Position numbers and translations under genes: made by a program
DNA from: a virus
DNA length: 64,000 bases
Virus record (IMG/VR): IMGVR_UViG_3300021605_000004
Span: 1 to 64,000 of that record
Direction: 5' to 3' (one strand)
The notes under the pieces: generated by a model
Seen by the model: only the letters and a program-made list of their open reading frames with translations
What the model was told of the DNA's origin: nothing
Database searches by the model: none
Part shown: one piece after another, positions 1 through 64,000 of the stretch
Layout: each line of letters starts with the position of its first letter
How positions within the stretch are numbered: the first letter of the stretch is position 1

Positions 1-609
1 TTAATCCGTAATTCAGGATGGTTAATCGCATTTGTGTTTTTACATCAGCAGCAGCAGCAGCATCAGCAGTAGCAGCATAAGCAGCAGCAGCATAAGCAGC
101 AGCATAAGTAGCAGCATAAGCAGCAGTATAAGCAGTATAAGCAGTAGCAGCAGCATAAGCAGCAGCATAAGCAGCAGCAGCATAAGCAGCAGCATAAGCA
201 GCAGCAGCATCAGCAGCATAAACAGCAGCAGCATCAGCAGCATAAGTAGCAGTAGCAGCATAAGCAGTAGCAGCAGCATCAGCAGTTTTAGCAGCAGTTT
301 TATTCTTTACAGATGGGTGCGCCAAATATTCTTTTGCCGCTTCAATGGCTTTTCGTGGTCTGTCGTCGGTAGGATACTTCTTTTCGTATATATCAATGAC
401 TTGTTCAGCTGCAAATATGGCATATTGGACTTTCTGCTTTTTGTTCATAACACGAACTATCAACCAATTCGCCCAATCCAGTTTATCAGCTTCAATGAGT
501 TTATTCAGAAAGTCTATTGCAGGCATTCCGATTAATTTGTTTTTTGTTACCCACACCATGCCTGCTTTACAGGCGTTATGGGATTCGAGGAATTTTGTTG
601 TTATTGTTT

Positions 610-613
<4 letters not shown>
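1..613 (-). CDS. Ala-rich Imm-5-like protein, copy 2 (partial, runs off left edge)
   Basis: The N-terminal part (about 110 residues, MKTITTKFLES...) is almost identical to the next gene. It is followed by a long Ala/Tyr/Asp-rich tract made of GCT/TAT/GAT/ACT codons. The ATG at 613 overlaps the TGA of copy 1 (ATGA), so the two are translationally coupled. The frame is still open at base 1 and the 3' end lies outside the window. Small proteins with this layout occur in Bacteroidota and their phages and are often labelled putative immunity (Imm-5-like) proteins. No phage role is visible here. Confidence 0.75.
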
Positions 614-1238
<625 letters not shown>

Positions 1239-1242
<4 letters not shown>

Positions 1243-1481
1243 GGCTTTATTTGTTTGGTTGATAATGATTCTAAATGGCATCTGACTATATCGTCAAGTG
1301 CCGTTATGGTGTATTTGTTTTTTTGAACTTCAAGCTGGTTCAACTCGTGATATTTTGTTACGATTTCAAGTACTGTATCTATTGCGATGCCCAGGCTTAC
1401 CGGATCAGTTGGCTCTATCTCTGCTCCTCGCCTCCAATCCTGGTGGTTTTTCAGGATAATTATTGCTGTTTTTAGTTCCAT
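1239..1481 (-). CDS. Small phage protein, function unknown
   Basis: An 80-aa soluble protein (starts MELKTAIIILKNHQDWRRGA). The N-terminal pattern of a short helix followed by WRRG is common among small phage proteins of unknown function. It overlaps its upstream neighbour (1472-1630) by 10 nt and its downstream neighbour by the 4-nt ATGA. It therefore belongs to the left-end operon. Confidence 0.7.
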
Positions 1482-1630
1482 ATCTTAAAATAAATTGAAA
1501 TCCAATATTTGTTCCTGCCCCAGCACGTCACGATGTCGATGGAATTAAGCCAAAACTCCGTTGCTTTGCAGAACCGTATTCCACAGGGCATGTTTTCGTG
1601 AGCTTTGGAGGTGATGAGGCGGAGTTTCAT
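1472..1630 (-). CDS. Small 52-aa hypothetical protein
   Basis: The reading frame starts MKLRLITSKAHENMPCG and ends ISIYFKIWN. Its ATG overlaps the TGA of the upstream small membrane protein (ATGA), and its 3' end overlaps the start of the 80-aa gene. Both junctions follow the coupling style of the whole operon, which is the main support. No family is recognised. Confidence 0.5.
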   Translation of the reverse strand: MKLRLITSKAHENMPCGIRFCKATEFWLNSIDIVTCWGRNKYWISIYFKIWN

Positions 1631-1776
1631 GGGCGGTGATTAAATTCAATTAACTGTCCTTTTTGAAATTTAGCCCACCACGATCCGATCAACTCCGGAT
1701 GCTCAAGTACCCATATTGTCCCGAAGAACAAAAACAGGACTAAAGCCATCCGGAGTAACATCAGGAGTGTTTTCAT
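1627..1776 (-). CDS. Small single-pass membrane protein (49 aa)
   Basis: The translation starts MKTLLMLLRMALVLFLFFGT, giving one strong hydrophobic helix at residues 4-21 after a short basic start. A soluble tail with tryptophans follows. The ATG lies 2 nt after the end of the upstream DUF736-like gene, and the TGA overlaps the next ATG. It could be a small inner-membrane phage protein. Function is unknown. Confidence 0.5.
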   Translation of the reverse strand: MKTLLMLLRMALVLFLFFGTIWVLEHPELIGSWWAKFQKGQLIEFNHRP

Positions 1777-1778
1777 GG

Positions 1779-2093
1779 TTAAAAGGGCAATTGCTCAGTG
1801 TCCGTTGCTTCTTCCGGCTGTGACTTGGCCTTCTCAATCGCCGGAGTCGTCATAAACTCATCCACTGCCTCGGCCGGAGCTGCGGTCTGTTCCTGCGGTA
1901 ATGAGATATACCCGGAGATATAAGTCCCGCTGCCGTCGTTCTTCATCTTGGCCCAGCCTGAAAGGCGATATTCCGTCCCGTCGATCATTGCGGATCCGAA
2001 GAAGTCCGGACTGCTTTCTTTTTTCTTTTTGCTTGGATCCTGTTTGTGCAGCGTGAACTGCCCGTCTTTTAATTCAAATTTTTTGTCTGCCAT
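1779..2093 (-). CDS. DUF736-like / SSB-tail-like small protein
   Basis: A 104-aa protein. Residues 30-65 (SAMIDGTEYRLSGWAKMKN then TYISGYISL) resemble the beta-strand pattern of DUF736-like proteins. The acidic C-terminus ends in EQLPF, like the protein-docking tail of bacterial SSB. Its place in the RecT/SbcC-like recombination block fits a single-strand-binding or accessory role, but that is inference. The low-complexity region after residue 70 is probably a flexible linker. Confidence 0.65.
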   Translation of the reverse strand: MADKKFELKDGQFTLHKQDPSKKKKESSPDFFGSAMIDGTEYRLSGWAKMKNDGSGTYISGYISLPQEQTAAPAEAVDEFMTTPAIEKAKSQPEEATDTEQLPF

Positions 2094-2105
2094 ACGATTT
2101 AATTT

Positions 2106-2808
2106 TTAAAATGGTTCCTTTTTTAGTTCTATTTCCAATCCTTTATCAGCCACATACACGTTAGCCCCAGGAACTTCACGGCTGACTGTTTCCTGGAATT
2201 GTTTAGCGTCACTGTTGCCACTGCTTAAATGTAACAGCACAATGTTTCGTACTTTTTTGGTGTCGTTGGCCTTTATAAACTGAACACACGTATCAAGGCT
2301 CATGTGCCTGCCAACGGCATGATCGGAGTGGAGTAACGGGTCGTCGTAATTGGCTTCGATCATAATTTGGTTCAGTCCCTCAAACCGGTTCCCTATAAAT
2401 GCTGTATCCGTCGCAAATAACAACAGTCCCATTTCGCTATGCTGGATCAGGTAGCCAACAGTCGGTACGTTGTGTACCACCGGAAAGGCCATAATCGTGA
2501 ATCCTGCTACTTTAAACGGTGTCATAGGCGTTATTGGATGGAATCTGTGGCTTTGGACTTTGGAAGCGTACAGCGTCTCCTTTGTGGCATACACGTCGAT
2601 GCCAGCTTTAGCGAAGTCCAGTGCATACTTAAAGTGGTCAAAGATGTTCGTGACTTATGATCACGCCTCGCACATTAGATATGTTCCACTTTAACGCCTT
2701 CTTCACCTCAACCGGGCGGAGGCCAGCCTCAATGACTAAAGCCTCCTGCCCGTTATCTAAAATGTAACAGTTACCTAAAGATTCGCTACCGATACAGATT
2801 AGTTTCAT
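2106..2808 (-). CDS. Metallo-beta-lactamase-fold hydrolase, read through a +1 frameshift
   Basis: Frame 1 from ATG 2808 gives MKLICIGSESLGNCYILDN and continues to VIISHEHL, then stops at TGA (2638-2640). Skipping one T continues as DHFKYALDFAKAG and runs to ...ELKKEPF at 2106. Only the joined product has the HxHxDH metal site (HEHLDH), the downstream DTAF strand and the later LLHLSSGNSD histidine region of YycJ-like hydrolases. The joined length is about 234 aa, normal for the family. The break is therefore either a programmed +1 frameshift, a real frameshift mutation, or a base error. Without the join, the downstream 162-aa piece lacks its active-site half. Confidence 0.75.
2638..2643 (-). 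other. CTT TGA candidate +1 frameshift site
   Basis: In coding orientation the sequence reads CAT CTT TGA CCA C. The same CTT TGA C string is the +1 slip site of bacterial prfB (release factor 2). No strong Shine-Dalgarno-like stimulator is visible just upstream, unlike prfB. Confidence 0.45.
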
Positions 2809-2978
2809 AAATCGCTTACAAAATCACATTCAATTAATTCATAATTACCAAACGTATCTGTGTTTCGCATCATGTTAAGGTCTAAATCCGCCAACTTTCT
2901 TTCGTTAGTTGTATATGCCCGAAGCAGTTTGAATCCACTTCTATCTGATTGGACGAAAACCAATATCAGTGCTTTCAT
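2805..2978 (-). CDS. Small 57-aa hypothetical protein
   Basis: The frame starts MKALILVFVQSDRSGFKLLR. The ATG lies 1 nt after the recT stop, and the TGA overlaps the ATG of the metallohydrolase (ATGA). Such tight spacing on both sides supports a real gene. No family is recognised. Confidence 0.55.
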   Translation of the reverse strand: MKALILVFVQSDRSGFKLLRAYTTNERKLADLDLNMMRNTDTFGNYELIECDFVSDL

Positions 2979-2979
2979 G

Positions 2980-3870
2980 TCAGAAGTCCGGTGTTTTCTT
3001 GGTTTTCTTACTGGCCACTTCCGGCTCCGGCCTTACTTCCGGTTCGGGTTCTGTCGGAGGTACTTCCTCGGCGAGTTGAACGGGTTCTTCGGGCATGGAG
3101 ATTAAAGGCTGTGAGTTTGCCATCTGAGTGGCGTCAAACTTTGGCTTTTCCTCCTCGTCTGAATTTTCAAACAATGCTGCATCGTCAGATGAGTCAATGA
3201 TCACCTTACAGGCCGCATTGATCAAAGTCTTGCGAACCATAGATGATGCGAATTTGTTGTGAACTGCGCCTTTGTCTGCCAGATTTCCCATGCCTTGCGC
3301 CCATGACGTTCTGATTTGCTCTATTGTCATTGGCTCCATGTCGTAGGTGCCATCCGTGAAACTGATAATGGCATAGCCACCACGAATTTTATCTTCGGCA
3401 ATGTTCTCCAGTTTCTGTTCGTGACAGATAACTTTTTTACGTCCGGTAAGCGGATCAAGCGTGTACTCAAATTTGTCCTCCTTATAAATGACAACAGCCT
3501 TCACGTCCACTACCTTCCCAAACCTTCTGGCAAGTGCCAGTGAACCGGCGTACTGGCGCTGCATTACCAATTTGTTCCCCCGTGGAATGAACGCAACCTG
3601 GTGTTTCATTGGGCTGAGTCCAGAAACCACCATATTGAATAAACTGTTCATAATCGACTCCTTGGTACACGACTGAAGCACCGGGAGTCCGGCTTTGTCC
3701 TTCTGTTCGTTCAGCATCAGCCATGCTGACCTGAGTGCATTAGAAGCTGAATAGTTGGGCGGTGGAGTAAGGCCACCTACCGATTCCAGTTCTGTTACCC
3801 GGCTGAGTACAAGTTCCACCATCGGAGTCTCAGCTTTTTTAATTACCTGTGTTGATTTTTCGTCTGCCAT
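2980..3870 (-). CDS. recT: RecT-family single-strand annealing protein
   Basis: A 296-aa protein with the RecT core at about residues 20-225. It includes an LxSCTKESIMNSLFNMVVSGL helix region and the QVAFIPRGNKLVMQRQYAG segment typical of the family. The C-terminal 70 residues are acidic and Pro/Glu-rich, ending in a basic KKTKKTPDF tail. RecT anneals single-stranded DNA during phage replication and recombination. It normally works with a 5'-3' exonuclease; none is obvious next to it, but an SbcC/Rad50-like ATPase lies upstream in the same operon. Confidence 0.9.
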   Translation of the reverse strand: MADEKSTQVIKKAETPMVELVLSRVTELESVGGLTPPPNYSASNALRSAWLMLNEQKDKAGLPVLQSCTKESIMNSLFNMVVSGLSPMKHQVAFIPRGNKLVMQRQYAGSLALARRFGKVVDVKAVVIYKEDKFEYTLDPLTGRKKVICHEQKLENIAEDKIRGGYAIISFTDGTYDMEPMTIEQIRTSWAQGMGNLADKGAVHNKFASSMVRKTLINAACKVIIDSSDDAALFENSDEEEKPKFDATQMANSQPLISMPEEPVQLAEEVPPTEPEPEVRPEPEVASKKTKKTPDF

Positions 3871-3883
3871 AATTTTATTTTAT

Positions 3884-4312
3884 TTACTGGTTAAATGATT
3901 CAATTTGTTCAAGGCTTGGTAGTGTCTGGCCCATATCGGACGGTTCGAATTGGAACTTTTTATTGCATTTTGTACACCGATAGTAGGAAACCCAGCCATC
4001 TGTTCCTGGTTTATATCCATTATGTATCAGTTCACCGCTACACTCAGGACACTGCTTACTCAGGAAAGTCCGTTCGGCCGTAACATATTCGTACCTCTTG
4101 ATGATATTATTTCTTGATTCTTCGGGCTTGTCGGCGATAAACTTCACCTCGTACTTTCCCGGATTGTTGATCATGTCGATCACCTGTTTGGGAGGGCCTA
4201 CGTTCACCGGCTGCCGTTCAAGTTTGGCTATCCGTTCAGTCAGTTGGCGTATCAATTCGCCATGGTTTGAGTCCACCTCGGCGATATAATTTCTTAGTTC
4301 GCGCTTTTTCAT
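3884..4312 (-). CDS. Zinc-ribbon protein with N-terminal coiled coil
   Basis: A 142-aa protein. Residues 1-35 form a charged helix with heptad-like leucines. A CPEC...CTKC zinc ribbon follows (about residues 88-117). It lies 3 nt from the SbcC-like gene and 13 nt from recT. A nucleic-acid-binding accessory role in recombination is plausible but unproven. Confidence 0.7.
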   Translation of the reverse strand: MKKRELRNYIAEVDSNHGELIRQLTERIAKLERQPVNVGPPKQVIDMINNPGKYEVKFIADKPEESRNNIIKRYEYVTAERTFLSKQCPECSGELIHNGYKPGTDGWVSYYRCTKCNKKFQFEPSDMGQTLPSLEQIESFNQ

Positions 4313-4315
4313 ACC

Positions 4316-6256
4316 TTACTTTATTACAAGGTTTTTATCTTTCGACACCACCAGGTTCACCACCTGACACTGTGTTTCAGGTATTTCGTTGGTGCTTTCA
4401 CGATTGTCTATCCACACCGGGCAATACGTATCGTGGTACTTCGACATCGCATTTATGATATCAACACCCGCCTGGATCTTCCCGGCTGAGTTGCAGTCAG
4501 AGTACGGAACGCCACGTACCAGGCATTCACATGTTTCAGCTTGGCCACCGTTTAACTGAGACTCAAACATCCTCCAGCGTACAATCGTAAACATCCCGTT
4601 CACCTTGGCCTCCACTAAATCCATGTGTGACTTGGTAAAGGCTTCAATGGCAAACTCACGACGCTCCAACTCACTGATCTGCTGTGCAAGGTTCTTCTCG
4701 TCTGCAAGCAGTTCATTAAGTCTGGTTTCGGATTTTTTGATTACATCCGTAACGGTAAGCTGCCGGTTCAGGTCGTCAATTACAACCTGGAACTGCGCTT
4801 TCTGCTGTTTCAACCCGTCGATATCCAGTTTAGGTACTTCAAGTATCGACAACTGTAACTTGTCGATCATATCCTTGAGGCTACTGAACTCAACATTATC
4901 TGTTACTGACGGCTTCGGTAACGGTACGGAACTGCCTGCGGCCTTTACGTTTTCTTCGGCTTTTGCTACTTCTGTTTGTGCTTGCTCAATCTGCTTTGCT
5001 ACATCTGTAACCTGGGTGGTTAACCTCGTAACCGTATCGGCATGTGTTTTTCCTTCTGACGAAATAGAAGATAGCCGTAAACGCTTATCGGTATTAAAAT
5101 TCTCCATTAAACTGTTCTGTACCTCGAAGGCTTTGTCTGCATCAAACGGACGCTTACAGGTAGGACATGACAGTTTACTTTCGTCAACCGTTAGTACCTC
5201 ATCGTCAATCGCACCCCATTTGTCACGTAACTGCTTGATGATAGATTGCTCGGATGCTACCTGACGCTCCAGTGACTCCTTGGACAGTTCCAGTGCTTTG
5301 AGCTGCGTCTGCGCGTTCTTCAGTTTCCCGGCAGCCTGGTTCGCCTCCATCTGGCGCTGGTTCTCTTTCGTCTGCCAGTCAGTAAGGATCTCGAACGCGA
5401 TCTGCTGTTGGCGCTTCTTCAGGTCGAAAATCTTAGTCTGGGCAGCTTGCACCTTCTCTCCCTGCTCCTGATACGATGCCACTTGGTCCTCAATCGTCTT
5501 TTCGATTTCAGATATACTGTTCTGGTTGGACTTAATCGCTGCCTTTATCTCACTTTCGTTGATCGGATCCGGTGTGGCGCGCCTCACTTCATCAACGCGC
5601 GAAGGAATCAGGTTCAGGTCGTCTTGCAGCTTCTTCTTCAGCACAGCAATCTCCTTTTTATATTCAATCAGCTTCTTGCCACGGTCCATGATCGCCTTGA
5701 TATCCGACTGAACATCCTTGGATAGCGAAGTCATTACCTCTTTCAGCTCAATCTTTCCGGCCATGGTGACAAGGACTTGGCGACGATCCTGCCACTTCAT
5801 CTGGTTGAAGTATAAAGTCGAAGTCAGTAACTTGAACAAGGACTCACTGACGATACCGTCAATCTTATTTTTATATTCTGTGGCAGATTGCGGAACATTA
5901 TCGACATAAAACAGCGTTTCATGGCCCGTAAGATCCGAAGTATCACTGCCTCGACGCCTCGTCCACTTTTCGCGGTAAACCCTCTTTAACGTGATCTCTG
6001 TGCCATCTACGGTCAAAATACCCTCAACACTGTGGTCGATCATCGGGATAGCCTTGCCATTTTCCAAAGTCTTTATCTCAAAGTCTTTGCTGTCGTGGCT
6101 ATCTTTACCGAAAAGGAGCCATGTAAACGCGTCAAAAATGGTTGACTTGCCTGATCCATTCTCACCATGTATGTTACTGGTGTGGTTAAACTCAACCTCA
6201 AGGGATTTTACACCCTTGAAGTTGGTTAGGATTAGTTTTTTCAGTTCGATTCTCAT
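4316..6256 (-). CDS. SbcC/Rad50-like ATPase with CxxC zinc hook
   Basis: A 646-aa SMC-type protein. The Walker A is GENGSGKST (residues 31-39). Two long coiled-coil arms flank a CPTC zinc-hook motif in the middle (followed by KRPFDADK). The C-terminal lobe has a Walker-B-like VWIDNRES. It is shorter than cellular SbcC (~1000 aa), as is usual for phage versions (compare T4 gp46). No SbcD-like nuclease is seen beside it. The role is probably DNA-end processing with RecT. The start overlaps the upstream TGA by 4 nt. Confidence 0.85.
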   Translation of the reverse strand: MRIELKKLILTNFKGVKSLEVEFNHTSNIHGENGSGKSTIFDAFTWLLFGKDSHDSKDFEIKTLENGKAIPMIDHSVEGILTVDGTEITLKRVYREKWTRRRGSDTSDLTGHETLFYVDNVPQSATEYKNKIDGIVSESLFKLLTSTLYFNQMKWQDRRQVLVTMAGKIELKEVMTSLSKDVQSDIKAIMDRGKKLIEYKKEIAVLKKKLQDDLNLIPSRVDEVRRATPDPINESEIKAAIKSNQNSISEIEKTIEDQVASYQEQGEKVQAAQTKIFDLKKRQQQIAFEILTDWQTKENQRQMEANQAAGKLKNAQTQLKALELSKESLERQVASEQSIIKQLRDKWGAIDDEVLTVDESKLSCPTCKRPFDADKAFEVQNSLMENFNTDKRLRLSSISSEGKTHADTVTRLTTQVTDVAKQIEQAQTEVAKAEENVKAAGSSVPLPKPSVTDNVEFSSLKDMIDKLQLSILEVPKLDIDGLKQQKAQFQVVIDDLNRQLTVTDVIKKSETRLNELLADEKNLAQQISELERREFAIEAFTKSHMDLVEAKVNGMFTIVRWRMFESQLNGGQAETCECLVRGVPYSDCNSAGKIQAGVDIINAMSKYHDTYCPVWIDNRESTNEIPETQCQVVNLVVSKDKNLVIK

Positions 6257-6450
6257 GCCTCACTCCTTTGCATTATTCGTGACACCTGTTTTTTGATTCC
6301 CTTCCGGCTGTGTCGGTTACTTGCCATTTCAATGATGCCTTTTTTCATAAGGTCAAGGTTCGTTCTGGCTATTCTTCCGTCCGGATTGTCGCAGTAATTC
6401 GGAATATTCTTTATCCTGCGCTGCTGTTTTACTTTGGCTTGGCTTTTCAT
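6253..6450 (-). CDS. Small basic protein, unknown
   Basis: A 65-aa, strongly basic protein (MKSQAKVKQQRRIKNIPNYC...). It overlaps both neighbours by 4 nt in the recombination operon. It could bind nucleic acid. No family is recognised. Confidence 0.65.
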   Translation of the reverse strand: MKSQAKVKQQRRIKNIPNYCDNPDGRIARTNLDLMKKGIIEMASNRHSRKGIKKQVSRIMQRSEA

Positions 6451-6788
6451 AACCCTAAATCTGTCTGTAAATATCTTGTCGGAATCGGACTCTCCCTCTG
6501 TGCAATGTCGTTGGTGTCAAGGCGGATCCAGTACACTTCATTCTTGGCCTCGTCAACTACCACGTCGCACAGGATGTTTCGGAACTCTGAGCCGGCCTGG
6601 ATTATGGTTGATGCCTTATTAATGTAGGCTTCGTGGCCTTTGATTTCGGCATTGATCTGCGCTTTGACCTGTGCCAGATTGTCCTCTGCTTCCTTTTTCT
6701 TGTTCAGGTGTTCGGACATTTCCTTGCTGATAGCAAGCATTTCATCATCCCGGAGGATGCACTTGATGTTGAGGGTTTCCTGTTTCAT
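6447..6788 (-). CDS. Coiled-coil protein, unknown
   Basis: A 113-aa protein. Residues 15-60 are a charged helix with Lys/Glu heptads (EMSEHLNKKKEAEDNLAQVK). The C-terminal half (DVVVDEAKNEVYWIRLDTND) looks like beta strands. It is coupled by 4-nt overlaps to both neighbours. Similar small coiled-coil genes are common in phage recombination operons, with no assigned role. Confidence 0.65.
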   Translation of the reverse strand: MKQETLNIKCILRDDEMLAISKEMSEHLNKKKEAEDNLAQVKAQINAEIKGHEAYINKASTIIQAGSEFRNILCDVVVDEAKNEVYWIRLDTNDIAQRESPIPTRYLQTDLGL

Positions 6789-7021
6789 TTGCTTAGTTTT
6801 AATATTTCTGATTGTAAAAATTTTGGATGTTGCCCTTTGGGTGTGATGCTTTTTAAATCTCCGCGTTTAAGCATCCGGTCTACTGTGGCCATGCTCACGC
6901 CCAGGATATCGCATACGTCGGCCTTGGTGATCGGCTTGTCGAAGCGTTTAGTCATTTCCTCTTGCACGATTTTGCGAATCGTGGAGTACAGTTCTTCGGG
7001 TGTGATGTCGTGTAATATCAT
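6785..7021 (-). CDS. Excisionase-like helix-turn-helix protein
   Basis: A 78-aa protein. Residues 30-60 (KPITKADVCDILGVSMATVDRMLKRG) match a MerR/HTH_17 helix-turn-helix, followed by a wing-like GDLKSITPKGQHPKF. Family members are excisionases or small DNA-binding regulators. It sits about 1.2 kb from the integrase, on the far side of the repressor switch. A recombination-directionality role is possible but inferred. Confidence 0.7.
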   Translation of the reverse strand: MILHDITPEELYSTIRKIVQEEMTKRFDKPITKADVCDILGVSMATVDRMLKRGDLKSITPKGQHPKFLQSEILKLSK

Positions 7022-7224
7022 TTATGGTTACAGATTACATCATAAGCATTAATTTTCCCAATGAACTCCGTCAGGTCGAAGATAAAGTCGTGTTCGTTGA
7101 GGATGGACCCATCCTCAATTTTCACAACGCGTACTTTCTTCTCCAACTCGTAATATGCCACCAGGACTTTACCGATCTGTGTCGATAATATCCCACTCTC
7201 GTAAATGAAATGAATCGTCTTCAT
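7018..7224 (-). CDS. Small 68-aa hypothetical protein
   Basis: The frame starts MKTIHFIYESGILSTQIGKV and looks like a small alternating beta protein. It has 4-nt overlaps on both sides in the early operon. No family is recognised. Confidence 0.55.
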   Translation of the reverse strand: MKTIHFIYESGILSTQIGKVLVAYYELEKKVRVVKIEDGSILNEHDFIFDLTEFIGKINAYDVICNHK

Positions 7225-7463
7225 GCCGGATAGATTTGGGATCTCAGGACTTCGTACTGCCCCCAGACTGAGTTAATAACTACTGTGTCCTTGTCGTCTG
7301 CGATGATGATGCCCCAAACCAGGTCTTCATCAATGAAAAACTCGCAGGGAGTGTAAACGGTTGCCGTCCTACGGAACCTGTCAACCTTCCGAGTTACTGA
7401 AATTAAAATATATGCTATTGTAATAACACATATTCCAAGCATAATAAATGAAAATGTCCTCAT
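7221..7463 (-). CDS. Small membrane-anchored protein, unknown
   Basis: An 80-aa protein with one N-terminal transmembrane helix (FIMLGICVITIAYILISV). A soluble beta-rich domain of about 55 residues follows (FIDEDLVWGIIIADDKDTVV). It is near the start of the early operon. Function is unknown. Confidence 0.6.
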   Translation of the reverse strand: MRTFSFIMLGICVITIAYILISVTRKVDRFRRTATVYTPCEFFIDEDLVWGIIIADDKDTVVINSVWGQYEVLRSQIYPA

Positions 7464-7480
7464 AGTTATTTTGATTTAGG

Positions 7481-7720
7481 TTAATATTTGCGGATTCCTA
7501 TGACACCACTGCGTTTCAGCACACAGCGTATGGCCGAGATAGACATATCAAACTCACCGGCCAATACCTTAACAATTTCACCGATGGCACCGGATAATTG
7601 CTTATACCTTATTAATATATTGGCATTGCGTGAATTTTTAATCGCCTGTCTTTCAGTAAGCAGAACCTTGCTGATACTATTTTTCTTGCTTTTCGTGTCT
7701 ACAATCATTATCTTTGACAT
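7481..7720 (-). CDS. Small HTH-like protein, first gene of early operon (Cro-position)
   Basis: A 79-aa basic protein read from ATG 7720. The open frame reaches 7894 but would overlap the repressor gene and the promoter, so the later start is preferred. Residues 45-72 (IGEIVKVLAGEFDMSISAIRCVLKRSG) resemble a helix-turn-helix. It is transcribed divergently from the XRE repressor, in the position of a Cro-type or early regulator. The role is inferred from position. Confidence 0.6.
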   Translation of the reverse strand: MSKIMIVDTKSKKNSISKVLLTERQAIKNSRNANILIRYKQLSGAIGEIVKVLAGEFDMSISAIRCVLKRSGVIGIRKY

Positions 7721-7753
7721 TATGTTTATTACAATAACAAATAAAATACTTGG

Positions 7754-7784
7754 CAAATATACACCTGATATTTGAATTTCCAAA
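7754..7784 (-). promoter_or_regulatory. Early promoter, TTTG-N19-TATATTTG
   Basis: On the minus strand a TTTG (7781-7784) lies 19 nt upstream of TATATTTG (7754-7761), a perfect Bacteroidota-type promoter. It faces the early operon starting at 7720. Confidence 0.7.
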
Positions 7785-7786
7785 TA
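7769..7786. promoter_or_regulatory. Palindromic operator candidate between divergent promoters
   Basis: TATTTG (7769-7774) and its inverse CAAATA (7781-7786) are separated by 6 bp. The two arms coincide with the -33 elements of both divergent promoters, as expected for a repressor site. The repressor that binds is probably the neighbouring XRE protein (inference). Confidence 0.5.
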
Positions 7787-7800
7787 AAAATATAAGTTTT
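7771..7800 (+). promoter_or_regulatory. Repressor promoter candidate
   Basis: TTTG (7771-7774), 18 nt, then TAAGTTTT (7793-7800), a near match to TAnnTTTG. The repressor ATG follows at 7821. Confidence 0.45.
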
Positions 7801-7820
7801 TACAAAAAAAGTTTTTAACA

Positions 7821-8225
7821 ATGGGGACAATTATACATTTGAAGATGAAAGCAGCCCGTGAATCGTTAGGAATAACGCAGGTTGCAGCATCCAAAGAGGC
7901 AAAATATAATCAGAGCCAACTTTCACTGATGGAAAGCGGCGAGACGACATTTATCCCAAATAACTATCTGTCGTGGATGGCAAAGCATGGCGCGGACCTG
8001 AATGGCATATTCAATCCGGACGTGTCGCTGGAAATGTATAAGGATATGTGTACCGTAGCTTCTGAGAAGTTATCTCATCCGCCGGTGGACACAAGCCATA
8101 TTTGCCAGAAGTGTGAGGAGAAAGATCACCAGATAAAGACACTGGAGCAGTATGTGGACGATCTGAGGTTTATGATACGTAAGCCGGTCAACCCTCCTGA
8201 AAATACGAGTGATCCTGGATCATAA
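7821..8225 (+). CDS. XRE-family repressor (CI-like)
   Basis: A 134-aa protein. Residues 5-60 form an XRE helix-turn-helix (MKAARESLGITQVAASKEAK, then QSQLSLMESGE). The C-terminal half holds a CQKCEEKDHQIKTLEQYVDDL helix, probably for dimerisation. It has no LexA-like peptidase domain. It is the only rightward gene in this region, divergent from the early operon and convergent with (overlapping by 38 nt) the integrase. That arrangement fits the lysogeny repressor. Confidence 0.8.
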   Translation: MGTIIHLKMKAARESLGITQVAASKEAKYNQSQLSLMESGETTFIPNNYLSWMAKHGADLNGIFNPDVSLEMYKDMCTVASEKLSHPPVDTSHICQKCEEKDHQIKTLEQYVDDLRFMIRKPVNPPENTSDPGS

Positions 8226-9402
8226 GCGCGTTTTCTTCCTTGCCGATACGGATATATTTGCGGAATGATTCGTCTGTTTTCCAACCGCCAACCATCATTA
8301 TAGCCTTCTGAGGTATCCCGGCCTTGAGCATATTGCTGGCCGCACTGCGCCTCATTGTGTGACTGGACACCAATTCATACTTATTAACCACCGTCGTTAC
8401 CAGCTTACCGCCTTTAGTCTTTGTCACCTGAACATTGTCAGTTATCCCGGCTTTCTTTGCGATAGCCTTTAACGCTTTATTGGTGGACTGATTCGACGGA
8501 GCTGGTGGCAGTCCGTCCGGGTTATCCTCCAGTATTTGTTTGACGACCCAATGCAGCGGTACAACCACATCCTCGCCGGTCTTCTGGTTCTTATCCCACA
8601 TCAGGCCATCACGGACGCTGTTGGGCGTAATCTTTGAACTGTCACTAAACCTCAGTGCCGTGAATGCAGCGATCATGTTCCTGTCGCGGACGATGGACTG
8701 TTTCTTAGGCAGGTTAATCACGTACATCTTCAGCAGCTCATGTACCGTCAGGTATATTGTGAACGCATCCTCTCTTGGCTTGGTGTATGCTCCACCTTTA
8801 TAATCGGTGTTGCGGTGTAGTCCCTGGTCTTTCGCCACGGTCATTAATTCACGTATCACTCCGACATTCTTGCCGATATAATTTATCCCGGCGCCTATGG
8901 TTCCGTCGGCCATTTTAGTACGCTCCAAATACGCTTGGTATTTCTTAAACCATTCATCGTTGATATCGCCAAAGTCTTTTGGGCCATTGTACCCTTTAAG
9001 CAGTTTTAATATCGACCGGTACACCTCAATGGATCCTTCCGGCCGGTATTCAGCACACTCAACAATAAACCGTTCAATGAACTGGACGAACGTTTCCTTT
9101 TTGCCGCCATTTTTTATATCCCGTTCGATGGCTGTCTTTAGGACATTAGGCGTTATATTTGCAAAGTCGGCTTTGAGTGACAGGTGAACCTCCCTGGCGC
9201 GTGACTTTAACCGTTCAAGGTAAGTTGTCAGAGTGGCCGCTGAAGGAGCATTGGACCGTGGGAGTTGTTTTGCCTTGTTCCAGTTATCCGGGTGGATAGT
9301 TTCGCCGGTGGATATCTTAACACGTCTGCCGTTCATATAGCAGGTTAAGAAAATAAGCGTCTCGGACTTGGCCGATGGCGACTTTAAGGTATAGGTAAAC
9401 AT
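8188..9402 (-). CDS. int: Tyrosine-type integrase
   Basis: A 404-aa phage integrase of the Bacteroidota type: an N-terminal arm-binding domain, a SAM-like core-binding domain (about 100-200) and a C-terminal catalytic domain. The catalytic set is visible as R251 (TALRFSD), H348 and R351 (HTMRR), W374 (GGWKTDE, replacing the second His) and Y383 (FRKYIRI). The start at 9402 is preferred over 9501 because a TATCTTTG box lies at 9423-9430. It catalyses site-specific integration and excision. The probable attP lies just upstream. Confidence 0.93.
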   Translation of the reverse strand: MFTYTLKSPSAKSETLIFLTCYMNGRRVKISTGETIHPDNWNKAKQLPRSNAPSAATLTTYLERLKSRAREVHLSLKADFANITPNVLKTAIERDIKNGGKKETFVQFIERFIVECAEYRPEGSIEVYRSILKLLKGYNGPKDFGDINDEWFKKYQAYLERTKMADGTIGAGINYIGKNVGVIRELMTVAKDQGLHRNTDYKGGAYTKPREDAFTIYLTVHELLKMYVINLPKKQSIVRDRNMIAAFTALRFSDSSKITPNSVRDGLMWDKNQKTGEDVVVPLHWVVKQILEDNPDGLPPAPSNQSTNKALKAIAKKAGITDNVQVTKTKGGKLVTTVVNKYELVSSHTMRRSAASNMLKAGIPQKAIMMVGGWKTDESFRKYIRIGKEENALMIQDHSYFQEG

Positions 9403-9422
9403 AGCTGATGAATTGGTTGATG

Positions 9423-9430
9423 CAAAGATA
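9423..9430 (-). promoter_or_regulatory. Integrase promoter -7 box (TATCTTTG)
   Basis: A perfect TAnnTTTG box on the minus strand, about 20 nt upstream of the integrase ATG at 9402. The nearest TTTG is 22 nt further up, a slightly long spacing. Confidence 0.5.
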
Positions 9431-9703
9431 CAACGGATTCTCGCCTTTTTTACAAATTCAAATAAATATTTTTCTATGCCAGTGGTGATAAGGCTTTCCA
9501 AATATCAGAAACTGCAAAGTAAAAGGACTCAGGTGCGGAGTTGGATGCGGTTAGAGGTGCGGTTTTTAGAAAGAATTTGACATATTTATCATATCGCATA
9601 TATGATGTTCGTAGAAATTGAGCCTCAAATATATAGAACTTACAATAAAAAAAGCCTCTGATATAATATAACACAATAAAAAATGAAAATCATATATTTC
9701 TTC

Positions 9704-9721
9704 CAATCCCTGTCTCTCCGC
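9704..9721 (+). other. attP: attP core candidate: 3' end of a tRNA-Ser gene
   Basis: CAATCCCTGTCTCTCCGC reads as the end of a tRNA T-loop (CAAT), the 3' T-stem CCCTG, the acceptor strand TCTCTCC, and discriminator G. The acceptor would pair with GGAGAGA, the usual 5' end of tRNA-Ser. No upstream tRNA part is present, so this is a fragment, as carried by phages integrating at tRNA 3' ends. It lies about 300 bp from the integrase start. Confidence 0.6.
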
Positions 9722-9734
9722 ATTATATACGCTG

Positions 9735-9767
9735 AAGGCCCTGTAAACACTAACGTTTCAGGGCCTT
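9735..9767 (+). terminator. Intrinsic terminator next to att core
   Basis: Stem aaggccctg (9735-9743) pairs with cagggcctt (9759-9767) across a 15-nt loop and runs into a short T-rich tail. It may be part of the captured host tRNA 3' region. Confidence 0.65.
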
Positions 9768-9802
9768 TTGATTTTCATAGGTGCGGTTGTAGGTGCGTAT
9801 GC

Positions 9803-11134
9803 CTATCTAAGTTGCCGCCAATAAATCCCGTCAATAATGAATTTCGAGCTGACACCATCTGCAAGTGCAATACTGGACACTTCGCCACCAGCCTTATTGA
9901 TAAAGGACGGGTCGGATGCGTTCTTTAATACTGTCGTTCCGTTGGCTCCAACGTTATTGATCTCAACGACTTGGCCTTCTTCCATTGTTGATATCAACGG
10001 CAAGGTAAGGTTGATTGCCCCGCCCTGGCTGTCGGAGGTATGTGCTTTTTTCAGCGTAGTTGATGTCAATACCGTAGTGGTAAGTATTTTACTCCACGAC
10101 ACGACATTTCCAATAGCACTTATCTGTGTTTGCAAATTGCTTGTGGCACCGGAAAGGTAATTAATCTCCGCCGCTGTTGCTTCCACGGCCACTCCGTTAA
10201 TCTTCGGTGCAATAATGTCCAGTTCATCTATCTGTTTATTGGCATCCAGTACGATTGACTTGGACGCCTCGGCTGTTCCGGCTGTAACATCAATGAATGA
10301 CAACTTATCAGAGTTTACTGTTCCGGCCTCGATAAATCCGCTTGCATTAAGCACCGGGATTTTGGATGCCGTCAAAGCTGCAAGCTGAGTCATCAGGATA
10401 GCGGCAGTATCCGATAAATGTGATGCAACAATTTCTTTGGCCTTTATCATGGCGGCCAGAATCTTTGACGCTCCAATGGCGAACACTCCGGCTGCGGACA
10501 TGGTAACGTCACCAGATATAGCCACTGATTTAACATCCGTTCCATCACCCACAAGCACTTGTGCCGATGTTTTAGCTGATAATTCGACAGGTAAGTTTGT
10601 TGCACCTCCAACAATGATACTGCCACGTGTGATATCAACCAGTTTGGCTAACGTCACTGCCTTGGCTTCTATTTTAGCTGTCGATACGCCAAGGTCCTTG
10701 ATGATAATTTCTCCAGTTGTGGTGTCTATGCCTAAAGTTGTATCGTCAACGATTGACTCGTGTAATGCCTCTGCTTTAATAAAAGGAAGGCTGTCTACGG
10801 ACGGAAGGATAAAAACAGACCACGCTGAATTATGGTATTCGCACCATATCTTTGACTTTTTTGCCAACCATGAATAAGGAACTTTGACACCAAACACAGC
10901 CAATGAAAAATCTCCAAATCTCGAATCGGCAGTTGTGGTAATAACCACACCCTCATAATCAATCAAAACCACCATTCCTTCCTTTGGAGTTCCGGTTGGA
11001 TCTATTGTACAGTTTGCCGAAATTGCTTTGGCTCCATATATTTTATATTGGGACACCCTTGACTCCAGTGTTAACAAGACAGGAAAGGATGCGGTGGCAA
11101 GGTTTATGGGGCAAATACTATTGATTTTTGACAT
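9803..11134 (-). CDS. Tail fibre / structural protein
   Basis: A 443-aa protein. The N-terminal third (residues 1-130) looks like a compact beta domain. The middle is Ala/Thr/Val-rich, with repeated TSAQVLVGDGTDVKSVAISG-type stretches seen in phage fibres and their distal parts. The C-terminus (INLTLPLISTMEEGQVVEIN then GIYWRQLR) resembles the common fibre cap that holds a short beta-prism. It has its own late-type promoter and is the last gene of the late block before the attachment region. Confidence 0.7.
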   Translation of the reverse strand: MSKINSICPINLATASFPVLLTLESRVSQYKIYGAKAISANCTIDPTGTPKEGMVVLIDYEGVVITTTADSRFGDFSLAVFGVKVPYSWLAKKSKIWCEYHNSAWSVFILPSVDSLPFIKAEALHESIVDDTTLGIDTTTGEIIIKDLGVSTAKIEAKAVTLAKLVDITRGSIIVGGATNLPVELSAKTSAQVLVGDGTDVKSVAISGDVTMSAAGVFAIGASKILAAMIKAKEIVASHLSDTAAILMTQLAALTASKIPVLNASGFIEAGTVNSDKLSFIDVTAGTAEASKSIVLDANKQIDELDIIAPKINGVAVEATAAEINYLSGATSNLQTQISAIGNVVSWSKILTTTVLTSTTLKKAHTSDSQGGAINLTLPLISTMEEGQVVEINNVGANGTTVLKNASDPSFINKAGGEVSSIALADGVSSKFIIDGIYWRQLR

Positions 11135-11150
11135 CGTAATATGTTTTGTA

Positions 11151-11181
11151 CAAATATAATCTTCGGTTAAAGGATTTTCAA
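11151..11181 (-). promoter_or_regulatory. Late-type promoter, TTG-N20-TATATTTG
   Basis: Minus strand: TTG (11179-11181), exactly 20 nt, TATATTTG (11151-11158). The expected start lies about 10 nt upstream of the ATG at 11134. Confidence 0.7.
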
Positions 11182-11798
11182 CGTATATTGAATAGGATCA
11201 TGGCCTCGGCTACCGGAGTGCTGATTGTCCAGTTATATCCTGCACCAAGTCCTATGCCCCACCGATCTTTGAAGGTGTATATCGCGCCCAGGCTTGCGGC
11301 ACTCACTTTAATCGGCGATAAGTCCACTGTCGGCTTGCCATACAGCCAGATGTGCGACTTGGTACCATATACCAGTTTTGGTAGGCATGTGTCGATATGC
11401 GTTGTTACTGTGATGATTTCTTTAGGACTCACTACTTCCTTAAATTGGATCTCAGCCTGACAGTCCTTTACGTTAATGGCATAATGGATCCGTCCGCTTC
11501 CGGCCGCATTGGTGAACTTGTAGGTATCTTCGAACCACGCCTGACAATATTTTACGGTCGTGTCATGGATGGTAATTACTTTTTCCTTTGGTCTAAGCCA
11601 AGTGGTGTCGTAAATATATATGGTGTCGTGAACCGTGTCGCTTGTTTTAGGCGCTGTCAGGCAGGCTTCGTACAATAATTGTAACTGCTCTGCCGATTTC
11701 TTATAATCAGCCCTCTGGCAACCCTGCTGAATGCACAGGGCTACCAATAGGCCAATTACTACACAGGCTGCAATGAGCCAGGTTAAGGGATTTTTCAT
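11178..11798 (-). CDS. Membrane-anchored, spanin-like lysis protein (DUF6808-like)
   Basis: A 206-aa protein with an N-terminal transmembrane helix (WLIAACVVIGLLVALCI), then an extracytoplasmic part. The VHDTIYIYDTTWLRPKEKVI and ITVTTHIDTCLPK segments are typical of a Bacteroidota phage family next to lysis genes. The C-terminal portion (GIGLGAGYNW, ending in ILFNIR) resembles an outer-membrane-type beta end. Position directly after a holin-like gene and an endolysin suggests an envelope-spanning lysis role. No classical Rz/Rz1 pair is seen. Confidence 0.6.
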   Translation of the reverse strand: MKNPLTWLIAACVVIGLLVALCIQQGCQRADYKKSAEQLQLLYEACLTAPKTSDTVHDTIYIYDTTWLRPKEKVITIHDTTVKYCQAWFEDTYKFTNAAGSGRIHYAINVKDCQAEIQFKEVVSPKEIITVTTHIDTCLPKLVYGTKSHIWLYGKPTVDLSPIKVSAASLGAIYTFKDRWGIGLGAGYNWTISTPVAEAMILFNIR

Positions 11799-11980
11799 TT
11801 ACCTGTTTTGTTACCGTCCTTTGCGACGATAAAGCCAAGTCCTGTAAGGATTGCTACGATGGTAGCAAAAATTTCAGGTGAGATTTTGCCAGCCAACTGT
11901 AACGTTGTGGCAACAAAAAGCAGAAGGCCGCCAAGACTTGTCTTCCATGATCCAAGGATTACTGCCCAGATTTCTTTCAT
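11795..11980 (-). CDS. Holin-like small membrane protein
   Basis: A 61-aa protein with two hydrophobic segments (SLGGLLLFVATTLQLAG and IFATIVAILTGLGFIVA) and a charged DGNKTGK tail. It sits between the endolysin and the spanin-like gene, overlapping the latter by 4 nt. Size, topology and place fit a class II-like holin. Confidence 0.7.
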   Translation of the reverse strand: MKEIWAVILGSWKTSLGGLLLFVATTLQLAGKISPEIFATIVAILTGLGFIVAKDGNKTGK

Positions 11981-11993
11981 AATGTTTGTTGTT

Positions 11994-12515
11994 TTAAGGT
12001 TTAAATTGAAAGTCGTTTAGTCTGTTGATCCATCCTTTTTCGAATTTCTTCTGGGATGGTTTTTCTTTAATAATATTCTTAATAAAGGCAAGCCGCGCGT
12101 TATAAATCTTCATATGAAAATCAGCTTGATTCTGGGCGTTTACAGCGGCTACCGTGTTTGGCCCTGCTATCCCATCATCCGGGAGCAATAACAGCCTCTG
12201 AGGTATCTTTATGCCCCACTTTCCGCTGCACCACAACCAATCCACAAGGATATTGGCCACGGACTGATTGGTGATATAGTCGGCCATCCACCGGTCCCAA
12301 TAGAACTTCTTTAAAACAGTAGTAGCGTCTTGAACAGATAACAGTTTAATATCGTCGTGGTCAATGTCCCCGTCGCCGTCTTTATCGTATCCAACCGCCA
12401 TCCATGTGGATAATGTAACGCCCATGTTTGTAGCACCACCTTTATCATCATGATCCTCAACATAACCGCCTTCCCATTTAAGCATGATCGGGGTAAGAAG
12501 TTCGACTTTTGCCAT
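11994..12515 (-). CDS. Endolysin, GH108-type muramidase
   Basis: A 173-aa protein with the family N-terminus LKWEGGYVEDHDDKGGATNM, where Glu15 is the expected catalytic residue. The internal KFYWDRW segment and a C-terminal peptidoglycan-binding-like half (PDDGIAGPNTVAAVN) also fit. It has an insert (DGDGDIDHDDIKLLS) that resembles a Ca-binding loop. It hydrolyses peptidoglycan at lysis. There is no signal peptide, so it presumably depends on the holin. Confidence 0.88.
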   Translation of the reverse strand: MAKVELLTPIMLKWEGGYVEDHDDKGGATNMGVTLSTWMAVGYDKDGDGDIDHDDIKLLSVQDATTVLKKFYWDRWMADYITNQSVANILVDWLWCSGKWGIKIPQRLLLLPDDGIAGPNTVAAVNAQNQADFHMKIYNARLAFIKNIIKEKPSQKKFEKGWINRLNDFQFKP

Positions 12516-12576
12516 TATTCTGTTCTAAATTCAGATGTAGGTTGACCGTGTTTTCTCGTACAGTCGTTATGGTTTA

Positions 12577-12900
12577 TCATCTCTTAGCTTTTAATGTTGC
12601 ATTAACCCTGCCCAATTTTGCTTTGACGCTGTCATGGTCCGCTTCGTTTTTCTCTGCAAATTTTGTCAGTACGGTTTTGATATCCTTTACGTCGTCACGC
12701 ATCATCTTCCATGCCTCCTTACCAATCAACTGCGACTCTATGCTTTCAATCTGTTTCTGGTTGGCCTCAACTGTCTTTTTAATCCCGGCGTTCTCTGAGT
12801 ACAGGGTTACGTTCCCAATGATCATGGCGACGATTAATGAACCTATGAGCGTTATCACGAAGTTATTTTCAAGCCAGGAGGTCAGTTTCTTGGTAGTCAT
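12577..12900 (-). CDS. Membrane-anchored coiled-coil protein, lysis-cluster
   Basis: A 107-aa protein with a transmembrane helix at about 15-32 (VITLIGSLIVAMIIGNVTL). A long coiled coil follows (VEANQKQIESIESQL and onward). The topology resembles i-spanins or hemolysin-XhlA-like proteins. It lies directly upstream of the endolysin. Function is inferred from context. Confidence 0.6.
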   Translation of the reverse strand: MTTKKLTSWLENNFVITLIGSLIVAMIIGNVTLYSENAGIKKTVEANQKQIESIESQLIGKEAWKMMRDDVKDIKTVLTKFAEKNEADHDSVKAKLGRVNATLKAKR

Positions 12901-12905
12901 CTATT

Positions 12906-13334
12906 TTATCTGTTAAGGAATATTAAACATAGTATTGCCGCTATCGGGACTAAACCCTGAATTATCCAGTAAATATATATGTTGCTTAACGCTTTGTCAA
13001 TCATAGAGGATGTGCCGGTAGAAACTGAGCCTTTGTAATACCATGGCAGGCTTCGTGACAGGTTCAGGATGGTGTTCCAACCGGTCCAGGCAAGGAACAC
13101 GAACACGAACACCAACCATAGCTTACTCCACTGTAGCGGCCACAGGTAAATAAATGAGATCGGGAACACGGCAAACCTGAGTATCGTCGTCCATGTGTGA
13201 CGGAACTGGTCCCACTTCTTCGCTCTTGGCATGTCGCCAAGTGCCAGTTTATCCTTCATGGCCAGGACTGAACCCTCCAGGATTGACAAATACAACAAGA
13301 GGATAACCGCCGTAACTACATATAACGTCGTCAT
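12906..13334 (-). CDS. Polytopic membrane protein, unknown
   Basis: A 142-aa protein with about four hydrophobic segments (residues 3-20, 51-66, 70-85, 120-140). It is coupled to the upstream secreted protein by a 4-nt overlap. It could be an alternative holin or an envelope-modifying protein of the lysis region. No family is recognised. Confidence 0.6.
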   Translation of the reverse strand: MTTLYVVTAVILLLYLSILEGSVLAMKDKLALGDMPRAKKWDQFRHTWTTILRFAVFPISFIYLWPLQWSKLWLVFVFVFLAWTGWNTILNLSRSLPWYYKGSVSTGTSSMIDKALSNIYIYWIIQGLVPIAAILCLIFLNR

Positions 13335-13579
13335 TTGGCTGGCTTTTTAGGTGTCTGTTCGTCCTTCAGTATAGCCACCATTTGTATCGCTCCTTCAAGC
13401 GTTTGAAGTTGTTTCTGGCACTGCTGAAGTTGCTTTGTTAACGTGTCGGCTTTCTGTGCTACTTTGTTGTAATTGTCGATTAAGCCTTTGAGCTTTGAAT
13501 TGAGATAGTTCGTGTCGGCTTTCTGAGCGTTACAGAGTGTAACGGTAAAGACGAATAGGATAATGATTGCTTTTTTCAT
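13331..13579 (-). CDS. Secreted coiled-coil protein, lysis-cluster
   Basis: An 82-aa protein with a Sec signal peptide (MKKAIIILFVFTVTLCNAQ). Residues 25-75 form a coiled coil with heptad leucines (LKGLIDNYNKVAQKADTLTK). The signal plus short periplasmic helix resembles a periplasmic spanin component, but there is no lipobox Cys in the usual place. It follows the large fibre gene. Confidence 0.6.
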   Translation of the reverse strand: MKKAIIILFVFTVTLCNAQKADTNYLNSKLKGLIDNYNKVAQKADTLTKQLQQCQKQLQTLEGAIQMVAILKDEQTPKKPAK

Positions 13580-13603
13580 ATGGTTTTGTTTTATGGTTTA
13601 TAA

Positions 13604-16600
13604 TTAAAATGCCTCATCTATTGCATATACAATTTCTATTATCATGTGACCGTTTGAATCACTCATGCCATTTTTAATCTTAATCTGACTTGTACCCACC
13701 TGTCCTATCAAATCAAGATACTTGTCAACATCACCCAATATAACATCAGAAGTGCAGTCAGACAGCAGGGTTATTTTCCCATATTGGTCAAAGCGAAAAC
13801 GAGCAAATGTACCTCCCTCCCCCTCAGCAGGACTAAACATTGAAATAGTTCCCCATCCATGCGCCCAAGGGAAGAAAGTAATCGAAGCACCATAAGCAAG
13901 ATAAATATTGGAATGATATACCTTAACCCCTTTCCATGTTGAAATAGAATCTCTGGATTCAATGGTTCTGTTTACCCGTAGTGAATCAGAAATAATTACA
14001 GGCTTGGTTGCTCTTTGTATCGCCTTGCCCCCTGAATACATCCATGGAAATTTAGTTGAATCAGAAGCATTGTAAGCAGTAAACCACTCCATCACTTTAT
14101 CTCCAACAGGAGTTTTCATCACAAGACATTGCCCTGCTGTTCCTGCTGAAGAAGGAAGGGTGTATGCTGTTGCTCCTACGGTTACCGCCCCCCCAAACGT
14201 GCCATTCCCCGAAGCATCCACACCGAACCTCTGTGTTAATGTAGCGGTTGCTCCCGCTGAACCTGCGGGGGCCGTATGCCAAAGTAATCCATTTGCGTTT
14301 ATCTGAATCATTGACGATATTCCTGCGTTTGTTGCTCTGTATTTGTAAGTTGTTCCGTTGTAATACAGGTTACTGCCGATTGTCTGAGTGCCTACGGCGT
14401 GGCTCTGCAATTCCAGCGCACCGGCTACGATGCTGGAATTGGTAGTCGATCCCGGAGTTGTTAAATATGCAGCAGTAGGTGAGGTTGTTCCTATGCCTAC
14501 TGAACCTTTCAATAAAGTAGTAGTGACATTATCATTGCCTAATACTACTTGATTACTCTGTAATACTTTAGCATTATATCCTATTGCTGTTCCATTGGTT
14601 AATACTGATTCATTTTGCTTACTGGCATAATTACCTAACAAGGTCATGTAGGTATCACTGACTGATTTCTCTGCTGTATTCTCTGCTCCAATACCTGAAT
14701 AGAATCCTGAGAATAGGTTATTGACACCATCTACATTGTAGTAGCCAGCTTGCAGACCATTGAAGGTGTTGTTGCTGCCTGTGGTGTTGGAGACGCCAGC
14801 TCGATAACCATTGAAGGTGTTGGAGAAGCCTGTGGTGTTGGAGTAGCCAGCTTGATAACCATTGAAGGTGTTGGAGAAGCCTGTGGTGTTGGAGTAGCCA
14901 GCTTGATAACCATTGAAGGTGTTGGAACTTCCTGTGGTGTTGGAGTAGCCAGCTTGATAACCATTGAAGGTGTTGAAGTAGCCTGTGGTGTTGGAGAAGC
15001 CAGCATCCATACCATTGAAGGTGTTGTAGTAGCCTGTGGTGTTGGAGACGCCAGCATACATACCATTGAAGGTGTTGTAGTAGCCTGTGGTGTTGTTGTA
15101 GCCAGCATACATACCATTGAAGGTGTTGTAGCTGCCTGTGGTGTTGGAGAAGCCAGCTTGATAACCATTGAAGGTGTTGAAGTAGCCTGTGGTGTTGGAG
15201 AAGCCAGCTCGATAACCATTGAAGGTGTTGTAACTTCCTTTATAAGTTGCTCCTACTTCACCTATTGAACTCTGTCCACCACCACCAATGAATAAGTTGT
15301 ATCCATCTGAGTTGGCTCCTTTATATCCACTTATTTCTACCGCCGTTCCGTCATTAATTATCTGCTTTCTCAGATATGTATTCTGCTGCGCCAAGTAAGC
15401 AATACCCGAACTATCTGCGATGTATTTTGGGTCAGATTCTGTAGTCAGATAGTCTTTGGATTGGTATTTCGTTTGGATTTTGGTAAGAGTGTCAGGCCAC
15501 ATCACAGCCTTGGTTAATGAATCCTGCAACACATCAAGCAATGCCCGATTACTATGAGTTATTGCTGTTTTTTCAGCATCCGTGACGTACCGCTTGTTTA
15601 TGTAATCAGGTACGTGGTCAGTCGTTAGTGACACCACTCCCTGCTGATTGTTCACTGACACCACGTTATCCGTACCGACTGAACGCTCCCAGTTCGTGCC
15701 GTTATGGATGCAGAAGTCACCGGCGTAAAAGATAATGTCGCCAGATCCTAAATTAACCGTGTCCCCCACTGATACTACATATACCCATCCATTTATTCCA
15801 GTATTGTCTGCTAATGTAGGTGTGTTTGTATGAGCATCCCATATCCCCTTATAAATCATAAGGACAGCCGGAAGTTGAGAATAGGGGACTTTACCACCAT
15901 TATCTAACGTAGCTACCCCGTTATTAGCTGCACGTTGTATTAATGGTATATACGTAGAGGTTGCTCTTGTCTGACCTAAGAGAACTGATGTGGTATCTCC
16001 CCTTGCAAGATAATCGTGACTTGCCCTTGTTCTTGAAAGTAATACGTTTGCTGTATCAGATCTACGATATCGATTATTAAGGGTATCTTGTAATGAAGGA
16101 TAAAATGTAGAAATAGTTGGTTTATCAGTAAGGGAATTATACGACTTTTCATCCAGTGTCGATAACGAGTCGTGATTATTCAGATTGCGCTTTAACGCGA
16201 GCCGACTGTTCAGGTAGGTTAATGTAATAGCGTTTCTGACCGTGTTACTGTCAGATTTCTGAAATGATCCTGAGTCTGTCGATGCAATAGTCCACGTCCT
16301 GTCGTGTTTGAGGTTCTGTGTCACCCCGTTAATTGTCAGTTCCGTTACAGCATACGCAAAGGTGCTGTCCGATACACTTGACGGAGTGCCGATGACCTTG
16401 TACCATAAACTGTCAAGGACAGTCTGCATGGACTGTCCTATCTGAGTGGCATGGGTTAATGCAAGCAGCGTTGAGTCGGTGCTTATCCGTATCAACTGCT
16501 TTGGATAATACTTCTCCTTGAATAATGACGATGCTGAGTCCATCCTTACGATAGTCTCTTTTACCTGTGCGCCTGCCGATACTGAAACCAGTACCAGCAG

Positions 16601-16621
16601 TGCAATCAAAAGTTTCTTCAT
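13604..16621 (-). CDS. Large repeat-containing fibre protein with signal peptide
   Basis: A 1005-aa protein. It begins with a clear Sec signal (MKKLLIALLVLVSVSAGAQ). Residues about 20-440 hold Ser/Thr/Leu-rich fibre-like segments. Then come ten 17-residue repeats of the NTFNGYQAGYSNTTG type, as in beta-roll stalks. A distal domain (residues 640-1005) ends ...IKNGMSDSNGHMIIE. The repeats match Bacteroidota surface and phage fibre proteins. Its place beside the lysis and capsid genes argues for a virion fibre, but the export signal is unexpected for a virion protein assembled in the cytoplasm. Confidence 0.75.
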   Translation of the reverse strand: MKKLLIALLVLVSVSAGAQVKETIVRMDSASSLFKEKYYPKQLIRISTDSTLLALTHATQIGQSMQTVLDSLWYKVIGTPSSVSDSTFAYAVTELTINGVTQNLKHDRTWTIASTDSGSFQKSDSNTVRNAITLTYLNSRLALKRNLNNHDSLSTLDEKSYNSLTDKPTISTFYPSLQDTLNNRYRRSDTANVLLSRTRASHDYLARGDTTSVLLGQTRATSTYIPLIQRAANNGVATLDNGGKVPYSQLPAVLMIYKGIWDAHTNTPTLADNTGINGWVYVVSVGDTVNLGSGDIIFYAGDFCIHNGTNWERSVGTDNVVSVNNQQGVVSLTTDHVPDYINKRYVTDAEKTAITHSNRALLDVLQDSLTKAVMWPDTLTKIQTKYQSKDYLTTESDPKYIADSSGIAYLAQQNTYLRKQIINDGTAVEISGYKGANSDGYNLFIGGGGQSSIGEVGATYKGSYNTFNGYRAGFSNTTGYFNTFNGYQAGFSNTTGSYNTFNGMYAGYNNTTGYYNTFNGMYAGVSNTTGYYNTFNGMDAGFSNTTGYFNTFNGYQAGYSNTTGSSNTFNGYQAGYSNTTGFSNTFNGYQAGYSNTTGFSNTFNGYRAGVSNTTGSNNTFNGLQAGYYNVDGVNNLFSGFYSGIGAENTAEKSVSDTYMTLLGNYASKQNESVLTNGTAIGYNAKVLQSNQVVLGNDNVTTTLLKGSVGIGTTSPTAAYLTTPGSTTNSSIVAGALELQSHAVGTQTIGSNLYYNGTTYKYRATNAGISSMIQINANGLLWHTAPAGSAGATATLTQRFGVDASGNGTFGGAVTVGATAYTLPSSAGTAGQCLVMKTPVGDKVMEWFTAYNASDSTKFPWMYSGGKAIQRATKPVIISDSLRVNRTIESRDSISTWKGVKVYHSNIYLAYGASITFFPWAHGWGTISMFSPAEGEGGTFARFRFDQYGKITLLSDCTSDVILGDVDKYLDLIGQVGTSQIKIKNGMSDSNGHMIIEIVYAIDEAF
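14720..15229 (-). repeat. Ten tandem 51-bp repeats in fibre gene
   Basis: The unit encodes NTFNGxxAGxxNTTGxx (17 residues). The array is exactly 510 bp. Nucleotide identity between units is very high outside three variable codon pairs, so unequal recombination can change the copy number. Confidence 0.9.
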
Positions 16622-16623
16622 AT

Positions 16624-18540
16624 TTAGTCTACGATTAACAGTACCTGTCCGGCGCTTAATCCCGGTGCGTAAGTGAACACATAACCACTGCGAGTAACGA
16701 CCAACTGACTCTGCGGCACGTTATCAATCAAAGGAATGTACATGTCGTTGGGGACGAACTCTGTAACAGTGAAGGCCGTCTGTCCTTCTGTTGCCGTGAA
16801 AGCCTGTGATACAAGGCCGCGTCCTGCTCCGGAAGGTGATTTGGCCGGGATTAAGGTGGTCTGCCTGAGATGTAGCGTCACTGAGTAACCGTCACACATG
16901 ATGTCACTGGCCGAAGCAACAGAATTGGTGCCTTGGAGGATAACTGAACCATCCATGTTCATATCATACCCATTAAGCATCACAACAGGCCCAATCACGT
17001 CTGCCGGTAGTCCACCGCGAACGAGTGAACATTCAAGTTTCTGCTGTGTGTCGTTGATACGGGTAGCTTTCAAAACAATCCGTACACGATTATTGTCGGC
17101 ATTCACCAGGTCGTCAGTGAAATAGTCCAGTACGGTTGTGCCACAGAACAGCACCTTCAGCCTCTTGCCGTTGGCATTAGCGGCCAGTTTCGCATCCCAT
17201 ACAAACTCCATAAAGTCACCGGCGTTCTCAAAGTATGAGTTGTTGATCTGAAAGTTGTAACAAATTGTAGTGGCATCGGTATTGCCCGATGTGGAGTATT
17301 CTAAAATGTCATTTACCAGCACCTGAACGTCACCTGCTCCGTCGGCTCCGGGCGAACCGGCTGTGCCCTTATACAAGCCTTTATCAACCCAGGATCCGCT
17401 TACCTTGTACCATATGTGTCCTGAAGGTGTCTGAAAGCAAACATCTCCGTCGTGTCCGTCATTGTCCGTCGGATCGGTAGTCGTAAAGAATACCTGGAAC
17501 TCGGAAGGAGTTGTGCCGCCACCTGCAACGATAGCACCCCAAGGAACGATAGGAACGCTTACCTCGTCATTGTTGACGGTGCAGTTGCAGTTCTCTCCGG
17601 CCAGGATAGTCTGTAACGCCAGTACGTCGTTCTCTGTCGATACGCCACAACGTTCATCCCATAACAGCATGTCAAACATGGCCGCGGCCTCAAGCACTTT
17701 ATCCCGGTTGGCCTCCTTGTATGAGAAGTTACTTGTCAGTGATGTTCTCCAGCGGGTAAGCATGTTGCGGTAGCACTCAGCAAGGGCGCAAATGGTAGCG
17801 TCGCACTGAGCATAAATATTATCGTCACCATAAACAATGTCAGTGATCTTCACGGCCGGTTGGGTTGCGCCATAAGCTGCCACCACATCCCAAACCAGTG
17901 TTGTAACGATATTGGCCTGCCATGTCCTTGTCCAGATACGTGAACCGGCTGTAACGCCACCACCAATGGTTCGCAGATTTGTTATGCCATAATCAGTCCA
18001 TGTCAGCGGCGATATGGTACAGCCTGAACCGGCCGGTTTTGTCAGCGTATGAACGCGGGTGGTAGTTGTTGGGATAAACTGAACACCGCCGATAATGAGG
18101 TTGTAATCCGTAACGTCCTCAGATGTCAACTCCGATGTGCTGCAAAGTACCGCCATGTCAATAGCGACGGCAGGCGCGGTATAATCCAGTGTGTATGTCC
18201 TTACGGTTGGTGTAGGAACAACATCTTCTGTGGCCGTAGTGCCATTATATGTGGCATACTCAAACTGGTACTCGCCAAGATATTCCGTCGGCAGTACGAT
18301 TCCTGATTTGGTCCATACTGCGGTTGCCGAACCATGGATATCGGGCGAAGTCCATGCGGACGGTGCTGTTCCCCAGTCATCGTGAACGTAAAGGATATCT
18401 CCGCTTAATTTATGCGTTATTTTTATCAGTCCTACGGTATGAGTGCCTCTGGCAGTGGACGTATCTGTAAAGGTTAAAGTACCTGTTGCGATGTCAAATG
18501 TGATCAGGAAACTCGGAACGAAAGCTGATGCTGTTGTCAT
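16624..18540 (-). CDS. Structural protein, fibre/adhesin-like
   Basis: A 638-aa protein. The first 150 residues look like an Ig-like/beta-sandwich domain (FLITFDIATGTLTFTDTST). A Cys-containing helical region around 250-330 (ICALAECYRNMLTRW) follows, then a collagen-like spot (GTAGSPGADGAG). The C-terminal beta domain ends with FTVTEFVPNDMYIPLID and ...AGQVLLIVD. ATG 18540 is chosen over TTG 18558 because a promoter lies at 18556-18586. It ends 2 nt before the repeat-fibre gene. Confidence 0.7.
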   Translation of the reverse strand: MTTASAFVPSFLITFDIATGTLTFTDTSTARGTHTVGLIKITHKLSGDILYVHDDWGTAPSAWTSPDIHGSATAVWTKSGIVLPTEYLGEYQFEYATYNGTTATEDVVPTPTVRTYTLDYTAPAVAIDMAVLCSTSELTSEDVTDYNLIIGGVQFIPTTTTRVHTLTKPAGSGCTISPLTWTDYGITNLRTIGGGVTAGSRIWTRTWQANIVTTLVWDVVAAYGATQPAVKITDIVYGDDNIYAQCDATICALAECYRNMLTRWRTSLTSNFSYKEANRDKVLEAAAMFDMLLWDERCGVSTENDVLALQTILAGENCNCTVNNDEVSVPIVPWGAIVAGGGTTPSEFQVFFTTTDPTDNDGHDGDVCFQTPSGHIWYKVSGSWVDKGLYKGTAGSPGADGAGDVQVLVNDILEYSTSGNTDATTICYNFQINNSYFENAGDFMEFVWDAKLAANANGKRLKVLFCGTTVLDYFTDDLVNADNNRVRIVLKATRINDTQQKLECSLVRGGLPADVIGPVVMLNGYDMNMDGSVILQGTNSVASASDIMCDGYSVTLHLRQTTLIPAKSPSGAGRGLVSQAFTATEGQTAFTVTEFVPNDMYIPLIDNVPQSQLVVTRSGYVFTYAPGLSAGQVLLIVD

Positions 18541-18555
18541 GTGTATATGTTTTTC

Positions 18556-18586
18556 CAAAGATAACTATTGGAATCACAAATATCAA
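18556..18586 (-). promoter_or_regulatory. Late-type promoter, TTG-N20-TATCTTTG
   Basis: Minus strand: TTG (18584-18586), 20 nt, TATCTTTG (18556-18563). It places the transcript start about 9 nt before ATG 18540. Confidence 0.7.
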
Positions 18587-18599
18587 GACATTAACCAAA

Positions 18600-18624
18600 G
18601 ATGCCGGTTGTATAGACCGGCATC
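18600..18624 (-). terminator. Intrinsic terminator
   Basis: Stem gatgccggt (18600-18608) and accggcatc (18616-18624) with a 7-nt loop. On the minus strand TTTGG follows. It ends the 18654-19826 transcript. Confidence 0.65.
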
Positions 18625-18653
18625 AGATGGAGAGGAGAGAATGGAAACAGAAA

Positions 18654-19826
18654 CTATTTTTTCACTTCGAACGGAACAGTCCGCTTTTGAATGACAAGAT
18701 ACTCGATCAGCACCGGATGGATCTGCTCAAGTTTTGCGCCCGGAACCTCGTACCCAAAGAACTTGTACAGTGCTTTTTTGTCCGGCCATGTCAGAACGGT
18801 CTCGATAAAGTCAGGCGTTACAACGTCAGGTATAGCAACAGACAGCATCACTTTGTCCATGCTTGACGGCGCGGGATCGTCCGATAACGATGACTGCAAC
18901 GTGTGAACGTCGTCAGGCGACACAAGCAAATGCTTCTTCAGCACGTTCTTTCTCACCTCAACCATGGTCGGCGGAACTTTGCACAGTGTCTTGAGTTTGT
19001 TGCCGTCCATGCCAAGCAGCACCCATGCCAGAGCATCAGCATCGTACTTTATGATGCGGTTGTTGGTGCATTTCTGAATAAGAGCCAGGATATCCACGTC
19101 ACGGGTATCTCCGCCATCCTTCAGCTTTGCACAAACAGCGTCGAACGCTTTAAAGTTAAACTCAAGATCGTTGCGCTTCTCGGCACGTTTAACGGCCTCG
19201 GCAAGCAACTGCTTCTTGTACGTGATTGATTTATTGTCGGGATTGACACCCCAGGCAAGGCAAAGCGTGGATATCTTCACCTCGTTGGCATAGAACGGAC
19301 TTTCCTTGCGGAACAGCCAGTAACTTACCACTGCGGACGATGTTTCATTTTCTTCGTACTTCAGCGCGTCAGCTTCCTTATCTTCAAGGAATGTACGGCC
19401 GATAGGATTCTTAGGTGTGACAACCTCCGGATTGAACAGGAACATGAACAATATCTCCTCGATATCGTCCTCTCCAAGCCTCAGGGTCTTTTCGTTGATG
19501 CCGATGCTGCGAAGGATAGGAGAGTAGACGGTTTTGCCATTCTCCACCTTCATGTCGTCAGCCCATGCAATACGAACTTTACCTTTTTTTGTTTTGTGAT
19601 CAACAATCCTGGGATACGCGTAACCCTGATTGCCTTTACCGACACCACTCTTGATGCCAGGTGTTCTGAAAACTACGGGTTCGGCTTTGTTTAAGAATTT
19701 GCGATCAATTTCTTTCCATGCTCCGGCGAACAGGCTTTTGATCTCATCCACGCCCTCGTAATATACCCCGGCGTGGGACTTAACTGTGGAGAGGTCGAGA
19801 ACAACTCCATTCACATAAATTGCCAT
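18654..19826 (-). CDS. Virion-associated protein, unknown
   Basis: A 390-aa protein starting MAIYVNGVVLDLSTVKSHAG. Residues 1-180 are mixed alpha/beta. Residues 180-390 are mostly helical, with many Lys/Asp/Glu pairs. It follows the major capsid gene, separated by a strong terminator. No family is recognised; a head-completion or capsid-decoration role is possible from position. Confidence 0.65.
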   Translation of the reverse strand: MAIYVNGVVLDLSTVKSHAGVYYEGVDEIKSLFAGAWKEIDRKFLNKAEPVVFRTPGIKSGVGKGNQGYAYPRIVDHKTKKGKVRIAWADDMKVENGKTVYSPILRSIGINEKTLRLGEDDIEEILFMFLFNPEVVTPKNPIGRTFLEDKEADALKYEENETSSAVVSYWLFRKESPFYANEVKISTLCLAWGVNPDNKSITYKKQLLAEAVKRAEKRNDLEFNFKAFDAVCAKLKDGGDTRDVDILALIQKCTNNRIIKYDADALAWVLLGMDGNKLKTLCKVPPTMVEVRKNVLKKHLLVSPDDVHTLQSSLSDDPAPSSMDKVMLSVAIPDVVTPDFIETVLTWPDKKALYKFFGYEVPGAKLEQIHPVLIEYLVIQKRTVPFEVKK

Positions 19827-19858
19827 TTTTTTGCTTGTTTAGGGTTTGAATAAAAGAA

Positions 19859-19890
19859 GTCAGGACTGAGATTGCGCCCAGTCCTGACTA
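19859..19890 (-). terminator. Strong terminator after capsid gene
   Basis: An 11-bp stem (agtcaggactg at 19859-19869 with cagtcctgact at 19880-19890) and 10-nt loop. On the minus strand TTCTTTT follows. It lies directly downstream of the major capsid gene. Confidence 0.8.
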
Positions 19891-19897
19891 ATTAAAG

Positions 19898-21349
19898 CTA
19901 TGCTAATCCGGTAAAGGATGTGTTGATAACGCGAACACCACGCCATGCTTCCAGAAATACATTTCCGAAATCAACAAGCGAGTGAACTTTGGAGATGTCA
20001 CCTGTCAGTACGATAGGTCCACCGATAGCGCCTTTAGGACTGCCCATTCCAAGGAACGGAGCAATAGCGCGTTTACGGTCTTTGTAAGCGCCAAGGCCAC
20101 GGTAAATCAGTGAAAGATTCGGGATAAGTTCACCGGTCTTTCCTTCACGTACATTACCCAAAGGATAAACAGCGGCGGCGTCTTTCATACCCAGTGTTGA
20201 TATCCCAAACAGGTAAGGGTTGTTCATAATATAATTGGGCTTGAGGATAATGGTCTGTCCGCCAATCATAATATGTTTGAAACCAACTGAAAGGTTTTTC
20301 TGTCCACCACCTGCATCTGGGGTAAACAGTTCGTTCAGTGAACCGGTTGCATTGGTGATGTAAGATTTGCAGGATTTTTCCACCCTACGCAGAAGGTCGC
20401 CACCTGAGTCAAACAGCCACTCACCGGCGGGTAAGCCTACGCTTTCACCATATTCGGCCAGTTTGTAGAAATGCTCAACGGTAAAGTCGGTTGCATCGGT
20501 GAACTCAATGTCATAACCACGTTCGCCAATCCAATCCCAGATACCCTGTGTACCGGGAACCAGTACGCTTGCGCTTGTGGCAAGAGAGGTCTGAACGACA
20601 GCAACGTTAGTGGTCTTGGTTCCAAACATGATCTTGGCTTCCATTGCGGCATCAAGGTTCATATCCATGCGAGCGATTTCGTGGTTGTACAGTCCAATAC
20701 CTTCATATTCGACGTATTTCTCACGGGCAAACTCAGCATTTTCAAAACCAAGGGCGTCTTTCAGAATTTCAGTGTAGTAGGTGAATTTCTGATATCCGGT
20801 GTGTGTCGGAGTGGTACCTTCGGTTCCCTGTCCGGCATTTACAGCAGGAGCAAGAGGAAGAACCATACCGGTGCGGATAAGTGCAACAGGAGTCAGTGCT
20901 GTTCCGGCTGAATCCTTCATGTATGCCGTAATGGTGGCATTTGAACTTTCCAGTGTCACGCTCATAATGGTGAACTCAATCATCTTGGACGGTGAACCGG
21001 CCCAGAAGGACTGTCCTACCCTCGGATATGCGTGATGATAAGTGTCAATGTCGCTGTCAGCGTCAAGGTTGAAGGTGATCAGGTTACCGGTAGCCGCGCC
21101 ACCTGTTACGGTGTTACCAATTTTCATGGTCCTGAACGGAGGCATTTCTTCGTGAACGTCAAAAGATTCAGATGCGATGAATTTATCGCTTCCTTTAAGG
21201 ATGGAGATGATGTCAAAGGTCAGGATGCCCTGTCCAAAAGATTTACGGAGTTCGGGATAAACCTGTGGTTTATTTGCGAACACCTCAAGAGTCGTTGCCA
21301 AGTCTGCACTGGTATAGTGAGCAATTGGCATATTATCTGTGTGTGCCAT
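19898..21349 (-). CDS. Major capsid protein
   Basis: A 483-aa protein directly downstream of a scaffold-like gene, with portal and terminase further upstream in the usual head-gene order. Features include a long N-terminal arm, a central helix-rich stretch (EILKDALGFENAEFAREKYV) and a C-terminal half (GGQKNLSVGFKHIMIGGQTI) that matches HK97-fold capsid layouts of Bacteroidota phages. An isolated strong terminator follows it, as expected for a very highly expressed gene. The call is by context and composition. Confidence 0.8.
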   Translation of the reverse strand: MAHTDNMPIAHYTSADLATTLEVFANKPQVYPELRKSFGQGILTFDIISILKGSDKFIASESFDVHEEMPPFRTMKIGNTVTGGAATGNLITFNLDADSDIDTYHHAYPRVGQSFWAGSPSKMIEFTIMSVTLESSNATITAYMKDSAGTALTPVALIRTGMVLPLAPAVNAGQGTEGTTPTHTGYQKFTYYTEILKDALGFENAEFAREKYVEYEGIGLYNHEIARMDMNLDAAMEAKIMFGTKTTNVAVVQTSLATSASVLVPGTQGIWDWIGERGYDIEFTDATDFTVEHFYKLAEYGESVGLPAGEWLFDSGGDLLRRVEKSCKSYITNATGSLNELFTPDAGGGQKNLSVGFKHIMIGGQTIILKPNYIMNNPYLFGISTLGMKDAAAVYPLGNVREGKTGELIPNLSLIYRGLGAYKDRKRAIAPFLGMGSPKGAIGGPIVLTGDISKVHSLVDFGNVFLEAWRGVRVINTSFTGLA

Positions 21350-21372
21350 TGTTAATTTGAATTAGTGTTAGT

Positions 21373-22572
21373 TTATACTTTGATTCCGCGAGCTTTCAAA
21401 AAGTCATTCTGCTGCTGGGATAACTTTTCCTCTTTCGAGTTAGGCTTTGAGATTGTACCGTCCTGTTTCAGTGGTCGGACGTTATGGCGTTTAACCCATG
21501 CTTCGTCCTTAAACTTCTTCTGAAGGTCTTCACTCATTGCCGCGTAAACCTGTTGGCGGTTCTTAAACAGATAGTTAGCCTTTAACAAATCTGTTACCTC
21601 CTGTTCCATCTGTGCTTCTTTGGCCTCATTCCATTCGGTACCTTCCCGTATGGCTGAACCACGCACAGCGTCCAGAATTTCTTTCACTGCCTTGGATTTA
21701 GCATATCCTTCGCCGATCTCATATTTGAAAGCAACTTCGGTCACTTCTTTGTCGTTGTCGTCCTTGAAAACAACCGGGAACTCAATTTCTTTCAAGTTGG
21801 CCGGGATCTTCTTGGTGAACAGCGGCTCAGTTGCAGCCGTCATTTTTTGTATGCGTTCTTCTTCTTTTTTCTTCGCCTCTGCCAGTTCTGCGCTGCGATC
21901 CACAGATTTAGGTATCTCAATCTGGCCTTTGACAGATGTGAACTTATCCACTGCTGTCTTGGCTGCTACCTGCATCCTTCGCTTGGTCTGCGCGTCAATA
22001 ACCGGCTTGTCATCATCGTCACGTTCTGTCACGTTATAATTTGCCAGGATATCCGCCTCTGCATCTGCCTTATTGGAGTACACACCGGGATGCTCAAGCA
22101 TCAGCTCCAGTGCCAGTACCTCAATCGGCGAGTCGATATGTGACTTGCTGAAATCCCTTGCGGCTATCTCAGTCATCACAACCGGGTTCTTGTCCGGGAA
22201 CTTTTTAAGCAGTCCGTTCAATACGAACAGTTCATCGGATGCGAACAGCGACTTCGGATCGAAACTCTTTGCCAGTTCTTCTTTTTCCTGTTGCAGCGCG
22301 GCATAACGCGTTTCGAAGTCTTTTAGCTTTGTGTCTTTTTCTGTCAAAGAACTTTTCCAGTTGGTTAAGTCTTCTTCAGACTTAAACTCACTGCCAAGCG
22401 TCTCGCTTAGTATTTTGAACCTGTCCGGTACTACCGGTGCAGGCGGGTCGGCTGGCTTTATGTCGGCAGGTGGCGGATCAGTTACAGGTGGATCGACAAC
22501 TACCGGCGCAGGATCGTCATGCGTGACAATCTTCAAGTCGGCCTGTGCTAAAATCTTATCAAATGAACTCAT
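21373..22572 (-). CDS. Scaffold-like head assembly protein
   Basis: A 399-aa, highly charged protein. It has a Pro/Asp-rich N-terminus (residues 20-50), a coiled coil (LTEKDTKLKDFETRYAALQQ) and a Lys/Glu-rich helical body, all typical of phage scaffolds. It is immediately upstream of the capsid gene and starts a transcript at its own promoter (22600-22630). It probably guides capsid assembly and leaves the mature head. Confidence 0.75.
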   Translation of the reverse strand: MSSFDKILAQADLKIVTHDDPAPVVVDPPVTDPPPADIKPADPPAPVVPDRFKILSETLGSEFKSEEDLTNWKSSLTEKDTKLKDFETRYAALQQEKEELAKSFDPKSLFASDELFVLNGLLKKFPDKNPVVMTEIAARDFSKSHIDSPIEVLALELMLEHPGVYSNKADAEADILANYNVTERDDDDKPVIDAQTKRRMQVAAKTAVDKFTSVKGQIEIPKSVDRSAELAEAKKKEEERIQKMTAATEPLFTKKIPANLKEIEFPVVFKDDNDKEVTEVAFKYEIGEGYAKSKAVKEILDAVRGSAIREGTEWNEAKEAQMEQEVTDLLKANYLFKNRQQVYAAMSEDLQKKFKDEAWVKRHNVRPLKQDGTISKPNSKEEKLSQQQNDFLKARGIKV

Positions 22573-22599
22573 TGCTTGCTTTGTTTTAGTTTTCGCTGT

Positions 22600-22630
22600 G
22601 CAAGATATTATTGTAGAATCAAATAATCAA
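22600..22630 (-). promoter_or_regulatory. Promoter for scaffold-capsid operon, TTG-N20-TATCTTGC
   Basis: Minus strand: TTG (22628-22630), 20 nt, TATCTTGC (22600-22607). The -7 box is a variant of TAnnTTTG, shared with the TATATTGC boxes near 30.2 and 61.4 kb. Confidence 0.6.
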
Positions 22631-22644
22631 CGTATGGAAAAGTG

Positions 22645-22677
22645 AAAGGCCCGTAGGTATAAACCTGACGAGCCTTT
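22645..22677 (-). terminator. Intrinsic terminator after portal operon
   Basis: A 10-bp stem with one G-T pair (aaaggcccgt at 22645-22654 with acgagccttt at 22668-22677). It separates the portal operon from the scaffold-capsid operon. Confidence 0.65.
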
Positions 22678-22727
22678 GCCGGTGTCCTGAGATACCACAT
22701 CGCTAACTAAATCAATAGTTCAAGCGA

Positions 22728-23129
22728 CTATTTCTTTGTTTCCTTAAACGATCCCTGTCCGTTGTCAATATCACCGGTTAACATTCGCTGAACATATTTG
22801 CTTGGGCCTTGACTTGCACCTGGAGCTTTATAGTCCGCGCTTTCTTTTCTCATAAAATAATTCTTAGCATCCTCTGGAGTGTACATACGTTCAGTAGGAT
22901 AACTGCTGTCACCGGGAACCTCCATGGCCATGTCCGGAGTTGGCGATATCATCCCTCGCTGTATCATTCGAATAATGGTGGCGTCCTGAAGCGGTACTTT
23001 CTTCCCGGCATTTACCCTTGCCCTTACCTCATTGATATCGTAAGCCGGATGGTCAAGATGAAGTCCATTAATAAACTCATCCTCACCGATTGGGAACAGT
23101 GCTGATAATCCATCCAGAAAACTATCCAT
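22728..23129 (-). CDS. Small head-cluster protein, unknown
   Basis: A 133-aa acidic protein (MDSFLDGLSALFPIGEDEFI). It starts 8 nt inside the end of the portal gene. Residues 30-60 form a short helix pair. It lies between portal and scaffold, a common place for head accessory genes. No family is recognised. Confidence 0.65.
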   Translation of the reverse strand: MDSFLDGLSALFPIGEDEFINGLHLDHPAYDINEVRARVNAGKKVPLQDATIIRMIQRGMISPTPDMAMEVPGDSSYPTERMYTPEDAKNYFMRKESADYKAPGASQGPSKYVQRMLTGDIDNGQGSFKETKK

Positions 23130-25533
23130 TGCCTTTGGGCTTTAACTTACCGCTCTTAACCGCATTATGTATATGGACACCTTTTAAGTCCTCATGCGAA
23201 TACTCTTTGCCGTTCTCGCCTACATACATCTGCTGCATGTTCTTCATGGCCTGCACAGACTGATCTTTATCCTTGCGCATAGTCTCCTGTGCCATGGTGT
23301 TGGTGACGAGTCCTTTGTTTGTCTCCTGAATCTGAGCCATTTTATTCTGATGAGCCAACTGGTCGGCTTGCATCTTGGCCTGATTTGACACTTGAGCGTC
23401 CTGCTGATTAAGCTGACTCTGCTGCTGCATCATCGCCTGTTTATCTTTGGACGAACGTTCTTCCTGGCGCTTTCTGGCTTTCTCCATGTAATACGATACC
23501 GTCTTAACGGGCGTATCGCTCATTATCATCTGCATGATCACGTTGCCGTCGGCAGTTGATATTTCACGGCCACTACCGGGGACAGGAGTGGTAGCTTGCT
23601 GAAGTTGCTGTAATAGCCACTGCTTCTCTGCGTCGTTTGGCCTTGGTGTAAGCGTTATGCCATACTCGCACTCGTCACGGGTGGCTGTGATAATAGCCTG
23701 TACGCCATATTTGCCGATTACTTCTTTATAGGCATCCCGGCTATATTTATTCCCTCTAATTAATATGGTGGTCCACCGTACAAGGTTCTCGGCCACGCCT
23801 TGCTTCATCCGCATACCTCCGTCCACGATAGGACGCAGAACGTTTGAGGTAGCGTTCATAGCCATCTGCGTTGTAGTAACCGGAGCGTTCGGATCAGGAC
23901 TCTGGCCAAGAGACATAGGATTCAACCCAGTGATGTACTCAACCAGGTCGATGTTCATTTTCATTGCGTTCTGAATCTCCGTAAACATGGACCCCATGCC
24001 GCCGTCCATCTCCTCGATAGGCCGGTTCTGGTTAGGCATACCAGCCGCATTGACGCGCCTGAAAAGTAATTTGTTTGTCGCTAAGAACCGCCTGAAGGCT
24101 TTTTTAGCTGCCACGTTCGGACCTTCTTTATGCGAGTCCACGGTAGCCATCATGTCAACGTCAAGGAACTGTATCTTACCTTGGGAGTTGCGCAGTAGTT
24201 CTTTATATTTTTCCCATAAATTTTGAAAATTGTTTAGGATCGGAACCAACTGCTCCATTTTACTCTTGCCTGGAAGCACAATCCATTTATAGGTGAGTTC
24301 AGTGTCGTTCTTGGACGGGTAGGTTACATCATAAGCCGGACCGTACTCAAAAATATCATCCGTTCCGATAACCCACTTGCACTGAAAACGCATACGGGTA
24401 TCACTGAACCGAACCACTTTATCACTGGCCACCTTTTTATTTAAAGGCACTTCCTTAATCATCTCGCGGCCGTACTTATTCTTGGAGATAACTTCTTTTG
24501 TAGTGTCAATGTCTATCCACTCACAGTTGAAGATGCAGACCTTATACGCGTCATATCCCCAGCCTTCCCCCTGCTGAATGTTATATTTGTCGAAGAAGTC
24601 AACCCTTGGATTGCCAAATTTACCGGCATAGGCTTTAGCGGCCTTACGGAAAAAGTCTTCGTCCTTATCCGGGAAATATTGACGCAAGGTTGAGATTGAC
24701 ATTAATGAAAAGTGCCATCCCCGTTCACTGTCGCGGCAGTCCACAAAGTCACTGCGCTGCACGTCACCAACAGTCGGTGAAATATATGTCGGCTTTACTT
24801 TGCCATCCTCCGGGTCGTATTGGTTTTGAATACAAGCCTTATTGCCAATGAGTAAATCCCGGTAGAACATCATTTTTACGTCCGGACTCCAGTGCGATAT
24901 GTCAAATGAATGCTTTACAATCTGCTCAATGTACCGCAGATGCGCTGGCATAAATTCTTCGCTGTTCTGGTCCATGTCCTCCTGTGTCTCAGGTAGGTTC
25001 TCAGGGATCGGGAACTCAACACCGGCTATAGCCGCTGCCATTTTTATCTTTTCTGCGTTACGTGCTATCGCCCAACGTTCCCATTTTGCGTCCTCAACCT
25101 CATGGATGGTATTATAATCCAGTGGGTCGGCGCTGATCTCATAGTCAATCTTGGCAAACGTTCCAAGCAGTGCCTCCATAATCTTTGGAGCCGGTGACAA
25201 GATATCCCAAACGTCGTGATTAGGGTTTATGGACAAGATATCTGAGTTGCGCTCCTCGGCCGGGTATTCAATCGGATTGCCGTTAATGTCAAGGATTGAG
25301 CCGCTTTTTTCTACCTGTTGTGATTTTGATGGTGATGGTTGCCTGCCTTCGGAAAATAACCTCAGTATTTCAAACCGTGTTGCACCATCCCATCCAATCG
25401 TTGACGTGCCATTAAGGTAGGACGAATAAAATGCTCTGGCGTTCTGTAAATAATAGGCTTTGTCTCTCAAAGCGGGATTTCGTTCCTGCAATACGAGATA
25501 GGCCGACGTGTCAAAACCTGGGTAACTAATCAT
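23122..25533 (-). CDS. Portal protein
   Basis: An 803-aa protein with a portal-like body. A stem/wing region covers about residues 90-640, including the GLNPMSLGQSPDPNAPVTTT stretch found in many podovirus-type portals. A long Gln-rich helical C-terminus follows (MMQQQSQLNQQDAQVSNQAK). Start ATG 25533 is preferred over TTG 25554 because the TATATTTG box (25552-25559) overlaps that TTG. The length matches the large portals of podovirus-like Bacteroidota phages. It forms the DNA entry ring at the head vertex. Confidence 0.85.
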   Translation of the reverse strand: MISYPGFDTSAYLVLQERNPALRDKAYYLQNARAFYSSYLNGTSTIGWDGATRFEILRLFSEGRQPSPSKSQQVEKSGSILDINGNPIEYPAEERNSDILSINPNHDVWDILSPAPKIMEALLGTFAKIDYEISADPLDYNTIHEVEDAKWERWAIARNAEKIKMAAAIAGVEFPIPENLPETQEDMDQNSEEFMPAHLRYIEQIVKHSFDISHWSPDVKMMFYRDLLIGNKACIQNQYDPEDGKVKPTYISPTVGDVQRSDFVDCRDSERGWHFSLMSISTLRQYFPDKDEDFFRKAAKAYAGKFGNPRVDFFDKYNIQQGEGWGYDAYKVCIFNCEWIDIDTTKEVISKNKYGREMIKEVPLNKKVASDKVVRFSDTRMRFQCKWVIGTDDIFEYGPAYDVTYPSKNDTELTYKWIVLPGKSKMEQLVPILNNFQNLWEKYKELLRNSQGKIQFLDVDMMATVDSHKEGPNVAAKKAFRRFLATNKLLFRRVNAAGMPNQNRPIEEMDGGMGSMFTEIQNAMKMNIDLVEYITGLNPMSLGQSPDPNAPVTTTQMAMNATSNVLRPIVDGGMRMKQGVAENLVRWTTILIRGNKYSRDAYKEVIGKYGVQAIITATRDECEYGITLTPRPNDAEKQWLLQQLQQATTPVPGSGREISTADGNVIMQMIMSDTPVKTVSYYMEKARKRQEERSSKDKQAMMQQQSQLNQQDAQVSNQAKMQADQLAHQNKMAQIQETNKGLVTNTMAQETMRKDKDQSVQAMKNMQQMYVGENGKEYSHEDLKGVHIHNAVKSGKLKPKGNG

Positions 25534-25551
25534 GCGGTAATCACTTTCAGG

Positions 25552-25582
25552 CAAATATATAGTTTGAGGATAGGTTTTTCAA
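25552..25582 (-). promoter_or_regulatory. Portal promoter, TTG-N20-TATATTTG
   Basis: Minus strand: TTG (25580-25582), 20 nt, TATATTTG (25552-25559). The transcript would start about 12 nt before ATG 25533, which decides the portal start. Confidence 0.7.
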
Positions 25583-25593
25583 TGAGTGGGGGA

Positions 25594-27888
25594 TTAGCCT
25601 TCATATCCTGGTATCCATCCCGTAACATCAATAGTTGCATTGGCACCTTTAACGAAATTGTAAAACGGATTCTTTTTGGCAATTAACGTTCCCAGCTTGG
25701 AAGCAATCAAGTCAAGATCGGTAATGTAACTGCGGCCTCCAAACTCAAGATATTCCTGTAATAAATTAAGGTGATAACACCTTTTGACATTTACCGCAAC
25801 ATCATCCTGTAGCCACCGGATAGCGGCCTCAACAATACCGGACTGATTATACCAACCTGGTTCCGGCTTGGCTTTACCAGTAACGCGGTCATGGTTCGAT
25901 AACAGATATCCACCGTAACCCATTCGTCTGAAATACTCAGCGATGTTAGGCTTATTGGACTCCGGGAAACACATTGCTCCGCAGTAAACATGCGCCATAA
26001 GCATATCGTTTTGATATCCTTCAAGCGTGTCCGGCCGGAAACTGTACGTTAAAATATCCCTGTCGGACTCAACCTGGTCTTGCTCTTTTTCCAATGGATC
26101 ATTTATCACATCACGCAGCCATGTTATAATCAGTCCGCCTTTTGATGCACGTCCTGAAGGTGTATTGATACCAAACGTGTCAGGGCTTCCAACAAACGTA
26201 GTCATGTCGGCAGGATACCACATGCCATCTCTGAACACGCGCTTATTGGTTTCGTTCTGTTTGAATTTGCGCGATAAATAAAACCGTCCATCCGTCGGGT
26301 TTTCCATCCATCCTACCTCGCTACCAAAACCATTCTTCCAGTAAAAGTCTCCACGAATGGCCTGATACTGTTTATTGGTTTGTAAGAATTGTATCTGTTC
26401 TTCGATTAAATCACGCCTAAGTACTTGGTTTGCAGGCGGTGGCGTAAATATATCAATATAGCACTGCGGATGCTGACGACGGAATAATGCCAATCCGTAC
26501 CAATCTTTTGCCCTTCGGAACGCGGCAATTTTATTCTCAATAAACTGTCTCGCGCCATAATCTTTTCCGATATACATGGCCTGTTCCGGAGTGGGCTTCT
26601 CAATAACTGATTCTCCGTAGGGTCCAATGTAATCCTGCAATCCATCCTCCGCCCTGAAATAAATATCCACAAAGCCAGATTCGGTCTGTCCGTTTGCGTC
26701 ACGTTTTTCAAAGTGTGATCGGTTGCAGAATTTCATGTAATTTTCACCGGCGGATGCCTCTGATATTTCATCGCAAGTGGTCGTTATTGCACCAATCCCA
26801 TGTATTTTACTACCGGCACCAAGCGAAAGGCAGAACTTTACAACACCAACAACGTCATTAATATCGTTACGCTGCATTTTTCCACCTTCATCGCAATGGT
26901 AGGCTGAGAGAAATTTCCCATCATACTTCGCTTTGTCTGAACTGGTCGCAAAGTCCACCATGGAGTGAAGGCCAAACTCAACGTCGTCAAAGTCATCGAA
27001 CATCATTGAGTTCTTGGGTGCAATGCCACCAGCAGCATCCCATACGGGCTTCCAGAATAGGGGTAAACGGATAAAGGGGTGCGCAAAATGCTCCTGGAAC
27101 ACGGTTGTAGCGTTCTCATCGCTCATTCCCTGAATACCAATTTTACAGGCCGATGTTCGGGTTACAAGTTCCGTAAAGACACACTCGATTCTTGACGTAT
27201 CGCCAACACGACGGCTTTTTGGGAAATTGGCACCGAAAATAGTACGCTTGCCGGTGTCAACCATTTCGTAAACACCATATTCATTTTTTACTGGCAGTCC
27301 GGTTTTTTCGTCAATGTCCTTAAATGTAGTGGTCGTCAGTTCGCAATATTTCAAACCGATACTCCACCTCCTGTCGCGATCCCTATACTCCGGAAGGATA
27401 TTATTGTTCAAATACCAAAAATTCAGAAAAAACCAGTAATGTCCGGGTATGTAAGTGTGCTTTCCGTTACAGAAAAAGTGCTTCCCGAATAACCTGTAAT
27501 ACCACATGGTTTTCAGCCATGCTATTTCAGTCTCGTATTTCTGTTGGTTTTCTTCCAGTTGCTCCCAGAAAAGTTCAATTACTTTAAGCTCTCGCCTCAC
27601 CGGTGACAGCTCCCTGGCTTTGCCTTTCGGCTTTAACTCTGTCCGGATGGATCTTTCAAGTTCAATAAGTCCTTGCGGTATGACTTCACGTTGAAACTTC
27701 TGTTGTTCCGGTGGCAGTCCGTGTCCTTCAACAAATTCAAAGTCCGGAAAATCTTGTGGTTCTTCTAAACTAAAATGCCGGTACGTTCTCTGAATAAGGT
27801 CAAGCTGATCAATCTCAATAGGGAATAGGTTTGGATCGCCTTGATTCAGGTAAACAAATCGGTCTATGGCTTCGTATTTATACTTCAT
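25594..27888 (-). CDS. terL: Terminase large subunit
   Basis: A 764-aa protein. The first 200 residues form an extended N-terminal region (KTMWYYRLFGKHFFCNGKHT). A deviant Walker A-like loop (FPKSRRVGDTS) comes next, then a Walker B of the form LSAYHCDEGGK about 120 residues later. The C-terminal half corresponds to the nuclease domain (SFRPDTLEGYQND region). Its start overlaps the upstream small-terminase candidate by 4 nt. It pumps DNA into the head. The Walker A is less canonical than in lambda or T4. Confidence 0.82.
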   Translation of the reverse strand: MKYKYEAIDRFVYLNQGDPNLFPIEIDQLDLIQRTYRHFSLEEPQDFPDFEFVEGHGLPPEQQKFQREVIPQGLIELERSIRTELKPKGKARELSPVRRELKVIELFWEQLEENQQKYETEIAWLKTMWYYRLFGKHFFCNGKHTYIPGHYWFFLNFWYLNNNILPEYRDRDRRWSIGLKYCELTTTTFKDIDEKTGLPVKNEYGVYEMVDTGKRTIFGANFPKSRRVGDTSRIECVFTELVTRTSACKIGIQGMSDENATTVFQEHFAHPFIRLPLFWKPVWDAAGGIAPKNSMMFDDFDDVEFGLHSMVDFATSSDKAKYDGKFLSAYHCDEGGKMQRNDINDVVGVVKFCLSLGAGSKIHGIGAITTTCDEISEASAGENYMKFCNRSHFEKRDANGQTESGFVDIYFRAEDGLQDYIGPYGESVIEKPTPEQAMYIGKDYGARQFIENKIAAFRRAKDWYGLALFRRQHPQCYIDIFTPPPANQVLRRDLIEEQIQFLQTNKQYQAIRGDFYWKNGFGSEVGWMENPTDGRFYLSRKFKQNETNKRVFRDGMWYPADMTTFVGSPDTFGINTPSGRASKGGLIITWLRDVINDPLEKEQDQVESDRDILTYSFRPDTLEGYQNDMLMAHVYCGAMCFPESNKPNIAEYFRRMGYGGYLLSNHDRVTGKAKPEPGWYNQSGIVEAAIRWLQDDVAVNVKRCYHLNLLQEYLEFGGRSYITDLDLIASKLGTLIAKKNPFYNFVKGANATIDVTGWIPGYEG

Positions 27889-28532
27889 ACCTTTGGCGGA
27901 CGGCCTCTGCGCGGTTTGTTACCGTAATACGGATCGTTGATATTTAACTGCTTCTTCTCTATCGCCTCGGCCATATGTTCGGGGCGCAAATTCAACTTCA
28001 TGCGCTCTGCCAGGACGTACAAAGCACTGCGGACGTTTATGGTTTCTTCGTCCGTAAAGATTTTACGTTCCAGCTCCTGTATCTGCTTCCTTGCCACTTC
28101 AGCATTGGCCATGGCTTCTTTCTTGCCCTTACTGTCTGCGGCGCCCATGGCCACCTGAAATTCTGAGAAGAATATCTCACGGTACATGACAAAGGCCGGG
28201 AGGTCTGCGATATTGAATTTGGTTACGAAGGCGACTATGGCCGCATTGTACTGGTCATTGTGGCCGATAATACAGTCCTCTACCCATTCATCGAACGTTC
28301 CCTGTGCGTTCTTCTTGAATCCGGCCAGTAGTGCTGCTTCATGCTTGCGTCGGTTAAAATCGTTCGGAAAGAGTTTTAACAGGTCCGCGTGAGGGTCATA
28401 GGTATAGATTGTGTAAGCAATCAGTTTGTCCTTATCCGGACACTCAAACCGAAACTCAGGGATATCGGCTTCCACCTTGGATGGTGTAGACGGATCGGTA
28501 GGGTTGTATAGATAGCTTGAAAATTTCGCCAT
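27885..28532 (-). CDS. Terminase small subunit candidate with AT-hook
   Basis: A 215-aa helical protein translationally coupled to terL, the usual place of terS. Residues 130-190 are a long charged helix (EVARKQIQELERKIFTDEET). The C-terminus ends with GNKPRRGRPPKV, a classical AT-hook for minor-groove binding. It probably recognises packaging DNA. The family could not be confirmed from sequence alone. Confidence 0.65.
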   Translation of the reverse strand: MAKFSSYLYNPTDPSTPSKVEADIPEFRFECPDKDKLIAYTIYTYDPHADLLKLFPNDFNRRKHEAALLAGFKKNAQGTFDEWVEDCIIGHNDQYNAAIVAFVTKFNIADLPAFVMYREIFFSEFQVAMGAADSKGKKEAMANAEVARKQIQELERKIFTDEETINVRSALYVLAERMKLNLRPEHMAEAIEKKQLNINDPYYGNKPRRGRPPKV

Positions 28533-28554
28533 GGCTTATCATTTAAAAAGAAAA

Positions 28555-28576
28555 GGGCGGTTCCGAAGAACCACCC
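28555..28576 (-). terminator. Strong terminator with TTCG tetraloop
   Basis: Stem gggcggttc/gaaccaccc around a 4-nt loop. On the minus strand it reads TTCG in the loop and runs into TTTTCTTTTT. It ends the GroES-like operon upstream of the terminase genes. Confidence 0.85.
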
Positions 28577-28668
28577 AGATCACAAACCAGCAAAACAAGC
28601 ATCGGTAAAAGTAATGCTTGAATGAAGGTTAATCAATTTGTATAAATTGCTTGTTTTGTGCATGTTGG

Positions 28669-29496
28669 TTATTCCATTACCGATAAGATATTGCTTCGTC
28701 TGGTGACAATCATATCGGCGTCTTTATTGAAAAATTTATTCCCCGGTTCGAGCCTTCTGTTACATCTCCACTTGAACATGATAATATCGTCCTTCTGAAT
28801 CTCAGGATGGTCGTACATGTCTTCGAACAGGTACTCCACCGGATCCCCGATATAGCGGATAATCCCTATCCGGTCGTTGAACTGCTTGTTTTTAATCAAG
28901 TCAGGAACAATCATGCCGATCTTTTCAAGGCGTTTCATCCAGTCTTCTGATTCCACGAATAGTTCCGCCAGTACCCACCCGTTAAGCATCTTCACGTCGT
29001 CACCGGATTTCTTCAGGTAGATGTCGTCATACTTAACAAGGTAGTAGTCCTGATTCTCGCAGTTCAGCTTCATGCCCTTGCCCTCGGAGTTCATCAGCAC
29101 CGATGAGTTTACCCATACGATATCGTTAGGCTTGAGTTCGCATTTCGTCTTCCAAAGCATTGAGCCGGGGATAGGAACTTCAATCAATGTCGTCTCGGAA
29201 TACATCGCTTGCTTGCGCGCCTGTATGAGATACCGCTTGACTTCGGGTGGTACGTCCAGTTCTTCAACCGTCTCACGGTACACTTTGCGCTTACCGAAGA
29301 TGAGTTTCCGTGGCACCGATATAACCTGGCATACGATAGGCTGAGTCTTAGTCTGGTCGTATGCCTTGCCGTCCTTGAGCGATATCGGAGCGTGTAGTTC
29401 CAACGTACCGTGACTGATCATGTCAGTCTTAACGGCTGGCTTTAACAATACAAGGTTGTTGGCCGGATGGTAGGATTGCAGTTCGGCCAGTGTCAT
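28669..29496 (-). CDS. Tandem GroES-fold-like protein, unknown
   Basis: A 275-aa protein. Both halves show the order of a Cpn10-type beta barrel. The first half begins NNLVLLKPAVKTD, with later IVWVNSSVLM and YYLVKYDDIYLK. The second begins NGWVLAELFV, with later DIIMFKWRCNRRLEPG and a final TRRSNILSVM. It overlaps the GroES-like gene by 4 nt. A double co-chaperonin-like role in head protein folding is inference and needs a structural check. Confidence 0.5.
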   Translation of the reverse strand: MTLAELQSYHPANNLVLLKPAVKTDMISHGTLELHAPISLKDGKAYDQTKTQPIVCQVISVPRKLIFGKRKVYRETVEELDVPPEVKRYLIQARKQAMYSETTLIEVPIPGSMLWKTKCELKPNDIVWVNSSVLMNSEGKGMKLNCENQDYYLVKYDDIYLKKSGDDVKMLNGWVLAELFVESEDWMKRLEKIGMIVPDLIKNKQFNDRIGIIRYIGDPVEYLFEDMYDHPEIQKDDIIMFKWRCNRRLEPGNKFFNKDADMIVTRRSNILSVME

Positions 29497-29783
29497 TCGA
29501 AAATCACTTCAGCGTAAGACAATATGAGGTACTTGGCTGTGTGGCCGTCCTCTGTTTCTTCCTCGTATGGCATACCGCTACCGGCCTTAAAGCCGATGCG
29601 CTGCTTGACGTGAATGTTCTCCATACGGTTCCATGGAGTGCCGGTGCCTTTCTTGGCCACTACACCAAAGCGGGTAGGATGTGATTTTTTTAGTGCTACT
29701 TCCGGGATGATAATTCCACCGGCTGATTTTTCTTCGGTGAGTTCTGGCAGTACCATTACTTTTTCACCAAGGAGGACTTTCAT
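29493..29783 (-). CDS. GroES/Cpn10-like co-chaperonin
   Basis: A 96-aa protein with Cpn10 hallmarks: MKVLLGEKVMVLP at the start, a GGIIIPEVA mobile-loop-like turn, FGVVAKKGTG, and the end YLILSYAEVIFE. GroES subunits are about 97 aa. The start at 29783 overlaps the upstream TGA (ATGA). Phages such as T4 (gp31) encode co-chaperonins to fold their capsid protein with host GroEL; the same role is inferred here. Confidence 0.7.
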   Translation of the reverse strand: MKVLLGEKVMVLPELTEEKSAGGIIIPEVALKKSHPTRFGVVAKKGTGTPWNRMENIHVKQRIGFKAGSGMPYEEETEDGHTAKYLILSYAEVIFE

Positions 29784-30088
29784 TCGCATACAGATACAGA
29801 TTGAGATGTTGATGAAACATGAACAACTAATCTTCCGGTAGGACTGGCCTTCCACTTGATAGAACCTAATTCCCACACAAAGTCACCACGTTCTGTAATG
29901 GTTTCAGGTTTCACTTCTTCGAACCAGTCCGGGTACTTCAACATATCAACTTCATACAAAGCTGATTCACCTATTTCAAAAACAGGCCATTTAAAGACGC
30001 CACAATCGCGAACCTGTTCAAGAATTGTTCCTGCCTTAACGTGCATGAATGGAGATACCCAATCTTTCAGTAATCTGTATTTTTTCAT
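29780..30088 (-). CDS. Small protein, unknown
   Basis: A 102-aa protein (MKKYRLLKDWVSPFMHVKAG) with alternating aromatic and charged residues typical of a small beta barrel. It is first in the minus-strand operon with the GroES-like genes. A TATATTGC box lies just upstream. No family is recognised. Confidence 0.6.
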   Translation of the reverse strand: MKKYRLLKDWVSPFMHVKAGTILEQVRDCGVFKWPVFEIGESALYEVDMLKYPDWFEEVKPETITERGDFVWELGSIKWKASPTGRLVVHVSSTSQSVSVCE

Positions 30089-30158
30089 TGCCTTGCTGTT
30101 TTATAGCCGCAATATAATACGAAATATTGGAATATCAGATATTGTTAGCAAAATTAAT

Positions 30159-30189
30159 TTGGTAAATCTTATATTGTGTGGTATATTGC
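30159..30189 (+). promoter_or_regulatory. Promoter, TTG-N20-TATATTGC, preceded by GTTAGCAAAAT
   Basis: TTG (30159-30161), 20 nt, TATATTGC (30182-30189), with the ATG at 30209. Just upstream, GTTAGCAAAAT (30144-30154) recurs near the promoters at 31.9 kb and, diverged, at 61.4 kb. Confidence 0.6.
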
Positions 30190-30208
30190 ACACTCAAAAC
30201 AAGCAGAT

Positions 30209-30601
30209 ATGGTTACGATTAAGGTTACTTTTGAAAACGGCGAAGGGTGCGCTGAGTTCATTAAGATGTTAGGTGCAGACGTGACGGTTGAGTGTACGGT
30301 ATGCAAGGCCAACCTGAAACCAAACACCACTCAGGCCGACATAGACGGCGCCATTCGTAAAGAAAGACTCAGAAACTTTACACAAGCGGCATTTGAGGAA
30401 GAACCGGTGGAAGAAGCCCCGATCCCGCTTGAGTTCGTGCAGCCACAAGCGCCTGTAGTGAATAAGGCCACCAAGTCTGACAGGGAAGTAGCCGCCAGTC
30501 AATATCTGCGTGACAAGAAACTGCGAGAGAAACTGGAGAAGATTAAAATGAACGATCCATCGCCAATCAAGGAACCGAAATTACACCGCGACTTACTTTA
30601 A
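30209..30601 (+). CDS. Small protein, unknown (rightward operon)
   Basis: A 130-aa protein starting MVTIKVTFENGEGCAEFIKM. The N-terminal beta-alpha part includes a CTVC pair. A charged, Pro-containing linker and a basic C-terminus (KKLREKLEKIKMND) follow. The start is set by the promoter 20 nt upstream. First gene of a three-gene plus-strand operon. Function is unknown. Confidence 0.6.
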   Translation: MVTIKVTFENGEGCAEFIKMLGADVTVECTVCKANLKPNTTQADIDGAIRKERLRNFTQAAFEEEPVEEAPIPLEFVQPQAPVVNKATKSDREVAASQYLRDKKLREKLEKIKMNDPSPIKEPKLHRDLL

Positions 30602-30613
30602 ACCATAACCCAT

Positions 30614-30913
30614 ATGACAAACCAGGAAATTAAAGAAAAAGCCTTCAACGCACTGCGTGAGATAGCTGTGAGAGCCGACACATCGGTACGTGCCATACAG
30701 GAACTGGCCACCAAGACATTGTATGACGACGTTAAATTCTTACAAAGCGTCAATGACCTGCGCAATCAGGAGATACAGCGCGAACAGTTAAAGCTGATGA
30801 AGCTCCAGACTGAGAACGAGATCATGCAAGGACAGTGCCTTCGGTTCAAGCTCAAACGCATGATCTGGATAAGAACTAAATTAGGTATCATCAAAAAAGA
30901 ACAATCACAATGA
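30614..30913 (+). CDS. Coiled-coil small protein, unknown
   Basis: A 99-aa, almost entirely helical protein (TNQEIKEKAFNALREIAVRA). Its ATG follows the previous stop by 12 nt, and its TGA overlaps the next ATG by 4 nt. It could be a small structural or regulatory coiled coil. No family is recognised. Confidence 0.6.
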   Translation: MTNQEIKEKAFNALREIAVRADTSVRAIQELATKTLYDDVKFLQSVNDLRNQEIQREQLKLMKLQTENEIMQGQCLRFKLKRMIWIRTKLGIIKKEQSQ

Positions 30914-31215
30914 ACGTAAAAGCAGAATTTGAGAAATTACAGGCCATTGCCGACTCCGGAAAGTTCAGTTATAAAGGTATCGTGTTTAATACCGTTGACA
31001 GACTCGACAAGGACAACGAGCAGCTTAAAGGAAGGCCGCTGATGCGCTTAACCGGTGTGGACTCACATGGCACAGAAATTCGCGTCTGGTCACATGATGT
31101 AACTGCTGTGGCTAAGACAGTGCATGAGGAAATTGCAGAAATGGTTGCTGAAGTAGGAGTACCAGAAGAAACTGTCCGTAAAGGAAAGAAGAAGAAGTCT
31201 GTTCCTCATAGCTGA
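30910..31215 (+). CDS. Small protein, unknown
   Basis: A 101-aa protein (MNVKAEFEKLQAIADSGKFS) with a mixed alpha/beta start, a helix at 70-90 and a basic KGKKKKSV tail. It is the last gene of the plus operon and is followed by a strong terminator. Function is unknown. Confidence 0.6.
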   Translation: MNVKAEFEKLQAIADSGKFSYKGIVFNTVDRLDKDNEQLKGRPLMRLTGVDSHGTEIRVWSHDVTAVAKTVHEEIAEMVAEVGVPEETVRKGKKKKSVPHS

Positions 31216-31235
31216 CAAGGGTGGTAACCTTGGGA

Positions 31236-31261
31236 AAGCGGTGGTTTACACCGCTTTTTTT
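31236..31261 (+). terminator. Terminator between convergent operons
   Basis: Stem aagcggtg (31236-31243) and caccgctt (31249-31256) followed by a run of T. It overlaps the 3' end of the convergent minus-strand gene. Confidence 0.85.
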
Positions 31262-31659
31262 ATGGCTTGTTCAATCTGGTCTTTATTCTCCATGACATAA
31301 AGCATCGCCTCTGTCATCATTTTTACCGTAACATCAAAGTCATGGCAGACTCCGAATTTCCTTGCGATACTTACTGAGCGTGAGGTAAGCTCATCCCTTG
31401 TCACATCTGCGATATGCTGCCGTTCCACTATCGACTCGTCAAATCCTTCACGCTTGACAAGGCTGTAGCTCGGATGAATACCCGACACCACCAGTTCTAT
31501 CCCGACTTGTTGCGGTCCCTGGCATTCATCGAACAGGTTTTCGAACACCTCACGCTTCGATACGATACGATTTGATGCGTCAACGATACTGTGCTGCTGC
31601 AAGCGGAGCGAGAAACTACCCCACAAATCACGGGATAACTGAGAACTTTTAAATAGCAT
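31246..31659 (-). CDS. Small protein, unknown
   Basis: A 137-aa protein starting MLFKSSQLSRDLWGSFSLRL. It has a beta-rich N-terminal half and a helical C-terminus (MMTEAMLYVMENKDQIEQAI). It overlaps its upstream neighbour by 11 nt and runs into the shared terminator. No family is recognised. Confidence 0.6.
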   Translation of the reverse strand: MLFKSSQLSRDLWGSFSLRLQQHSIVDASNRIVSKREVFENLFDECQGPQQVGIELVVSGIHPSYSLVKREGFDESIVERQHIADVTRDELTSRSVSIARKFGVCHDFDVTVKMMTEAMLYVMENKDQIEQAIKKAV

Positions 31660-31879
31660 CTTGTTTATGGATTAAAAATTCATACAACTGTTCGGTAGTC
31701 TTAACGTCTTTCAGTTCATAGTCCATCTCACTGAGCATCGGGTTCCATGTTCCTGCCATCATTTTATAGTACCAGTGGTGGATATATCCGCAGCGGCAAA
31801 GCGCCCTATCAAGCTCATCAATAGCTTCGGGCGTGGGATCTTGTAAAACAGAAATAAAATTGCCCTTAGTGATCTGCAT
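31649..31879 (-). CDS. Small protein, unknown
   Basis: A 76-aa protein (MQITKGNFISVLQDPTPEAI), mostly helical, with an aromatic patch (GYIHHWYYKMMAGTW). It is the first gene of a two-gene operon; the promoter places the transcript start at about the ATG. Function is unknown. Confidence 0.6.
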   Translation of the reverse strand: MQITKGNFISVLQDPTPEAIDELDRALCRCGYIHHWYYKMMAGTWNPMLSEMDYELKDVKTTEQLYEFLIHKQDAI

Positions 31880-31883
31880 AATG

Positions 31884-31913
31884 CAAATATAAGGGCAATA
31901 TATGAAATTCCAA
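31884..31913 (-). promoter_or_regulatory. Promoter, TTG-N19-TATATTTG, nearly leaderless
   Basis: Minus strand: TTG (31911-31913), 19 nt, TATATTTG (31884-31891). The ATG is at 31879, so the mRNA would begin at or next to the start codon. A GTTAGCAAAAT motif lies just upstream (about 31918-31928). Confidence 0.6.
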
Positions 31914-31930
31914 TAATTATTTTGCTAACA

Positions 31931-32266
31931 CTATGATATCATCGAAAGTGCTTGTACTGCCAATACTTTAGCCTCAACCCTGAAAGCCATGAATTCAACC
32001 ATTTCGGTTTCATGGGCCGGGGTATCGTTGCCGTTGTGGATGATCGCTAATTCATCGTCAGATGAATACTTGCTTCGGATAATGGCTGAAACGATTTCGC
32101 CTTTGGTTGGCTGGTCTGATACCTTCACCTGGTCGTATTCAAAGGCTGTCTTTTCAGGTTGCCCCGGCATCACGGGAACATTTACAACCTGTTCGTTGAA
32201 GTTGATCAATCCACCGCCCTGAAGTTTCACGGCGAGAGGTAATTTATTGTCTGATTGTGTTTTCAT
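31931..32266 (-). CDS. DGR-operon protein, tail-assembly-like
   Basis: A 111-aa protein. Its middle and end (KGEIVSAIIRSKYSSDDELA ... MVEFMAFRVEAKVLA) match the general pattern of small tail-assembly proteins downstream of fibre genes. The ATG overlaps the RT stop by one base (TAATG). It does not look like the four-helix accessory protein Avd (too beta-rich at its start), so it is not called avd. It might be a chaperone for the variable fibre (inference). Confidence 0.55.
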   Translation of the reverse strand: MKTQSDNKLPLAVKLQGGGLINFNEQVVNVPVMPGQPEKTAFEYDQVKVSDQPTKGEIVSAIIRSKYSSDDELAIIHNGNDTPAHETEMVEFMAFRVEAKVLAVQALSMIS

Positions 32267-33252
32267 TATGCTGCTATTTTAAGTTCAAATAATGGTAAAT
32301 ACTTATTCCATAAAATCTTGCTGTCGGACACTTTAACCCATCCGTAATAACTCATGATCACAGACCGCTTGTTCCTGATCCGGTCAATCATGGCAACCCT
32401 CTTTTTGAATGCTTTTGCGATTGACTTTCTCATGTATGTCTTGCAATGATCGAATTTGAAGCCGAGAAAATCAACCCGTCGTTTGCGGACAGGAAATACC
32501 TGATAATTCTTTTTGAGAAAAAGCCTGAGTTTGCTTTCAAGGTAATACTCGATCTTGACCAACAAATACTGCAAATAATCTTTATCCTGATGAAGAATAA
32601 CCATGTCGTCACAGTAGCGAAAGAAATTTTTGATCTTCATTTTTTCCTTTAACCAATGATCTGCATAGGCTAAGTAAAGGTTTCCGAAATACTGAGACAG
32701 GTAATTTCCGATAGGAATTCCTTTTACTGAATCTATGATTTCATCCAAAAGCCAAAGACAATCCTTGCATTTGATTTTCTTGCGAATGATCTGTTTCAGA
32801 ATCGCATTGTTGACAGAAGGGTAAAATTTCCTTACGTCGATTTTGAGACAAAACATTTTCCTGCTGTTACGCAAAACGTTTTCTACTCTCACCTTACAGG
32901 AATGAACCCCCCGGCCTTTGATCGACTGATACGTGTCACGAATGAGAATTTTCTTCCAAATCGGTTCTAAGATTTGCAGGATTGCATGATGCAGGATTCT
33001 GTCAGGGAAATAGGGGAGTTTTGAGATTTCACGTTCTTTCCCTCTTTCGATTTTTTTATAAGTTTTGTACGCTGAGTTTTTGAATGTTTTTTGTAATAAC
33101 ATTCGTTGCAATCTTTGTAAATAGTAATCCTCATGCCGATCAACTTGCTTCACTTCGCTATAATGGGTCTTCTTCCTGCGGGCTTTCTGATGCGCAAGTT
33201 TCAGATTATTATAGTCTGCGATCTTTTCAAATAAATTACCTACTCTTTTCAT
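32266..33252 (-). CDS. DGR reverse transcriptase
   Basis: A 328-aa RT with the conserved blocks in order: LPYFPDRILHHAIL (about 79-92), YQSIKGRGVHSC (108-119), KIDVRKFYPS with Asp139, GIPIGNYLSQ (178-187), YCDD (213-216) and VDFLGFKF. The GIPIGNxxSQ form of motif 4 is typical of DGR RTs and differs from group II intron and retron RTs. It has no maturase or endonuclease domain. A good Shine-Dalgarno (AGAAGGAG) precedes the ATG, unusual in this genome. The template repeat lies 102 bp upstream. It makes the adenine-mutagenised cDNA that replaces the variable repeat. Confidence 0.95.
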   Translation of the reverse strand: MKRVGNLFEKIADYNNLKLAHQKARRKKTHYSEVKQVDRHEDYYLQRLQRMLLQKTFKNSAYKTYKKIERGKEREISKLPYFPDRILHHAILQILEPIWKKILIRDTYQSIKGRGVHSCKVRVENVLRNSRKMFCLKIDVRKFYPSVNNAILKQIIRKKIKCKDCLWLLDEIIDSVKGIPIGNYLSQYFGNLYLAYADHWLKEKMKIKNFFRYCDDMVILHQDKDYLQYLLVKIEYYLESKLRLFLKKNYQVFPVRKRRVDFLGFKFDHCKTYMRKSIAKAFKKRVAMIDRIRNKRSVIMSYYGWVKVSDSKILWNKYLPLFELKIAA

Positions 33253-33354
33253 TTACTCCTTCTTAATTTGTCCAGAACCTTCGGTTGCCCTACCAGCACT
33301 TTAACGGACGTCCATATATTTTGCCAAGAGGCAAGGATATTTAACGCATTCAAG

Positions 33355-33467
33355 AAGTACAACTGAGTGCCAATGTTCTGATTCGCATTGCCGGAATCGT
33401 TATTCAGATTCCAATTGAAAGCCCCGGCATTCGTACCATTGTTCGCATTGCCGCCGAAAAACGCCAC
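33355..33467 (-). repeat. DGR template repeat (TR)
   Basis: 113 bp, aligning without gaps to the VR at 33550-33662. In coding orientation the TR is rich in AAT/AAC codons (a reading in frame gives FFGGNANNGTNAGAFNW). I count 19 substitutions between TR and VR over this length: 18 at TR adenines, one at a T. No start codon or gene belongs to it; a 72-aa open frame over it is a by-product. Confidence 0.95.
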
Positions 33468-33521
33468 TCTTCGCTAAATACCCTATATTTTAAAGAACAA
33501 AAAAATACGCTTCGCATAATG

Positions 33522-33537
33522 TGCGGCAAGTGCCGCA
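33522..33537. promoter_or_regulatory. Hairpin/cruciform downstream of VR
   Basis: tgcggc-aagt-gccgca forms a perfect 6-bp stem with a 4-nt loop. It lies 12 bp downstream of the VR end in coding orientation. A similar GC-rich hairpin is needed for efficient homing in the Bordetella phage BPP-1 DGR; the same role is inferred. Confidence 0.65.
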
Positions 33538-33545
33538 ATTTCTTA

Positions 33546-35030
33546 TTAGAAGGACAACCGAGCGCCAATGGTCCGATCCGCCATGCCGGAACCGCCACTC
33601 AGATACCAATTGAAAGCCCCGGCACTCGTACCACCGTACGCAGCGCCGCCGAAAAACGCCACCCTCCAACCCGAAGCCTGATAATAGTAGTCCGATGGGT
33701 AAGTAGAGGACGAACCTCCAACCGATGCAGGGAGTATAACCCTTGAAGAGTTTACAAGGGTTTTCTGCCAACCGTCAGAAGCGGCAAGGGTTACGCCAAG
33801 ATAGTCGTAACCTTCGCTTGTATTATCAGCCCAAACTGCTGAATTGTTACTTACATAAGGGATATTATTGTTAATGTTGATACCGTCAACGATCTTGTAA
33901 ATATGTCCCCAAAAGTTTGAAATTCCCCTGTACTTTGAATATCCTGTTGCTGCGACCGTTGCACTTGATGTACTTGCGGCGGCGGCATTCTGCCCGGTTG
34001 CATTGCCTATGCTGTTGCCTAATCCCGTGGCCACAATTGGGTAATAATTGTTATATGCAGCCCAATCAGAGACATTAGTAATGCCCGAAATGATTAACTG
34101 AGAATTAAGCGTACCGTATTCGACAATGAAAAGTATCTGAATGGCGTTCACTAAATCGTAATCCATTTGCCGCCATCCGATTCCCCTTTTAGCTGCCATA
34201 AGCCTGCCATTTGCCCTGGTAAAGTTTGTGACGGGCCTGAAGCCAGACACACTTGAAAGCTTATCATTAGTGGGAGTAATTGAAACCCCGGCCTTATAAT
34301 CCCTGTATGCACTATCAGTAGTGGCATCCCATAATACAGCTTCATACGCCCCTATGTAACGGTAATCCTTGTACGCCCCATCTTTGATAAATGCTGGATG
34401 CCGGGTGTAACCTGGTATGCTGTCAAGAGAGATGTTCCAAATATGGTAATTCCCGTTTTTTTGGTACTGGTAATAAAACTTGGGAATCTGTACCATTACC
34501 TGTCCGTCTGCCCCGGTAAGTGTTGAAGCTGCCCCGTTTTCCTTGTACGCCCAATCCGTTGCACTCAGGTAGTATTGAACCGCCCCGGCATCAGATAGAA
34601 CACAGCCGCGCATTTTACTCTGAACAGGTAAAAGCAAGTCACCGGGAGAAGCACCCAACGTTTGACCGGCCAATGTTCCCTGTCTGACATAGGTATCAGT
34701 TACCTCATTCCATGCAAGGCCCTGAAAGTTGGTGTTACTTGAAGCTGAAAGGTTGATCCAGGAAGTGCCGTTGTAGTAATTTAACGTGTGATCTGTCTTG
34801 GCATAGAGCATGCCCTCCTTCGGTGATGATGGGGCCGACGCAGATGGAATTAATTTGATGGTGTCTGTTGATATTTTAGGGATTATTGCTGTTCCCGTAA
34901 AAGTCGGTGATGCAATCGGAGCAAATTTTGCATTTGCCTGAGTCTTAGAATATGGAATAGTTTTATAATCAGTCTGTGCTGATACGTAAAATGAAAGTAT
35001 AGCGAATATTAGGATAAGATACTTTTTCAT
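33546..35030 (-). CDS. DGR target: variable C-type-lectin-like fibre protein
   Basis: A 494-aa protein. It begins with a Sec signal (MKKYLILIFAILSFYVSAQ). A fibre-like part with KFAPIASPTFTGTAIIPK follows, then a DGR-type lectin/formylglycine-enzyme-like C-terminal domain. That domain's end (GWRVAFFGG ... GAFNW ... IGARLSF) is the VR and covers residues 457-494. Fifteen of these residues differ from the TR reading, almost all at Asn-type codons. It probably binds the receptor. The signal peptide leaves open whether it acts on virions or on the lysogen surface. Confidence 0.92.
   Translation of the reverse strand: MKKYLILIFAILSFYVSAQTDYKTIPYSKTQANAKFAPIASPTFTGTAIIPKISTDTIKLIPSASAPSSPKEGMLYAKTDHTLNYYNGTSWINLSASSNTNFQGLAWNEVTDTYVRQGTLAGQTLGASPGDLLLPVQSKMRGCVLSDAGAVQYYLSATDWAYKENGAASTLTGADGQVMVQIPKFYYQYQKNGNYHIWNISLDSIPGYTRHPAFIKDGAYKDYRYIGAYEAVLWDATTDSAYRDYKAGVSITPTNDKLSSVSGFRPVTNFTRANGRLMAAKRGIGWRQMDYDLVNAIQILFIVEYGTLNSQLIISGITNVSDWAAYNNYYPIVATGLGNSIGNATGQNAAAASTSSATVAATGYSKYRGISNFWGHIYKIVDGININNNIPYVSNNSAVWADNTSEGYDYLGVTLAASDGWQKTLVNSSRVILPASVGGSSSTYPSDYYYQASGWRVAFFGGAAYGGTSAGAFNWYLSGGSGMADRTIGARLSF
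33550..33662 (-). repeat. DGR variable repeat (VR)
   Basis: 113 bp at the extreme 3' end of the target gene; the last base of the repeat is in the final Phe codon before TAA. The conserved 5' block (GTGGCGTTTTTCGGCGGC in coding orientation) and the central AATTGG are unchanged relative to the TR. Confidence 0.95.
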
Positions 35031-35032
35031 AA

Positions 35033-35557
35033 TTAAATAGTTTTAAGGATTGTAAAATTTCCGTCCGATCTGGTAATTGCAATAGCTCCTAAAACACTGC
35101 CCGCCTGTGCTGTAAATGAATACACAGAATCTGCTGAAGCTGTAGCTCCCAATATTGTTCCGGCAAAAATACTGTCTGTAATGACTGTTACCGATTTAGC
35201 CCCGGATGGTATTGTAGTGCTCGTTGCATAAGTAGCCATAGATGGCGTATCAGTAGATGTTGGCGCTGGAATAATTGTAACATGTTGTTTTAATGCCAAA
35301 AGCATTGTCGTTATGTCAGAATATGTCGTCGCCCCAATAGGATCACCATTCAATAAAACTATTTGCGAGAAAAACACTTCCTTATTGAACGAAAATTCGT
35401 CAATATTGTCAAATCTCCATCCTGTCCCGGTGACATCCATTCTTACCCACGGTGCGTTTATGTATCTCGTGCCAGTTATGGTTGTATTATTTGACGCCAG
35501 AAAATCTATCTGCACCCTGCTATTAACAGTGTCTATGGTTAAATTAACTTTATTCAT
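35033..35557 (-). CDS. Structural protein upstream of DGR target
   Basis: A 174-aa protein. The N-terminal beta domain (KVNLTIDTVNSRVQIDFLAS) and a C-terminal Ala/Thr/Ser-rich stretch (TIPSGAKSVTVITDSIFAGT) fit a small fibre or baseplate-type protein. It starts a transcript at its own late promoter and ends 2 nt before the DGR target, so the two are probably co-expressed and may bind each other. Confidence 0.65.
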   Translation of the reverse strand: MNKVNLTIDTVNSRVQIDFLASNNTTITGTRYINAPWVRMDVTGTGWRFDNIDEFSFNKEVFFSQIVLLNGDPIGATTYSDITTMLLALKQHVTIIPAPTSTDTPSMATYATSTTIPSGAKSVTVITDSIFAGTILGATASADSVYSFTAQAGSVLGAIAITRSDGNFTILKTI

Positions 35558-35573
35558 TGCTTTGAATTTTAAA

Positions 35574-35604
35574 CAAAGATAATGGGAGTGAAATGGAAAA
35601 TCAA
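35574..35604 (-). promoter_or_regulatory. Promoter of the DGR-fibre operon, TTG-N20-TATCTTTG
   Basis: Minus strand: TTG (35602-35604), 20 nt, TATCTTTG (35574-35581). The start would be about 10 nt before ATG 35557. It drives 35557 to about 31931, including the RT. Confidence 0.7.
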
Positions 35605-35607
35605 CGG

Positions 35608-38600
35608 CTACCGAATGACCCTTGCGCTGCGTTTCTTTTTCAAAGGCGTTTTTTCAGCATTGGATATTCGTGTCATTAGTTTGTCAACTGTTCCGGCACC
35701 TGGATACCCATACATGGTAGCTAATACTAAATGAACGCTTCTTGCAGCATTCCAAGCATCGTATTCTGATTTAGAAAGAGATTCACCTGCCATTACTTTT
35801 TTACCAATGTTATACAAACTTCCACCTGCGGCAGTTACTGTTTGTAACATTGTTTGAGCTGCCATAGTGTACTGCAATAAGGCATCAAAAACCTTCGCTG
35901 CGTCGGTATATCCATTTGTCTCAACAGGCCTAACGTAAAATGCTGCAAGTGCATAATTGTTTAAGTCTTTCAGCCACTCAGGTTTCTTATTGGCAGGATG
36001 TGTGGAATTTATAATAGAAAGTGCAGTTATTTGTGTTGCCCTATTTATATTACCCCAGGTGCCAAGTGATAATTGCATCATGCTTGCTGCCGGGATAGCA
36101 TACCAAAATGCCGGGTCTTTTAATTTGGATATTCCCTTGAGTGCATTATCCTTTAATTTATTGGCTGTTTCTTTATCCCATAAATCAACAATCTGGGCAG
36201 CAATATAAGACAGTCCGGCCATTTGAACTACACCTATAGATGCAAAGGCTGTTTGTGAAGCAAGGAATGATCCTATTTTTTTTGTTGCCTCAGCTCTTCC
36301 CTCATTGGTTCCAAGCGTTAAGTTTTTCACTTGTTTTATAAAACGCAAACTTTCTCTTATTTGCCATGTCTGCATGTAGTTAATCATAATGTCACCGGCA
36401 CCACCATCCTGTGCCTTTTTGACAATCTTTTCCATGGATGGGAACGTGTCATATGCCATCCACTTTGCTTCTGCTGATGCTTTTGCAAATTGATCCATGT
36501 TGGCACTCTTATACTCTGGATCGGTAAGCCACTTGTTTGTGTCAAACTCTTTCCCGGTAAACTCCAGGAACGCATGATTGAACTCGTTCAGGAATATCCT
36601 TTTTTGCGTTGCTCTATCGTTAAATGACAACACATATAATCCTTTCTTTGTTGCGTTATTTGAGTCGCTATACTCAGAATAATATCGTTCTGCTTCCCTA
36701 AACCCGGATTCATTATGAAGAACCTCAAGTGTTTTATTTTCCTCTTTGTCGAGTTTCAACATCGTATCTGCGTAGTCTTTCCATTGGGATACAGGCAACT
36801 GTCCAAGTGCAGTGAACTGGTTCCCTGCGGTATCTTTTATCAACCTCGTTGGATCAAGTAACGATACGCGTCCCATTTTAGCTCCCGTAGTTAACGCCTT
36901 AATCAATATACGGTTTCCTACACCCCTGTTTATTTTCGTGGCATATACATTTGTAAATCTGGTTCGCAGTCCTTCTGCGAGTTCAGATACAACTTGAACC
37001 TCTGGTATTGATAATGATTTCTTTGGAGCCTCGCCCGGAACACCGCTAACCTCTGTTTTGTTTTTTAGTGTGTTCAATGCCCTTACTGTATTGTAAAGAG
37101 GGTCAGCCATGTAATAATTTAACAGATTGGTAAGCGTATATTGCCTAAACTTATCTGTGGCACCCATTTTAGATATGTGATAATCAAATGTACGCTCGTT
37201 TACATTTCCTGATTTTGTATGAGGTGCAGTTCTGTCAAGCAGCGCAGAGTCTATGAATTGTTGAGCGTTCATAGCATCATCAACAGGCTTGTCGAAAATA
37301 AAGAATGGATCATAAAAACGTAAAGGTGTAAATGGGATATTCCTTTTTGTAGCATTTACCTTTTGTTCGTGTTGTTGTGCATCGTATCCCTTTTGTAAAT
37401 CCCTTAAAAATTGAAATAAATTTTTAGACAACAGGTGTGATACATCTTTATAAACCTCCTCATCTGTTTTTTCAAGTTTAAGTATAATGTCCTTCCCTCC
37501 ATTCCTATTTCGTAAATTCTGATAAGCCTGCCTGTCTAATTTCCTTGTCTCAGCATCATACCCTTTGCTGTTTTGAGCATCCGCAATATATCTTTTACCC
37601 CAATCCGATTCCGCTATATCCCAATAACTCAAGACCTGTTCCTTTGTCAGGCCGGTAGCCTGCATGATGCTTTGAAGTTTGGCCTCTGGAATATTGGCCT
37701 GCCATGTCATCATTACCCTCAGTGCATTGACCTCCCTGTCTGCAAGTTCTTTTGATTTATTGGTTTTAAATTCAGACCTAAAGGTTTTGGCAAACGGTGA
37801 AGATGTAAGTGCTGTGTGAAATAACACGTCTCGTTTTTTGTTTAACATCTCAATGGATGTTAAAAGTGCATTGTTGAAAATTTCAAATACCGGATGTGAG
37901 TGCTTTCCGGCAATGCCATATTTTTCATCAATGTCGGTCATGTCTTTTTTACGGGAAAGGTCTTTAAGCAATTCACCTTTGTTTTCTTCATTCAATAACC
38001 TGTCTCGGACATATTTTGATTTTTCTGCCGCAGCCCTTATCACATTTATAAAATCCACGTCGATAATACTTGCACGTTTTAACACGTCAATAGACGAAGC
38101 TATGTCAATAAGTTTGCGCGGCATATTGCCATAAGTCAACTGCTCGACAACTTTAACATAAGTATCCAACTCTCCAAGCGAAAGATTGTCAATGGATTTA
38201 TCATTTGAATTTTTACGGAGCCACGCAATGACTTCTCTTTGTTCTGGTGTGAAATTTTCCCAGTCAACAAACTTCCAATTATCTTTCGCCTGGTATTTGC
38301 TTATGTATTTAAAGTATTGCTCCGACTGTTGCAGTAACTTTTCTGTCATTCCCTCAATACCCACCTCGTTCAGTTTGGTAAATAGTCCCTGGACACTTTC
38401 ACCATAGACGGCATCTTGATAATTTTTAGCTAAGTCGCTGTATTTATCAATTACATTTCCATTCTTGTCGTAAAATTTACCATCAGAATACGTAATATCT
38501 TCCTGTGCCATCAATCTGTCGATCTTATTTTTGACCAGCGACAGGTTCTTTTTTAATTGGATTACATCATCTATGCTGCTTATATTGGCTGGATCTATCT

Positions 38601-41600
38601 TAATCAAGTCTTCAACACTTCCAATCAATCCGTCCATGGAGTCCGCACTAATCATCCGTTCAACACCTGAATCGGAAAAAATTTTGTCCATTTCATTGCG
38701 GTAATCATCGAAGAACTTTTGAACATTCTCGACATTTGATACTTTTTTACGGGTTAATTCTTCCGCTATTGTCCTTAAATCAGAAAGCATCTGATCTGGC
38801 ATGTCAGCAAACTTATCTTTAGGAATTGCCTGTAATTCTTTAGCCCATCCCAGATAACCTTTTCCTGTTCCTTTTGAAAATTCATTCTTTTTTATAAGCC
38901 TACCAATCTCCTTCTGTAATTCTGCTATTTCATTGGCAGTTTCCTTAAACGCTATGTCTGTTGTGGCTTTTTCTATGTAATTCAAGGCTTTTTCAAGATC
39001 GCGATACGATGTGGCGTTGTTTACTCTGCGAAGTAAGGTTTTTGTTTTCTGTCCGGTTAGTTTTTTTATCACATCGGAGTTGTCTTCAATGGTGCTTGAA
39101 ATTTGAGACCTTACATCATCTATTGTTTCCAGTTCGCTTCGCAATGAACCTGCATTGTTTTTAAGTCCTGTTACTTCCTTGCTGCGGGACTCAGCTCCTT
39201 TTTCAAACGCTTCTGTCTTTGTCTTTCCTTTGATTTTTTGTTCAGCCTGGAATAATTTGTCTTTTAAGTTACGATAGTCCTGTTTCAGTTTATTCCTTAT
39301 ACCAACAGTTTCCTCAATGTCTTTTTGTACTTTTTTAGAATCAAATTCCTTCCATTGCGGTAGTCCATTGAACTTTGATATGAGCTTGCTTGTTTCTTCT
39401 TGTGGTAAATTTTGTTCTTTGCACAACCTTTTAATCTCGGCCACACCTTTAGATACAGCTTCTGCAACAGAGCCTCCAAGTCTCACGGCTTCTGACGCGA
39501 CCCAAACACCGCCTTTCATAATTTGAGCCTGATATGGTAAGAATGCCACCATTGTCATATTGTTGACGGCATCATATCCTTGCTTTTTTATTCTTGCTGC
39601 AAGTTCATCGGCCTTGTCTTTTATGGATTTCTTTGTGACTTCTTCCGGTGTCGGAATACGCTTCCGTTCTTCGGCCATCTGTTTCCTGATAGGCTCAGAC
39701 AGTTTATTCATCTCCTGCATGGTGATTTCACGACGGGCAAAACGCTCCTGGATGGCGTTCATTTGCTCGTCAAGGGACGGAACTTTTACTGGTTCTGGTT
39801 CGTGTTTGGCTGCGGCGGGTTCTGAGATGGTAGGCTCGGTGATGAGTTCGTCTGCTTGTTTGATTGCCTCAACGAGTCCAGCTTCATCTGCGCTTTCTGC
39901 TTTGCGTTCAATATCCGCTGTAACGCTTTCAAGTTCGTTAACGTCCTTGTCTGTAATTCGTTTGATTGTTCCATCGCTTACCTGTGTTTTTATTTCTTCG
40001 TAAATTGGTTTAAATTCAGGTATTCCAGCCATATCCGGGAAAAGATCAGTTCCATCTTTAACGCCTTTGCGTGTTTCAATTCTTTTCTTTACACATTCGA
40101 TAAACTGCTCACCTTTTGGTGTTATGGAATATTCTCCATCGCCAAAAGAAGATACATAACCTTTTTTATCTAATGACTTAAATAATTTTTCCTTTATTTT
40201 GTCCTTAATGGTTATTACCTCTGTTCCATTTTCGGAACTTATAGATTTTAAATCCATGTCCTTTACGGTAGAATACAACATCGACGCCTCCATTGGCTTC
40301 ATGTCTGTATTAAGTCCACTCACTACATCTTCTACCGCTTTAACTTGACTTATACTTACCTCTTTATGTGGCTCAATTATCTTACCTCTATTTCCTTCAG
40401 TGGGAGTGACTGGTTTTTCGGCAACAACCGATGGTTCTTCCTTTGGTACTTCGATCGGGTTTACGGATTCAGCCTTAGTCTCTGTGATAGGTGCCTGCAT
40501 CTCTACAGGCACCTTTTCTTCGGATATAGGCTCACTTACTTGCAGCCGCCCTTTTTCTTCTTGCCCATTTTCGATAGGTATTTCTGGTTTGACTTCCGAA
40601 GGCTTAACCGCTGAGGGCGGGGTAATAGCATCTTCAACTGCCTTGACAAGTTCAGGGTTACTCCCGTCTGCCTTGGCCTTGTGATAGGCTTCGGATATTG
40701 ATTGATTTGTGGTTTTTATTTCTTTAACCCACGGTTCGTTGTAATCAGAAAGTTGATTTTTAGTTATCTCGATACCGATTTTAGGGGCAATTTCATCGTT
40801 TATCTTTTGAATTATTTCTTCCGTTGTTAAATCTTTTGACTTCCCGCTATCAAATATTTCATTTTCAATATCATCCCATATCTTTTTAATTTGAGGTATT
40901 GTTCCTTTGTTTGTTTTTAACCTATCGAAATATATTTCTCCTTCGGGAATTATCCTTTTTGCAGAAACAACATCTCCATTAGGCAATACAACTCTGATTT
41001 CTTTCGTACCACCCCTCCACAACATCGCAATATCTTCTATTGAAAATATTGAATTGTCAGGATGAGTATGTATAATAATAGACGGTTTTTCTGGTTCCCA
41101 ATTTACTCCTGCATTGGGAGATATGATGCCCTTATCTGATTCTAATTGGGTACTTATAATATTTCCTTTTTCATCAGTTACAACTGCCCACTCACTTTGC
41201 CTTCCATTATTGGCAATTCTATCTAATTTCTCAATAGATTTAGGGTTCTCTTTACCTATTTCGTCAAGTTTATTCTGCACTTCCCCCCCCGCCTGCCGGA
41301 CGGGTTCGGGGGTAGGCTCAACCGGCACATCCGCAGGCTTGTCCTCCGCTGCGGTCGGAGTTTGTTTTACTGTGGTAACTATTTTATTAAATTCCTGTAC
41401 GGCCTTGGTTTCGTTCTGGTTTCTTTCCAGTGGCTCTTTATCTTTTGCTTCATTGACTTCATTGAGATCAATACCTGCGGACTTGGATTGTTCCACAACC
41501 TCTGCCTTTTGCTGAAGTGTTAATTCTGCTGATTCGTTGTTTAATTTTGCGTCTTTAATGACTGAATATGCACGTATCGCTTCTGAATTAGCTTCTTCCA

Positions 41601-43083
41601 TTGTGGCATAATCGACAGATGTAACCACCTCTCCTTTGTTATTGTTGGTCGTTACATTGAATTTTTCTCCAACAGGAGTAATAACAACGCCATCAATCGC
41701 AGGAATAACACTCGGCCTTATACCCTCAGTAGCCCATGCAATCTTAATTTTTGCACTTTGAGGTACTTGTGGATCTTTTAAAAACGTTTCAGGCGTTTCA
41801 ATCCATTTTGTTTCAGCGCCCTCACCCATAGACCTGAGTTCTTCGGGTGTAAATTCTATCTTAAACTCTCCTTTATTGGCCTTGTCAGACGTGAAATTAT
41901 TTGATTTTATAAATTTCCCGGCCGCATGGATTCCTTTTAGTCCACCAAGAGTTGCGAACGACATGATCCAGTCTTCGTTCGTAATATCCTTCCATTTTTT
42001 CCCTTCAAGCATAGCACCACCAGTAACAAAGGCCACATTTTCTACACCAAATCCTGTTGTGTTAATGGCTGCCTTTGCCGCCTTCTCAGTAAGACCTGAA
42101 AATGCTTTCGTTGCGGCCTTACTTGCCATCGCAGTGCCATACCCTATACCACCCACAATGCCACCAAGTATAGATCCCTTACCAAACGCTTTTGCTGTTT
42201 GGCCCCAGTCCACATCGTTAGGGTCGGCGCCATCTCCAATTTGCGTCAATACATCTCTTGCCGCATCATACGCGCCTAATGCGCCAGCCCCTTGTGCAGC
42301 CGACTGTGACAGTACGGACATCGGATGAGTGACAATATTCTTAGCCGTCTGTTTGATGAACTCCTTTGCTGCGGTCTCTGTCATGCCTTCTTTTACTGCA
42401 ACGGATACCGCTTTTTTTACAGCGGATTTTGCAAGCATGCCTACACCAGCTTTAGCAACACCTCCACCAATAGACCCGCCAGGTCCGAATGACGGCAAGT
42501 CAATTACCAGTGACGTGAACATGGATGCAACTTTCTCCGGTGTGCTGGGCTGGTAGTCGGTAATGTCAGTAGTCATTATAGGGCGTCCCTCTTTGGCTTT
42601 ATAAGCCATTCCTATCAATGAATTATTTAACCCATCAGCTAATATGTAATCAAATGAAGATTCTGCTGCCTTTTTATCCCAATCCATGAACGGTTTTGAC
42701 GTTCCTTCTTCAATGTTTTGCAGTTTTATTTCTGCAATGTTCGGCGGATTGTCAACTACTGATGCTGGACTTTGAGTAGATGAAGGTACGACGGGTGACT
42801 CCACTACGGCCTCGCCAGATAAGGATGATCGTGAAGGACTCTGGCTTTCGAATGGTTGTAACGTTACATCGCCAGAACCGGTAGGTTCTTTTTTTTTTAA
42901 TGTCCAGTTGGATTCGAACTCATTATATCCACCAACGTCCAGTTTGTTTTGAGTAGCAAAGTCGTGAAAACTTTTCCTGTTTTCCGGCTTCTCCATTCCG
43001 GTTTTAAATGACTGGTAATCGCCAATATCCAATTTATTGGACACCGCAAAATCATATAACGACTTTAAGTTTTTTTCGTCCAT
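35608..43083 (-). CDS. Giant internal virion protein with JAB-like domain
   Basis: 2491 aa, starting MDEKNLKSLYDF; ATG 43083 is chosen because it overlaps the previous stop by one base (TAATG). Residues 9-60 contain two copies of a LYDFAVSNKLDIGDYQSF-type repeat. Glycine/alanine-rich, membrane-like helices follow (about 205-400). A JAB/MPN-like motif IHTHPDNSIFSIED has H672, H674, S681 and D684. Residues ~1150-1700 are long coiled coils. The C-terminal ~800 residues are helical. Its size and place before the nozzle/ring genes fit an ejected internal protein. The function of the JAB-like domain is unproven. Confidence 0.75.
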   Translation of the reverse strand: MDEKNLKSLYDFAVSNKLDIGDYQSFKTGMEKPENRKSFHDFATQNKLDVGGYNEFESNWTLKKKEPTGSGDVTLQPFESQSPSRSSLSGEAVVESPVVPSSTQSPASVVDNPPNIAEIKLQNIEEGTSKPFMDWDKKAAESSFDYILADGLNNSLIGMAYKAKEGRPIMTTDITDYQPSTPEKVASMFTSLVIDLPSFGPGGSIGGGVAKAGVGMLAKSAVKKAVSVAVKEGMTETAAKEFIKQTAKNIVTHPMSVLSQSAAQGAGALGAYDAARDVLTQIGDGADPNDVDWGQTAKAFGKGSILGGIVGGIGYGTAMASKAATKAFSGLTEKAAKAAINTTGFGVENVAFVTGGAMLEGKKWKDITNEDWIMSFATLGGLKGIHAAGKFIKSNNFTSDKANKGEFKIEFTPEELRSMGEGAETKWIETPETFLKDPQVPQSAKIKIAWATEGIRPSVIPAIDGVVITPVGEKFNVTTNNNKGEVVTSVDYATMEEANSEAIRAYSVIKDAKLNNESAELTLQQKAEVVEQSKSAGIDLNEVNEAKDKEPLERNQNETKAVQEFNKIVTTVKQTPTAAEDKPADVPVEPTPEPVRQAGGEVQNKLDEIGKENPKSIEKLDRIANNGRQSEWAVVTDEKGNIISTQLESDKGIISPNAGVNWEPEKPSIIIHTHPDNSIFSIEDIAMLWRGGTKEIRVVLPNGDVVSAKRIIPEGEIYFDRLKTNKGTIPQIKKIWDDIENEIFDSGKSKDLTTEEIIQKINDEIAPKIGIEITKNQLSDYNEPWVKEIKTTNQSISEAYHKAKADGSNPELVKAVEDAITPPSAVKPSEVKPEIPIENGQEEKGRLQVSEPISEEKVPVEMQAPITETKAESVNPIEVPKEEPSVVAEKPVTPTEGNRGKIIEPHKEVSISQVKAVEDVVSGLNTDMKPMEASMLYSTVKDMDLKSISSENGTEVITIKDKIKEKLFKSLDKKGYVSSFGDGEYSITPKGEQFIECVKKRIETRKGVKDGTDLFPDMAGIPEFKPIYEEIKTQVSDGTIKRITDKDVNELESVTADIERKAESADEAGLVEAIKQADELITEPTISEPAAAKHEPEPVKVPSLDEQMNAIQERFARREITMQEMNKLSEPIRKQMAEERKRIPTPEEVTKKSIKDKADELAARIKKQGYDAVNNMTMVAFLPYQAQIMKGGVWVASEAVRLGGSVAEAVSKGVAEIKRLCKEQNLPQEETSKLISKFNGLPQWKEFDSKKVQKDIEETVGIRNKLKQDYRNLKDKLFQAEQKIKGKTKTEAFEKGAESRSKEVTGLKNNAGSLRSELETIDDVRSQISSTIEDNSDVIKKLTGQKTKTLLRRVNNATSYRDLEKALNYIEKATTDIAFKETANEIAELQKEIGRLIKKNEFSKGTGKGYLGWAKELQAIPKDKFADMPDQMLSDLRTIAEELTRKKVSNVENVQKFFDDYRNEMDKIFSDSGVERMISADSMDGLIGSVEDLIKIDPANISSIDDVIQLKKNLSLVKNKIDRLMAQEDITYSDGKFYDKNGNVIDKYSDLAKNYQDAVYGESVQGLFTKLNEVGIEGMTEKLLQQSEQYFKYISKYQAKDNWKFVDWENFTPEQREVIAWLRKNSNDKSIDNLSLGELDTYVKVVEQLTYGNMPRKLIDIASSIDVLKRASIIDVDFINVIRAAAEKSKYVRDRLLNEENKGELLKDLSRKKDMTDIDEKYGIAGKHSHPVFEIFNNALLTSIEMLNKKRDVLFHTALTSSPFAKTFRSEFKTNKSKELADREVNALRVMMTWQANIPEAKLQSIMQATGLTKEQVLSYWDIAESDWGKRYIADAQNSKGYDAETRKLDRQAYQNLRNRNGGKDIILKLEKTDEEVYKDVSHLLSKNLFQFLRDLQKGYDAQQHEQKVNATKRNIPFTPLRFYDPFFIFDKPVDDAMNAQQFIDSALLDRTAPHTKSGNVNERTFDYHISKMGATDKFRQYTLTNLLNYYMADPLYNTVRALNTLKNKTEVSGVPGEAPKKSLSIPEVQVVSELAEGLRTRFTNVYATKINRGVGNRILIKALTTGAKMGRVSLLDPTRLIKDTAGNQFTALGQLPVSQWKDYADTMLKLDKEENKTLEVLHNESGFREAERYYSEYSDSNNATKKGLYVLSFNDRATQKRIFLNEFNHAFLEFTGKEFDTNKWLTDPEYKSANMDQFAKASAEAKWMAYDTFPSMEKIVKKAQDGGAGDIMINYMQTWQIRESLRFIKQVKNLTLGTNEGRAEATKKIGSFLASQTAFASIGVVQMAGLSYIAAQIVDLWDKETANKLKDNALKGISKLKDPAFWYAIPAASMMQLSLGTWGNINRATQITALSIINSTHPANKKPEWLKDLNNYALAAFYVRPVETNGYTDAAKVFDALLQYTMAAQTMLQTVTAAGGSLYNIGKKVMAGESLSKSEYDAWNAARSVHLVLATMYGYPGAGTVDKLMTRISNAEKTPLKKKRSARVIR

Positions 43084-44357
43084 TATTTCGGCCTCCATGT
43101 TTTGTTCGGCGTGGTGGAAACTGGTTGCTGTTTAGTTGGCGGTTCTACTGTTGCTCCGAACTCTCCGGACTCAGGAGAATCCCATCCATCCAGTCCTGTT
43201 TTTCTGCCTTTCAAGTCAGTCATAACGGATCTTGCCACTGTGGGAACCGTAACATTGATAGAAGGACTGCCTGCCGGATCGCCTTTTGGTTTTCCTTGAA
43301 CAGTCATCCACGCCTGTCCATTACCGGAATGAATCTGTATAACATCGGCATTTTCTAAGTTTAAGTCAGTATAATTCCCATCAGCACCCTTAACTTTTAA
43401 CGTGCCAGTCCATTTCGGCTTGCGTGACAATCCGGAAAGATCCCAAACGTACCCATCGGCATCAGCATCCCTTGGTATTAATTTTATTCCCTTGAAATTA
43501 CCACCTTGTCCACCTCCGTTATTTATTGTTGTATGTGGTTGTGCTACATTTCCACCCCACGTCTTGTCGTCCTTTCTGAACTTTTCAGCATAGTCCAGTG
43601 CTGCTTTACGTGCCAACGTTTCACCACCTCCGGTTTGTGACATCCAGAAGTTGCGCCATTTTTGGTTGTAATCAAATAAACTTGTAGCCGTTGGGATAGG
43701 ATTAAGTTTTTCAGTATTGTACCGTTCCATTCCTTCCTTCAGTACACCTCTGTCTGTTTTGGCTCCTTTAAGCGCCGCATCAAGGTCTCCACTCATGGAT
43801 TTCCAGTCGTAAGGTTTGGAACCGACGTAATTATTATACACTGACCGGGCAATAGGAATATCATTGATGCTTTGTGCGCCTTTTGTTTTTGTGTCAAGGT
43901 CTTTTACGAACTGCTTGTATTCTTCCTCAGTAATCGTTCCGGCACGTAAGTCCTGTGTCGCCGCCTGCAACGTCTCATTATAATCCTTCGAAAGTCCTTT
44001 GAGCGCCGTTACCTGGCCGATAAGTTTCTTGTATGCCTGATTCTGCTGTAATGTCTGATCGGCGTTAAGGTTCAGGCGGTTTAGTCCAGTTTGATTCTTG
44101 TAAAGTCCTTTTGCGTACTGGATATAATCGTTAATGGCTTTGTTGGCAAGGTTCTGGTGAGTGGCGTCAATATCATCCGTTTTCAGGTCGGCCATAGTCT
44201 TGGCCACCTGTTCGGCCTGTAACCGCTGAAGGGTTCCTTTTGGATCTTGGAACGCGGCAATGGTATTGATAAAATTCTCAGTACCCTGTGGATCGGATAC
44301 CGGCTCCGGTGCTGTGAACGGATCGTACTGCCGTTGGAAGGTTATGTTTCGGTTCAT
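43083..44357 (-). CDS. Internal virion / tail-associated protein, unknown
   Basis: A 424-aa protein starting MNRNITFQRQYDPFTAPEPV. Residues 25-200 are mostly helical, Gln/Lys/Asp-rich (KTMADLKTDDIDATHQNLAN). A linker with a glycine patch (NNGGGQGGNFKG) follows. A beta-rich C-terminal domain (VWDLSGLSRKPKWTG, then IQIHSGNGQAWMTVQG) has a Pro-rich tail. It is coupled to the giant protein downstream, so it may be an internal or ejection partner. No family is recognised. Confidence 0.65.
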   Translation of the reverse strand: MNRNITFQRQYDPFTAPEPVSDPQGTENFINTIAAFQDPKGTLQRLQAEQVAKTMADLKTDDIDATHQNLANKAINDYIQYAKGLYKNQTGLNRLNLNADQTLQQNQAYKKLIGQVTALKGLSKDYNETLQAATQDLRAGTITEEEYKQFVKDLDTKTKGAQSINDIPIARSVYNNYVGSKPYDWKSMSGDLDAALKGAKTDRGVLKEGMERYNTEKLNPIPTATSLFDYNQKWRNFWMSQTGGGETLARKAALDYAEKFRKDDKTWGGNVAQPHTTINNGGGQGGNFKGIKLIPRDADADGYVWDLSGLSRKPKWTGTLKVKGADGNYTDLNLENADVIQIHSGNGQAWMTVQGKPKGDPAGSPSINVTVPTVARSVMTDLKGRKTGLDGWDSPESGEFGATVEPPTKQQPVSTTPNKTWRPK

Positions 44358-44360
44358 GTG

Positions 44361-45020
44361 TTATTCATCAACATTATAATGCCGGTTGTCCGGTGTACTG
44401 AAATTAGAGCTACCCATCCCGTAATCTTGTCGTTGTGAATTAAAGTCGATTGGTGCTTGTCCCTTCCCACTCAGCAGCGCGATGATCTTCGCCCAATTCC
44501 CATCCAGGAATTTCCCGGCCGTACCGGTGAGTGAGGTCATAAAGTCGTTCTGTAATGAGTTTTTATTCATCTCATTCTGTCCTTGCAGTAGTCCAATGTC
44601 CGTTTTATTCCCAAGGACATTCGCCTCCATTGCCGCCATCGGCCCACCCAGATACCTTGCATACGCGTCCATGTTGGCATTTCTGGCCTGTTCGTTTGCC
44701 ATGTCAAGGTTGCGAAGTTGGCTGTTCTGTGCGGCACTCTGTTTGGTAAGGAAGTCAACTACGCCGCCACCGCTTAACCAGTCCTGTGCCTCACCTAATG
44801 TCGTTGGAAGTTGATTGTTTATGTCGGCCTTCATCGTCTCGTAACCAGCAAGTCCGCGGGAGGCTTGTTCGGCATATATGTTTTTGGCCTGTTGTGCCGC
44901 TGCACTTACTTTCTGCTGCTGCTTGATTGCCTCAAGGTTGGCATTGTTCTCGTCGTGGGACTTGTTGGAATTTAACAACCCCAGAACCGTGTTCGCTATG
45001 CCTAAAATTTCGCCTACCAT
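44361..45020 (-). CDS. Small internal virion protein, unknown
   Basis: A 219-aa, Ala/Gln/Asn-rich helical protein (EAIKQQQKVSAAAQQAKNIY). It has a hydrophobic start (ILGIANTVLGLL), a pattern seen in T7 gp14-like internal core proteins. It lies 3 nt from the 424-aa gene and 2 nt from the ring-like gene. An ejection-protein role is inferred. Confidence 0.6.
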   Translation of the reverse strand: MVGEILGIANTVLGLLNSNKSHDENNANLEAIKQQQKVSAAAQQAKNIYAEQASRGLAGYETMKADINNQLPTTLGEAQDWLSGGGVVDFLTKQSAAQNSQLRNLDMANEQARNANMDAYARYLGGPMAAMEANVLGNKTDIGLLQGQNEMNKNSLQNDFMTSLTGTAGKFLDGNWAKIIALLSGKGQAPIDFNSQRQDYGMGSSNFSTPDNRHYNVDE

Positions 45021-45022
45021 GA

Positions 45023-45703
45023 TTAATATTGTTTGCCCGTTAAAATATGTGTGTAGTACTCCTGGAATATCTCGTCAGCATCGAACTGATACCCGTGAAA
45101 TACGTTCAAAGCCTTGATGTAGTCCCGGTCGAAAATGGCCTTATCGGTAACCGTGAATGCCTTGTCGCGCTTTACCCACTCATTCTCAGCATAGGCTTGC
45201 ACGACGGCCCTTGCCATTCTCGGAATATAGGTAACACCGTCCATGCTGACTCCGGTAGGAGTGTAGTTCAGTGTCACTTCGGCGACACTTATCGGAGCGT
45301 CGATGATCACGCGCCTGTTCTCGGTATCCAGTGAGTAATATGCTTTGAACGTGGACTGCGTTACCGGATACACCACCGTATCGCGGGTTGATACACCGCA
45401 GTCGTCCGTGGACAATACCGGCATATCTGACCTTGGAGTGAACGCAAAGAACCGGCCATCGTGAACGATACCGATACTGACGAACTTTAAGAAATCGTTG
45501 GGCAGTACAACCACGCGCATCTCAGTCTGAATAGGCAATATAACCGGTTTAGTCGCCGGTAGGCTTTGCAGCCTGAGTCCTTCGTAGCCTTTAATGGCGA
45601 AATTGAGCAGTCGCATGAATTGGCCAGGGTCAGATGAATCTCCCCAAGCCAACATTATGTCGTCAACAATTTGTTTGAATGAAACCCATCCCGATACGTT
45701 CAT
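45023..45703 (-). CDS. Ring/connector-like protein A
   Basis: A 226-aa protein. Residues 8-50 (FKQIVDDIMLAWGDSSDPG) are helical. The beta part (VVLPNDFLKFVSIGIVHDG ... VTLNYTPTGVSMDGVTYIP) and final helix (ARAVVQAYAENEWVKRDKAF) resemble podovirus head-tail adaptor/ring proteins. It shares this layout with the genes at 50180 and 51947. It overlaps the nozzle-like gene by 4 nt. Confidence 0.6.
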   Translation of the reverse strand: MNVSGWVSFKQIVDDIMLAWGDSSDPGQFMRLLNFAIKGYEGLRLQSLPATKPVILPIQTEMRVVVLPNDFLKFVSIGIVHDGRFFAFTPRSDMPVLSTDDCGVSTRDTVVYPVTQSTFKAYYSLDTENRRVIIDAPISVAEVTLNYTPTGVSMDGVTYIPRMARAVVQAYAENEWVKRDKAFTVTDKAIFDRDYIKALNVFHGYQFDADEIFQEYYTHILTGKQY

Positions 45704-48700
45704 AATGCCACTCCCGTTACTTCAACACTTAATAATTTATGCTCCGTCGTTTCTTCACCTTGCAGCTTCACTGAAAGACTCTGGCCTTGCAGGTCGTCAC
45801 CGTCAACCAGGTCACTGATCGCCGGAGTGAGGCTTCTCGTAGTCATGTTCTTTCCGAACTCGGCCACGAACTTCCCGTTTACTGAGGTAAATGCACCGGC
45901 TTTCAGAAGCGACATCATCCCGATAGGGTTGTTGTCTGTTGCAGGTATCGAAATATCCCCGGCCACCGGTGCGGAGAACTTTTTACTGCTACCAACAAAT
46001 ATAGTCAACCACCGTTTGAATATCAACAGGAGCTTATTCAGCACAACGGTCACCCAGTAAGGGTATTGTACGCCGTAGAAATTAGACCTTGGCGCGGTAT
46101 TTGAGTTGTGAACCCAAAGCTCATTACCACTGAAGGACGTAATGACTTTCTTGCTGAAACCGTATTCGTCCGGCATGAAGTCAAAAAATGCCACGAACCC
46201 GTCCTGTTTACTGCCACCGGTATCACGGAAGGCCAGTGTAAAGGAGTTGGATGCCGTTGTCTTATCGGTGAATGTCCAGATCACTAAACTGTTCTCCTGA
46301 TCAAAGGATGCGATCACGTCCACGTTGTCCGCACTGCCAAAGGCTGTACATGCTTCGTGCATGAACGAGTTGATGTTATAATCCACGCACAAGTTCTGGA
46401 TACCGTTACCATCATCCCGGCAGATAGCGTGAGAATTAAAGTCGAAGAAATATGCCCGTGTCTCGTTCTTAACCACCGATCCCGGATGAACCGTACCAAA
46501 GTCTGAGTCGTGGACAATAAGCGTTCCAAGGACGTCCTTCGTTGAGGACAGTATCTCTTTGGACTCCGAACTGGGCTGTGTCACACCGGCCCTGCCGATA
46601 TATAACGACGACTGTTTTGAGGTTTGTAAAATCTTTAACGTGAACCCAACCTCCTCGATATGGTTGATCGGGCCGTACTTCTCGGCTAACGTAACGGAGT
46701 CAGAGCTGTCAACGTGAGAGAGGTTGTTAATTCTGGTGTCCTGTATGAACAGGCCGGAGTAAAGGAGTTTGGATACATATTTCGTTCTGCGAGCATCCCG
46801 AAACTCAATATTGTATAAGCCAATATTAATGGCGTCACTATTATAAAAATCAGAATACGAGTTTCTTTCTACCGGGAAACAGTTGTGCATCTGACGATAC
46901 CCAACATAAGCATCCCCGTATGTAAATGTGCCTCTTGCTGAAACTTGTTGCGTTTGATCTCTGTTCCATGAGTTTGTTACGGGTGCATTTGTTTCACTTG
47001 TAGCAGGGGTGCATTGAAAAGAATGGAACCTGTTATCCGTATGAGGATTGAGTATGGGTAGTGGGGGGCCAAAATCATAGTACACTAACCGTTCTGTGTT
47101 GTTATTAGGGCGGTAAATCTCTACAATAGTATTGTCTTTTGATATCCCCAGTCCTGAAAAATTGATCTTGCCTATAATAAATGTGGCTGTGTTAATGGAT
47201 CGAATTTTGTTTCCGTTTCCATCTCTTATAAAATTATCGGTTTCCAAACTCGTGTCTTGTTGGTATCCAGTAGCTCCGTCTGGCCAAAAAACTCCAAGAA
47301 TTTCAGTGTCTATTGAAAATGGGAACGTTTTATAGTCGCTCCCGTCACGATTAAGAATAAAACGTATCCTGTCACCTGGAACAAAATCATAAGGTGATAG
47401 GTTAAATTTTGTCAACTCGTGTTTAGTCTGGACAATATATTCATTTATGTTTATGCTTGTATAGTGTAATGCAGAAACATTTGGAGTATATGCTGTATTG
47501 CTTATATTAACAATGGACGCGTATATATAATAACTTATAGATGAATTTCTTGCATACACCCACTGATAATGGGTAGCCCAAATTGGAGGTAAGTGGTTAA
47601 TCTCCCACTTGATTGTATTCTGTAATATTCGGTGTTCTGTCTGTGATTCAACCTGTGATGGGACATATGCTATTGATTCTGTTGATGTGTTTACCGTGGA
47701 CTTTCGGTTAGCCCTGTCCTTATATACGATACCAAATGGATGGTGCGATCCAGACTTGAATGTATGCAGTACACTGTTGTTTGATAGTTTTAGAATCTCC
47801 ACGTCTACCTTGGAACAATTAACACATGTTCCCCATGGATTCCCATTAGAATTTGTGACTTCAATTATAAAACCAATAGAATTTACGTCTACCGGCGGAG
47901 TACCAGGACTCCCATGTACAGCGTCATACAATCCACTCACTCCGCCAAATCCTTTAAACGTCCACGCATCAAGTGTAATTAATCTTCCATATGTTGTACG
48001 AACTCGAAGTTGCGCGCAGGCTTCTTCAATAAAATCTTTTAAGGACATCTGGCTACTTGCTACCACCGTGGCGTATCCATGAATCGGCTCATCCCAAAAA
48101 CTACCAAATACTTGAGCTGCTATTTCGTCAGCAGGAGGGTATGTTATCGGATGCCATGTAGCTGGTTCTGGATTGTTATATCTCCCTGGCAGACAGGAAA
48201 TTTGTATTACATAAGTAAAACCTGGCTCCCAAAAGTCAACTCCCGAAGTAGGTGTGAGTAAATTGATAGACCCTCCGTAAAACTGGTCTCCTTGGCTACA
48301 TCCAAATTGCTGAGACACTACAGCCGTGTTGTCTATTGATTTTATTATTTTACCTACTGTAACCTGTTGTGACGCAACGGATAATGCAACGTCTATATTG
48401 GTGTTATCGTACCCCTCAATGTAATTACCGTCCACTATTCTATTCTTCTCAATAATCTCATTATGTGCCGATATCTGCGGAACGGCATCATATGGCCGGT
48501 TACACTCAGTTTGGGTGAGACCCTCCGCAATATCGTCATCGTAAAACAGGTAAACAACATTGATGTCATCAAGCATACCAGTTTCACGTTCCCCGGCAGA
48601 ATCGTACTTGTAAATTCTTTTTATCAACTGCCAGTTGCCCGTATTCAGTACACGTACTGATATTTCTATTGTTTTAACCTCGGAAACTCCAGTATTAACC

Positions 48701-49620
48701 CAAACATTAATCACATTGTCAATTCGAATATCTTCATTGTAAGCGCCATTAAGAAGTTCAGGACGTGATGGTAATGGAACAATACTTGGGGGACTCCAAA
48801 CTGATTTCTCGTTGTCATCGTACACATAGCGGTACGAAAACTGAAACAGTTTATTGTGCAATTTGTTCACAACCCTGTTCGCATCATCATCATAACTCGG
48901 CCCCGGTGCATAGGCCGGTGGCCACTTGATTCGGTCCAGTATATGCCATGTAAGTGCTGAATACACTCCGACGTTGGCAGTCTCCCAATGGATATCAACC
49001 GTCGTTCCGGTTAATGGATAGGCCGACGTGACACTCAGGCAACGGTAAGACTTGCCTAAATACGAAACCACCATACCGGGTTGATATGTATTGGAACCAT
49101 TGAACGGATTTGTCATACCCGCAGCCTTGACCATGTTCACCTTGCGCGGCGGGTTGTAATCCACGAACGGCGTCCCCTCGTATCCATCAGTGAAGTACAA
49201 CAGATCGTCGATTGTGGAGGCTGAGACGCGGTAATTATACTGGAAATTGAGGAGGTACTGACTATAAAGGATCCACTCCAGTTTTTTATTGGACGTGAAC
49301 ATTCTTAAAATGCAATGTTTCCGGTCGGCTTTGGCACGATCAGTCGTTACGTCCGCCAGGAAATAGATTATCGTCCCGGCATTAATGTCTTTGGTAGTTC
49401 CGACGCATTTAAAATCGCCAACCGGCATTGTAAAGCCGGTATTGATCGTCATGGCCATCACCGAATCAAAGCCACGCATGTTCACAAGGCGCCCGGATGA
49501 GTTCTCCTCGATCATGTTCCGTACCATGCCCACCTCGTTAGGCGCAAGCATTTCAGGTGAACTGTCCAAGTTCATCCTTACATCCTTGAAACCACGAACG
49601 TCAGAAAACTTTTGCATCAA
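45700..49620 (-). CDS. Large tail-nozzle/stabilisation-like protein
   Basis: A 1306-aa, beta-rich protein. The N-terminus (FSDVRGFKDVRMNLDSSPEM then VRNMIEENSSGRLVNMRGFD) resembles the opening of the large nozzle, muzzle or stabilisation proteins of podovirus-like Bacteroidota phages: a genome-end plug with a first Arg-rich beta strand and repeated YYDND-like loops. It is flanked on both sides by ring-like genes with 4-nt overlaps, so it is presumably the tail-nozzle part of the connector complex. Confidence 0.65.
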   Translation of the reverse strand: MMQKFSDVRGFKDVRMNLDSSPEMLAPNEVGMVRNMIEENSSGRLVNMRGFDSVMAMTINTGFTMPVGDFKCVGTTKDINAGTIIYFLADVTTDRAKADRKHCILRMFTSNKKLEWILYSQYLLNFQYNYRVSASTIDDLLYFTDGYEGTPFVDYNPPRKVNMVKAAGMTNPFNGSNTYQPGMVVSYLGKSYRCLSVTSAYPLTGTTVDIHWETANVGVYSALTWHILDRIKWPPAYAPGPSYDDDANRVVNKLHNKLFQFSYRYVYDDNEKSVWSPPSIVPLPSRPELLNGAYNEDIRIDNVINVWVNTGVSEVKTIEISVRVLNTGNWQLIKRIYKYDSAGERETGMLDDINVVYLFYDDDIAEGLTQTECNRPYDAVPQISAHNEIIEKNRIVDGNYIEGYDNTNIDVALSVASQQVTVGKIIKSIDNTAVVSQQFGCSQGDQFYGGSINLLTPTSGVDFWEPGFTYVIQISCLPGRYNNPEPATWHPITYPPADEIAAQVFGSFWDEPIHGYATVVASSQMSLKDFIEEACAQLRVRTTYGRLITLDAWTFKGFGGVSGLYDAVHGSPGTPPVDVNSIGFIIEVTNSNGNPWGTCVNCSKVDVEILKLSNNSVLHTFKSGSHHPFGIVYKDRANRKSTVNTSTESIAYVPSQVESQTEHRILQNTIKWEINHLPPIWATHYQWVYARNSSISYYIYASIVNISNTAYTPNVSALHYTSININEYIVQTKHELTKFNLSPYDFVPGDRIRFILNRDGSDYKTFPFSIDTEILGVFWPDGATGYQQDTSLETDNFIRDGNGNKIRSINTATFIIGKINFSGLGISKDNTIVEIYRPNNNTERLVYYDFGPPLPILNPHTDNRFHSFQCTPATSETNAPVTNSWNRDQTQQVSARGTFTYGDAYVGYRQMHNCFPVERNSYSDFYNSDAINIGLYNIEFRDARRTKYVSKLLYSGLFIQDTRINNLSHVDSSDSVTLAEKYGPINHIEEVGFTLKILQTSKQSSLYIGRAGVTQPSSESKEILSSTKDVLGTLIVHDSDFGTVHPGSVVKNETRAYFFDFNSHAICRDDGNGIQNLCVDYNINSFMHEACTAFGSADNVDVIASFDQENSLVIWTFTDKTTASNSFTLAFRDTGGSKQDGFVAFFDFMPDEYGFSKKVITSFSGNELWVHNSNTAPRSNFYGVQYPYWVTVVLNKLLLIFKRWLTIFVGSSKKFSAPVAGDISIPATDNNPIGMMSLLKAGAFTSVNGKFVAEFGKNMTTRSLTPAISDLVDGDDLQGQSLSVKLQGEETTEHKLLSVEVTGVAL

Positions 49621-50183
49621 GCCTTTTTGTAAATGTTACTGGAAGAAGGATCTCCTTTTATCGCGGCAACCGCCCCGTCAATGATTGTCTGAGCGACACC
49701 GGCCGGAAGTGATATCTCCTCCTCGTCCTCATACGCGTCGAAACTTACCACCACATCAGCCAGAACCTGAGTCACGTCTTTAGGCAGTGAACGGTTGAAC
49801 CGCACTGTCGTTCCGGTGACCACATAGAACACGAACCCGTTGATATGGTTGGCGTCGGATGACGAATTTAGGCTGTAGGATGGCGATGGGTAAAACTCGG
49901 TGTCGTCCGGGTCACAGGCCGCATCAGAACTCACCGGCAGAATACGGACAATGCCTTTGGCGTTAGAACGCGTCTGGATGATCGGAATGGTTATCTCTGC
50001 GACACGGTTCGTAACCGGCAGAGTCACGCGCTTGGTGTAGTAGTTGTACTGGTTGTTGTCGGCATTAAACAACTGCCCGACCACCTGGGAAAACACATTG
50101 CTCAGATGCAGTGCAACGCTGCGGTCCGAAAACTCCAAACCGCAAATATCTTTAACCTGCTGAACTAATACGTCTTTTTTCAT
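49617..50183 (-). CDS. Ring/connector-like protein B
   Basis: A 188-aa protein (MKKDVLVQQVKDICGLEFSD). An N-terminal helix pair is followed by beta-rich segments (RVTLPVTNRVAEITIPIIQT and FVFYVVTGTTVRFNRSLPKD). It overlaps both neighbours by 4 nt in the nozzle/ring cluster. A head-tail connector role is inferred from position and size. Confidence 0.55.
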   Translation of the reverse strand: MKKDVLVQQVKDICGLEFSDRSVALHLSNVFSQVVGQLFNADNNQYNYYTKRVTLPVTNRVAEITIPIIQTRSNAKGIVRILPVSSDAACDPDDTEFYPSPSYSLNSSSDANHINGFVFYVVTGTTVRFNRSLPKDVTQVLADVVVSFDAYEDEEEISLPAGVAQTIIDGAVAAIKGDPSSSNIYKKA

Positions 50184-51052
50184 TTCGACATCTCCATTGC
50201 GTACTGGGCGATTTCTTTTTCTGAGAGATTTATTCCAATCTTACTCAGGATAAAATACACAAACCGATATAAGTATTGAGACTCCCACTCAAGTTCGACG
50301 GTTAACGACCAATATAAAGTACCTGTCATCTCCGGCTTTATCACATTTTCCTTTAATAGTAGACTACCAAATGCACCAACTCTTTGATATAGATTGTACA
50401 CTACTGTTGTGGCGGAATCTATGGAAGGTGGATCGGTAGGGTCTGGACCCGGAGTGATCTTAGGATATGGTTTGTCGCTAACATATGTTCCCGTTGGCAT
50501 GTAAATGATAATGCTTGGACTGAGTGCATCCTGGCAGTAATCATAATATGGCGTAGTCGGATTGCTGAAATAGTCCAGTCTTACAGTAAGGACATCGTAT
50601 GGTACGACGTGCAGGCCGTCAGAACTTACTCTCCCGAATGGAGTCACCTTGGGCCGGGTAAACACATCGCGCTGCTTCTTGACGAACAGTTCATCACTGA
50701 CGATATCCACCTTGCGGATGGCCGGAACCTGAGACAGCGGATCGGAAATATTGTCCGATGTGGTAAAGGCAACGATGTAACGGCGATAGTCCGACGGCAC
50801 CACGCCAAGTCCGTCCGCATCTATGTCGATATCCTCCGTTTTCTTGAATGGGATCAGTGGCGTGGTGGACAGAACCTTATTTAACAAGGCCGGGTCCGCC
50901 GAAGCCGCAATGATCTCGTTCATAAGCGCCTGATACCACTCATCCTGAACCATCGGAAGCAGTAAATTAAGACGAGAGGGCGGTATCGCTCCGCCACTCT
51001 CGTATCGTCCTGCGATGTAACTCGCCAGGTTATATATCTGGAATAGTGTCAC
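50180..51052 (-). CDS. Ring/connector-like protein C
   Basis: A 290-aa protein starting MTLFQIYNLASYIAGRYESG. The middle (DADGLGVVPSDYRRYIVAFT ... VRLDYFSNPTTPYYDY) matches the order of the 200-aa gene at 51947 (GVAIIPSDLYAIEDAYY ... VTLSYFAKPEPVTYAV). The two are probably diverged paralogues. It sits between a fibre gene and ring protein B. It probably forms part of the neck or tail hub. Confidence 0.6.
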   Translation of the reverse strand: MTLFQIYNLASYIAGRYESGGAIPPSRLNLLLPMVQDEWYQALMNEIIAASADPALLNKVLSTTPLIPFKKTEDIDIDADGLGVVPSDYRRYIVAFTTSDNISDPLSQVPAIRKVDIVSDELFVKKQRDVFTRPKVTPFGRVSSDGLHVVPYDVLTVRLDYFSNPTTPYYDYCQDALSPSIIIYMPTGTYVSDKPYPKITPGPDPTDPPSIDSATTVVYNLYQRVGAFGSLLLKENVIKPEMTGTLYWSLTVELEWESQYLYRFVYFILSKIGINLSEKEIAQYAMEMSK

Positions 51053-51056
51053 CTGA

Positions 51057-51950
51057 CTACGGTACTACAACTAACGTTAAATTGCCTGATGCGGTAACAC
51101 GAAGCCTGTATTTGGTTCCGGCAGCACTGTAAAGAACAAGCCCCTGCAATGTATCGCTGATAACTACACGCTTTGCGCTGAGACTGTCTGCTGCAACCTT
51201 TCCGGTAGATGCGGTAAGTGGTATAGTCCCGACGAGAACCCTTGTAGTACCTGCGACGGTAGCCGATGCGATGGTGTCAGTGGCCCTCACGCTATGCGCG
51301 AAGGATACGCTGTTTGCATTGCCGGTAGTCTTGGTAACGGTATTTGTGGTTCCAGGGAGAGTCAAAGTGGTTGCTACTGATGCGGCCGTACCGTAAAATT
51401 TTGGTGCGGTAAGCGAGTCAGTGACCACCAGTGAATGATTAATTGTGGTACTGTTGGCATTGGTAGCTGTCTTGGCCAGAGTGTTGCCGCCCGGTAGTGT
51501 AATGGTAGCACCGCTTACTGCCAGTGTTCCGGCAATAGCCGTGTTCCCTGTAGCTGCGGCGACGGTAAACTTGTTGTAAGATGTACCGAGTCCCACTGCC
51601 CCCGCGGCTCGTAACGCCCCAAGGAATGTTCCGGTACCGGTAACGTCGAGTGTTGTGCTGAATGTTCCGGACGAAGCGGTAACCACACCGGCAACAACCG
51701 CCATATTAGCGACGTTGTAGCGGGTTGTAGAGGCTAAAAGGTACGTGCCATTGGCATTAGGCCCAACAGCAACCTTTGAACAATATAAAGTGCTGTCAGC
51801 TATAACGTAAAAAAAGTCATTGATCTTGACGAACTCGCCGAACGTAGTTGCCCTTGTCGGCAGGACGAATATCTGATGCTTTTTCGTCTGCTGTGCAAAA
51901 GCAGAGCAGGTAAGTAAAATGGCAATAGCCATCAAGATGATTTTTTTCAT
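51057..51950 (-). CDS. Secreted/fibre-like repeat protein
   Basis: A 297-aa protein read from ATG 51950 with a Sec signal (MKKIILMAIAILLTCSAFA). The body is Ala/Thr/Ser/Val-rich, with repeats of the kind LDVTGTGTFLGALRAAGA and TLPGTTNTVTKTTGNANS. These look like a trimeric fibre stalk with the common TLTLPGTTNT repeat. The C-terminus ends LRVTASGNLTLVVVP. A longer open frame (to 52049) is rejected because it starts inside the upstream gene. It overlaps the 200-aa ring-like gene by 4 nt. Confidence 0.7.
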   Translation of the reverse strand: MKKIILMAIAILLTCSAFAQQTKKHQIFVLPTRATTFGEFVKINDFFYVIADSTLYCSKVAVGPNANGTYLLASTTRYNVANMAVVAGVVTASSGTFSTTLDVTGTGTFLGALRAAGAVGLGTSYNKFTVAAATGNTAIAGTLAVSGATITLPGGNTLAKTATNANSTTINHSLVVTDSLTAPKFYGTAASVATTLTLPGTTNTVTKTTGNANSVSFAHSVRATDTIASATVAGTTRVLVGTIPLTASTGKVAADSLSAKRVVISDTLQGLVLYSAAGTKYRLRVTASGNLTLVVVP

Positions 51951-52549
51951 TTTTGGTTTTGTTTTTGGATTAAGTCTGTTTGATTTACGGAAATTCCTAA
52001 AGATTGAAGTATGAACTGTTCGATAAACACCACGTCCGATTCGTTCCATAGAACTGGTGACGATACATCGGCGTTGAACTCGGCATAACCGTTGGTGCTG
52101 ATCACGGCATATGTTACCGGCTCCGGCTTGGCGAAATAACTCAGTGTGACGTACTTGACATCAAGCGGCCTGAACCGGATATAATTCGCCTGCATGTTAC
52201 CGACTGGAAACAGCTTTGACGGGAACTCAATCTTATGCGCACACATCACGTCAAATGCTTTATCGTCCAGCATGTTGATGCGGACGGTTATCGAACCGTT
52301 CTTATAGTACGCGTCTTCTATCGCGTATAAGTCGGATGGTATTATTGCCACTCCATCAGTCACGATAAGCGGCTGAGTCGTATCGCCTTTGACTTTCTTG
52401 AACTTTCTCAGCGCAAAATAGTCCTTCTCCGCGTACCTCTGCAAGAACAGCTTTAACGTCGCACCGTCGTATAACGTGGCGAACAGTTCAGGTTGCAACG
52501 GTTCAGAGGTGAACTGCGAAATATGCTGGGCTATGGTTTCAAGTGTCAT
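51947..52549 (-). CDS. Ring/connector-like protein D
   Basis: A 200-aa protein, first in the connector operon. It shares the order IPSDLYAIED-x(n)-LxYFAKPEP with ring protein C. The promoter with TAAATTTG at 52555-52562 puts the mRNA start at or next to the ATG at 52549, so translation is probably leaderless. No named family is recognised. Confidence 0.6.
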   Translation of the reverse strand: MTLETIAQHISQFTSEPLQPELFATLYDGATLKLFLQRYAEKDYFALRKFKKVKGDTTQPLIVTDGVAIIPSDLYAIEDAYYKNGSITVRINMLDDKAFDVMCAHKIEFPSKLFPVGNMQANYIRFRPLDVKYVTLSYFAKPEPVTYAVISTNGYAEFNADVSSPVLWNESDVVFIEQFILQSLGISVNQTDLIQKQNQK

Positions 52550-52554
52550 GCGGC

Positions 52555-52585
52555 CAAATTTAAGATACCGCTATCGTTTAGTCAA
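52555..52585 (-). promoter_or_regulatory. Promoter of connector operon, TTG-N20-TAAATTTG
   Basis: Minus strand: TTG (52583-52585), 20 nt, TAAATTTG (52555-52562). The expected start coincides with ATG 52549. It drives at least the 52549 to 43083 genes and perhaps the giant protein. Confidence 0.7.
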
Positions 52586-52645
52586 GGTGTAGGCCGGAGC
52601 TTGACTTTCGCTGCATCGGTGGTAGCAAGTAGCGTCCTTCGCTTT

Positions 52646-52930
52646 TTAATCCTCGGCCTTTTTTTCTTCTCCTTCATATAAAAATAATGTCTTGTAACCA
52701 GTTATCTTCTCGATTTCACTTGCGCGGTACTCCTGGAGTTTTGATACACGTCCTTTTTCTGCCTTAACCTCAATAAAGAACGGCTCATGTCCCATGCAGC
52801 GTAATGGCAAGCTGGGCAGTAGCAGTAGGTCTGAGATGCCGTTTCGATTCGTCTGTATGAGCTTCACCACGTACCACCCTTGATTTGTGTACTGCTTGAT
52901 TAGCCTGCTTTGGAACTTTGACTCCGACAT
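52646..52930 (-). CDS. VRR-NUC nuclease
   Basis: A 94-aa protein with the VRR-NUC motifs NGISDLLLL (GxSD), FIEVKAEKG (ExK) and SKLQEY (SxxQ). VRR-NUC proteins are structure-specific or restriction-type nucleases, often paired with SNF2 helicases in phages. It starts inside the 3' end of the helicase gene (145-nt overlap, different frame), much longer than the 4-nt overlaps elsewhere. It is the last gene of the accessory operon. Confidence 0.85.
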   Translation of the reverse strand: MSESKFQSRLIKQYTNQGWYVVKLIQTNRNGISDLLLLPSLPLRCMGHEPFFIEVKAEKGRVSKLQEYRASEIEKITGYKTLFLYEGEEKKAED

Positions 52931-54152
52931 GGAAATCTTTTTTATAGTGAAATGATGTGTAGTCTTTTTTGCTTTTTAGAACTTTATAAATCTTTTCCTC
53001 AATTCCGTCCTCCGCGAACACCCAGTAAAGACGCGCCTTTTCAGTGCGTTCTTTGCTGACAATCCGGTTCCGGCCCTGTTCATACGAGAGAAACGAATAA
53101 GGTATGTTAATAAAAATGATAGCAAAAGCCGTGTCCAGTCGGACCCCCTCGCGTGAGGAAACGAACTGCCCCAAGAATGTTTTTTCGTTGTCGGCCTGAA
53201 ATTCCTCCGGTATCGCTGTCCAGTTCGGGAACACGGCCTTTAGCATCTCAAACTCAGCCACGAAATGATAAAAAACCGCTATTTTCTTCCCGGCAAACAT
53301 TTCTTTAATCTTCTCAGCCTTGGCAGACGTAAGGACATGTCCTATCCCGGCCTCGTCCTTCACAGTGCCGCTGCATATCTGGTGGATCTTGCTCATTTTC
53401 TTAACAGCGGTATCGGCCAGGATGGTTGCGCCAGTTCTTCCAGTGAACACTCCGTCCTTGTTTATCCTGTTGATTAATATTTTCTGTCCTTCCGACATCG
53501 GGACGTAAATAACACTTTCTTCAATCCGGTTCTCAAATCCGCTGTCAACCTGAGTCTGTGAGAAAAACAGATGTTTGACGAACGGCTCAATGTCCTTGAT
53601 CCTGGCGCCGGAGTAATCGTTAACGGTTCTCCCGTACAAATACTGCACCTTCACGTCCACGAACACCTTTGCCCAGTGGTAAAAGTTCTTATACTGCGCG
53701 AACGGGCTGAACGAACTGATGTAGAACTGGTGGTACAACTGGCTGAAGCTCTCTGGCGAAGGAGTTGCTGACAGATAGATTATTGGTAGTCCTAACGTAA
53801 GGCGCTTGATATCTTTGACGCGCTTACTTTGCTTGGGAAAAGCCGAAAGTGAATGCGATTCATCACAGACCACCAAATCGAATGACCCCTGAACCTTATG
53901 CAGCGAGTCGTAATTGATCACGGTACACTCAAAGTCATTCACATACGACTGGTAATCCGAAACGATGGACGGTATCGCCTTTAGTTTAGTGACGAACAGA
54001 ACATTTTTCGCACCGTATTTTTTGATGGTTTCCATGGCGATGATCGTCTTGCCAGTTCTTGTCTCACAGCACAGATAGGCTATTTTATGATCGCGCAAAG
54101 ATTGACTTGCTTTGTCCGATATATCAATTTGGTAGTCGCGGAGTTGTATCAT
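52785..54152 (-). CDS. SNF2-type helicase
   Basis: A 455-aa superfamily 2 helicase. Motif I is ETRTGKT, motif II DESH, motif III LSATPS, and the C-terminal RecA lobe has QGRNRIVSKE (motif VI). The start at ATG 54152 overlaps the upstream TGA (ATGA); a longer frame begins further up and is rejected. The last ~48 residues after SFHYKKDF are read from DNA that also encodes the VRR-NUC start, and look low-complexity. Helicase plus VRR-NUC is a known phage DNA-replication or repair pair. Confidence 0.85.
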   Translation of the reverse strand: MIQLRDYQIDISDKASQSLRDHKIAYLCCETRTGKTIIAMETIKKYGAKNVLFVTKLKAIPSIVSDYQSYVNDFECTVINYDSLHKVQGSFDLVVCDESHSLSAFPKQSKRVKDIKRLTLGLPIIYLSATPSPESFSQLYHQFYISSFSPFAQYKNFYHWAKVFVDVKVQYLYGRTVNDYSGARIKDIEPFVKHLFFSQTQVDSGFENRIEESVIYVPMSEGQKILINRINKDGVFTGRTGATILADTAVKKMSKIHQICSGTVKDEAGIGHVLTSAKAEKIKEMFAGKKIAVFYHFVAEFEMLKAVFPNWTAIPEEFQADNEKTFLGQFVSSREGVRLDTAFAIIFINIPYSFLSYEQGRNRIVSKERTEKARLYWVFAEDGIEEKIYKVLKSKKDYTSFHYKKDFHVGVKVPKQANQAVHKSRVVRGEAHTDESKRHLRPTATAQLAITLHGT

Positions 54153-54472
54153 AATTTTGCCTTTATCTCCTTGATGTCGTTCATCAGCCGCGTCCACTCA
54201 GGATTGGTGGCCGACACATTCTCTTGTTCGTATTCGCGGATCTTCAGAAGCGACTCAAGCCATCCTATCACCATACACGCTCCGAAGAAAACCACAAAGA
54301 TCACAGGGAATGAAACATACCAATGATCGAAAATCCATGTCTTCAACGGACTGTTGTGCAATAACTTCAGGACGATGTATGCCGTTCCCATGAACTGAAC
54401 ATAACTGACGTAGGTTCTTGCCCGGTCAAAATATATTTTCCACTTGGCTATTTTGCGTATCGTGATCCTCAT
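54149..54472 (-). CDS. Membrane protein with coiled-coil tail
   Basis: A 107-aa protein. A basic N-terminus is followed by a long hydrophobic region (YVQFMGTAYIVLKLL, then WYVSFPVIFVVFFGACMVIG). A charged helix (LMNDIKEIKAKL) ends it. It lies between the radical SAM gene and the helicase with 4-nt overlaps. Function is unknown. Confidence 0.6.
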   Translation of the reverse strand: MRITIRKIAKWKIYFDRARTYVSYVQFMGTAYIVLKLLHNSPLKTWIFDHWYVSFPVIFVVFFGACMVIGWLESLLKIREYEQENVSATNPEWTRLMNDIKEIKAKL

Positions 54473-55236
54473 AATGAGCAGTTTTTACAGTCACTGCACC
54501 TTGCGGTCATCGTTAATGCGTCCTTGCGGAACCGCCTCATATTTGAACCGTTCCAGATGCGGCCAAACTTTTCCGTGAATCCATTCCCCACCTCATTGTA
54601 CGAGTAGCATGGAACAAGTGAGCCGTCGGTGTTTATTGTGATGAATGAGAACGGGGCGCGGCAAGTGGTTTTTGTGTTGAAGTCTTTTGGCCGGGTACTG
54701 GGCGCGTTGCCCTCGCAGTACACAGTGAAGCCATCCTCCATTCCGTCGATATGCCCTCCCGTCTGGTTGAACAGTTCTATCGGGATGATATTCTCAGCCT
54801 GTACGTCCAACCAGTGCTGTGGATTATCATATACCGACACGCGAACCAGCTTTAGGTTCTCGAACTGTTCCAGGAGCCACTGCTTATCGGTAGTCAAATA
54901 ATCACCGTTGGTCGTCACGGAGAATGGTATCCCGTACATGTCAACGGTATCACAGAACAGCATAAAATGAGGGTGCATCATTGGCTCACCCTTACCGGTA
55001 ATGGCGATGTGCTTCACCTTGTGCTTTATGTTGTGAAGGAACAAATGGAACTTCTCCACGTCCATGTCTTTGGGCTGTGACTTCACCCACCGGTTATGCT
55101 CAGTATCGGCTAACGTTGGAGAGTGGTACGGGCAGAACGAACATGTCCGGTTGCACCGGTTGGTGATATTTACCGCCAGATACAGTGGGAGCGGGCTGAA
55201 GCCCTGCGCGGCCTTATAAATCAAATTTTTTACCAT
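54469..55236 (-). CDS. Radical SAM/SPASM-like protein
   Basis: A 255-aa protein. The radical SAM cluster C28-x3-C32-x2-C35 sits in NRCNRTCSFC. A GKGEPMMHP motif follows, and C-terminal SPASM-type cysteines lie at CRAPF, CYSYNE and CSDCKNC. It overlaps the neighbouring glycosyltransferase by 7 nt. Radical SAM/SPASM enzymes modify peptides or sugars and cofactors; the substrate is not clear. In this phage the pairing with a glycosyltransferase and DNA methyltransferases hints at DNA, protein or cell-surface modification (inference). Confidence 0.85.
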   Translation of the reverse strand: MVKNLIYKAAQGFSPLPLYLAVNITNRCNRTCSFCPYHSPTLADTEHNRWVKSQPKDMDVEKFHLFLHNIKHKVKHIAITGKGEPMMHPHFMLFCDTVDMYGIPFSVTTNGDYLTTDKQWLLEQFENLKLVRVSVYDNPQHWLDVQAENIIPIELFNQTGGHIDGMEDGFTVYCEGNAPSTRPKDFNTKTTCRAPFSFITINTDGSLVPCYSYNEVGNGFTEKFGRIWNGSNMRRFRKDALTMTARCSDCKNCSL

Positions 55237-56027
55237 CGTTTGAGGATTATGGAAATCATGTCCCGGACAAACCGATACAGGAGATATAAAACCGTGGAAA
55301 CCTTGCAGCCATACCGCCAGATGAAATCAAACCGGATTTTATGGTTGCCGATAACGTACTTAAGACGCTTTATCCTGTCGCGGGTATGCGTCACGGACTC
55401 ATCCATGATACAAAACACTGAGCCGTAGAACTCAGGCATCCGGGCGAGTTTGTAATGCCTGACCAGTGTTAGAACAATCGGCAAGTCCCATACGTGAAAG
55501 CCCTTGCGGATAAACTCATCCATGTCCACATGTGCCTTGAAGTCACACCGGCGGATCATGTAGGACTGGGCATAGATACAGGCCGAACCTTTAAGTAAAG
55601 TGTCGAAGGTGATCGGCGCGGTGCTGCGGACACTGGTGATGTTATTGCCACGCTCCACCAACACATCATGGACACTTAACGCCACATCATCGTGCGCATC
55701 CATAAACTCGACTTGTTTTTGAAGTTTGTTATGACTGTAAAACCAGTCGTCCGCGTCACAGAGACTTATGTACTCACCCTTGCACCGGCTCAGTCCTACC
55801 GCGTAGTTCTTCATCATGCCCAGGTGCTGCGGAAACTCAATACATGACAACAAGTTGTTGTCATAATATTCTTGGATTATCCCCCGACTCCCGTCCGTTG
55901 AACCGTCATCACAGACGATGATCTGGACTGGGAACGTTGTAACCTGCGCCAGGACGCTGTCGATGGCGCGGCGGACAGTGGATACGTGGTTGTAGCAGGT
56001 GATGAGGACTGAGACTTTGTATGTCAT
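55230..56027 (-). CDS. GT2-family glycosyltransferase
   Basis: A 265-aa GT-A fold protein: KVSVLITCYNHVSTVRRAID at the N-terminus, DDGSTDGS in the nucleotide-binding loop, and a DXD motif in SLCDADDWF. It lacks transmembrane segments. Phage GT2 enzymes modify DNA bases or host surface glycans; the target is unknown. The 5' end of this gene is duplicated at 59302-59387. Its ATG overlaps the methyltransferase fragment stop by 4 nt. Confidence 0.85.
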   Translation of the reverse strand: MTYKVSVLITCYNHVSTVRRAIDSVLAQVTTFPVQIIVCDDGSTDGSRGIIQEYYDNNLLSCIEFPQHLGMMKNYAVGLSRCKGEYISLCDADDWFYSHNKLQKQVEFMDAHDDVALSVHDVLVERGNNITSVRSTAPITFDTLLKGSACIYAQSYMIRRCDFKAHVDMDEFIRKGFHVWDLPIVLTLVRHYKLARMPEFYGSVFCIMDESVTHTRDRIKRLKYVIGNHKIRFDFIWRYGCKVSTVLYLLYRFVRDMISIILKRW

Positions 56028-56030
56028 AAG
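55945..56030. repeat. Duplicated GT2 5' segment, copy 1
   Basis: 86 bp, near identical to 59302-59387 (five or six mismatches). It encodes the first ~28 residues of the glycosyltransferase. Confidence 0.85.
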
Positions 56031-56638
56031 AGTGTGAGTTGTTTGTTTTCAGGAGTTGCTGCACTAATTCTCGCCGTGGCTATCTGGATATATTCTTCCT
56101 GTAACTCAGAACCAATAAAATTGAATCCTTCCTGTTTACAGGAGATTAACGTAGATCCACTTCCTGAGAACGGATCATAGACTAAACCATTTGGCTGAGT
56201 GACAAGCCTTACCAAATAGCGCATTAAGGCCAGTGGTTTTACCGTTGGGTGGTTGTTCTTTTGTGGAGTTGTAAATCCGTGCATTCTGTCAACAAACGGA
56301 TCTCCGGTTCTGTTTCGGTACTCGTCGTCTTTATGCTTTGGTTCTATGCCACCGCAACCCATATTCCTTTCGGAAGGACTTACCTTGGCGCAGTAAAAGA
56401 ATCGGGCAGCGGAACCCTTATCGCCATAAAATGATTCACCGTCGTCACCTTTCTGTGAGAAGTCGCCATAAATACCATTCGACTTACCATCCATGCCACG
56501 CTTTACCGGAGCAGCAGCACCGCCATTTATCGGAAACATCGCCACCACTTCATCCTTTCCTGAATTTGGTAAAATATTAAACATTGCCTTAATATCATTA
56601 GGCATTTTATCGTACAACGGCTGTTCTATTTTTACCAT
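56024..56638 (-). CDS. DNA methyltransferase, C-terminal part (split gene)
   Basis: A 204-aa piece carrying the C-terminal half of a beta-class DNA methyltransferase. It has DEVVAMFP and KNNHPTVKPLALMRYLVR, then the SAM-binding DPFSGSGST motif. The DPPY catalytic motif is missing; it lies in the gene at 57238-59280. An HNH gene sits between them. The piece has an ATG that overlaps the HNH end. It may pair with the N-terminal piece as a split enzyme. Confidence 0.8.
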   Translation of the reverse strand: MVKIEQPLYDKMPNDIKAMFNILPNSGKDEVVAMFPINGGAAAPVKRGMDGKSNGIYGDFSQKGDDGESFYGDKGSAARFFYCAKVSPSERNMGCGGIEPKHKDDEYRNRTGDPFVDRMHGFTTPQKNNHPTVKPLALMRYLVRLVTQPNGLVYDPFSGSGSTLISCKQEGFNFIGSELQEEYIQIATARISAATPENKQLTLL

Positions 56639-57251
56639 TTCTTCTGCCTTTAAAATTTGGAACGTATTTTCTGTTATGTTCTTCGCAATGGCATTTACAA
56701 CATAGCGTTATCCCATTTTCAATATCCCACAACTCATTGCAAACCCTTGCATCATTTCTGCTTTTAATGTTAAAAATCTCGATAATCTTTGACAATTCAA
56801 TTTTATGGTGGCTTTCTAATTCATCAATACTGCCACATCTTACACACTTACCATCGCGTATCTTCACGGCATCCATCCAATTTCTATTTTCAGTCATTGT
56901 CCTAATAGAAATATTTAATCTGGAAATTCCGCCTTTCCATTGATAATGATTTTCACCACGGCATTTTTTTCCACGATCAATTATCTTATTTCGATTTTCG
57001 GCACACCATTTTTTATGTGATTCTGAACGCTTTATGTTTGATTCTTTGCTTTTAGGTATTCCAGATAAATGATTTGTACCCTTTAATCTGCCAAGTTGCA
57101 ATGATTCTTTTTGACAATCGGTAATAGGAAATATTTTTTTACATTGTTCTCGGTGTTTATAACACGCAACATATCTAACTTTAACCAACTCATGTGGTCG
57201 TCGATACATTGGTTTATCACAAATAAAACATTTACAATTAGGTGTTCTCAT
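56607..57251 (-). CDS. HNH endonuclease splitting the methyltransferase gene
   Basis: A 214-aa protein with an N-terminal CFICDKP zinc-finger-like part, a GGISRLNISIRTM region and an HNH/zinc core. The core reads KCVRCGSIDELESHHKIELS ... LCCKCHCEEHNRK. Its ATG overlaps the end of the N-terminal methyltransferase frame and its stop overlaps the start of the C-terminal frame. No self-splicing intron core fits in the ~630-bp insert, so a free-standing homing endonuclease insertion is the likely cause of the split. Confidence 0.85.
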   Translation of the reverse strand: MRTPNCKCFICDKPMYRRPHELVKVRYVACYKHREQCKKIFPITDCQKESLQLGRLKGTNHLSGIPKSKESNIKRSESHKKWCAENRNKIIDRGKKCRGENHYQWKGGISRLNISIRTMTENRNWMDAVKIRDGKCVRCGSIDELESHHKIELSKIIEIFNIKSRNDARVCNELWDIENGITLCCKCHCEEHNRKYVPNFKGRRNGKNRTAVVR

Positions 57252-59280
57252 TCAGCCATTTATAAAGTTTATCTTTTTGTTCCTTGCTTAAATTATCTTT
57301 ACAAAGACACTCATTTTCTGGATAAGAAACAATAAGGTTGGCGGGGAACCTACCTGAACTTGGTACTCCAGTTAATTTATTATTCTCGTTTTTAAATCCA
57401 CTCCCATCTTTCCATAACGGGGCCTCACGTTCTTTACGTTCAACGGTACGTAGCATATCGTCAACTTCGGGGTTTGTTTCAACCCTACACCCGTCAATAT
57501 TTATCCCACCCGTTCCCCACTTCAGGACGTTTTCGGCTACCGTTTTCTCCGATAGCGGCTTGCGAGCAATCGTGATCAGTTCCATTGCGGGTTTTAGTGC
57601 GGTTCCCCAACCATCCCATTGCTTTGCGGCATCGGTGGCGGGGGCGGTGATGTCAAATTCTTTTTCTCCTGCAAAATTCGATATTGTTCCCCCCGTTAAT
57701 CCAGCACAACCAGTACCTATTACTTCTCGTTCTGCTTGTTGTATATTTTCAAATGGTAATTCCAAAAAGTTCTTAATTGTATTATACTGTTCCGTGGTAA
57801 TTCCTTGAGTTTTTTGTTTATTCCATAACCATCCTGTTGGATTCCCATTTTTACTTGGGAATAACATTGTAAGTTCTTTTCTACTTATCCCTTTTTCATC
57901 TGCAATATTTAAGATATAATCAATAAACCAACCAAGTGAAGTTCCATTCTGCTTATCCAACGCCTTACTGATGGATAGACTTTTCGGGAAGCCTGAATTG
58001 CCCGTAATAAAAATTTTGCCATTTCTTCTGGCTACAAATGCTCCAGTTGGGACTTCAACACACCAAACATTCCCCTTGTACTCTATGGGGGTTATCGTTG
58101 CTCTTGTGATTCGTGTAGTTTGTGTGCTTGATTGGTTTGAAACAACATTAGATTCTCTATCCTGTTGTCCTGCGGGTTGTGATTTAAGTGATGAACAACC
58201 TCTGTTCTTAAAAGCGTTCTGTTTATTGATTTTGCCATTATCAATCGGTGTTCCATTACATATCCGTCTTTTCGAGCCATGCCCATAAATTCTATCGGAC
58301 ACCTCACGTATTTTATAGGTAAATAATTCCCATGTTTTTTGAAATAAGTCACACCGCCCTTCCATGCAGGATTTAATTCCCCCCGTAATCCAGTTCCGGG
58401 AAATTTCAAACCTGTTCTGTCGAATTTGTTTGCTGTCAAATTTATGCCCCTCAGTTTCCCGTTGCACCGATTTGAGCAAGTTGGATTTTTTATTTTCTTT
58501 AACCACGCATTCGGTTTCCACACTTGTTTGTGGCACACAGGGCAGGTTATTAATGTCTTTTGTTGTTGTTCTATTGGGATAATTGGCAAAATTCTGTTTC
58601 TCAGAAGTAATTTGCTTCTGCACGGTATGGAGCAGGTCTTGTTTCGTAATGCTTGTTCCTTGTTCCGGGTAGTAAATGGTTTCTGGCAAATCTGACAAAC
58701 TTTCCAAAAAGGGTATATTCTCTTGCTGTTCAAGTGTTTCTGCGTAGGCAAATTCTTTTCTTCCGCTTCGTTCAACAATGACACGATGATTTCTACTGAC
58801 AATTTGATCTGTATTATCTGATTGTATTCGGTAAGCGGTATGTTTGTTTTCATAATGATAGCTCTTTGTAGGAACGTGAAATTCAAATTTATTTTCATTA
58901 CAAAGATAACATAATACGGGATTAAATGCAATGTTTTTATTGTATCGTTCCCACCCGTTTATTGTTAATATTTCGGTATCTTCAGATAAGCATCCGTACA
59001 CCCACGCAATTATATCACGTAACTCAAATCCTGCATCTTCGATATTCACAGCCATCCGATGTTGGGTGCGGGTTCCACAGAAACACAGTAGGTATCCTCC
59101 GGGCTTCAATACTCGCAGACATTCGGTGAAGGTTGCCACGTCCGGGATAGAGTAATCCCACTTCTTTCCCATGAAGGAAATTCCGTATGGAGGATCTGTG
59201 ACAATGGAATCCAGAAAATTATCTGGCATCCGCTTCATGGTTTCCAGATTTGATTCGTTGTATATCCTGTTCACTTCCAT
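57238..59280 (-). CDS. DNA methyltransferase N-terminal part with intein
   Basis: A 680-aa precursor. Residues 1-96 hold the methyltransferase start with VTDPPYG (catalytic DPPY, residues 29-32). Residues 97-428 are an intein. Residues 429-680 continue with SGFPKSLSISKALDK and GRFPANLIVSYPENE, then stop (ENT). The SAM-binding FSGSGS motif is absent here and lies in the 56024-56638 piece. After splicing the extein would read YG-SGFPKS, a highly conserved phage methyltransferase motif. DPPY suggests N6-adenine methylation; the methylated site is unknown. Confidence 0.88.
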   Translation of the reverse strand: MEVNRIYNESNLETMKRMPDNFLDSIVTDPPYGISFMGKKWDYSIPDVATFTECLRVLKPGGYLLCFCGTRTQHRMAVNIEDAGFELRDIIAWVYGCLSEDTEILTINGWERYNKNIAFNPVLCYLCNENKFEFHVPTKSYHYENKHTAYRIQSDNTDQIVSRNHRVIVERSGRKEFAYAETLEQQENIPFLESLSDLPETIYYPEQGTSITKQDLLHTVQKQITSEKQNFANYPNRTTTKDINNLPCVPQTSVETECVVKENKKSNLLKSVQRETEGHKFDSKQIRQNRFEISRNWITGGIKSCMEGRCDLFQKTWELFTYKIREVSDRIYGHGSKRRICNGTPIDNGKINKQNAFKNRGCSSLKSQPAGQQDRESNVVSNQSSTQTTRITRATITPIEYKGNVWCVEVPTGAFVARRNGKIFITGNSGFPKSLSISKALDKQNGTSLGWFIDYILNIADEKGISRKELTMLFPSKNGNPTGWLWNKQKTQGITTEQYNTIKNFLELPFENIQQAEREVIGTGCAGLTGGTISNFAGEKEFDITAPATDAAKQWDGWGTALKPAMELITIARKPLSEKTVAENVLKWGTGGINIDGCRVETNPEVDDMLRTVERKEREAPLWKDGSGFKNENNKLTGVPSSGRFPANLIVSYPENECLCKDNLSKEQKDKLYKWLNENT
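57997..58992 (-). other. Intein in the methyltransferase (332 aa)
   Basis: It begins with Cys97 in block A (CLSEDTEILT). Block B reads TDQIVSRNHRV. Block F is NVWCVEVPTGAFVARRNGKI and block G is FITGN before Ser429. Between block B and F (about 230 residues) the in-frame sequence is low-complexity and has no recognisable endonuclease. The HNH endonuclease is in another frame of the same DNA. Confidence 0.9.
58092..58853 (-). CDS. HNH homing endonuclease overprinted on the intein
   Basis: A 253-aa HNH protein in the +1 frame relative to the intein, entirely inside it. Two zinc-binding pairs are seen (CQICQKPF...CSIPC and CPVCHKQV...CSNRC). An NPAWKGGVTYFKKHGNY region and the HNH core VVHHLNHNPQDNRIENLMLF follow. 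ATG 58853 has an AAAGAG-type ribosome site. It overlaps intein residues ~47-300 including block B and stops just before block F. This is the expected intein endonuclease position, but out of frame. Confidence 0.85.
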   Translation of the reverse strand: MKTNIPLTEYNQIIQIKLSVEIIVSLLNEAEEKNLPTQKHLNSKRIYPFWKVCQICQKPFTTRNKEQALRNKTCSIPCRSKLLLRNRILPIIPIEQQQKTLITCPVCHKQVWKPNAWLKKIKNPTCSNRCNGKLRGINLTANKFDRTGLKFPGTGLRGELNPAWKGGVTYFKKHGNYLPIKYVRCPIEFMGMARKDGYVMEHRLIMAKSINRTLLRTEVVHHLNHNPQDNRIENLMLFQTNQAHKLHESQEQR

Positions 59281-59384
59281 ATTTTTGGCCTCCCTTGGTA
59301 CTGCGCCAGTACGCTGTCGATGGCGCGGCGGACGGTGGATACGTGGTTGAAGCAGGTGATGAGGACTGAGACTTTATACATCAT
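59271..59384 (-). pseudogene. Glycosyltransferase remnant fused to a neighbour's tail
   Basis: A 37-aa frame. Its first 28 residues are the GT2 start (MMYKVSVLITCFNHVSTVRR). It then switches to YQGRPKIWK, the C-terminus of the 104-aa gene at 60424. It is a junction left by recombination between the two methyltransferase modules, probably without function. Confidence 0.75.
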
Positions 59385-59387
59385 AAG
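59302..59387. repeat. Duplicated GT2 5' segment, copy 2
   Basis: Near identical over 86 bp to 55945-56030. In both places it directly follows a methyltransferase stop codon. Confidence 0.85.
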
Positions 59388-60433
59388 AATAATCCTATTT
59401 GGTCTGTAATTCTTTTTTCTGCGATTTTGATATAGGCTGGATTGAGTTCAAATCCGATGTAGTTTCTATTTAGTTTTCTGGCCACTAAAGCTGTCGTTCC
59501 AGCACCCATGAATGGATCAAGAACTACCCCCCCCTCTGGACATCCGGCCAGTATGCAGGGCTGAATTAACTTTTCAGGAAACGTGGCGAAATGAGCATCT
59601 GTAAACGGTTTGGTTGTTACAGTCCAGACTGACTTTTTATTAGCCATGCCATTTCCAATTACACTTCCATCTTCATCATAATTACCTGAATGGTGGGCAA
59701 GTTTTTTATCTCCAGTGCCACGGTGGTCATAACCTTTTCTTAACTCACCAACCACCTTCATGTTCCCATTTGTTTTACAGGGTACGCGTTCACTACCTGT
59801 TTGATTTTCTATGTCCTGAAGCAATCGCTGAATCGACGCATCTTTTATCGGTGTTTTTATAGACTCGGCGTCGTAGTAGTATTTCTGCGACTTGCTCAAT
59901 AGGAAAATATACTCATGCGCCTTTGTGCAACGGTCTGTGACAGATTCTGGCATGGGGTTCGGTTTGTTCCAGATTATATCCTGCCTTAAATACCACCCAT
60001 CGGCACGCAAGGCAAAGGCGACCATCCAAGGAATTCCTATTAGGTCTTTGGGCTTAATAATAGAATGTTTCCTATCAGTAGGTCGTGTTTCCCCCTTGCC
60101 TGATATTTGATGTTGGCTACCTTCAATAGTATTACGATCCAAATGTTCCGTACTCCATGCCTGACCTGATTGACCTTTGCCACCCCAATACGAATCCCCA
60201 AGATTTAACCATAACGTGCCGTCATTTTGAAGAACACGCTTCACTTCTCTGAACGCCTGAACCAATTTTGCAACGTAGGCTTCTGGTGTTTCCTCTAAAC
60301 CTATCTGATCAACCGTTCCGTAATCCCTCAATCCATAATAAGGCGGCGATGTAACACAACAATCCACTGATTTATCAGCAATATCAGCCATGCCAGTAAT
60401 ACAGTTCGTGTTATATATCCTGTTCACTTCCAT
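59381..60433 (-). CDS. DNA methyltransferase (N4-cytosine/N6-adenine type)
   Basis: A 350-aa beta-class methyltransferase. The catalytic motif is TSPPYYG (residues ~28-34), and the SAM motif DPFMGAGTTALVA is at the C-terminus. SPPY favours N4-cytosine methylation, though N6-adenine members exist. Its first 8 residues (MEVNRIYN) are the same as in the other methyltransferase, so the two are related by module duplication. It is complete and uninterrupted, in contrast to its neighbour. Methylation would protect phage DNA from host restriction. Confidence 0.9.
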   Translation of the reverse strand: MEVNRIYNTNCITGMADIADKSVDCCVTSPPYYGLRDYGTVDQIGLEETPEAYVAKLVQAFREVKRVLQNDGTLWLNLGDSYWGGKGQSGQAWSTEHLDRNTIEGSQHQISGKGETRPTDRKHSIIKPKDLIGIPWMVAFALRADGWYLRQDIIWNKPNPMPESVTDRCTKAHEYIFLLSKSQKYYYDAESIKTPIKDASIQRLLQDIENQTGSERVPCKTNGNMKVVGELRKGYDHRGTGDKKLAHHSGNYDEDGSVIGNGMANKKSVWTVTTKPFTDAHFATFPEKLIQPCILAGCPEGGVVLDPFMGAGTTALVARKLNRNYIGFELNPAYIKIAEKRITDQIGLFL

Positions 60434-60738
60434 ATTTTTGGCCTCCCCTGGTACTGCGGCAATGACGCCAAGTCGCTCTCTGGTTCGGGTTCTATAACTT
60501 TAGGCTTAACTGGCTCTTTCTTACCCGCCTCCACCGGCTGTATCTCATATCCAACCGGGCAGTTATCGTACCCGAAGGAAATAAACTCAACGGACAAGCC
60601 GAGGCCTTCTAAAGTTTCTTTGATTAAGTCGCGATATGCCCTGAGATCATTCTGCCCGAACCGGTGCGAGACGGAAATTGCCTTGCCGTGAGTGGACTTG
60701 AGGGTGATTTGGAGTGTCGTAAGGTGTAGGGATGTCAT
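60424..60738 (-). CDS. Small protein, unknown
   Basis: A 104-aa protein (MTSLHLTTLQITLKSTHGKA). It has a beta-alpha N-terminal half, a charged linker (KKEPVKPKVIEPEPES) and a short tail YQGRPKIWK that is also found in the remnant at 59271. It overlaps the methyltransferase start by 10 nt and its upstream neighbour by 4 nt. No family is recognised. Confidence 0.6.
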   Translation of the reverse strand: MTSLHLTTLQITLKSTHGKAISVSHRFGQNDLRAYRDLIKETLEGLGLSVEFISFGYDNCPVGYEIQPVEAGKKEPVKPKVIEPEPESDLASLPQYQGRPKIWK

Positions 60739-61367
60739 GGCTCAAGTGTGATTATGTAATAATTCTCCTGAATACCAATAGCATCTCCATTTGAGTTAAA
60801 ACATTTTGCTAAATATTTAGGATTACAATGAGTTATCCTGTGGCCACTACCAATACTGTGAATATGCCTTTTACCACAATAAGGACACGGAGAACAAACA
60901 CCTCCTTCATTTCTTTTTTGATATATAACAGGACATTGATATTTTGCTGGATTTAACTTTGATGTACGTATTTCAATCACATCAACATTTGTTGCAGTTT
61001 CTATAAAATCAACAAAATCCTCCTCAATCTGAAACATTTTAGCTTTTTTACCATTCTTTATTCCATAATAACCTATCTGTGAATATTTTTCAGCCATCCT
61101 GTTTATAAACTCCATTGACATTCTGTCTTCTATCGAATGACAAATTGTTTTCCATCCATGTCCTCCTTCGGGACGTTCACTGCCTGTTAAGTGAACCATG
61201 TGAAAATGCTGTTGCTTTTCATTGAACTCCAACCTGAACATCATTTTTTCCATCTTTGTAATATCTAATAAATTAATCCCCCTTCCGCAAAAGGCTAATC
61301 GAGTACAAGCCAATAGGCGAGAATCGCAGTTGCAGTCGGGGGATTGAATGTTTTTATGAGTTGTCAT
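60735..61367 (-). CDS. Zinc-binding protein, unknown (start uncertain)
   Basis: A protein of up to 210 aa, with CPYCGKRHIHSIGSGHRITHC near the C-terminus forming a likely zinc site. The start is open. ATG 61367 is about 13 nt from the promoter, but the first ~38 residues look like read-through of a structured leader. ATG 61253 (MEKMMFRLEF) would begin at the folded domain. It is first in the 61.4-52.6 kb accessory operon. Confidence 0.6.
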   Translation of the reverse strand: MTTHKNIQSPDCNCDSRLLACTRLAFCGRGINLLDITKMEKMMFRLEFNEKQQHFHMVHLTGSERPEGGHGWKTICHSIEDRMSMEFINRMAEKYSQIGYYGIKNGKKAKMFQIEEDFVDFIETATNVDVIEIRTSKLNPAKYQCPVIYQKRNEGGVCSPCPYCGKRHIHSIGSGHRITHCNPKYLAKCFNSNGDAIGIQENYYIITLEP

Positions 61368-61386
61368 TGTACCAGATTAGCGACCG

Positions 61387-61417
61387 CAATATACACCCGA
61401 ATATTAGAATAACCAAA
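61387..61417 (-). promoter_or_regulatory. Promoter of the accessory operon, TTG-N20-TATATTGC
   Basis: Minus strand: TTG (61415-61417), 20 nt, TATATTGC (61387-61394). A GTTAGTAAG-type motif lies just upstream, similar to those at 30.15 and 31.92 kb. Confidence 0.6.
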
Positions 61418-61434
61418 CAAAACTTACTAACAAT

Positions 61435-61466
61435 TTGGAGTTTCGAATAATTTGCTATTATCTTTG
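61435..61466 (+). promoter_or_regulatory. Replication-gene promoter, TTTG-N20/21-TATCTTTG
   Basis: TTTG near 61435-61438 and TATCTTTG at 61459-61466, facing the small gene at 61493 and the primase. It is divergent from the accessory operon promoter; the two start about 90 bp apart. Confidence 0.65.
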
Positions 61467-61492
61467 CCGGTGAAGACTGACAACTTCATCAC

Positions 61493-61627
61493 ATGTTTGG
61501 GATTACCTTAAAAGAAATTTTAACTCATAATCTGTCGGTGGTAGTAATAACCGTTCGGACCCAAACCCGTTATGGCTATTGGTATGTCAAAACCCCACCG
61601 GCAGATTTTTTATCCTATTGCGTATGA
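61493..61627 (+). CDS. Small 44-aa leader-type protein
   Basis: Starts MFGITLKEILTHNLSVVVIT and ends ADFLSYCV. The TGA overlaps the ATG of the replication gene (ATGA at 61624). A promoter ends about 25 nt upstream. The coupling suggests a real small gene that governs translation of the replication protein. Function is unknown. Confidence 0.5.
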   Translation: MFGITLKEILTHNLSVVVITVRTQTRYGYWYVKTPPADFLSYCV

Positions 61628-63771
61628 CTCAAGTGACGATGTTTAAAAATGCCAAGGACCCAGGCGACCCGAAGTTGGTAAATGTTGATAGGATTGTGGA
61701 AGGAATACAGCATGGGCAGTGGCAGTCGATGATTGACAAATTAAACAGTATCGAGCCGGACTCACCCGAACAAAAGAAGTTCAAGAACACGTCACTACCG
61801 GCTATCTGCTGGCAGGGAGAGTTTACCTACCGCAACGACAAGGGATGCGCCCAGCACTCCGGACTTGTATGCCTGGACTTTGATCATATACCGGTAGAGG
61901 AAATGGAACACCAAAAAGAATTAATAATAAACTCTGAGCATACCCATATCCTTTTTAAATCCCCGAGGGGCAGCGGCTATAAAGCGATAGTGAAGATCCC
62001 GGCCGATATCGAGAACCATAAGGCGTATGTCATGGCGTTAGGTACTAAAGTTAAAAATCTCTACTATGACCACTTTGATGATATCTCACGGCTGTGCTTC
62101 GTGTCCTACGACCCGGAGATTTATTACAATAAAGACTCGAAGATATGGGATGGGAAAGGGATTATAAAGAAAGTAACCGCTAAAACCCTCGACACCGCCT
62201 ATATCCCGTCCGATATCCGACAAACATTTGAGAACCTTATCACCTGGGCGGAGAAGACATCCCGGTACGAGGATGACAATAAGCATAAACATTTAGTTAA
62301 GGTGCTGGGAGCATGCAACCGTTATGGCATTCCAAAAGAGGACGCGATCAAGCTCACGTATGAACGTTACAAGGACACAAAGAATGTTGAACCAGTCAAA
62401 TATGAAGATTACGAGAACCGGGCCGACAGCACTTACCGTCTATATCAACACCAGCACGGGACGGAGACCTTTGACACCCCGGCGGCGGAATTTGAGATCG
62501 GTGACCCGGACGCCACGATCAATCAGTTTCCGATTGAGGTATTCCCCGTCCACCTACAGCACTATATCCTGGACCTGAACCAGTCCTTAAATTACAGCAA
62601 AGACTTTCTATCCACGACGATACTCTCCGCCATGGCGACCCTAAACGGTAATAAGTACAAGCTCAGAGTGAAAGATAATTGGATATCCCCCACGATATTT
62701 TGGTTTGCGATAGTTGGAGATCCGGGTACCATGAAGTCCCACCCGGTATCCACGATACTGCAACCGATCAAGGAGATTGACAAGCTGTCCAAGCTATCAC
62801 ACGATATTGAGTACGATAAGTGGGAGCAGAAGCAGATAGAGCTGAAGTCTAAGAAGCAGCAACCCGAGGAGTCCTCTAAACGCCCCATCTTCAAGCAGAT
62901 CATGATATCTGACATAACCCTGGAAGCGCTGCACGAGGTCTCGTCCTTTAACCAGAGAGGTTTAATGTACTACCGGGATGAGCTGAAAGCCTTCATCAAT
63001 AATATGAACGTCTACCGAAAAGGATCAGATGGCGAGTTTTGGCTTGAGTCGTTCAATAACGGCTCATATATCGTGAATAGAGTCTCGTCCCGTCCCCGCC
63101 TGATAGATAATACGAACATAAACATCATCGGCACGATACAGCCGGACACATTATCATCCATGGCCAAGGACATGTCGGATAATGGACTGATTGATAGATT
63201 TCTTTTCACCGGCGCCGAACGCAACATCTATGGATTCACGACACAGAAGCCCGACGGCCGGTTCGCCGACTACTGGCGCAACTGCCTTAACATGGCGAAC
63301 GGCCACTTCAGATATGAACAGCGTTCAGATACCGTGATCATAGACTTAACGGATACCGCCCTGGAGCGTTTTGTTGAAATAGATCACATTATCTGCGAAT
63401 GGCAGCGCAGTGAGGATATATCGAATGAGATGAAGGGGTACCTGTCGAAGGCTAAGACGTATATCCCACGGTTCGCTCTCCTGATGGCGCTATTTGACAT
63501 GATCTTCGACGGGATAGAGTTACATTCGGTGGGGGTAGAGCATATTAACAAAGCCTTTCAGATCATGCGGTATTTCTTGAAATCCGGAAATGACATCTTT
63601 AACGAATCGAAAACAACCTCAGAAATGAGAGATATCACACAGGCGAATAAAGGACTTGGCAAAAGAGACAAGATTAAAAAATTAATAGCCGAAGGGTTCA
63701 GCCAAACCAAAATTGCCAAGGAACTAAAAGTGTCAAGGCAGTATATTTCTAAAATTTTATCCCAAAAATAG
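61624..63771 (+). CDS. Replication protein: VirE_N/BT4734-like + DUF3987 primase-helicase
   Basis: A 715-aa protein. The N-terminal part (about 10-200, VTMFKNAKDPGDPKLVNVDR, SGLVCLDFDHI, SPRGSGYKAIVKI) matches the BT4734-like/VirE_N family. The middle (about 290-650) is DUF3987, with AIVGDPGTMKSH as a P-loop and RDELKAFINN and DRFLFTGAE motifs. The C-terminus (EGFSQTKIAKELKVSRQYIS) is a helix-turn-helix. Such proteins act in plasmid and phage replication, probably as primase-helicase. The start at 61624 is fixed by the ATGA overlap. Confidence 0.85.
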   Translation: MTQVTMFKNAKDPGDPKLVNVDRIVEGIQHGQWQSMIDKLNSIEPDSPEQKKFKNTSLPAICWQGEFTYRNDKGCAQHSGLVCLDFDHIPVEEMEHQKELIINSEHTHILFKSPRGSGYKAIVKIPADIENHKAYVMALGTKVKNLYYDHFDDISRLCFVSYDPEIYYNKDSKIWDGKGIIKKVTAKTLDTAYIPSDIRQTFENLITWAEKTSRYEDDNKHKHLVKVLGACNRYGIPKEDAIKLTYERYKDTKNVEPVKYEDYENRADSTYRLYQHQHGTETFDTPAAEFEIGDPDATINQFPIEVFPVHLQHYILDLNQSLNYSKDFLSTTILSAMATLNGNKYKLRVKDNWISPTIFWFAIVGDPGTMKSHPVSTILQPIKEIDKLSKLSHDIEYDKWEQKQIELKSKKQQPEESSKRPIFKQIMISDITLEALHEVSSFNQRGLMYYRDELKAFINNMNVYRKGSDGEFWLESFNNGSYIVNRVSSRPRLIDNTNINIIGTIQPDTLSSMAKDMSDNGLIDRFLFTGAERNIYGFTTQKPDGRFADYWRNCLNMANGHFRYEQRSDTVIIDLTDTALERFVEIDHIICEWQRSEDISNEMKGYLSKAKTYIPRFALLMALFDMIFDGIELHSVGVEHINKAFQIMRYFLKSGNDIFNESKTTSEMRDITQANKGLGKRDKIKKLIAEGFSQTKIAKELKVSRQYISKILSQK

Positions 63772-63772
63772 C

Positions 63773-64000
63773 TTGTCAACCAATGGTTGACAGTTAGTTG
63801 ACACGTAAAATACTGATACACAATGAAATCAACCATTTGTCAACCAGTTGACAGATTTTTCTTTAACGCCTTTACCTATACCTATATAAATTTCTATAAG
63901 AAAAAATATATATATTATATTTTATATGGCTTGTCAACCATGTTGACAAAGTGCCTGTATCGCTACAGCACCAACGGTTTGTAGTGTCAACCACATGGTT
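63773..64000. repeat. TGTCAAC iteron array and AT-rich tract: replication origin candidate
   Basis: Inverted pairs of TTGTCAACC/GGTTGACAA occur at 63773-63793, 63837-63854, 63931-63949 and, cut by the window end, 63985-64000. A lone GTTGACA is at 63797-63803. A nearly pure A+T stretch (about 63876-63927) sits between the second and third pairs. The array directly follows the replication gene with its C-terminal HTH. No gene is seen in this 229-bp stretch. Confidence 0.6.

Follow-up and report, generated by a model that had tools for sequence, protein, structure and literature searches.

An avd-less diversity-generating retroelement with a covarying spacer RNA and a tail receptor-binding protein as its target in a probably temperate phage

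How does a diversity-generating retroelement (DGR) manage with a template, a reverse transcriptase and no avd gene? The question is raised by one locus in the window, by which we mean the whole 64,000-nucleotide stretch of virus DNA that was analysed, and our answer, held with high confidence, is that the phage, probably a temperate one, carries here a complete avd-less DGR of the Wu 'lineage 3' type, with the phage's tail receptor-binding protein as target. With no avd to help it, the lineage offers a natural way of testing whether reverse transcriptase and a structured RNA suffice for adenine mutagenesis and retrohoming. As accessory-free DGRs go, this one is ordinary but clean. To the known avd-less lineage we add clade-wide covariance evidence for an RNA in the spacer between template repeat and reverse transcriptase (RT), and a reassignment of the gene downstream of the RT. 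The features discussed are as follows.

31931..32266, minus strand: 111-aa gene, not Avd but a member of a phage family linked to tail fibres; gene start and RT stop overlap
32266..33252, minus strand: DGR reverse transcriptase, 328 aa, with PIGNYLSQ and YCDD (phrog_1423, 2e-100)
33253..33338, minus strand: TR-RT spacer RNA, resembling Rfam RT-17 (RF03020, 35.5 bits, below the gathering cut-off of 40.4; covariance model R1, 74.2 bits)
33353-33371, minus strand: IMH*, the TR counterpart of IMH, GGCACTCAGTTGTACTTCT, at its presumed position
33355..33467, minus strand: template repeat (TR), a gap-free match to VR with 29 A; maximal repeat 33353-33470
33522..33537, minus strand: inverted repeat TGCGGC-ACTT-GCCGCA, ~10 nt past VR and directly after the stop codon
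33548..33566, minus strand: probable IMH at the 3' end of VR, GGCGCTCGGTTGTCCTTCT, at its presumed position; three TR/VR differences here recur in relative L001
33550..33662, minus strand: variable repeat (VR), covering the final ~38 codons of the target gene; maximal repeat 33548-33665
33546..35030, minus strand: target gene, a tail/receptor-binding protein of 494 aa with a C-type lectin (FGE-type) domain and the VR at its C-terminus (phrog_5302, 6e-89)

An earlier, sequence-only reading had described TR and VR as gap-free 113-bp copies with 19 differences, 18 of them at TR adenines, and both the alignment and the recount agree with it. The repeats align without gaps on the minus (coding) strand at an offset of 195 bp, and the differences comprise 12 A>G, three A>C, three A>T and a single T>G. 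The TR has 29 A among its 113 nt, for which the hypergeometric probability of at least 18 of 19 falling on adenines is 1.7e-12. Extended to its full 118 bp, the repeat has 20 differences, 19 at A. Chance similarity, or an ordinary tandem duplication that has since diverged, might be entertained for copies that lie just 195 bp apart, but the adenine bias refutes it and the same architecture recurs in 149 loci, so that we give this explanation next to no credence. No further TR-like copy was found in the 66,688-bp record, where the match at non-A positions was 1.00 for TR, 0.99 for VR and 0.49 for the next best segment. T>G accounts for 35 of the 76 non-adenine differences in all TR/VR pairs collected, far more than any other change; the window and its relative L001 have one each, both beside a mutated A in an AAT codon.

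The VR occupies the extreme 3' end of the 494-aa tail protein gene and reaches into its stop codon. The three 3'-most adenine differences, which turn GTQLYF in the TR into GARLSF in the VR, are the same in L001 and are probably fixed differences between IMH and IMH* as opposed to fresh mutations, which leaves about 15 of the 18 adenine differences ascribable to mutagenesis. At the Gln/His-to-Arg position among them, 117 loci have Arg in the VR, which the search itself required, and the TR of 97 of these codes for Gln or His; in most of these loci the codon changes from CAC/CAG to CGC/CGG.

The sole close relative found, L001 (IMGVR 3300025376_000002), has a cassette 86% identical to that of the window at the DNA level over 1970 bp; a search by TR/VR DNA pattern yielded no others. 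Positions 4041-6987 of L001 correspond to 32266-35030 of the window and hold the DGR cassette along with ~415 residues from the C-terminal end of the fibre. Beyond this shared target C-terminus, L001 matches the window's phage in one distant gene only (38% identity). Since the two phages are mostly unrelated outside the cassette, the cassette appears to have moved with those ~415 residues, which suggests that fibre tip and mutator are exchanged between phages as a module. L001's own TR and VR differ in 15 of 118 columns, 14 of them at A, so that variation in this relative is adenine-directed and not of the non-adenine kind that the sequence-only reading had named as evidence against it. The two TRs differ from each other in three columns, and at each of these the VR agrees with the TR of its own phage. 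Mirrored changes of this kind are what repeated copying from TR to VR predicts and are hard to explain otherwise; they point to such copying since the two phages split, and the DGR looks to have been recently active.

The enzyme required for such copying appears intact. The best solved relative of the reverse TRANSCRIPTASE (RT) at 32266..33252 is PDB 8ub7 (E=2.6e-36), listed just as 'Reverse transcriptase', which we take from its 328-aa length to be the bRT of phage BPP-1. In the RT alignment D139, D215 and D216 are invariant and both PIGNYLSQ and YCDD are intact. The RT earlier recognised as DGR-type, with YCDD and adjoining the TR, is borne out by these motifs, its phrog_1423 match and its nearest structure, and the mutated YCDD that might have spoken against an active enzyme was not seen in relatives. 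The RT is 93% identical to that of L001 and 42% identical to that of crAssphage LMMB. An unrooted RT tree with moderate deep support places it with LMMB, a member of published lineage 3, and away from BPP-1, whose RT forms one clade with that of phiARM81mr (support 100/96).

The element could also be a relic, its VR diversified in the past and the machinery now inactive. What sequence comparison shows is copying in the recent past, and decayed DGRs do occur among the relatives (cr111_1 and S-EIVl, below), but an intact RT 93% identical to that of L001, TR changes that have already reached both VRs and a spacer RNA scoring 74 bits all argue against decay, and we consider it unlikely. A recently active element is the reading we retain.

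The target protein, as modelled with AlphaFold2, has a pLDDT of 80, with the C-terminal 400 residues mostly above 90. Foldseek returned TaqVP first (E=1.7e-11), followed by Mtd of BPP-1 and, weakly, TvpA. TaqVP (5VF4), the DGR variable protein of a Thermus aquaticus prophage (PMC6328139), is the best match of the target both by structure and by PDB sequence, and the matches to it and then to Mtd support the lectin fold, as had been proposed when the VR was assigned to the last 38 residues of a lectin-like fibre protein. The Thermus element resembles ours in this protein but possesses an avd gene, which the window's element lacks. With a TR/VR pair, an RT whose catalytic motif is intact and a predicted lectin-like target all present, the earlier description of the DGR as complete holds.

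It had also been remarked that no avd-like gene is visible, and this too is upheld: the NCBI Avd model NF033474 has no match in the window's record (66,688 bp, which may be incomplete) or in 55 related records, while it detects Avd in BPP-1 and phiARM81mr as positive controls at E ~1e-32. The accompanying view that the missing avd and the compact VR-TR-RT layout are unusual does not survive. Viral contigs, genome contigs and phage records together yielded 178 loci where an RT of this kind is present, whole or in part. A TR/VR pair was detected in 149, by a finder that required at least 75% of mismatches to fall at A, so that the clade-wide adenine fraction is not independent evidence; the order is VR-TR-RT, as first described for the window, in 144 of the 149, and the remaining five appear to have mis-set RT starts. 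Lineage 3 DGRs lack avd, about a quarter of all DGRs have no accessory homologue, and crAssphage LMMB shows the order TG-VR-TR-RT without avd (PMC7290462); given this precedent and the order shared by the relatives, a missing avd is typical of the lineage. The window shows the target-TR-RT order and the absence of avd by which Wu lineage 3 is recognised.

Comparison with known systems places the element more closely. It resembles the crAss-like DGRs, LMMB included (PMC7290462), in its TG-VR-TR-RT order, its lack of avd and its lectin tail protein, and its RT shares with that of LMMB the avd-less side of the tree; it differs from them in that its 66.7-kb record also encodes an integrase and a Flavobacterium/Cellulophaga-like terminase, and in having cassette DNA and a target C-terminus in common (86%) with a mostly unrelated phage. 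With BPP-1 it shares adenine-directed transfer from TR to VR into a C-type lectin tail tip, a homologous RT and a structured RNA between TR and RT. BPP-1, however, has avd between VR and TR and a spacer RNA of the RF03022 type, whereas the window's element has no avd and an RT-17-like spacer that RF03022 does not match.

This spacer is where the analysis yields most. RF03020 (RT-17) matches over its full length at 33252-33338 (E=5e-5), and the spacers of two relatives, L046 and L035, score above the gathering cut-off that the window's spacer misses. Its elements are a hairpin, TTGCC-TCTT-GGCAA, and a long-range stem of AGUGCU with GGUUCU, on which a GG/CC hairpin sits as a cap. RNAalifold on 38 aligned spacers recovered 10 pairs, nine of them with compensatory changes on both sides; 98.2% of alignment cells pair, and covariation is 0.668 as against 0.247 in shuffled alignments and at most 0.154 in slid ones. 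A single-sequence fold of the window's spacer is no better than its shuffles (z=0.30), and the case for the structure is thus one of covariation. A covariance model, R1, found the RNA in 90 of 92 loci and in 83 of 97 sources, the latter including six RT-less or control records; overall ~95% of related loci have it, with the qualification that the 38 sequences from which it was built, the window's included, come from loci that are also among those counted. Matches are nearly always one per locus, immediately before the RT, and the model finds none in BPP-1, BI-TP1, phiARM81mr, MetMV or phage005a; DGRs of the Avd type lack this RNA. One viral contig (L192) carries two copies, at 3221-3310 and 5907-5996, possibly indicating a second TR. 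In S-EIVl (L031, 6129-6301) the spacer RNA is kept beside a 26-residue RT start, and cr111_1 (L200, 3619-4056) retains a C-terminal RT remnant; both are decayed DGRs. The model offers a means of finding DGRs with a decayed RT, such as S-EIVl, or with undetected TR/VR, and it provides a concrete object for mutation.

The BPP-1 spacer adopts a fold, brings in bRT-Avd and primes cDNA synthesis (PMC12875486). By analogy, the spacer RNA described here is the best candidate for the recruiter of the RT and is likely to be the docking and priming element where Avd is lacking. We envisage that transcription of the minus strand would yield an RNA with the TR and the folded spacer; that the RT would bind the structured spacer, probably with no protein helper, and copy the TR with errors opposite adenine; and that the cDNA would then replace the VR, guided by IMH homology at the 3' end, so that the surface loops of the C-type lectin would be re-randomised and host recognition could change. 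An unrecognised accessory may nevertheless be encoded elsewhere in the phage or by its host. We would go further only tentatively, with rather more doubt than belief: throughout the avd-less lineage, an RT-17-type spacer might by itself recruit the RT and prime cDNA, and the TR-RNA-RT block might travel as a cassette and insert between a tail-fibre gene and the partner gene that follows it. If so, one RNA and one enzyme would make a minimal mutator, doing the job of the BPP-1 spacer and Avd together.

The space between VR and TR, where avd would lie, is occupied in some relatives. At 13 loci a small protein (~77-128 aa) is encoded there that belongs to either of two families, one marked by KFSDFAEE (L120, L130, L007, L011) and the other by DDGSLxFLKI (L063, L064, L070, L074, L079, L083, L114, L148, L172). 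Neither is present in the window's VR-TR gap, and it is possible that they are lineage-specific accessories. Other loci with a gene in the gap mostly hold a second target-like reading frame there. Loci of the Flavobacterium/Pedobacter/Chitinophagaceae type (e.g. L047, L054, L061, L160) have such a gene, of ~122-154 aa, between the first VR and the TR; one TR may serve two targets in these loci, whose TR/VR pairs are only 64-90 bp long.

The gene most readily mistaken for an accessory is the 111-aa gene behind the RT, which is translationally coupled to it and could be read as a new DGR accessory replacing Avd. In ~190 loci an iterative HMM search found 89 members of the family, and almost all of them begin 3-40 nt ahead of the RT stop codon; a tblastn search of 50,697 phage records had matches behind two RTs only, those of cr10_1 and cr50_1; the 111-aa protein used singly had no relative among viral contigs. 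Members also occur, however, directly after tail genes in records with no RT at all (MetMV and Porphyromonas phage005a), as a second copy in cr50_1 that follows a tail gene without an RT, and in two Bacteroidales loci (L210, L211) with no RT within 1.5 kb. In cr111_1 the small gene is whole although just the C-terminal third of the RT is left, and about half of clade loci (e.g. cr6_1, cr60_1, cr52_1, cr56_1, cr115_1) lack the gene. The predicted structure (pLDDT 92), a beta-rich N-terminus and three helices, resembles only other phage proteins, one with DUF4376; the suggested check of this gene as an Avd/HRDC homologue by structure prediction thus gave a fold that is not Avd-like. Since family members occur without any RT, the gene is not a necessary accessory, and together with the fold they lead us to reject it as Avd and to judge a new accessory role very unlikely. 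The gene is best read as tail-fibre-linked, possibly with a role in fibre assembly, the TR and RT having been inserted between it and the fibre gene. The gene behind the RT should not, on this evidence, be taken for an accessory.

The inverted repeat past the VR is kept in L001, where the VR-TR spacer is identical at 76 of 77 columns. Its stem is 6 bp and its loop is not GRNA; it may correspond to the target hairpin of BPP-1 or act as a terminator. As a clade-wide feature, a hairpin of the BPP-1 type after the VR was rejected, a stem of at least 7 bp being found in only six of 149 loci.

The phage had earlier been called a temperate Bacteroidota phage. An integrase was found at 8188-9501 (PF00589, 5.7e-11), in keeping with that call, and together with a small HTH gene it supports a temperate life, which we regard as probable. 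The terminase is 23-27% identical to those of Flavobacterium and Cellulophaga phages, and a Bacteroidota host is plausible because the RTs and terminases nearest to its own come from Bacteroidota and their phages. In the structural region of the window, an open reading frame of 2496 aa (35608-43098, minus strand) possibly encodes a large virion protein.
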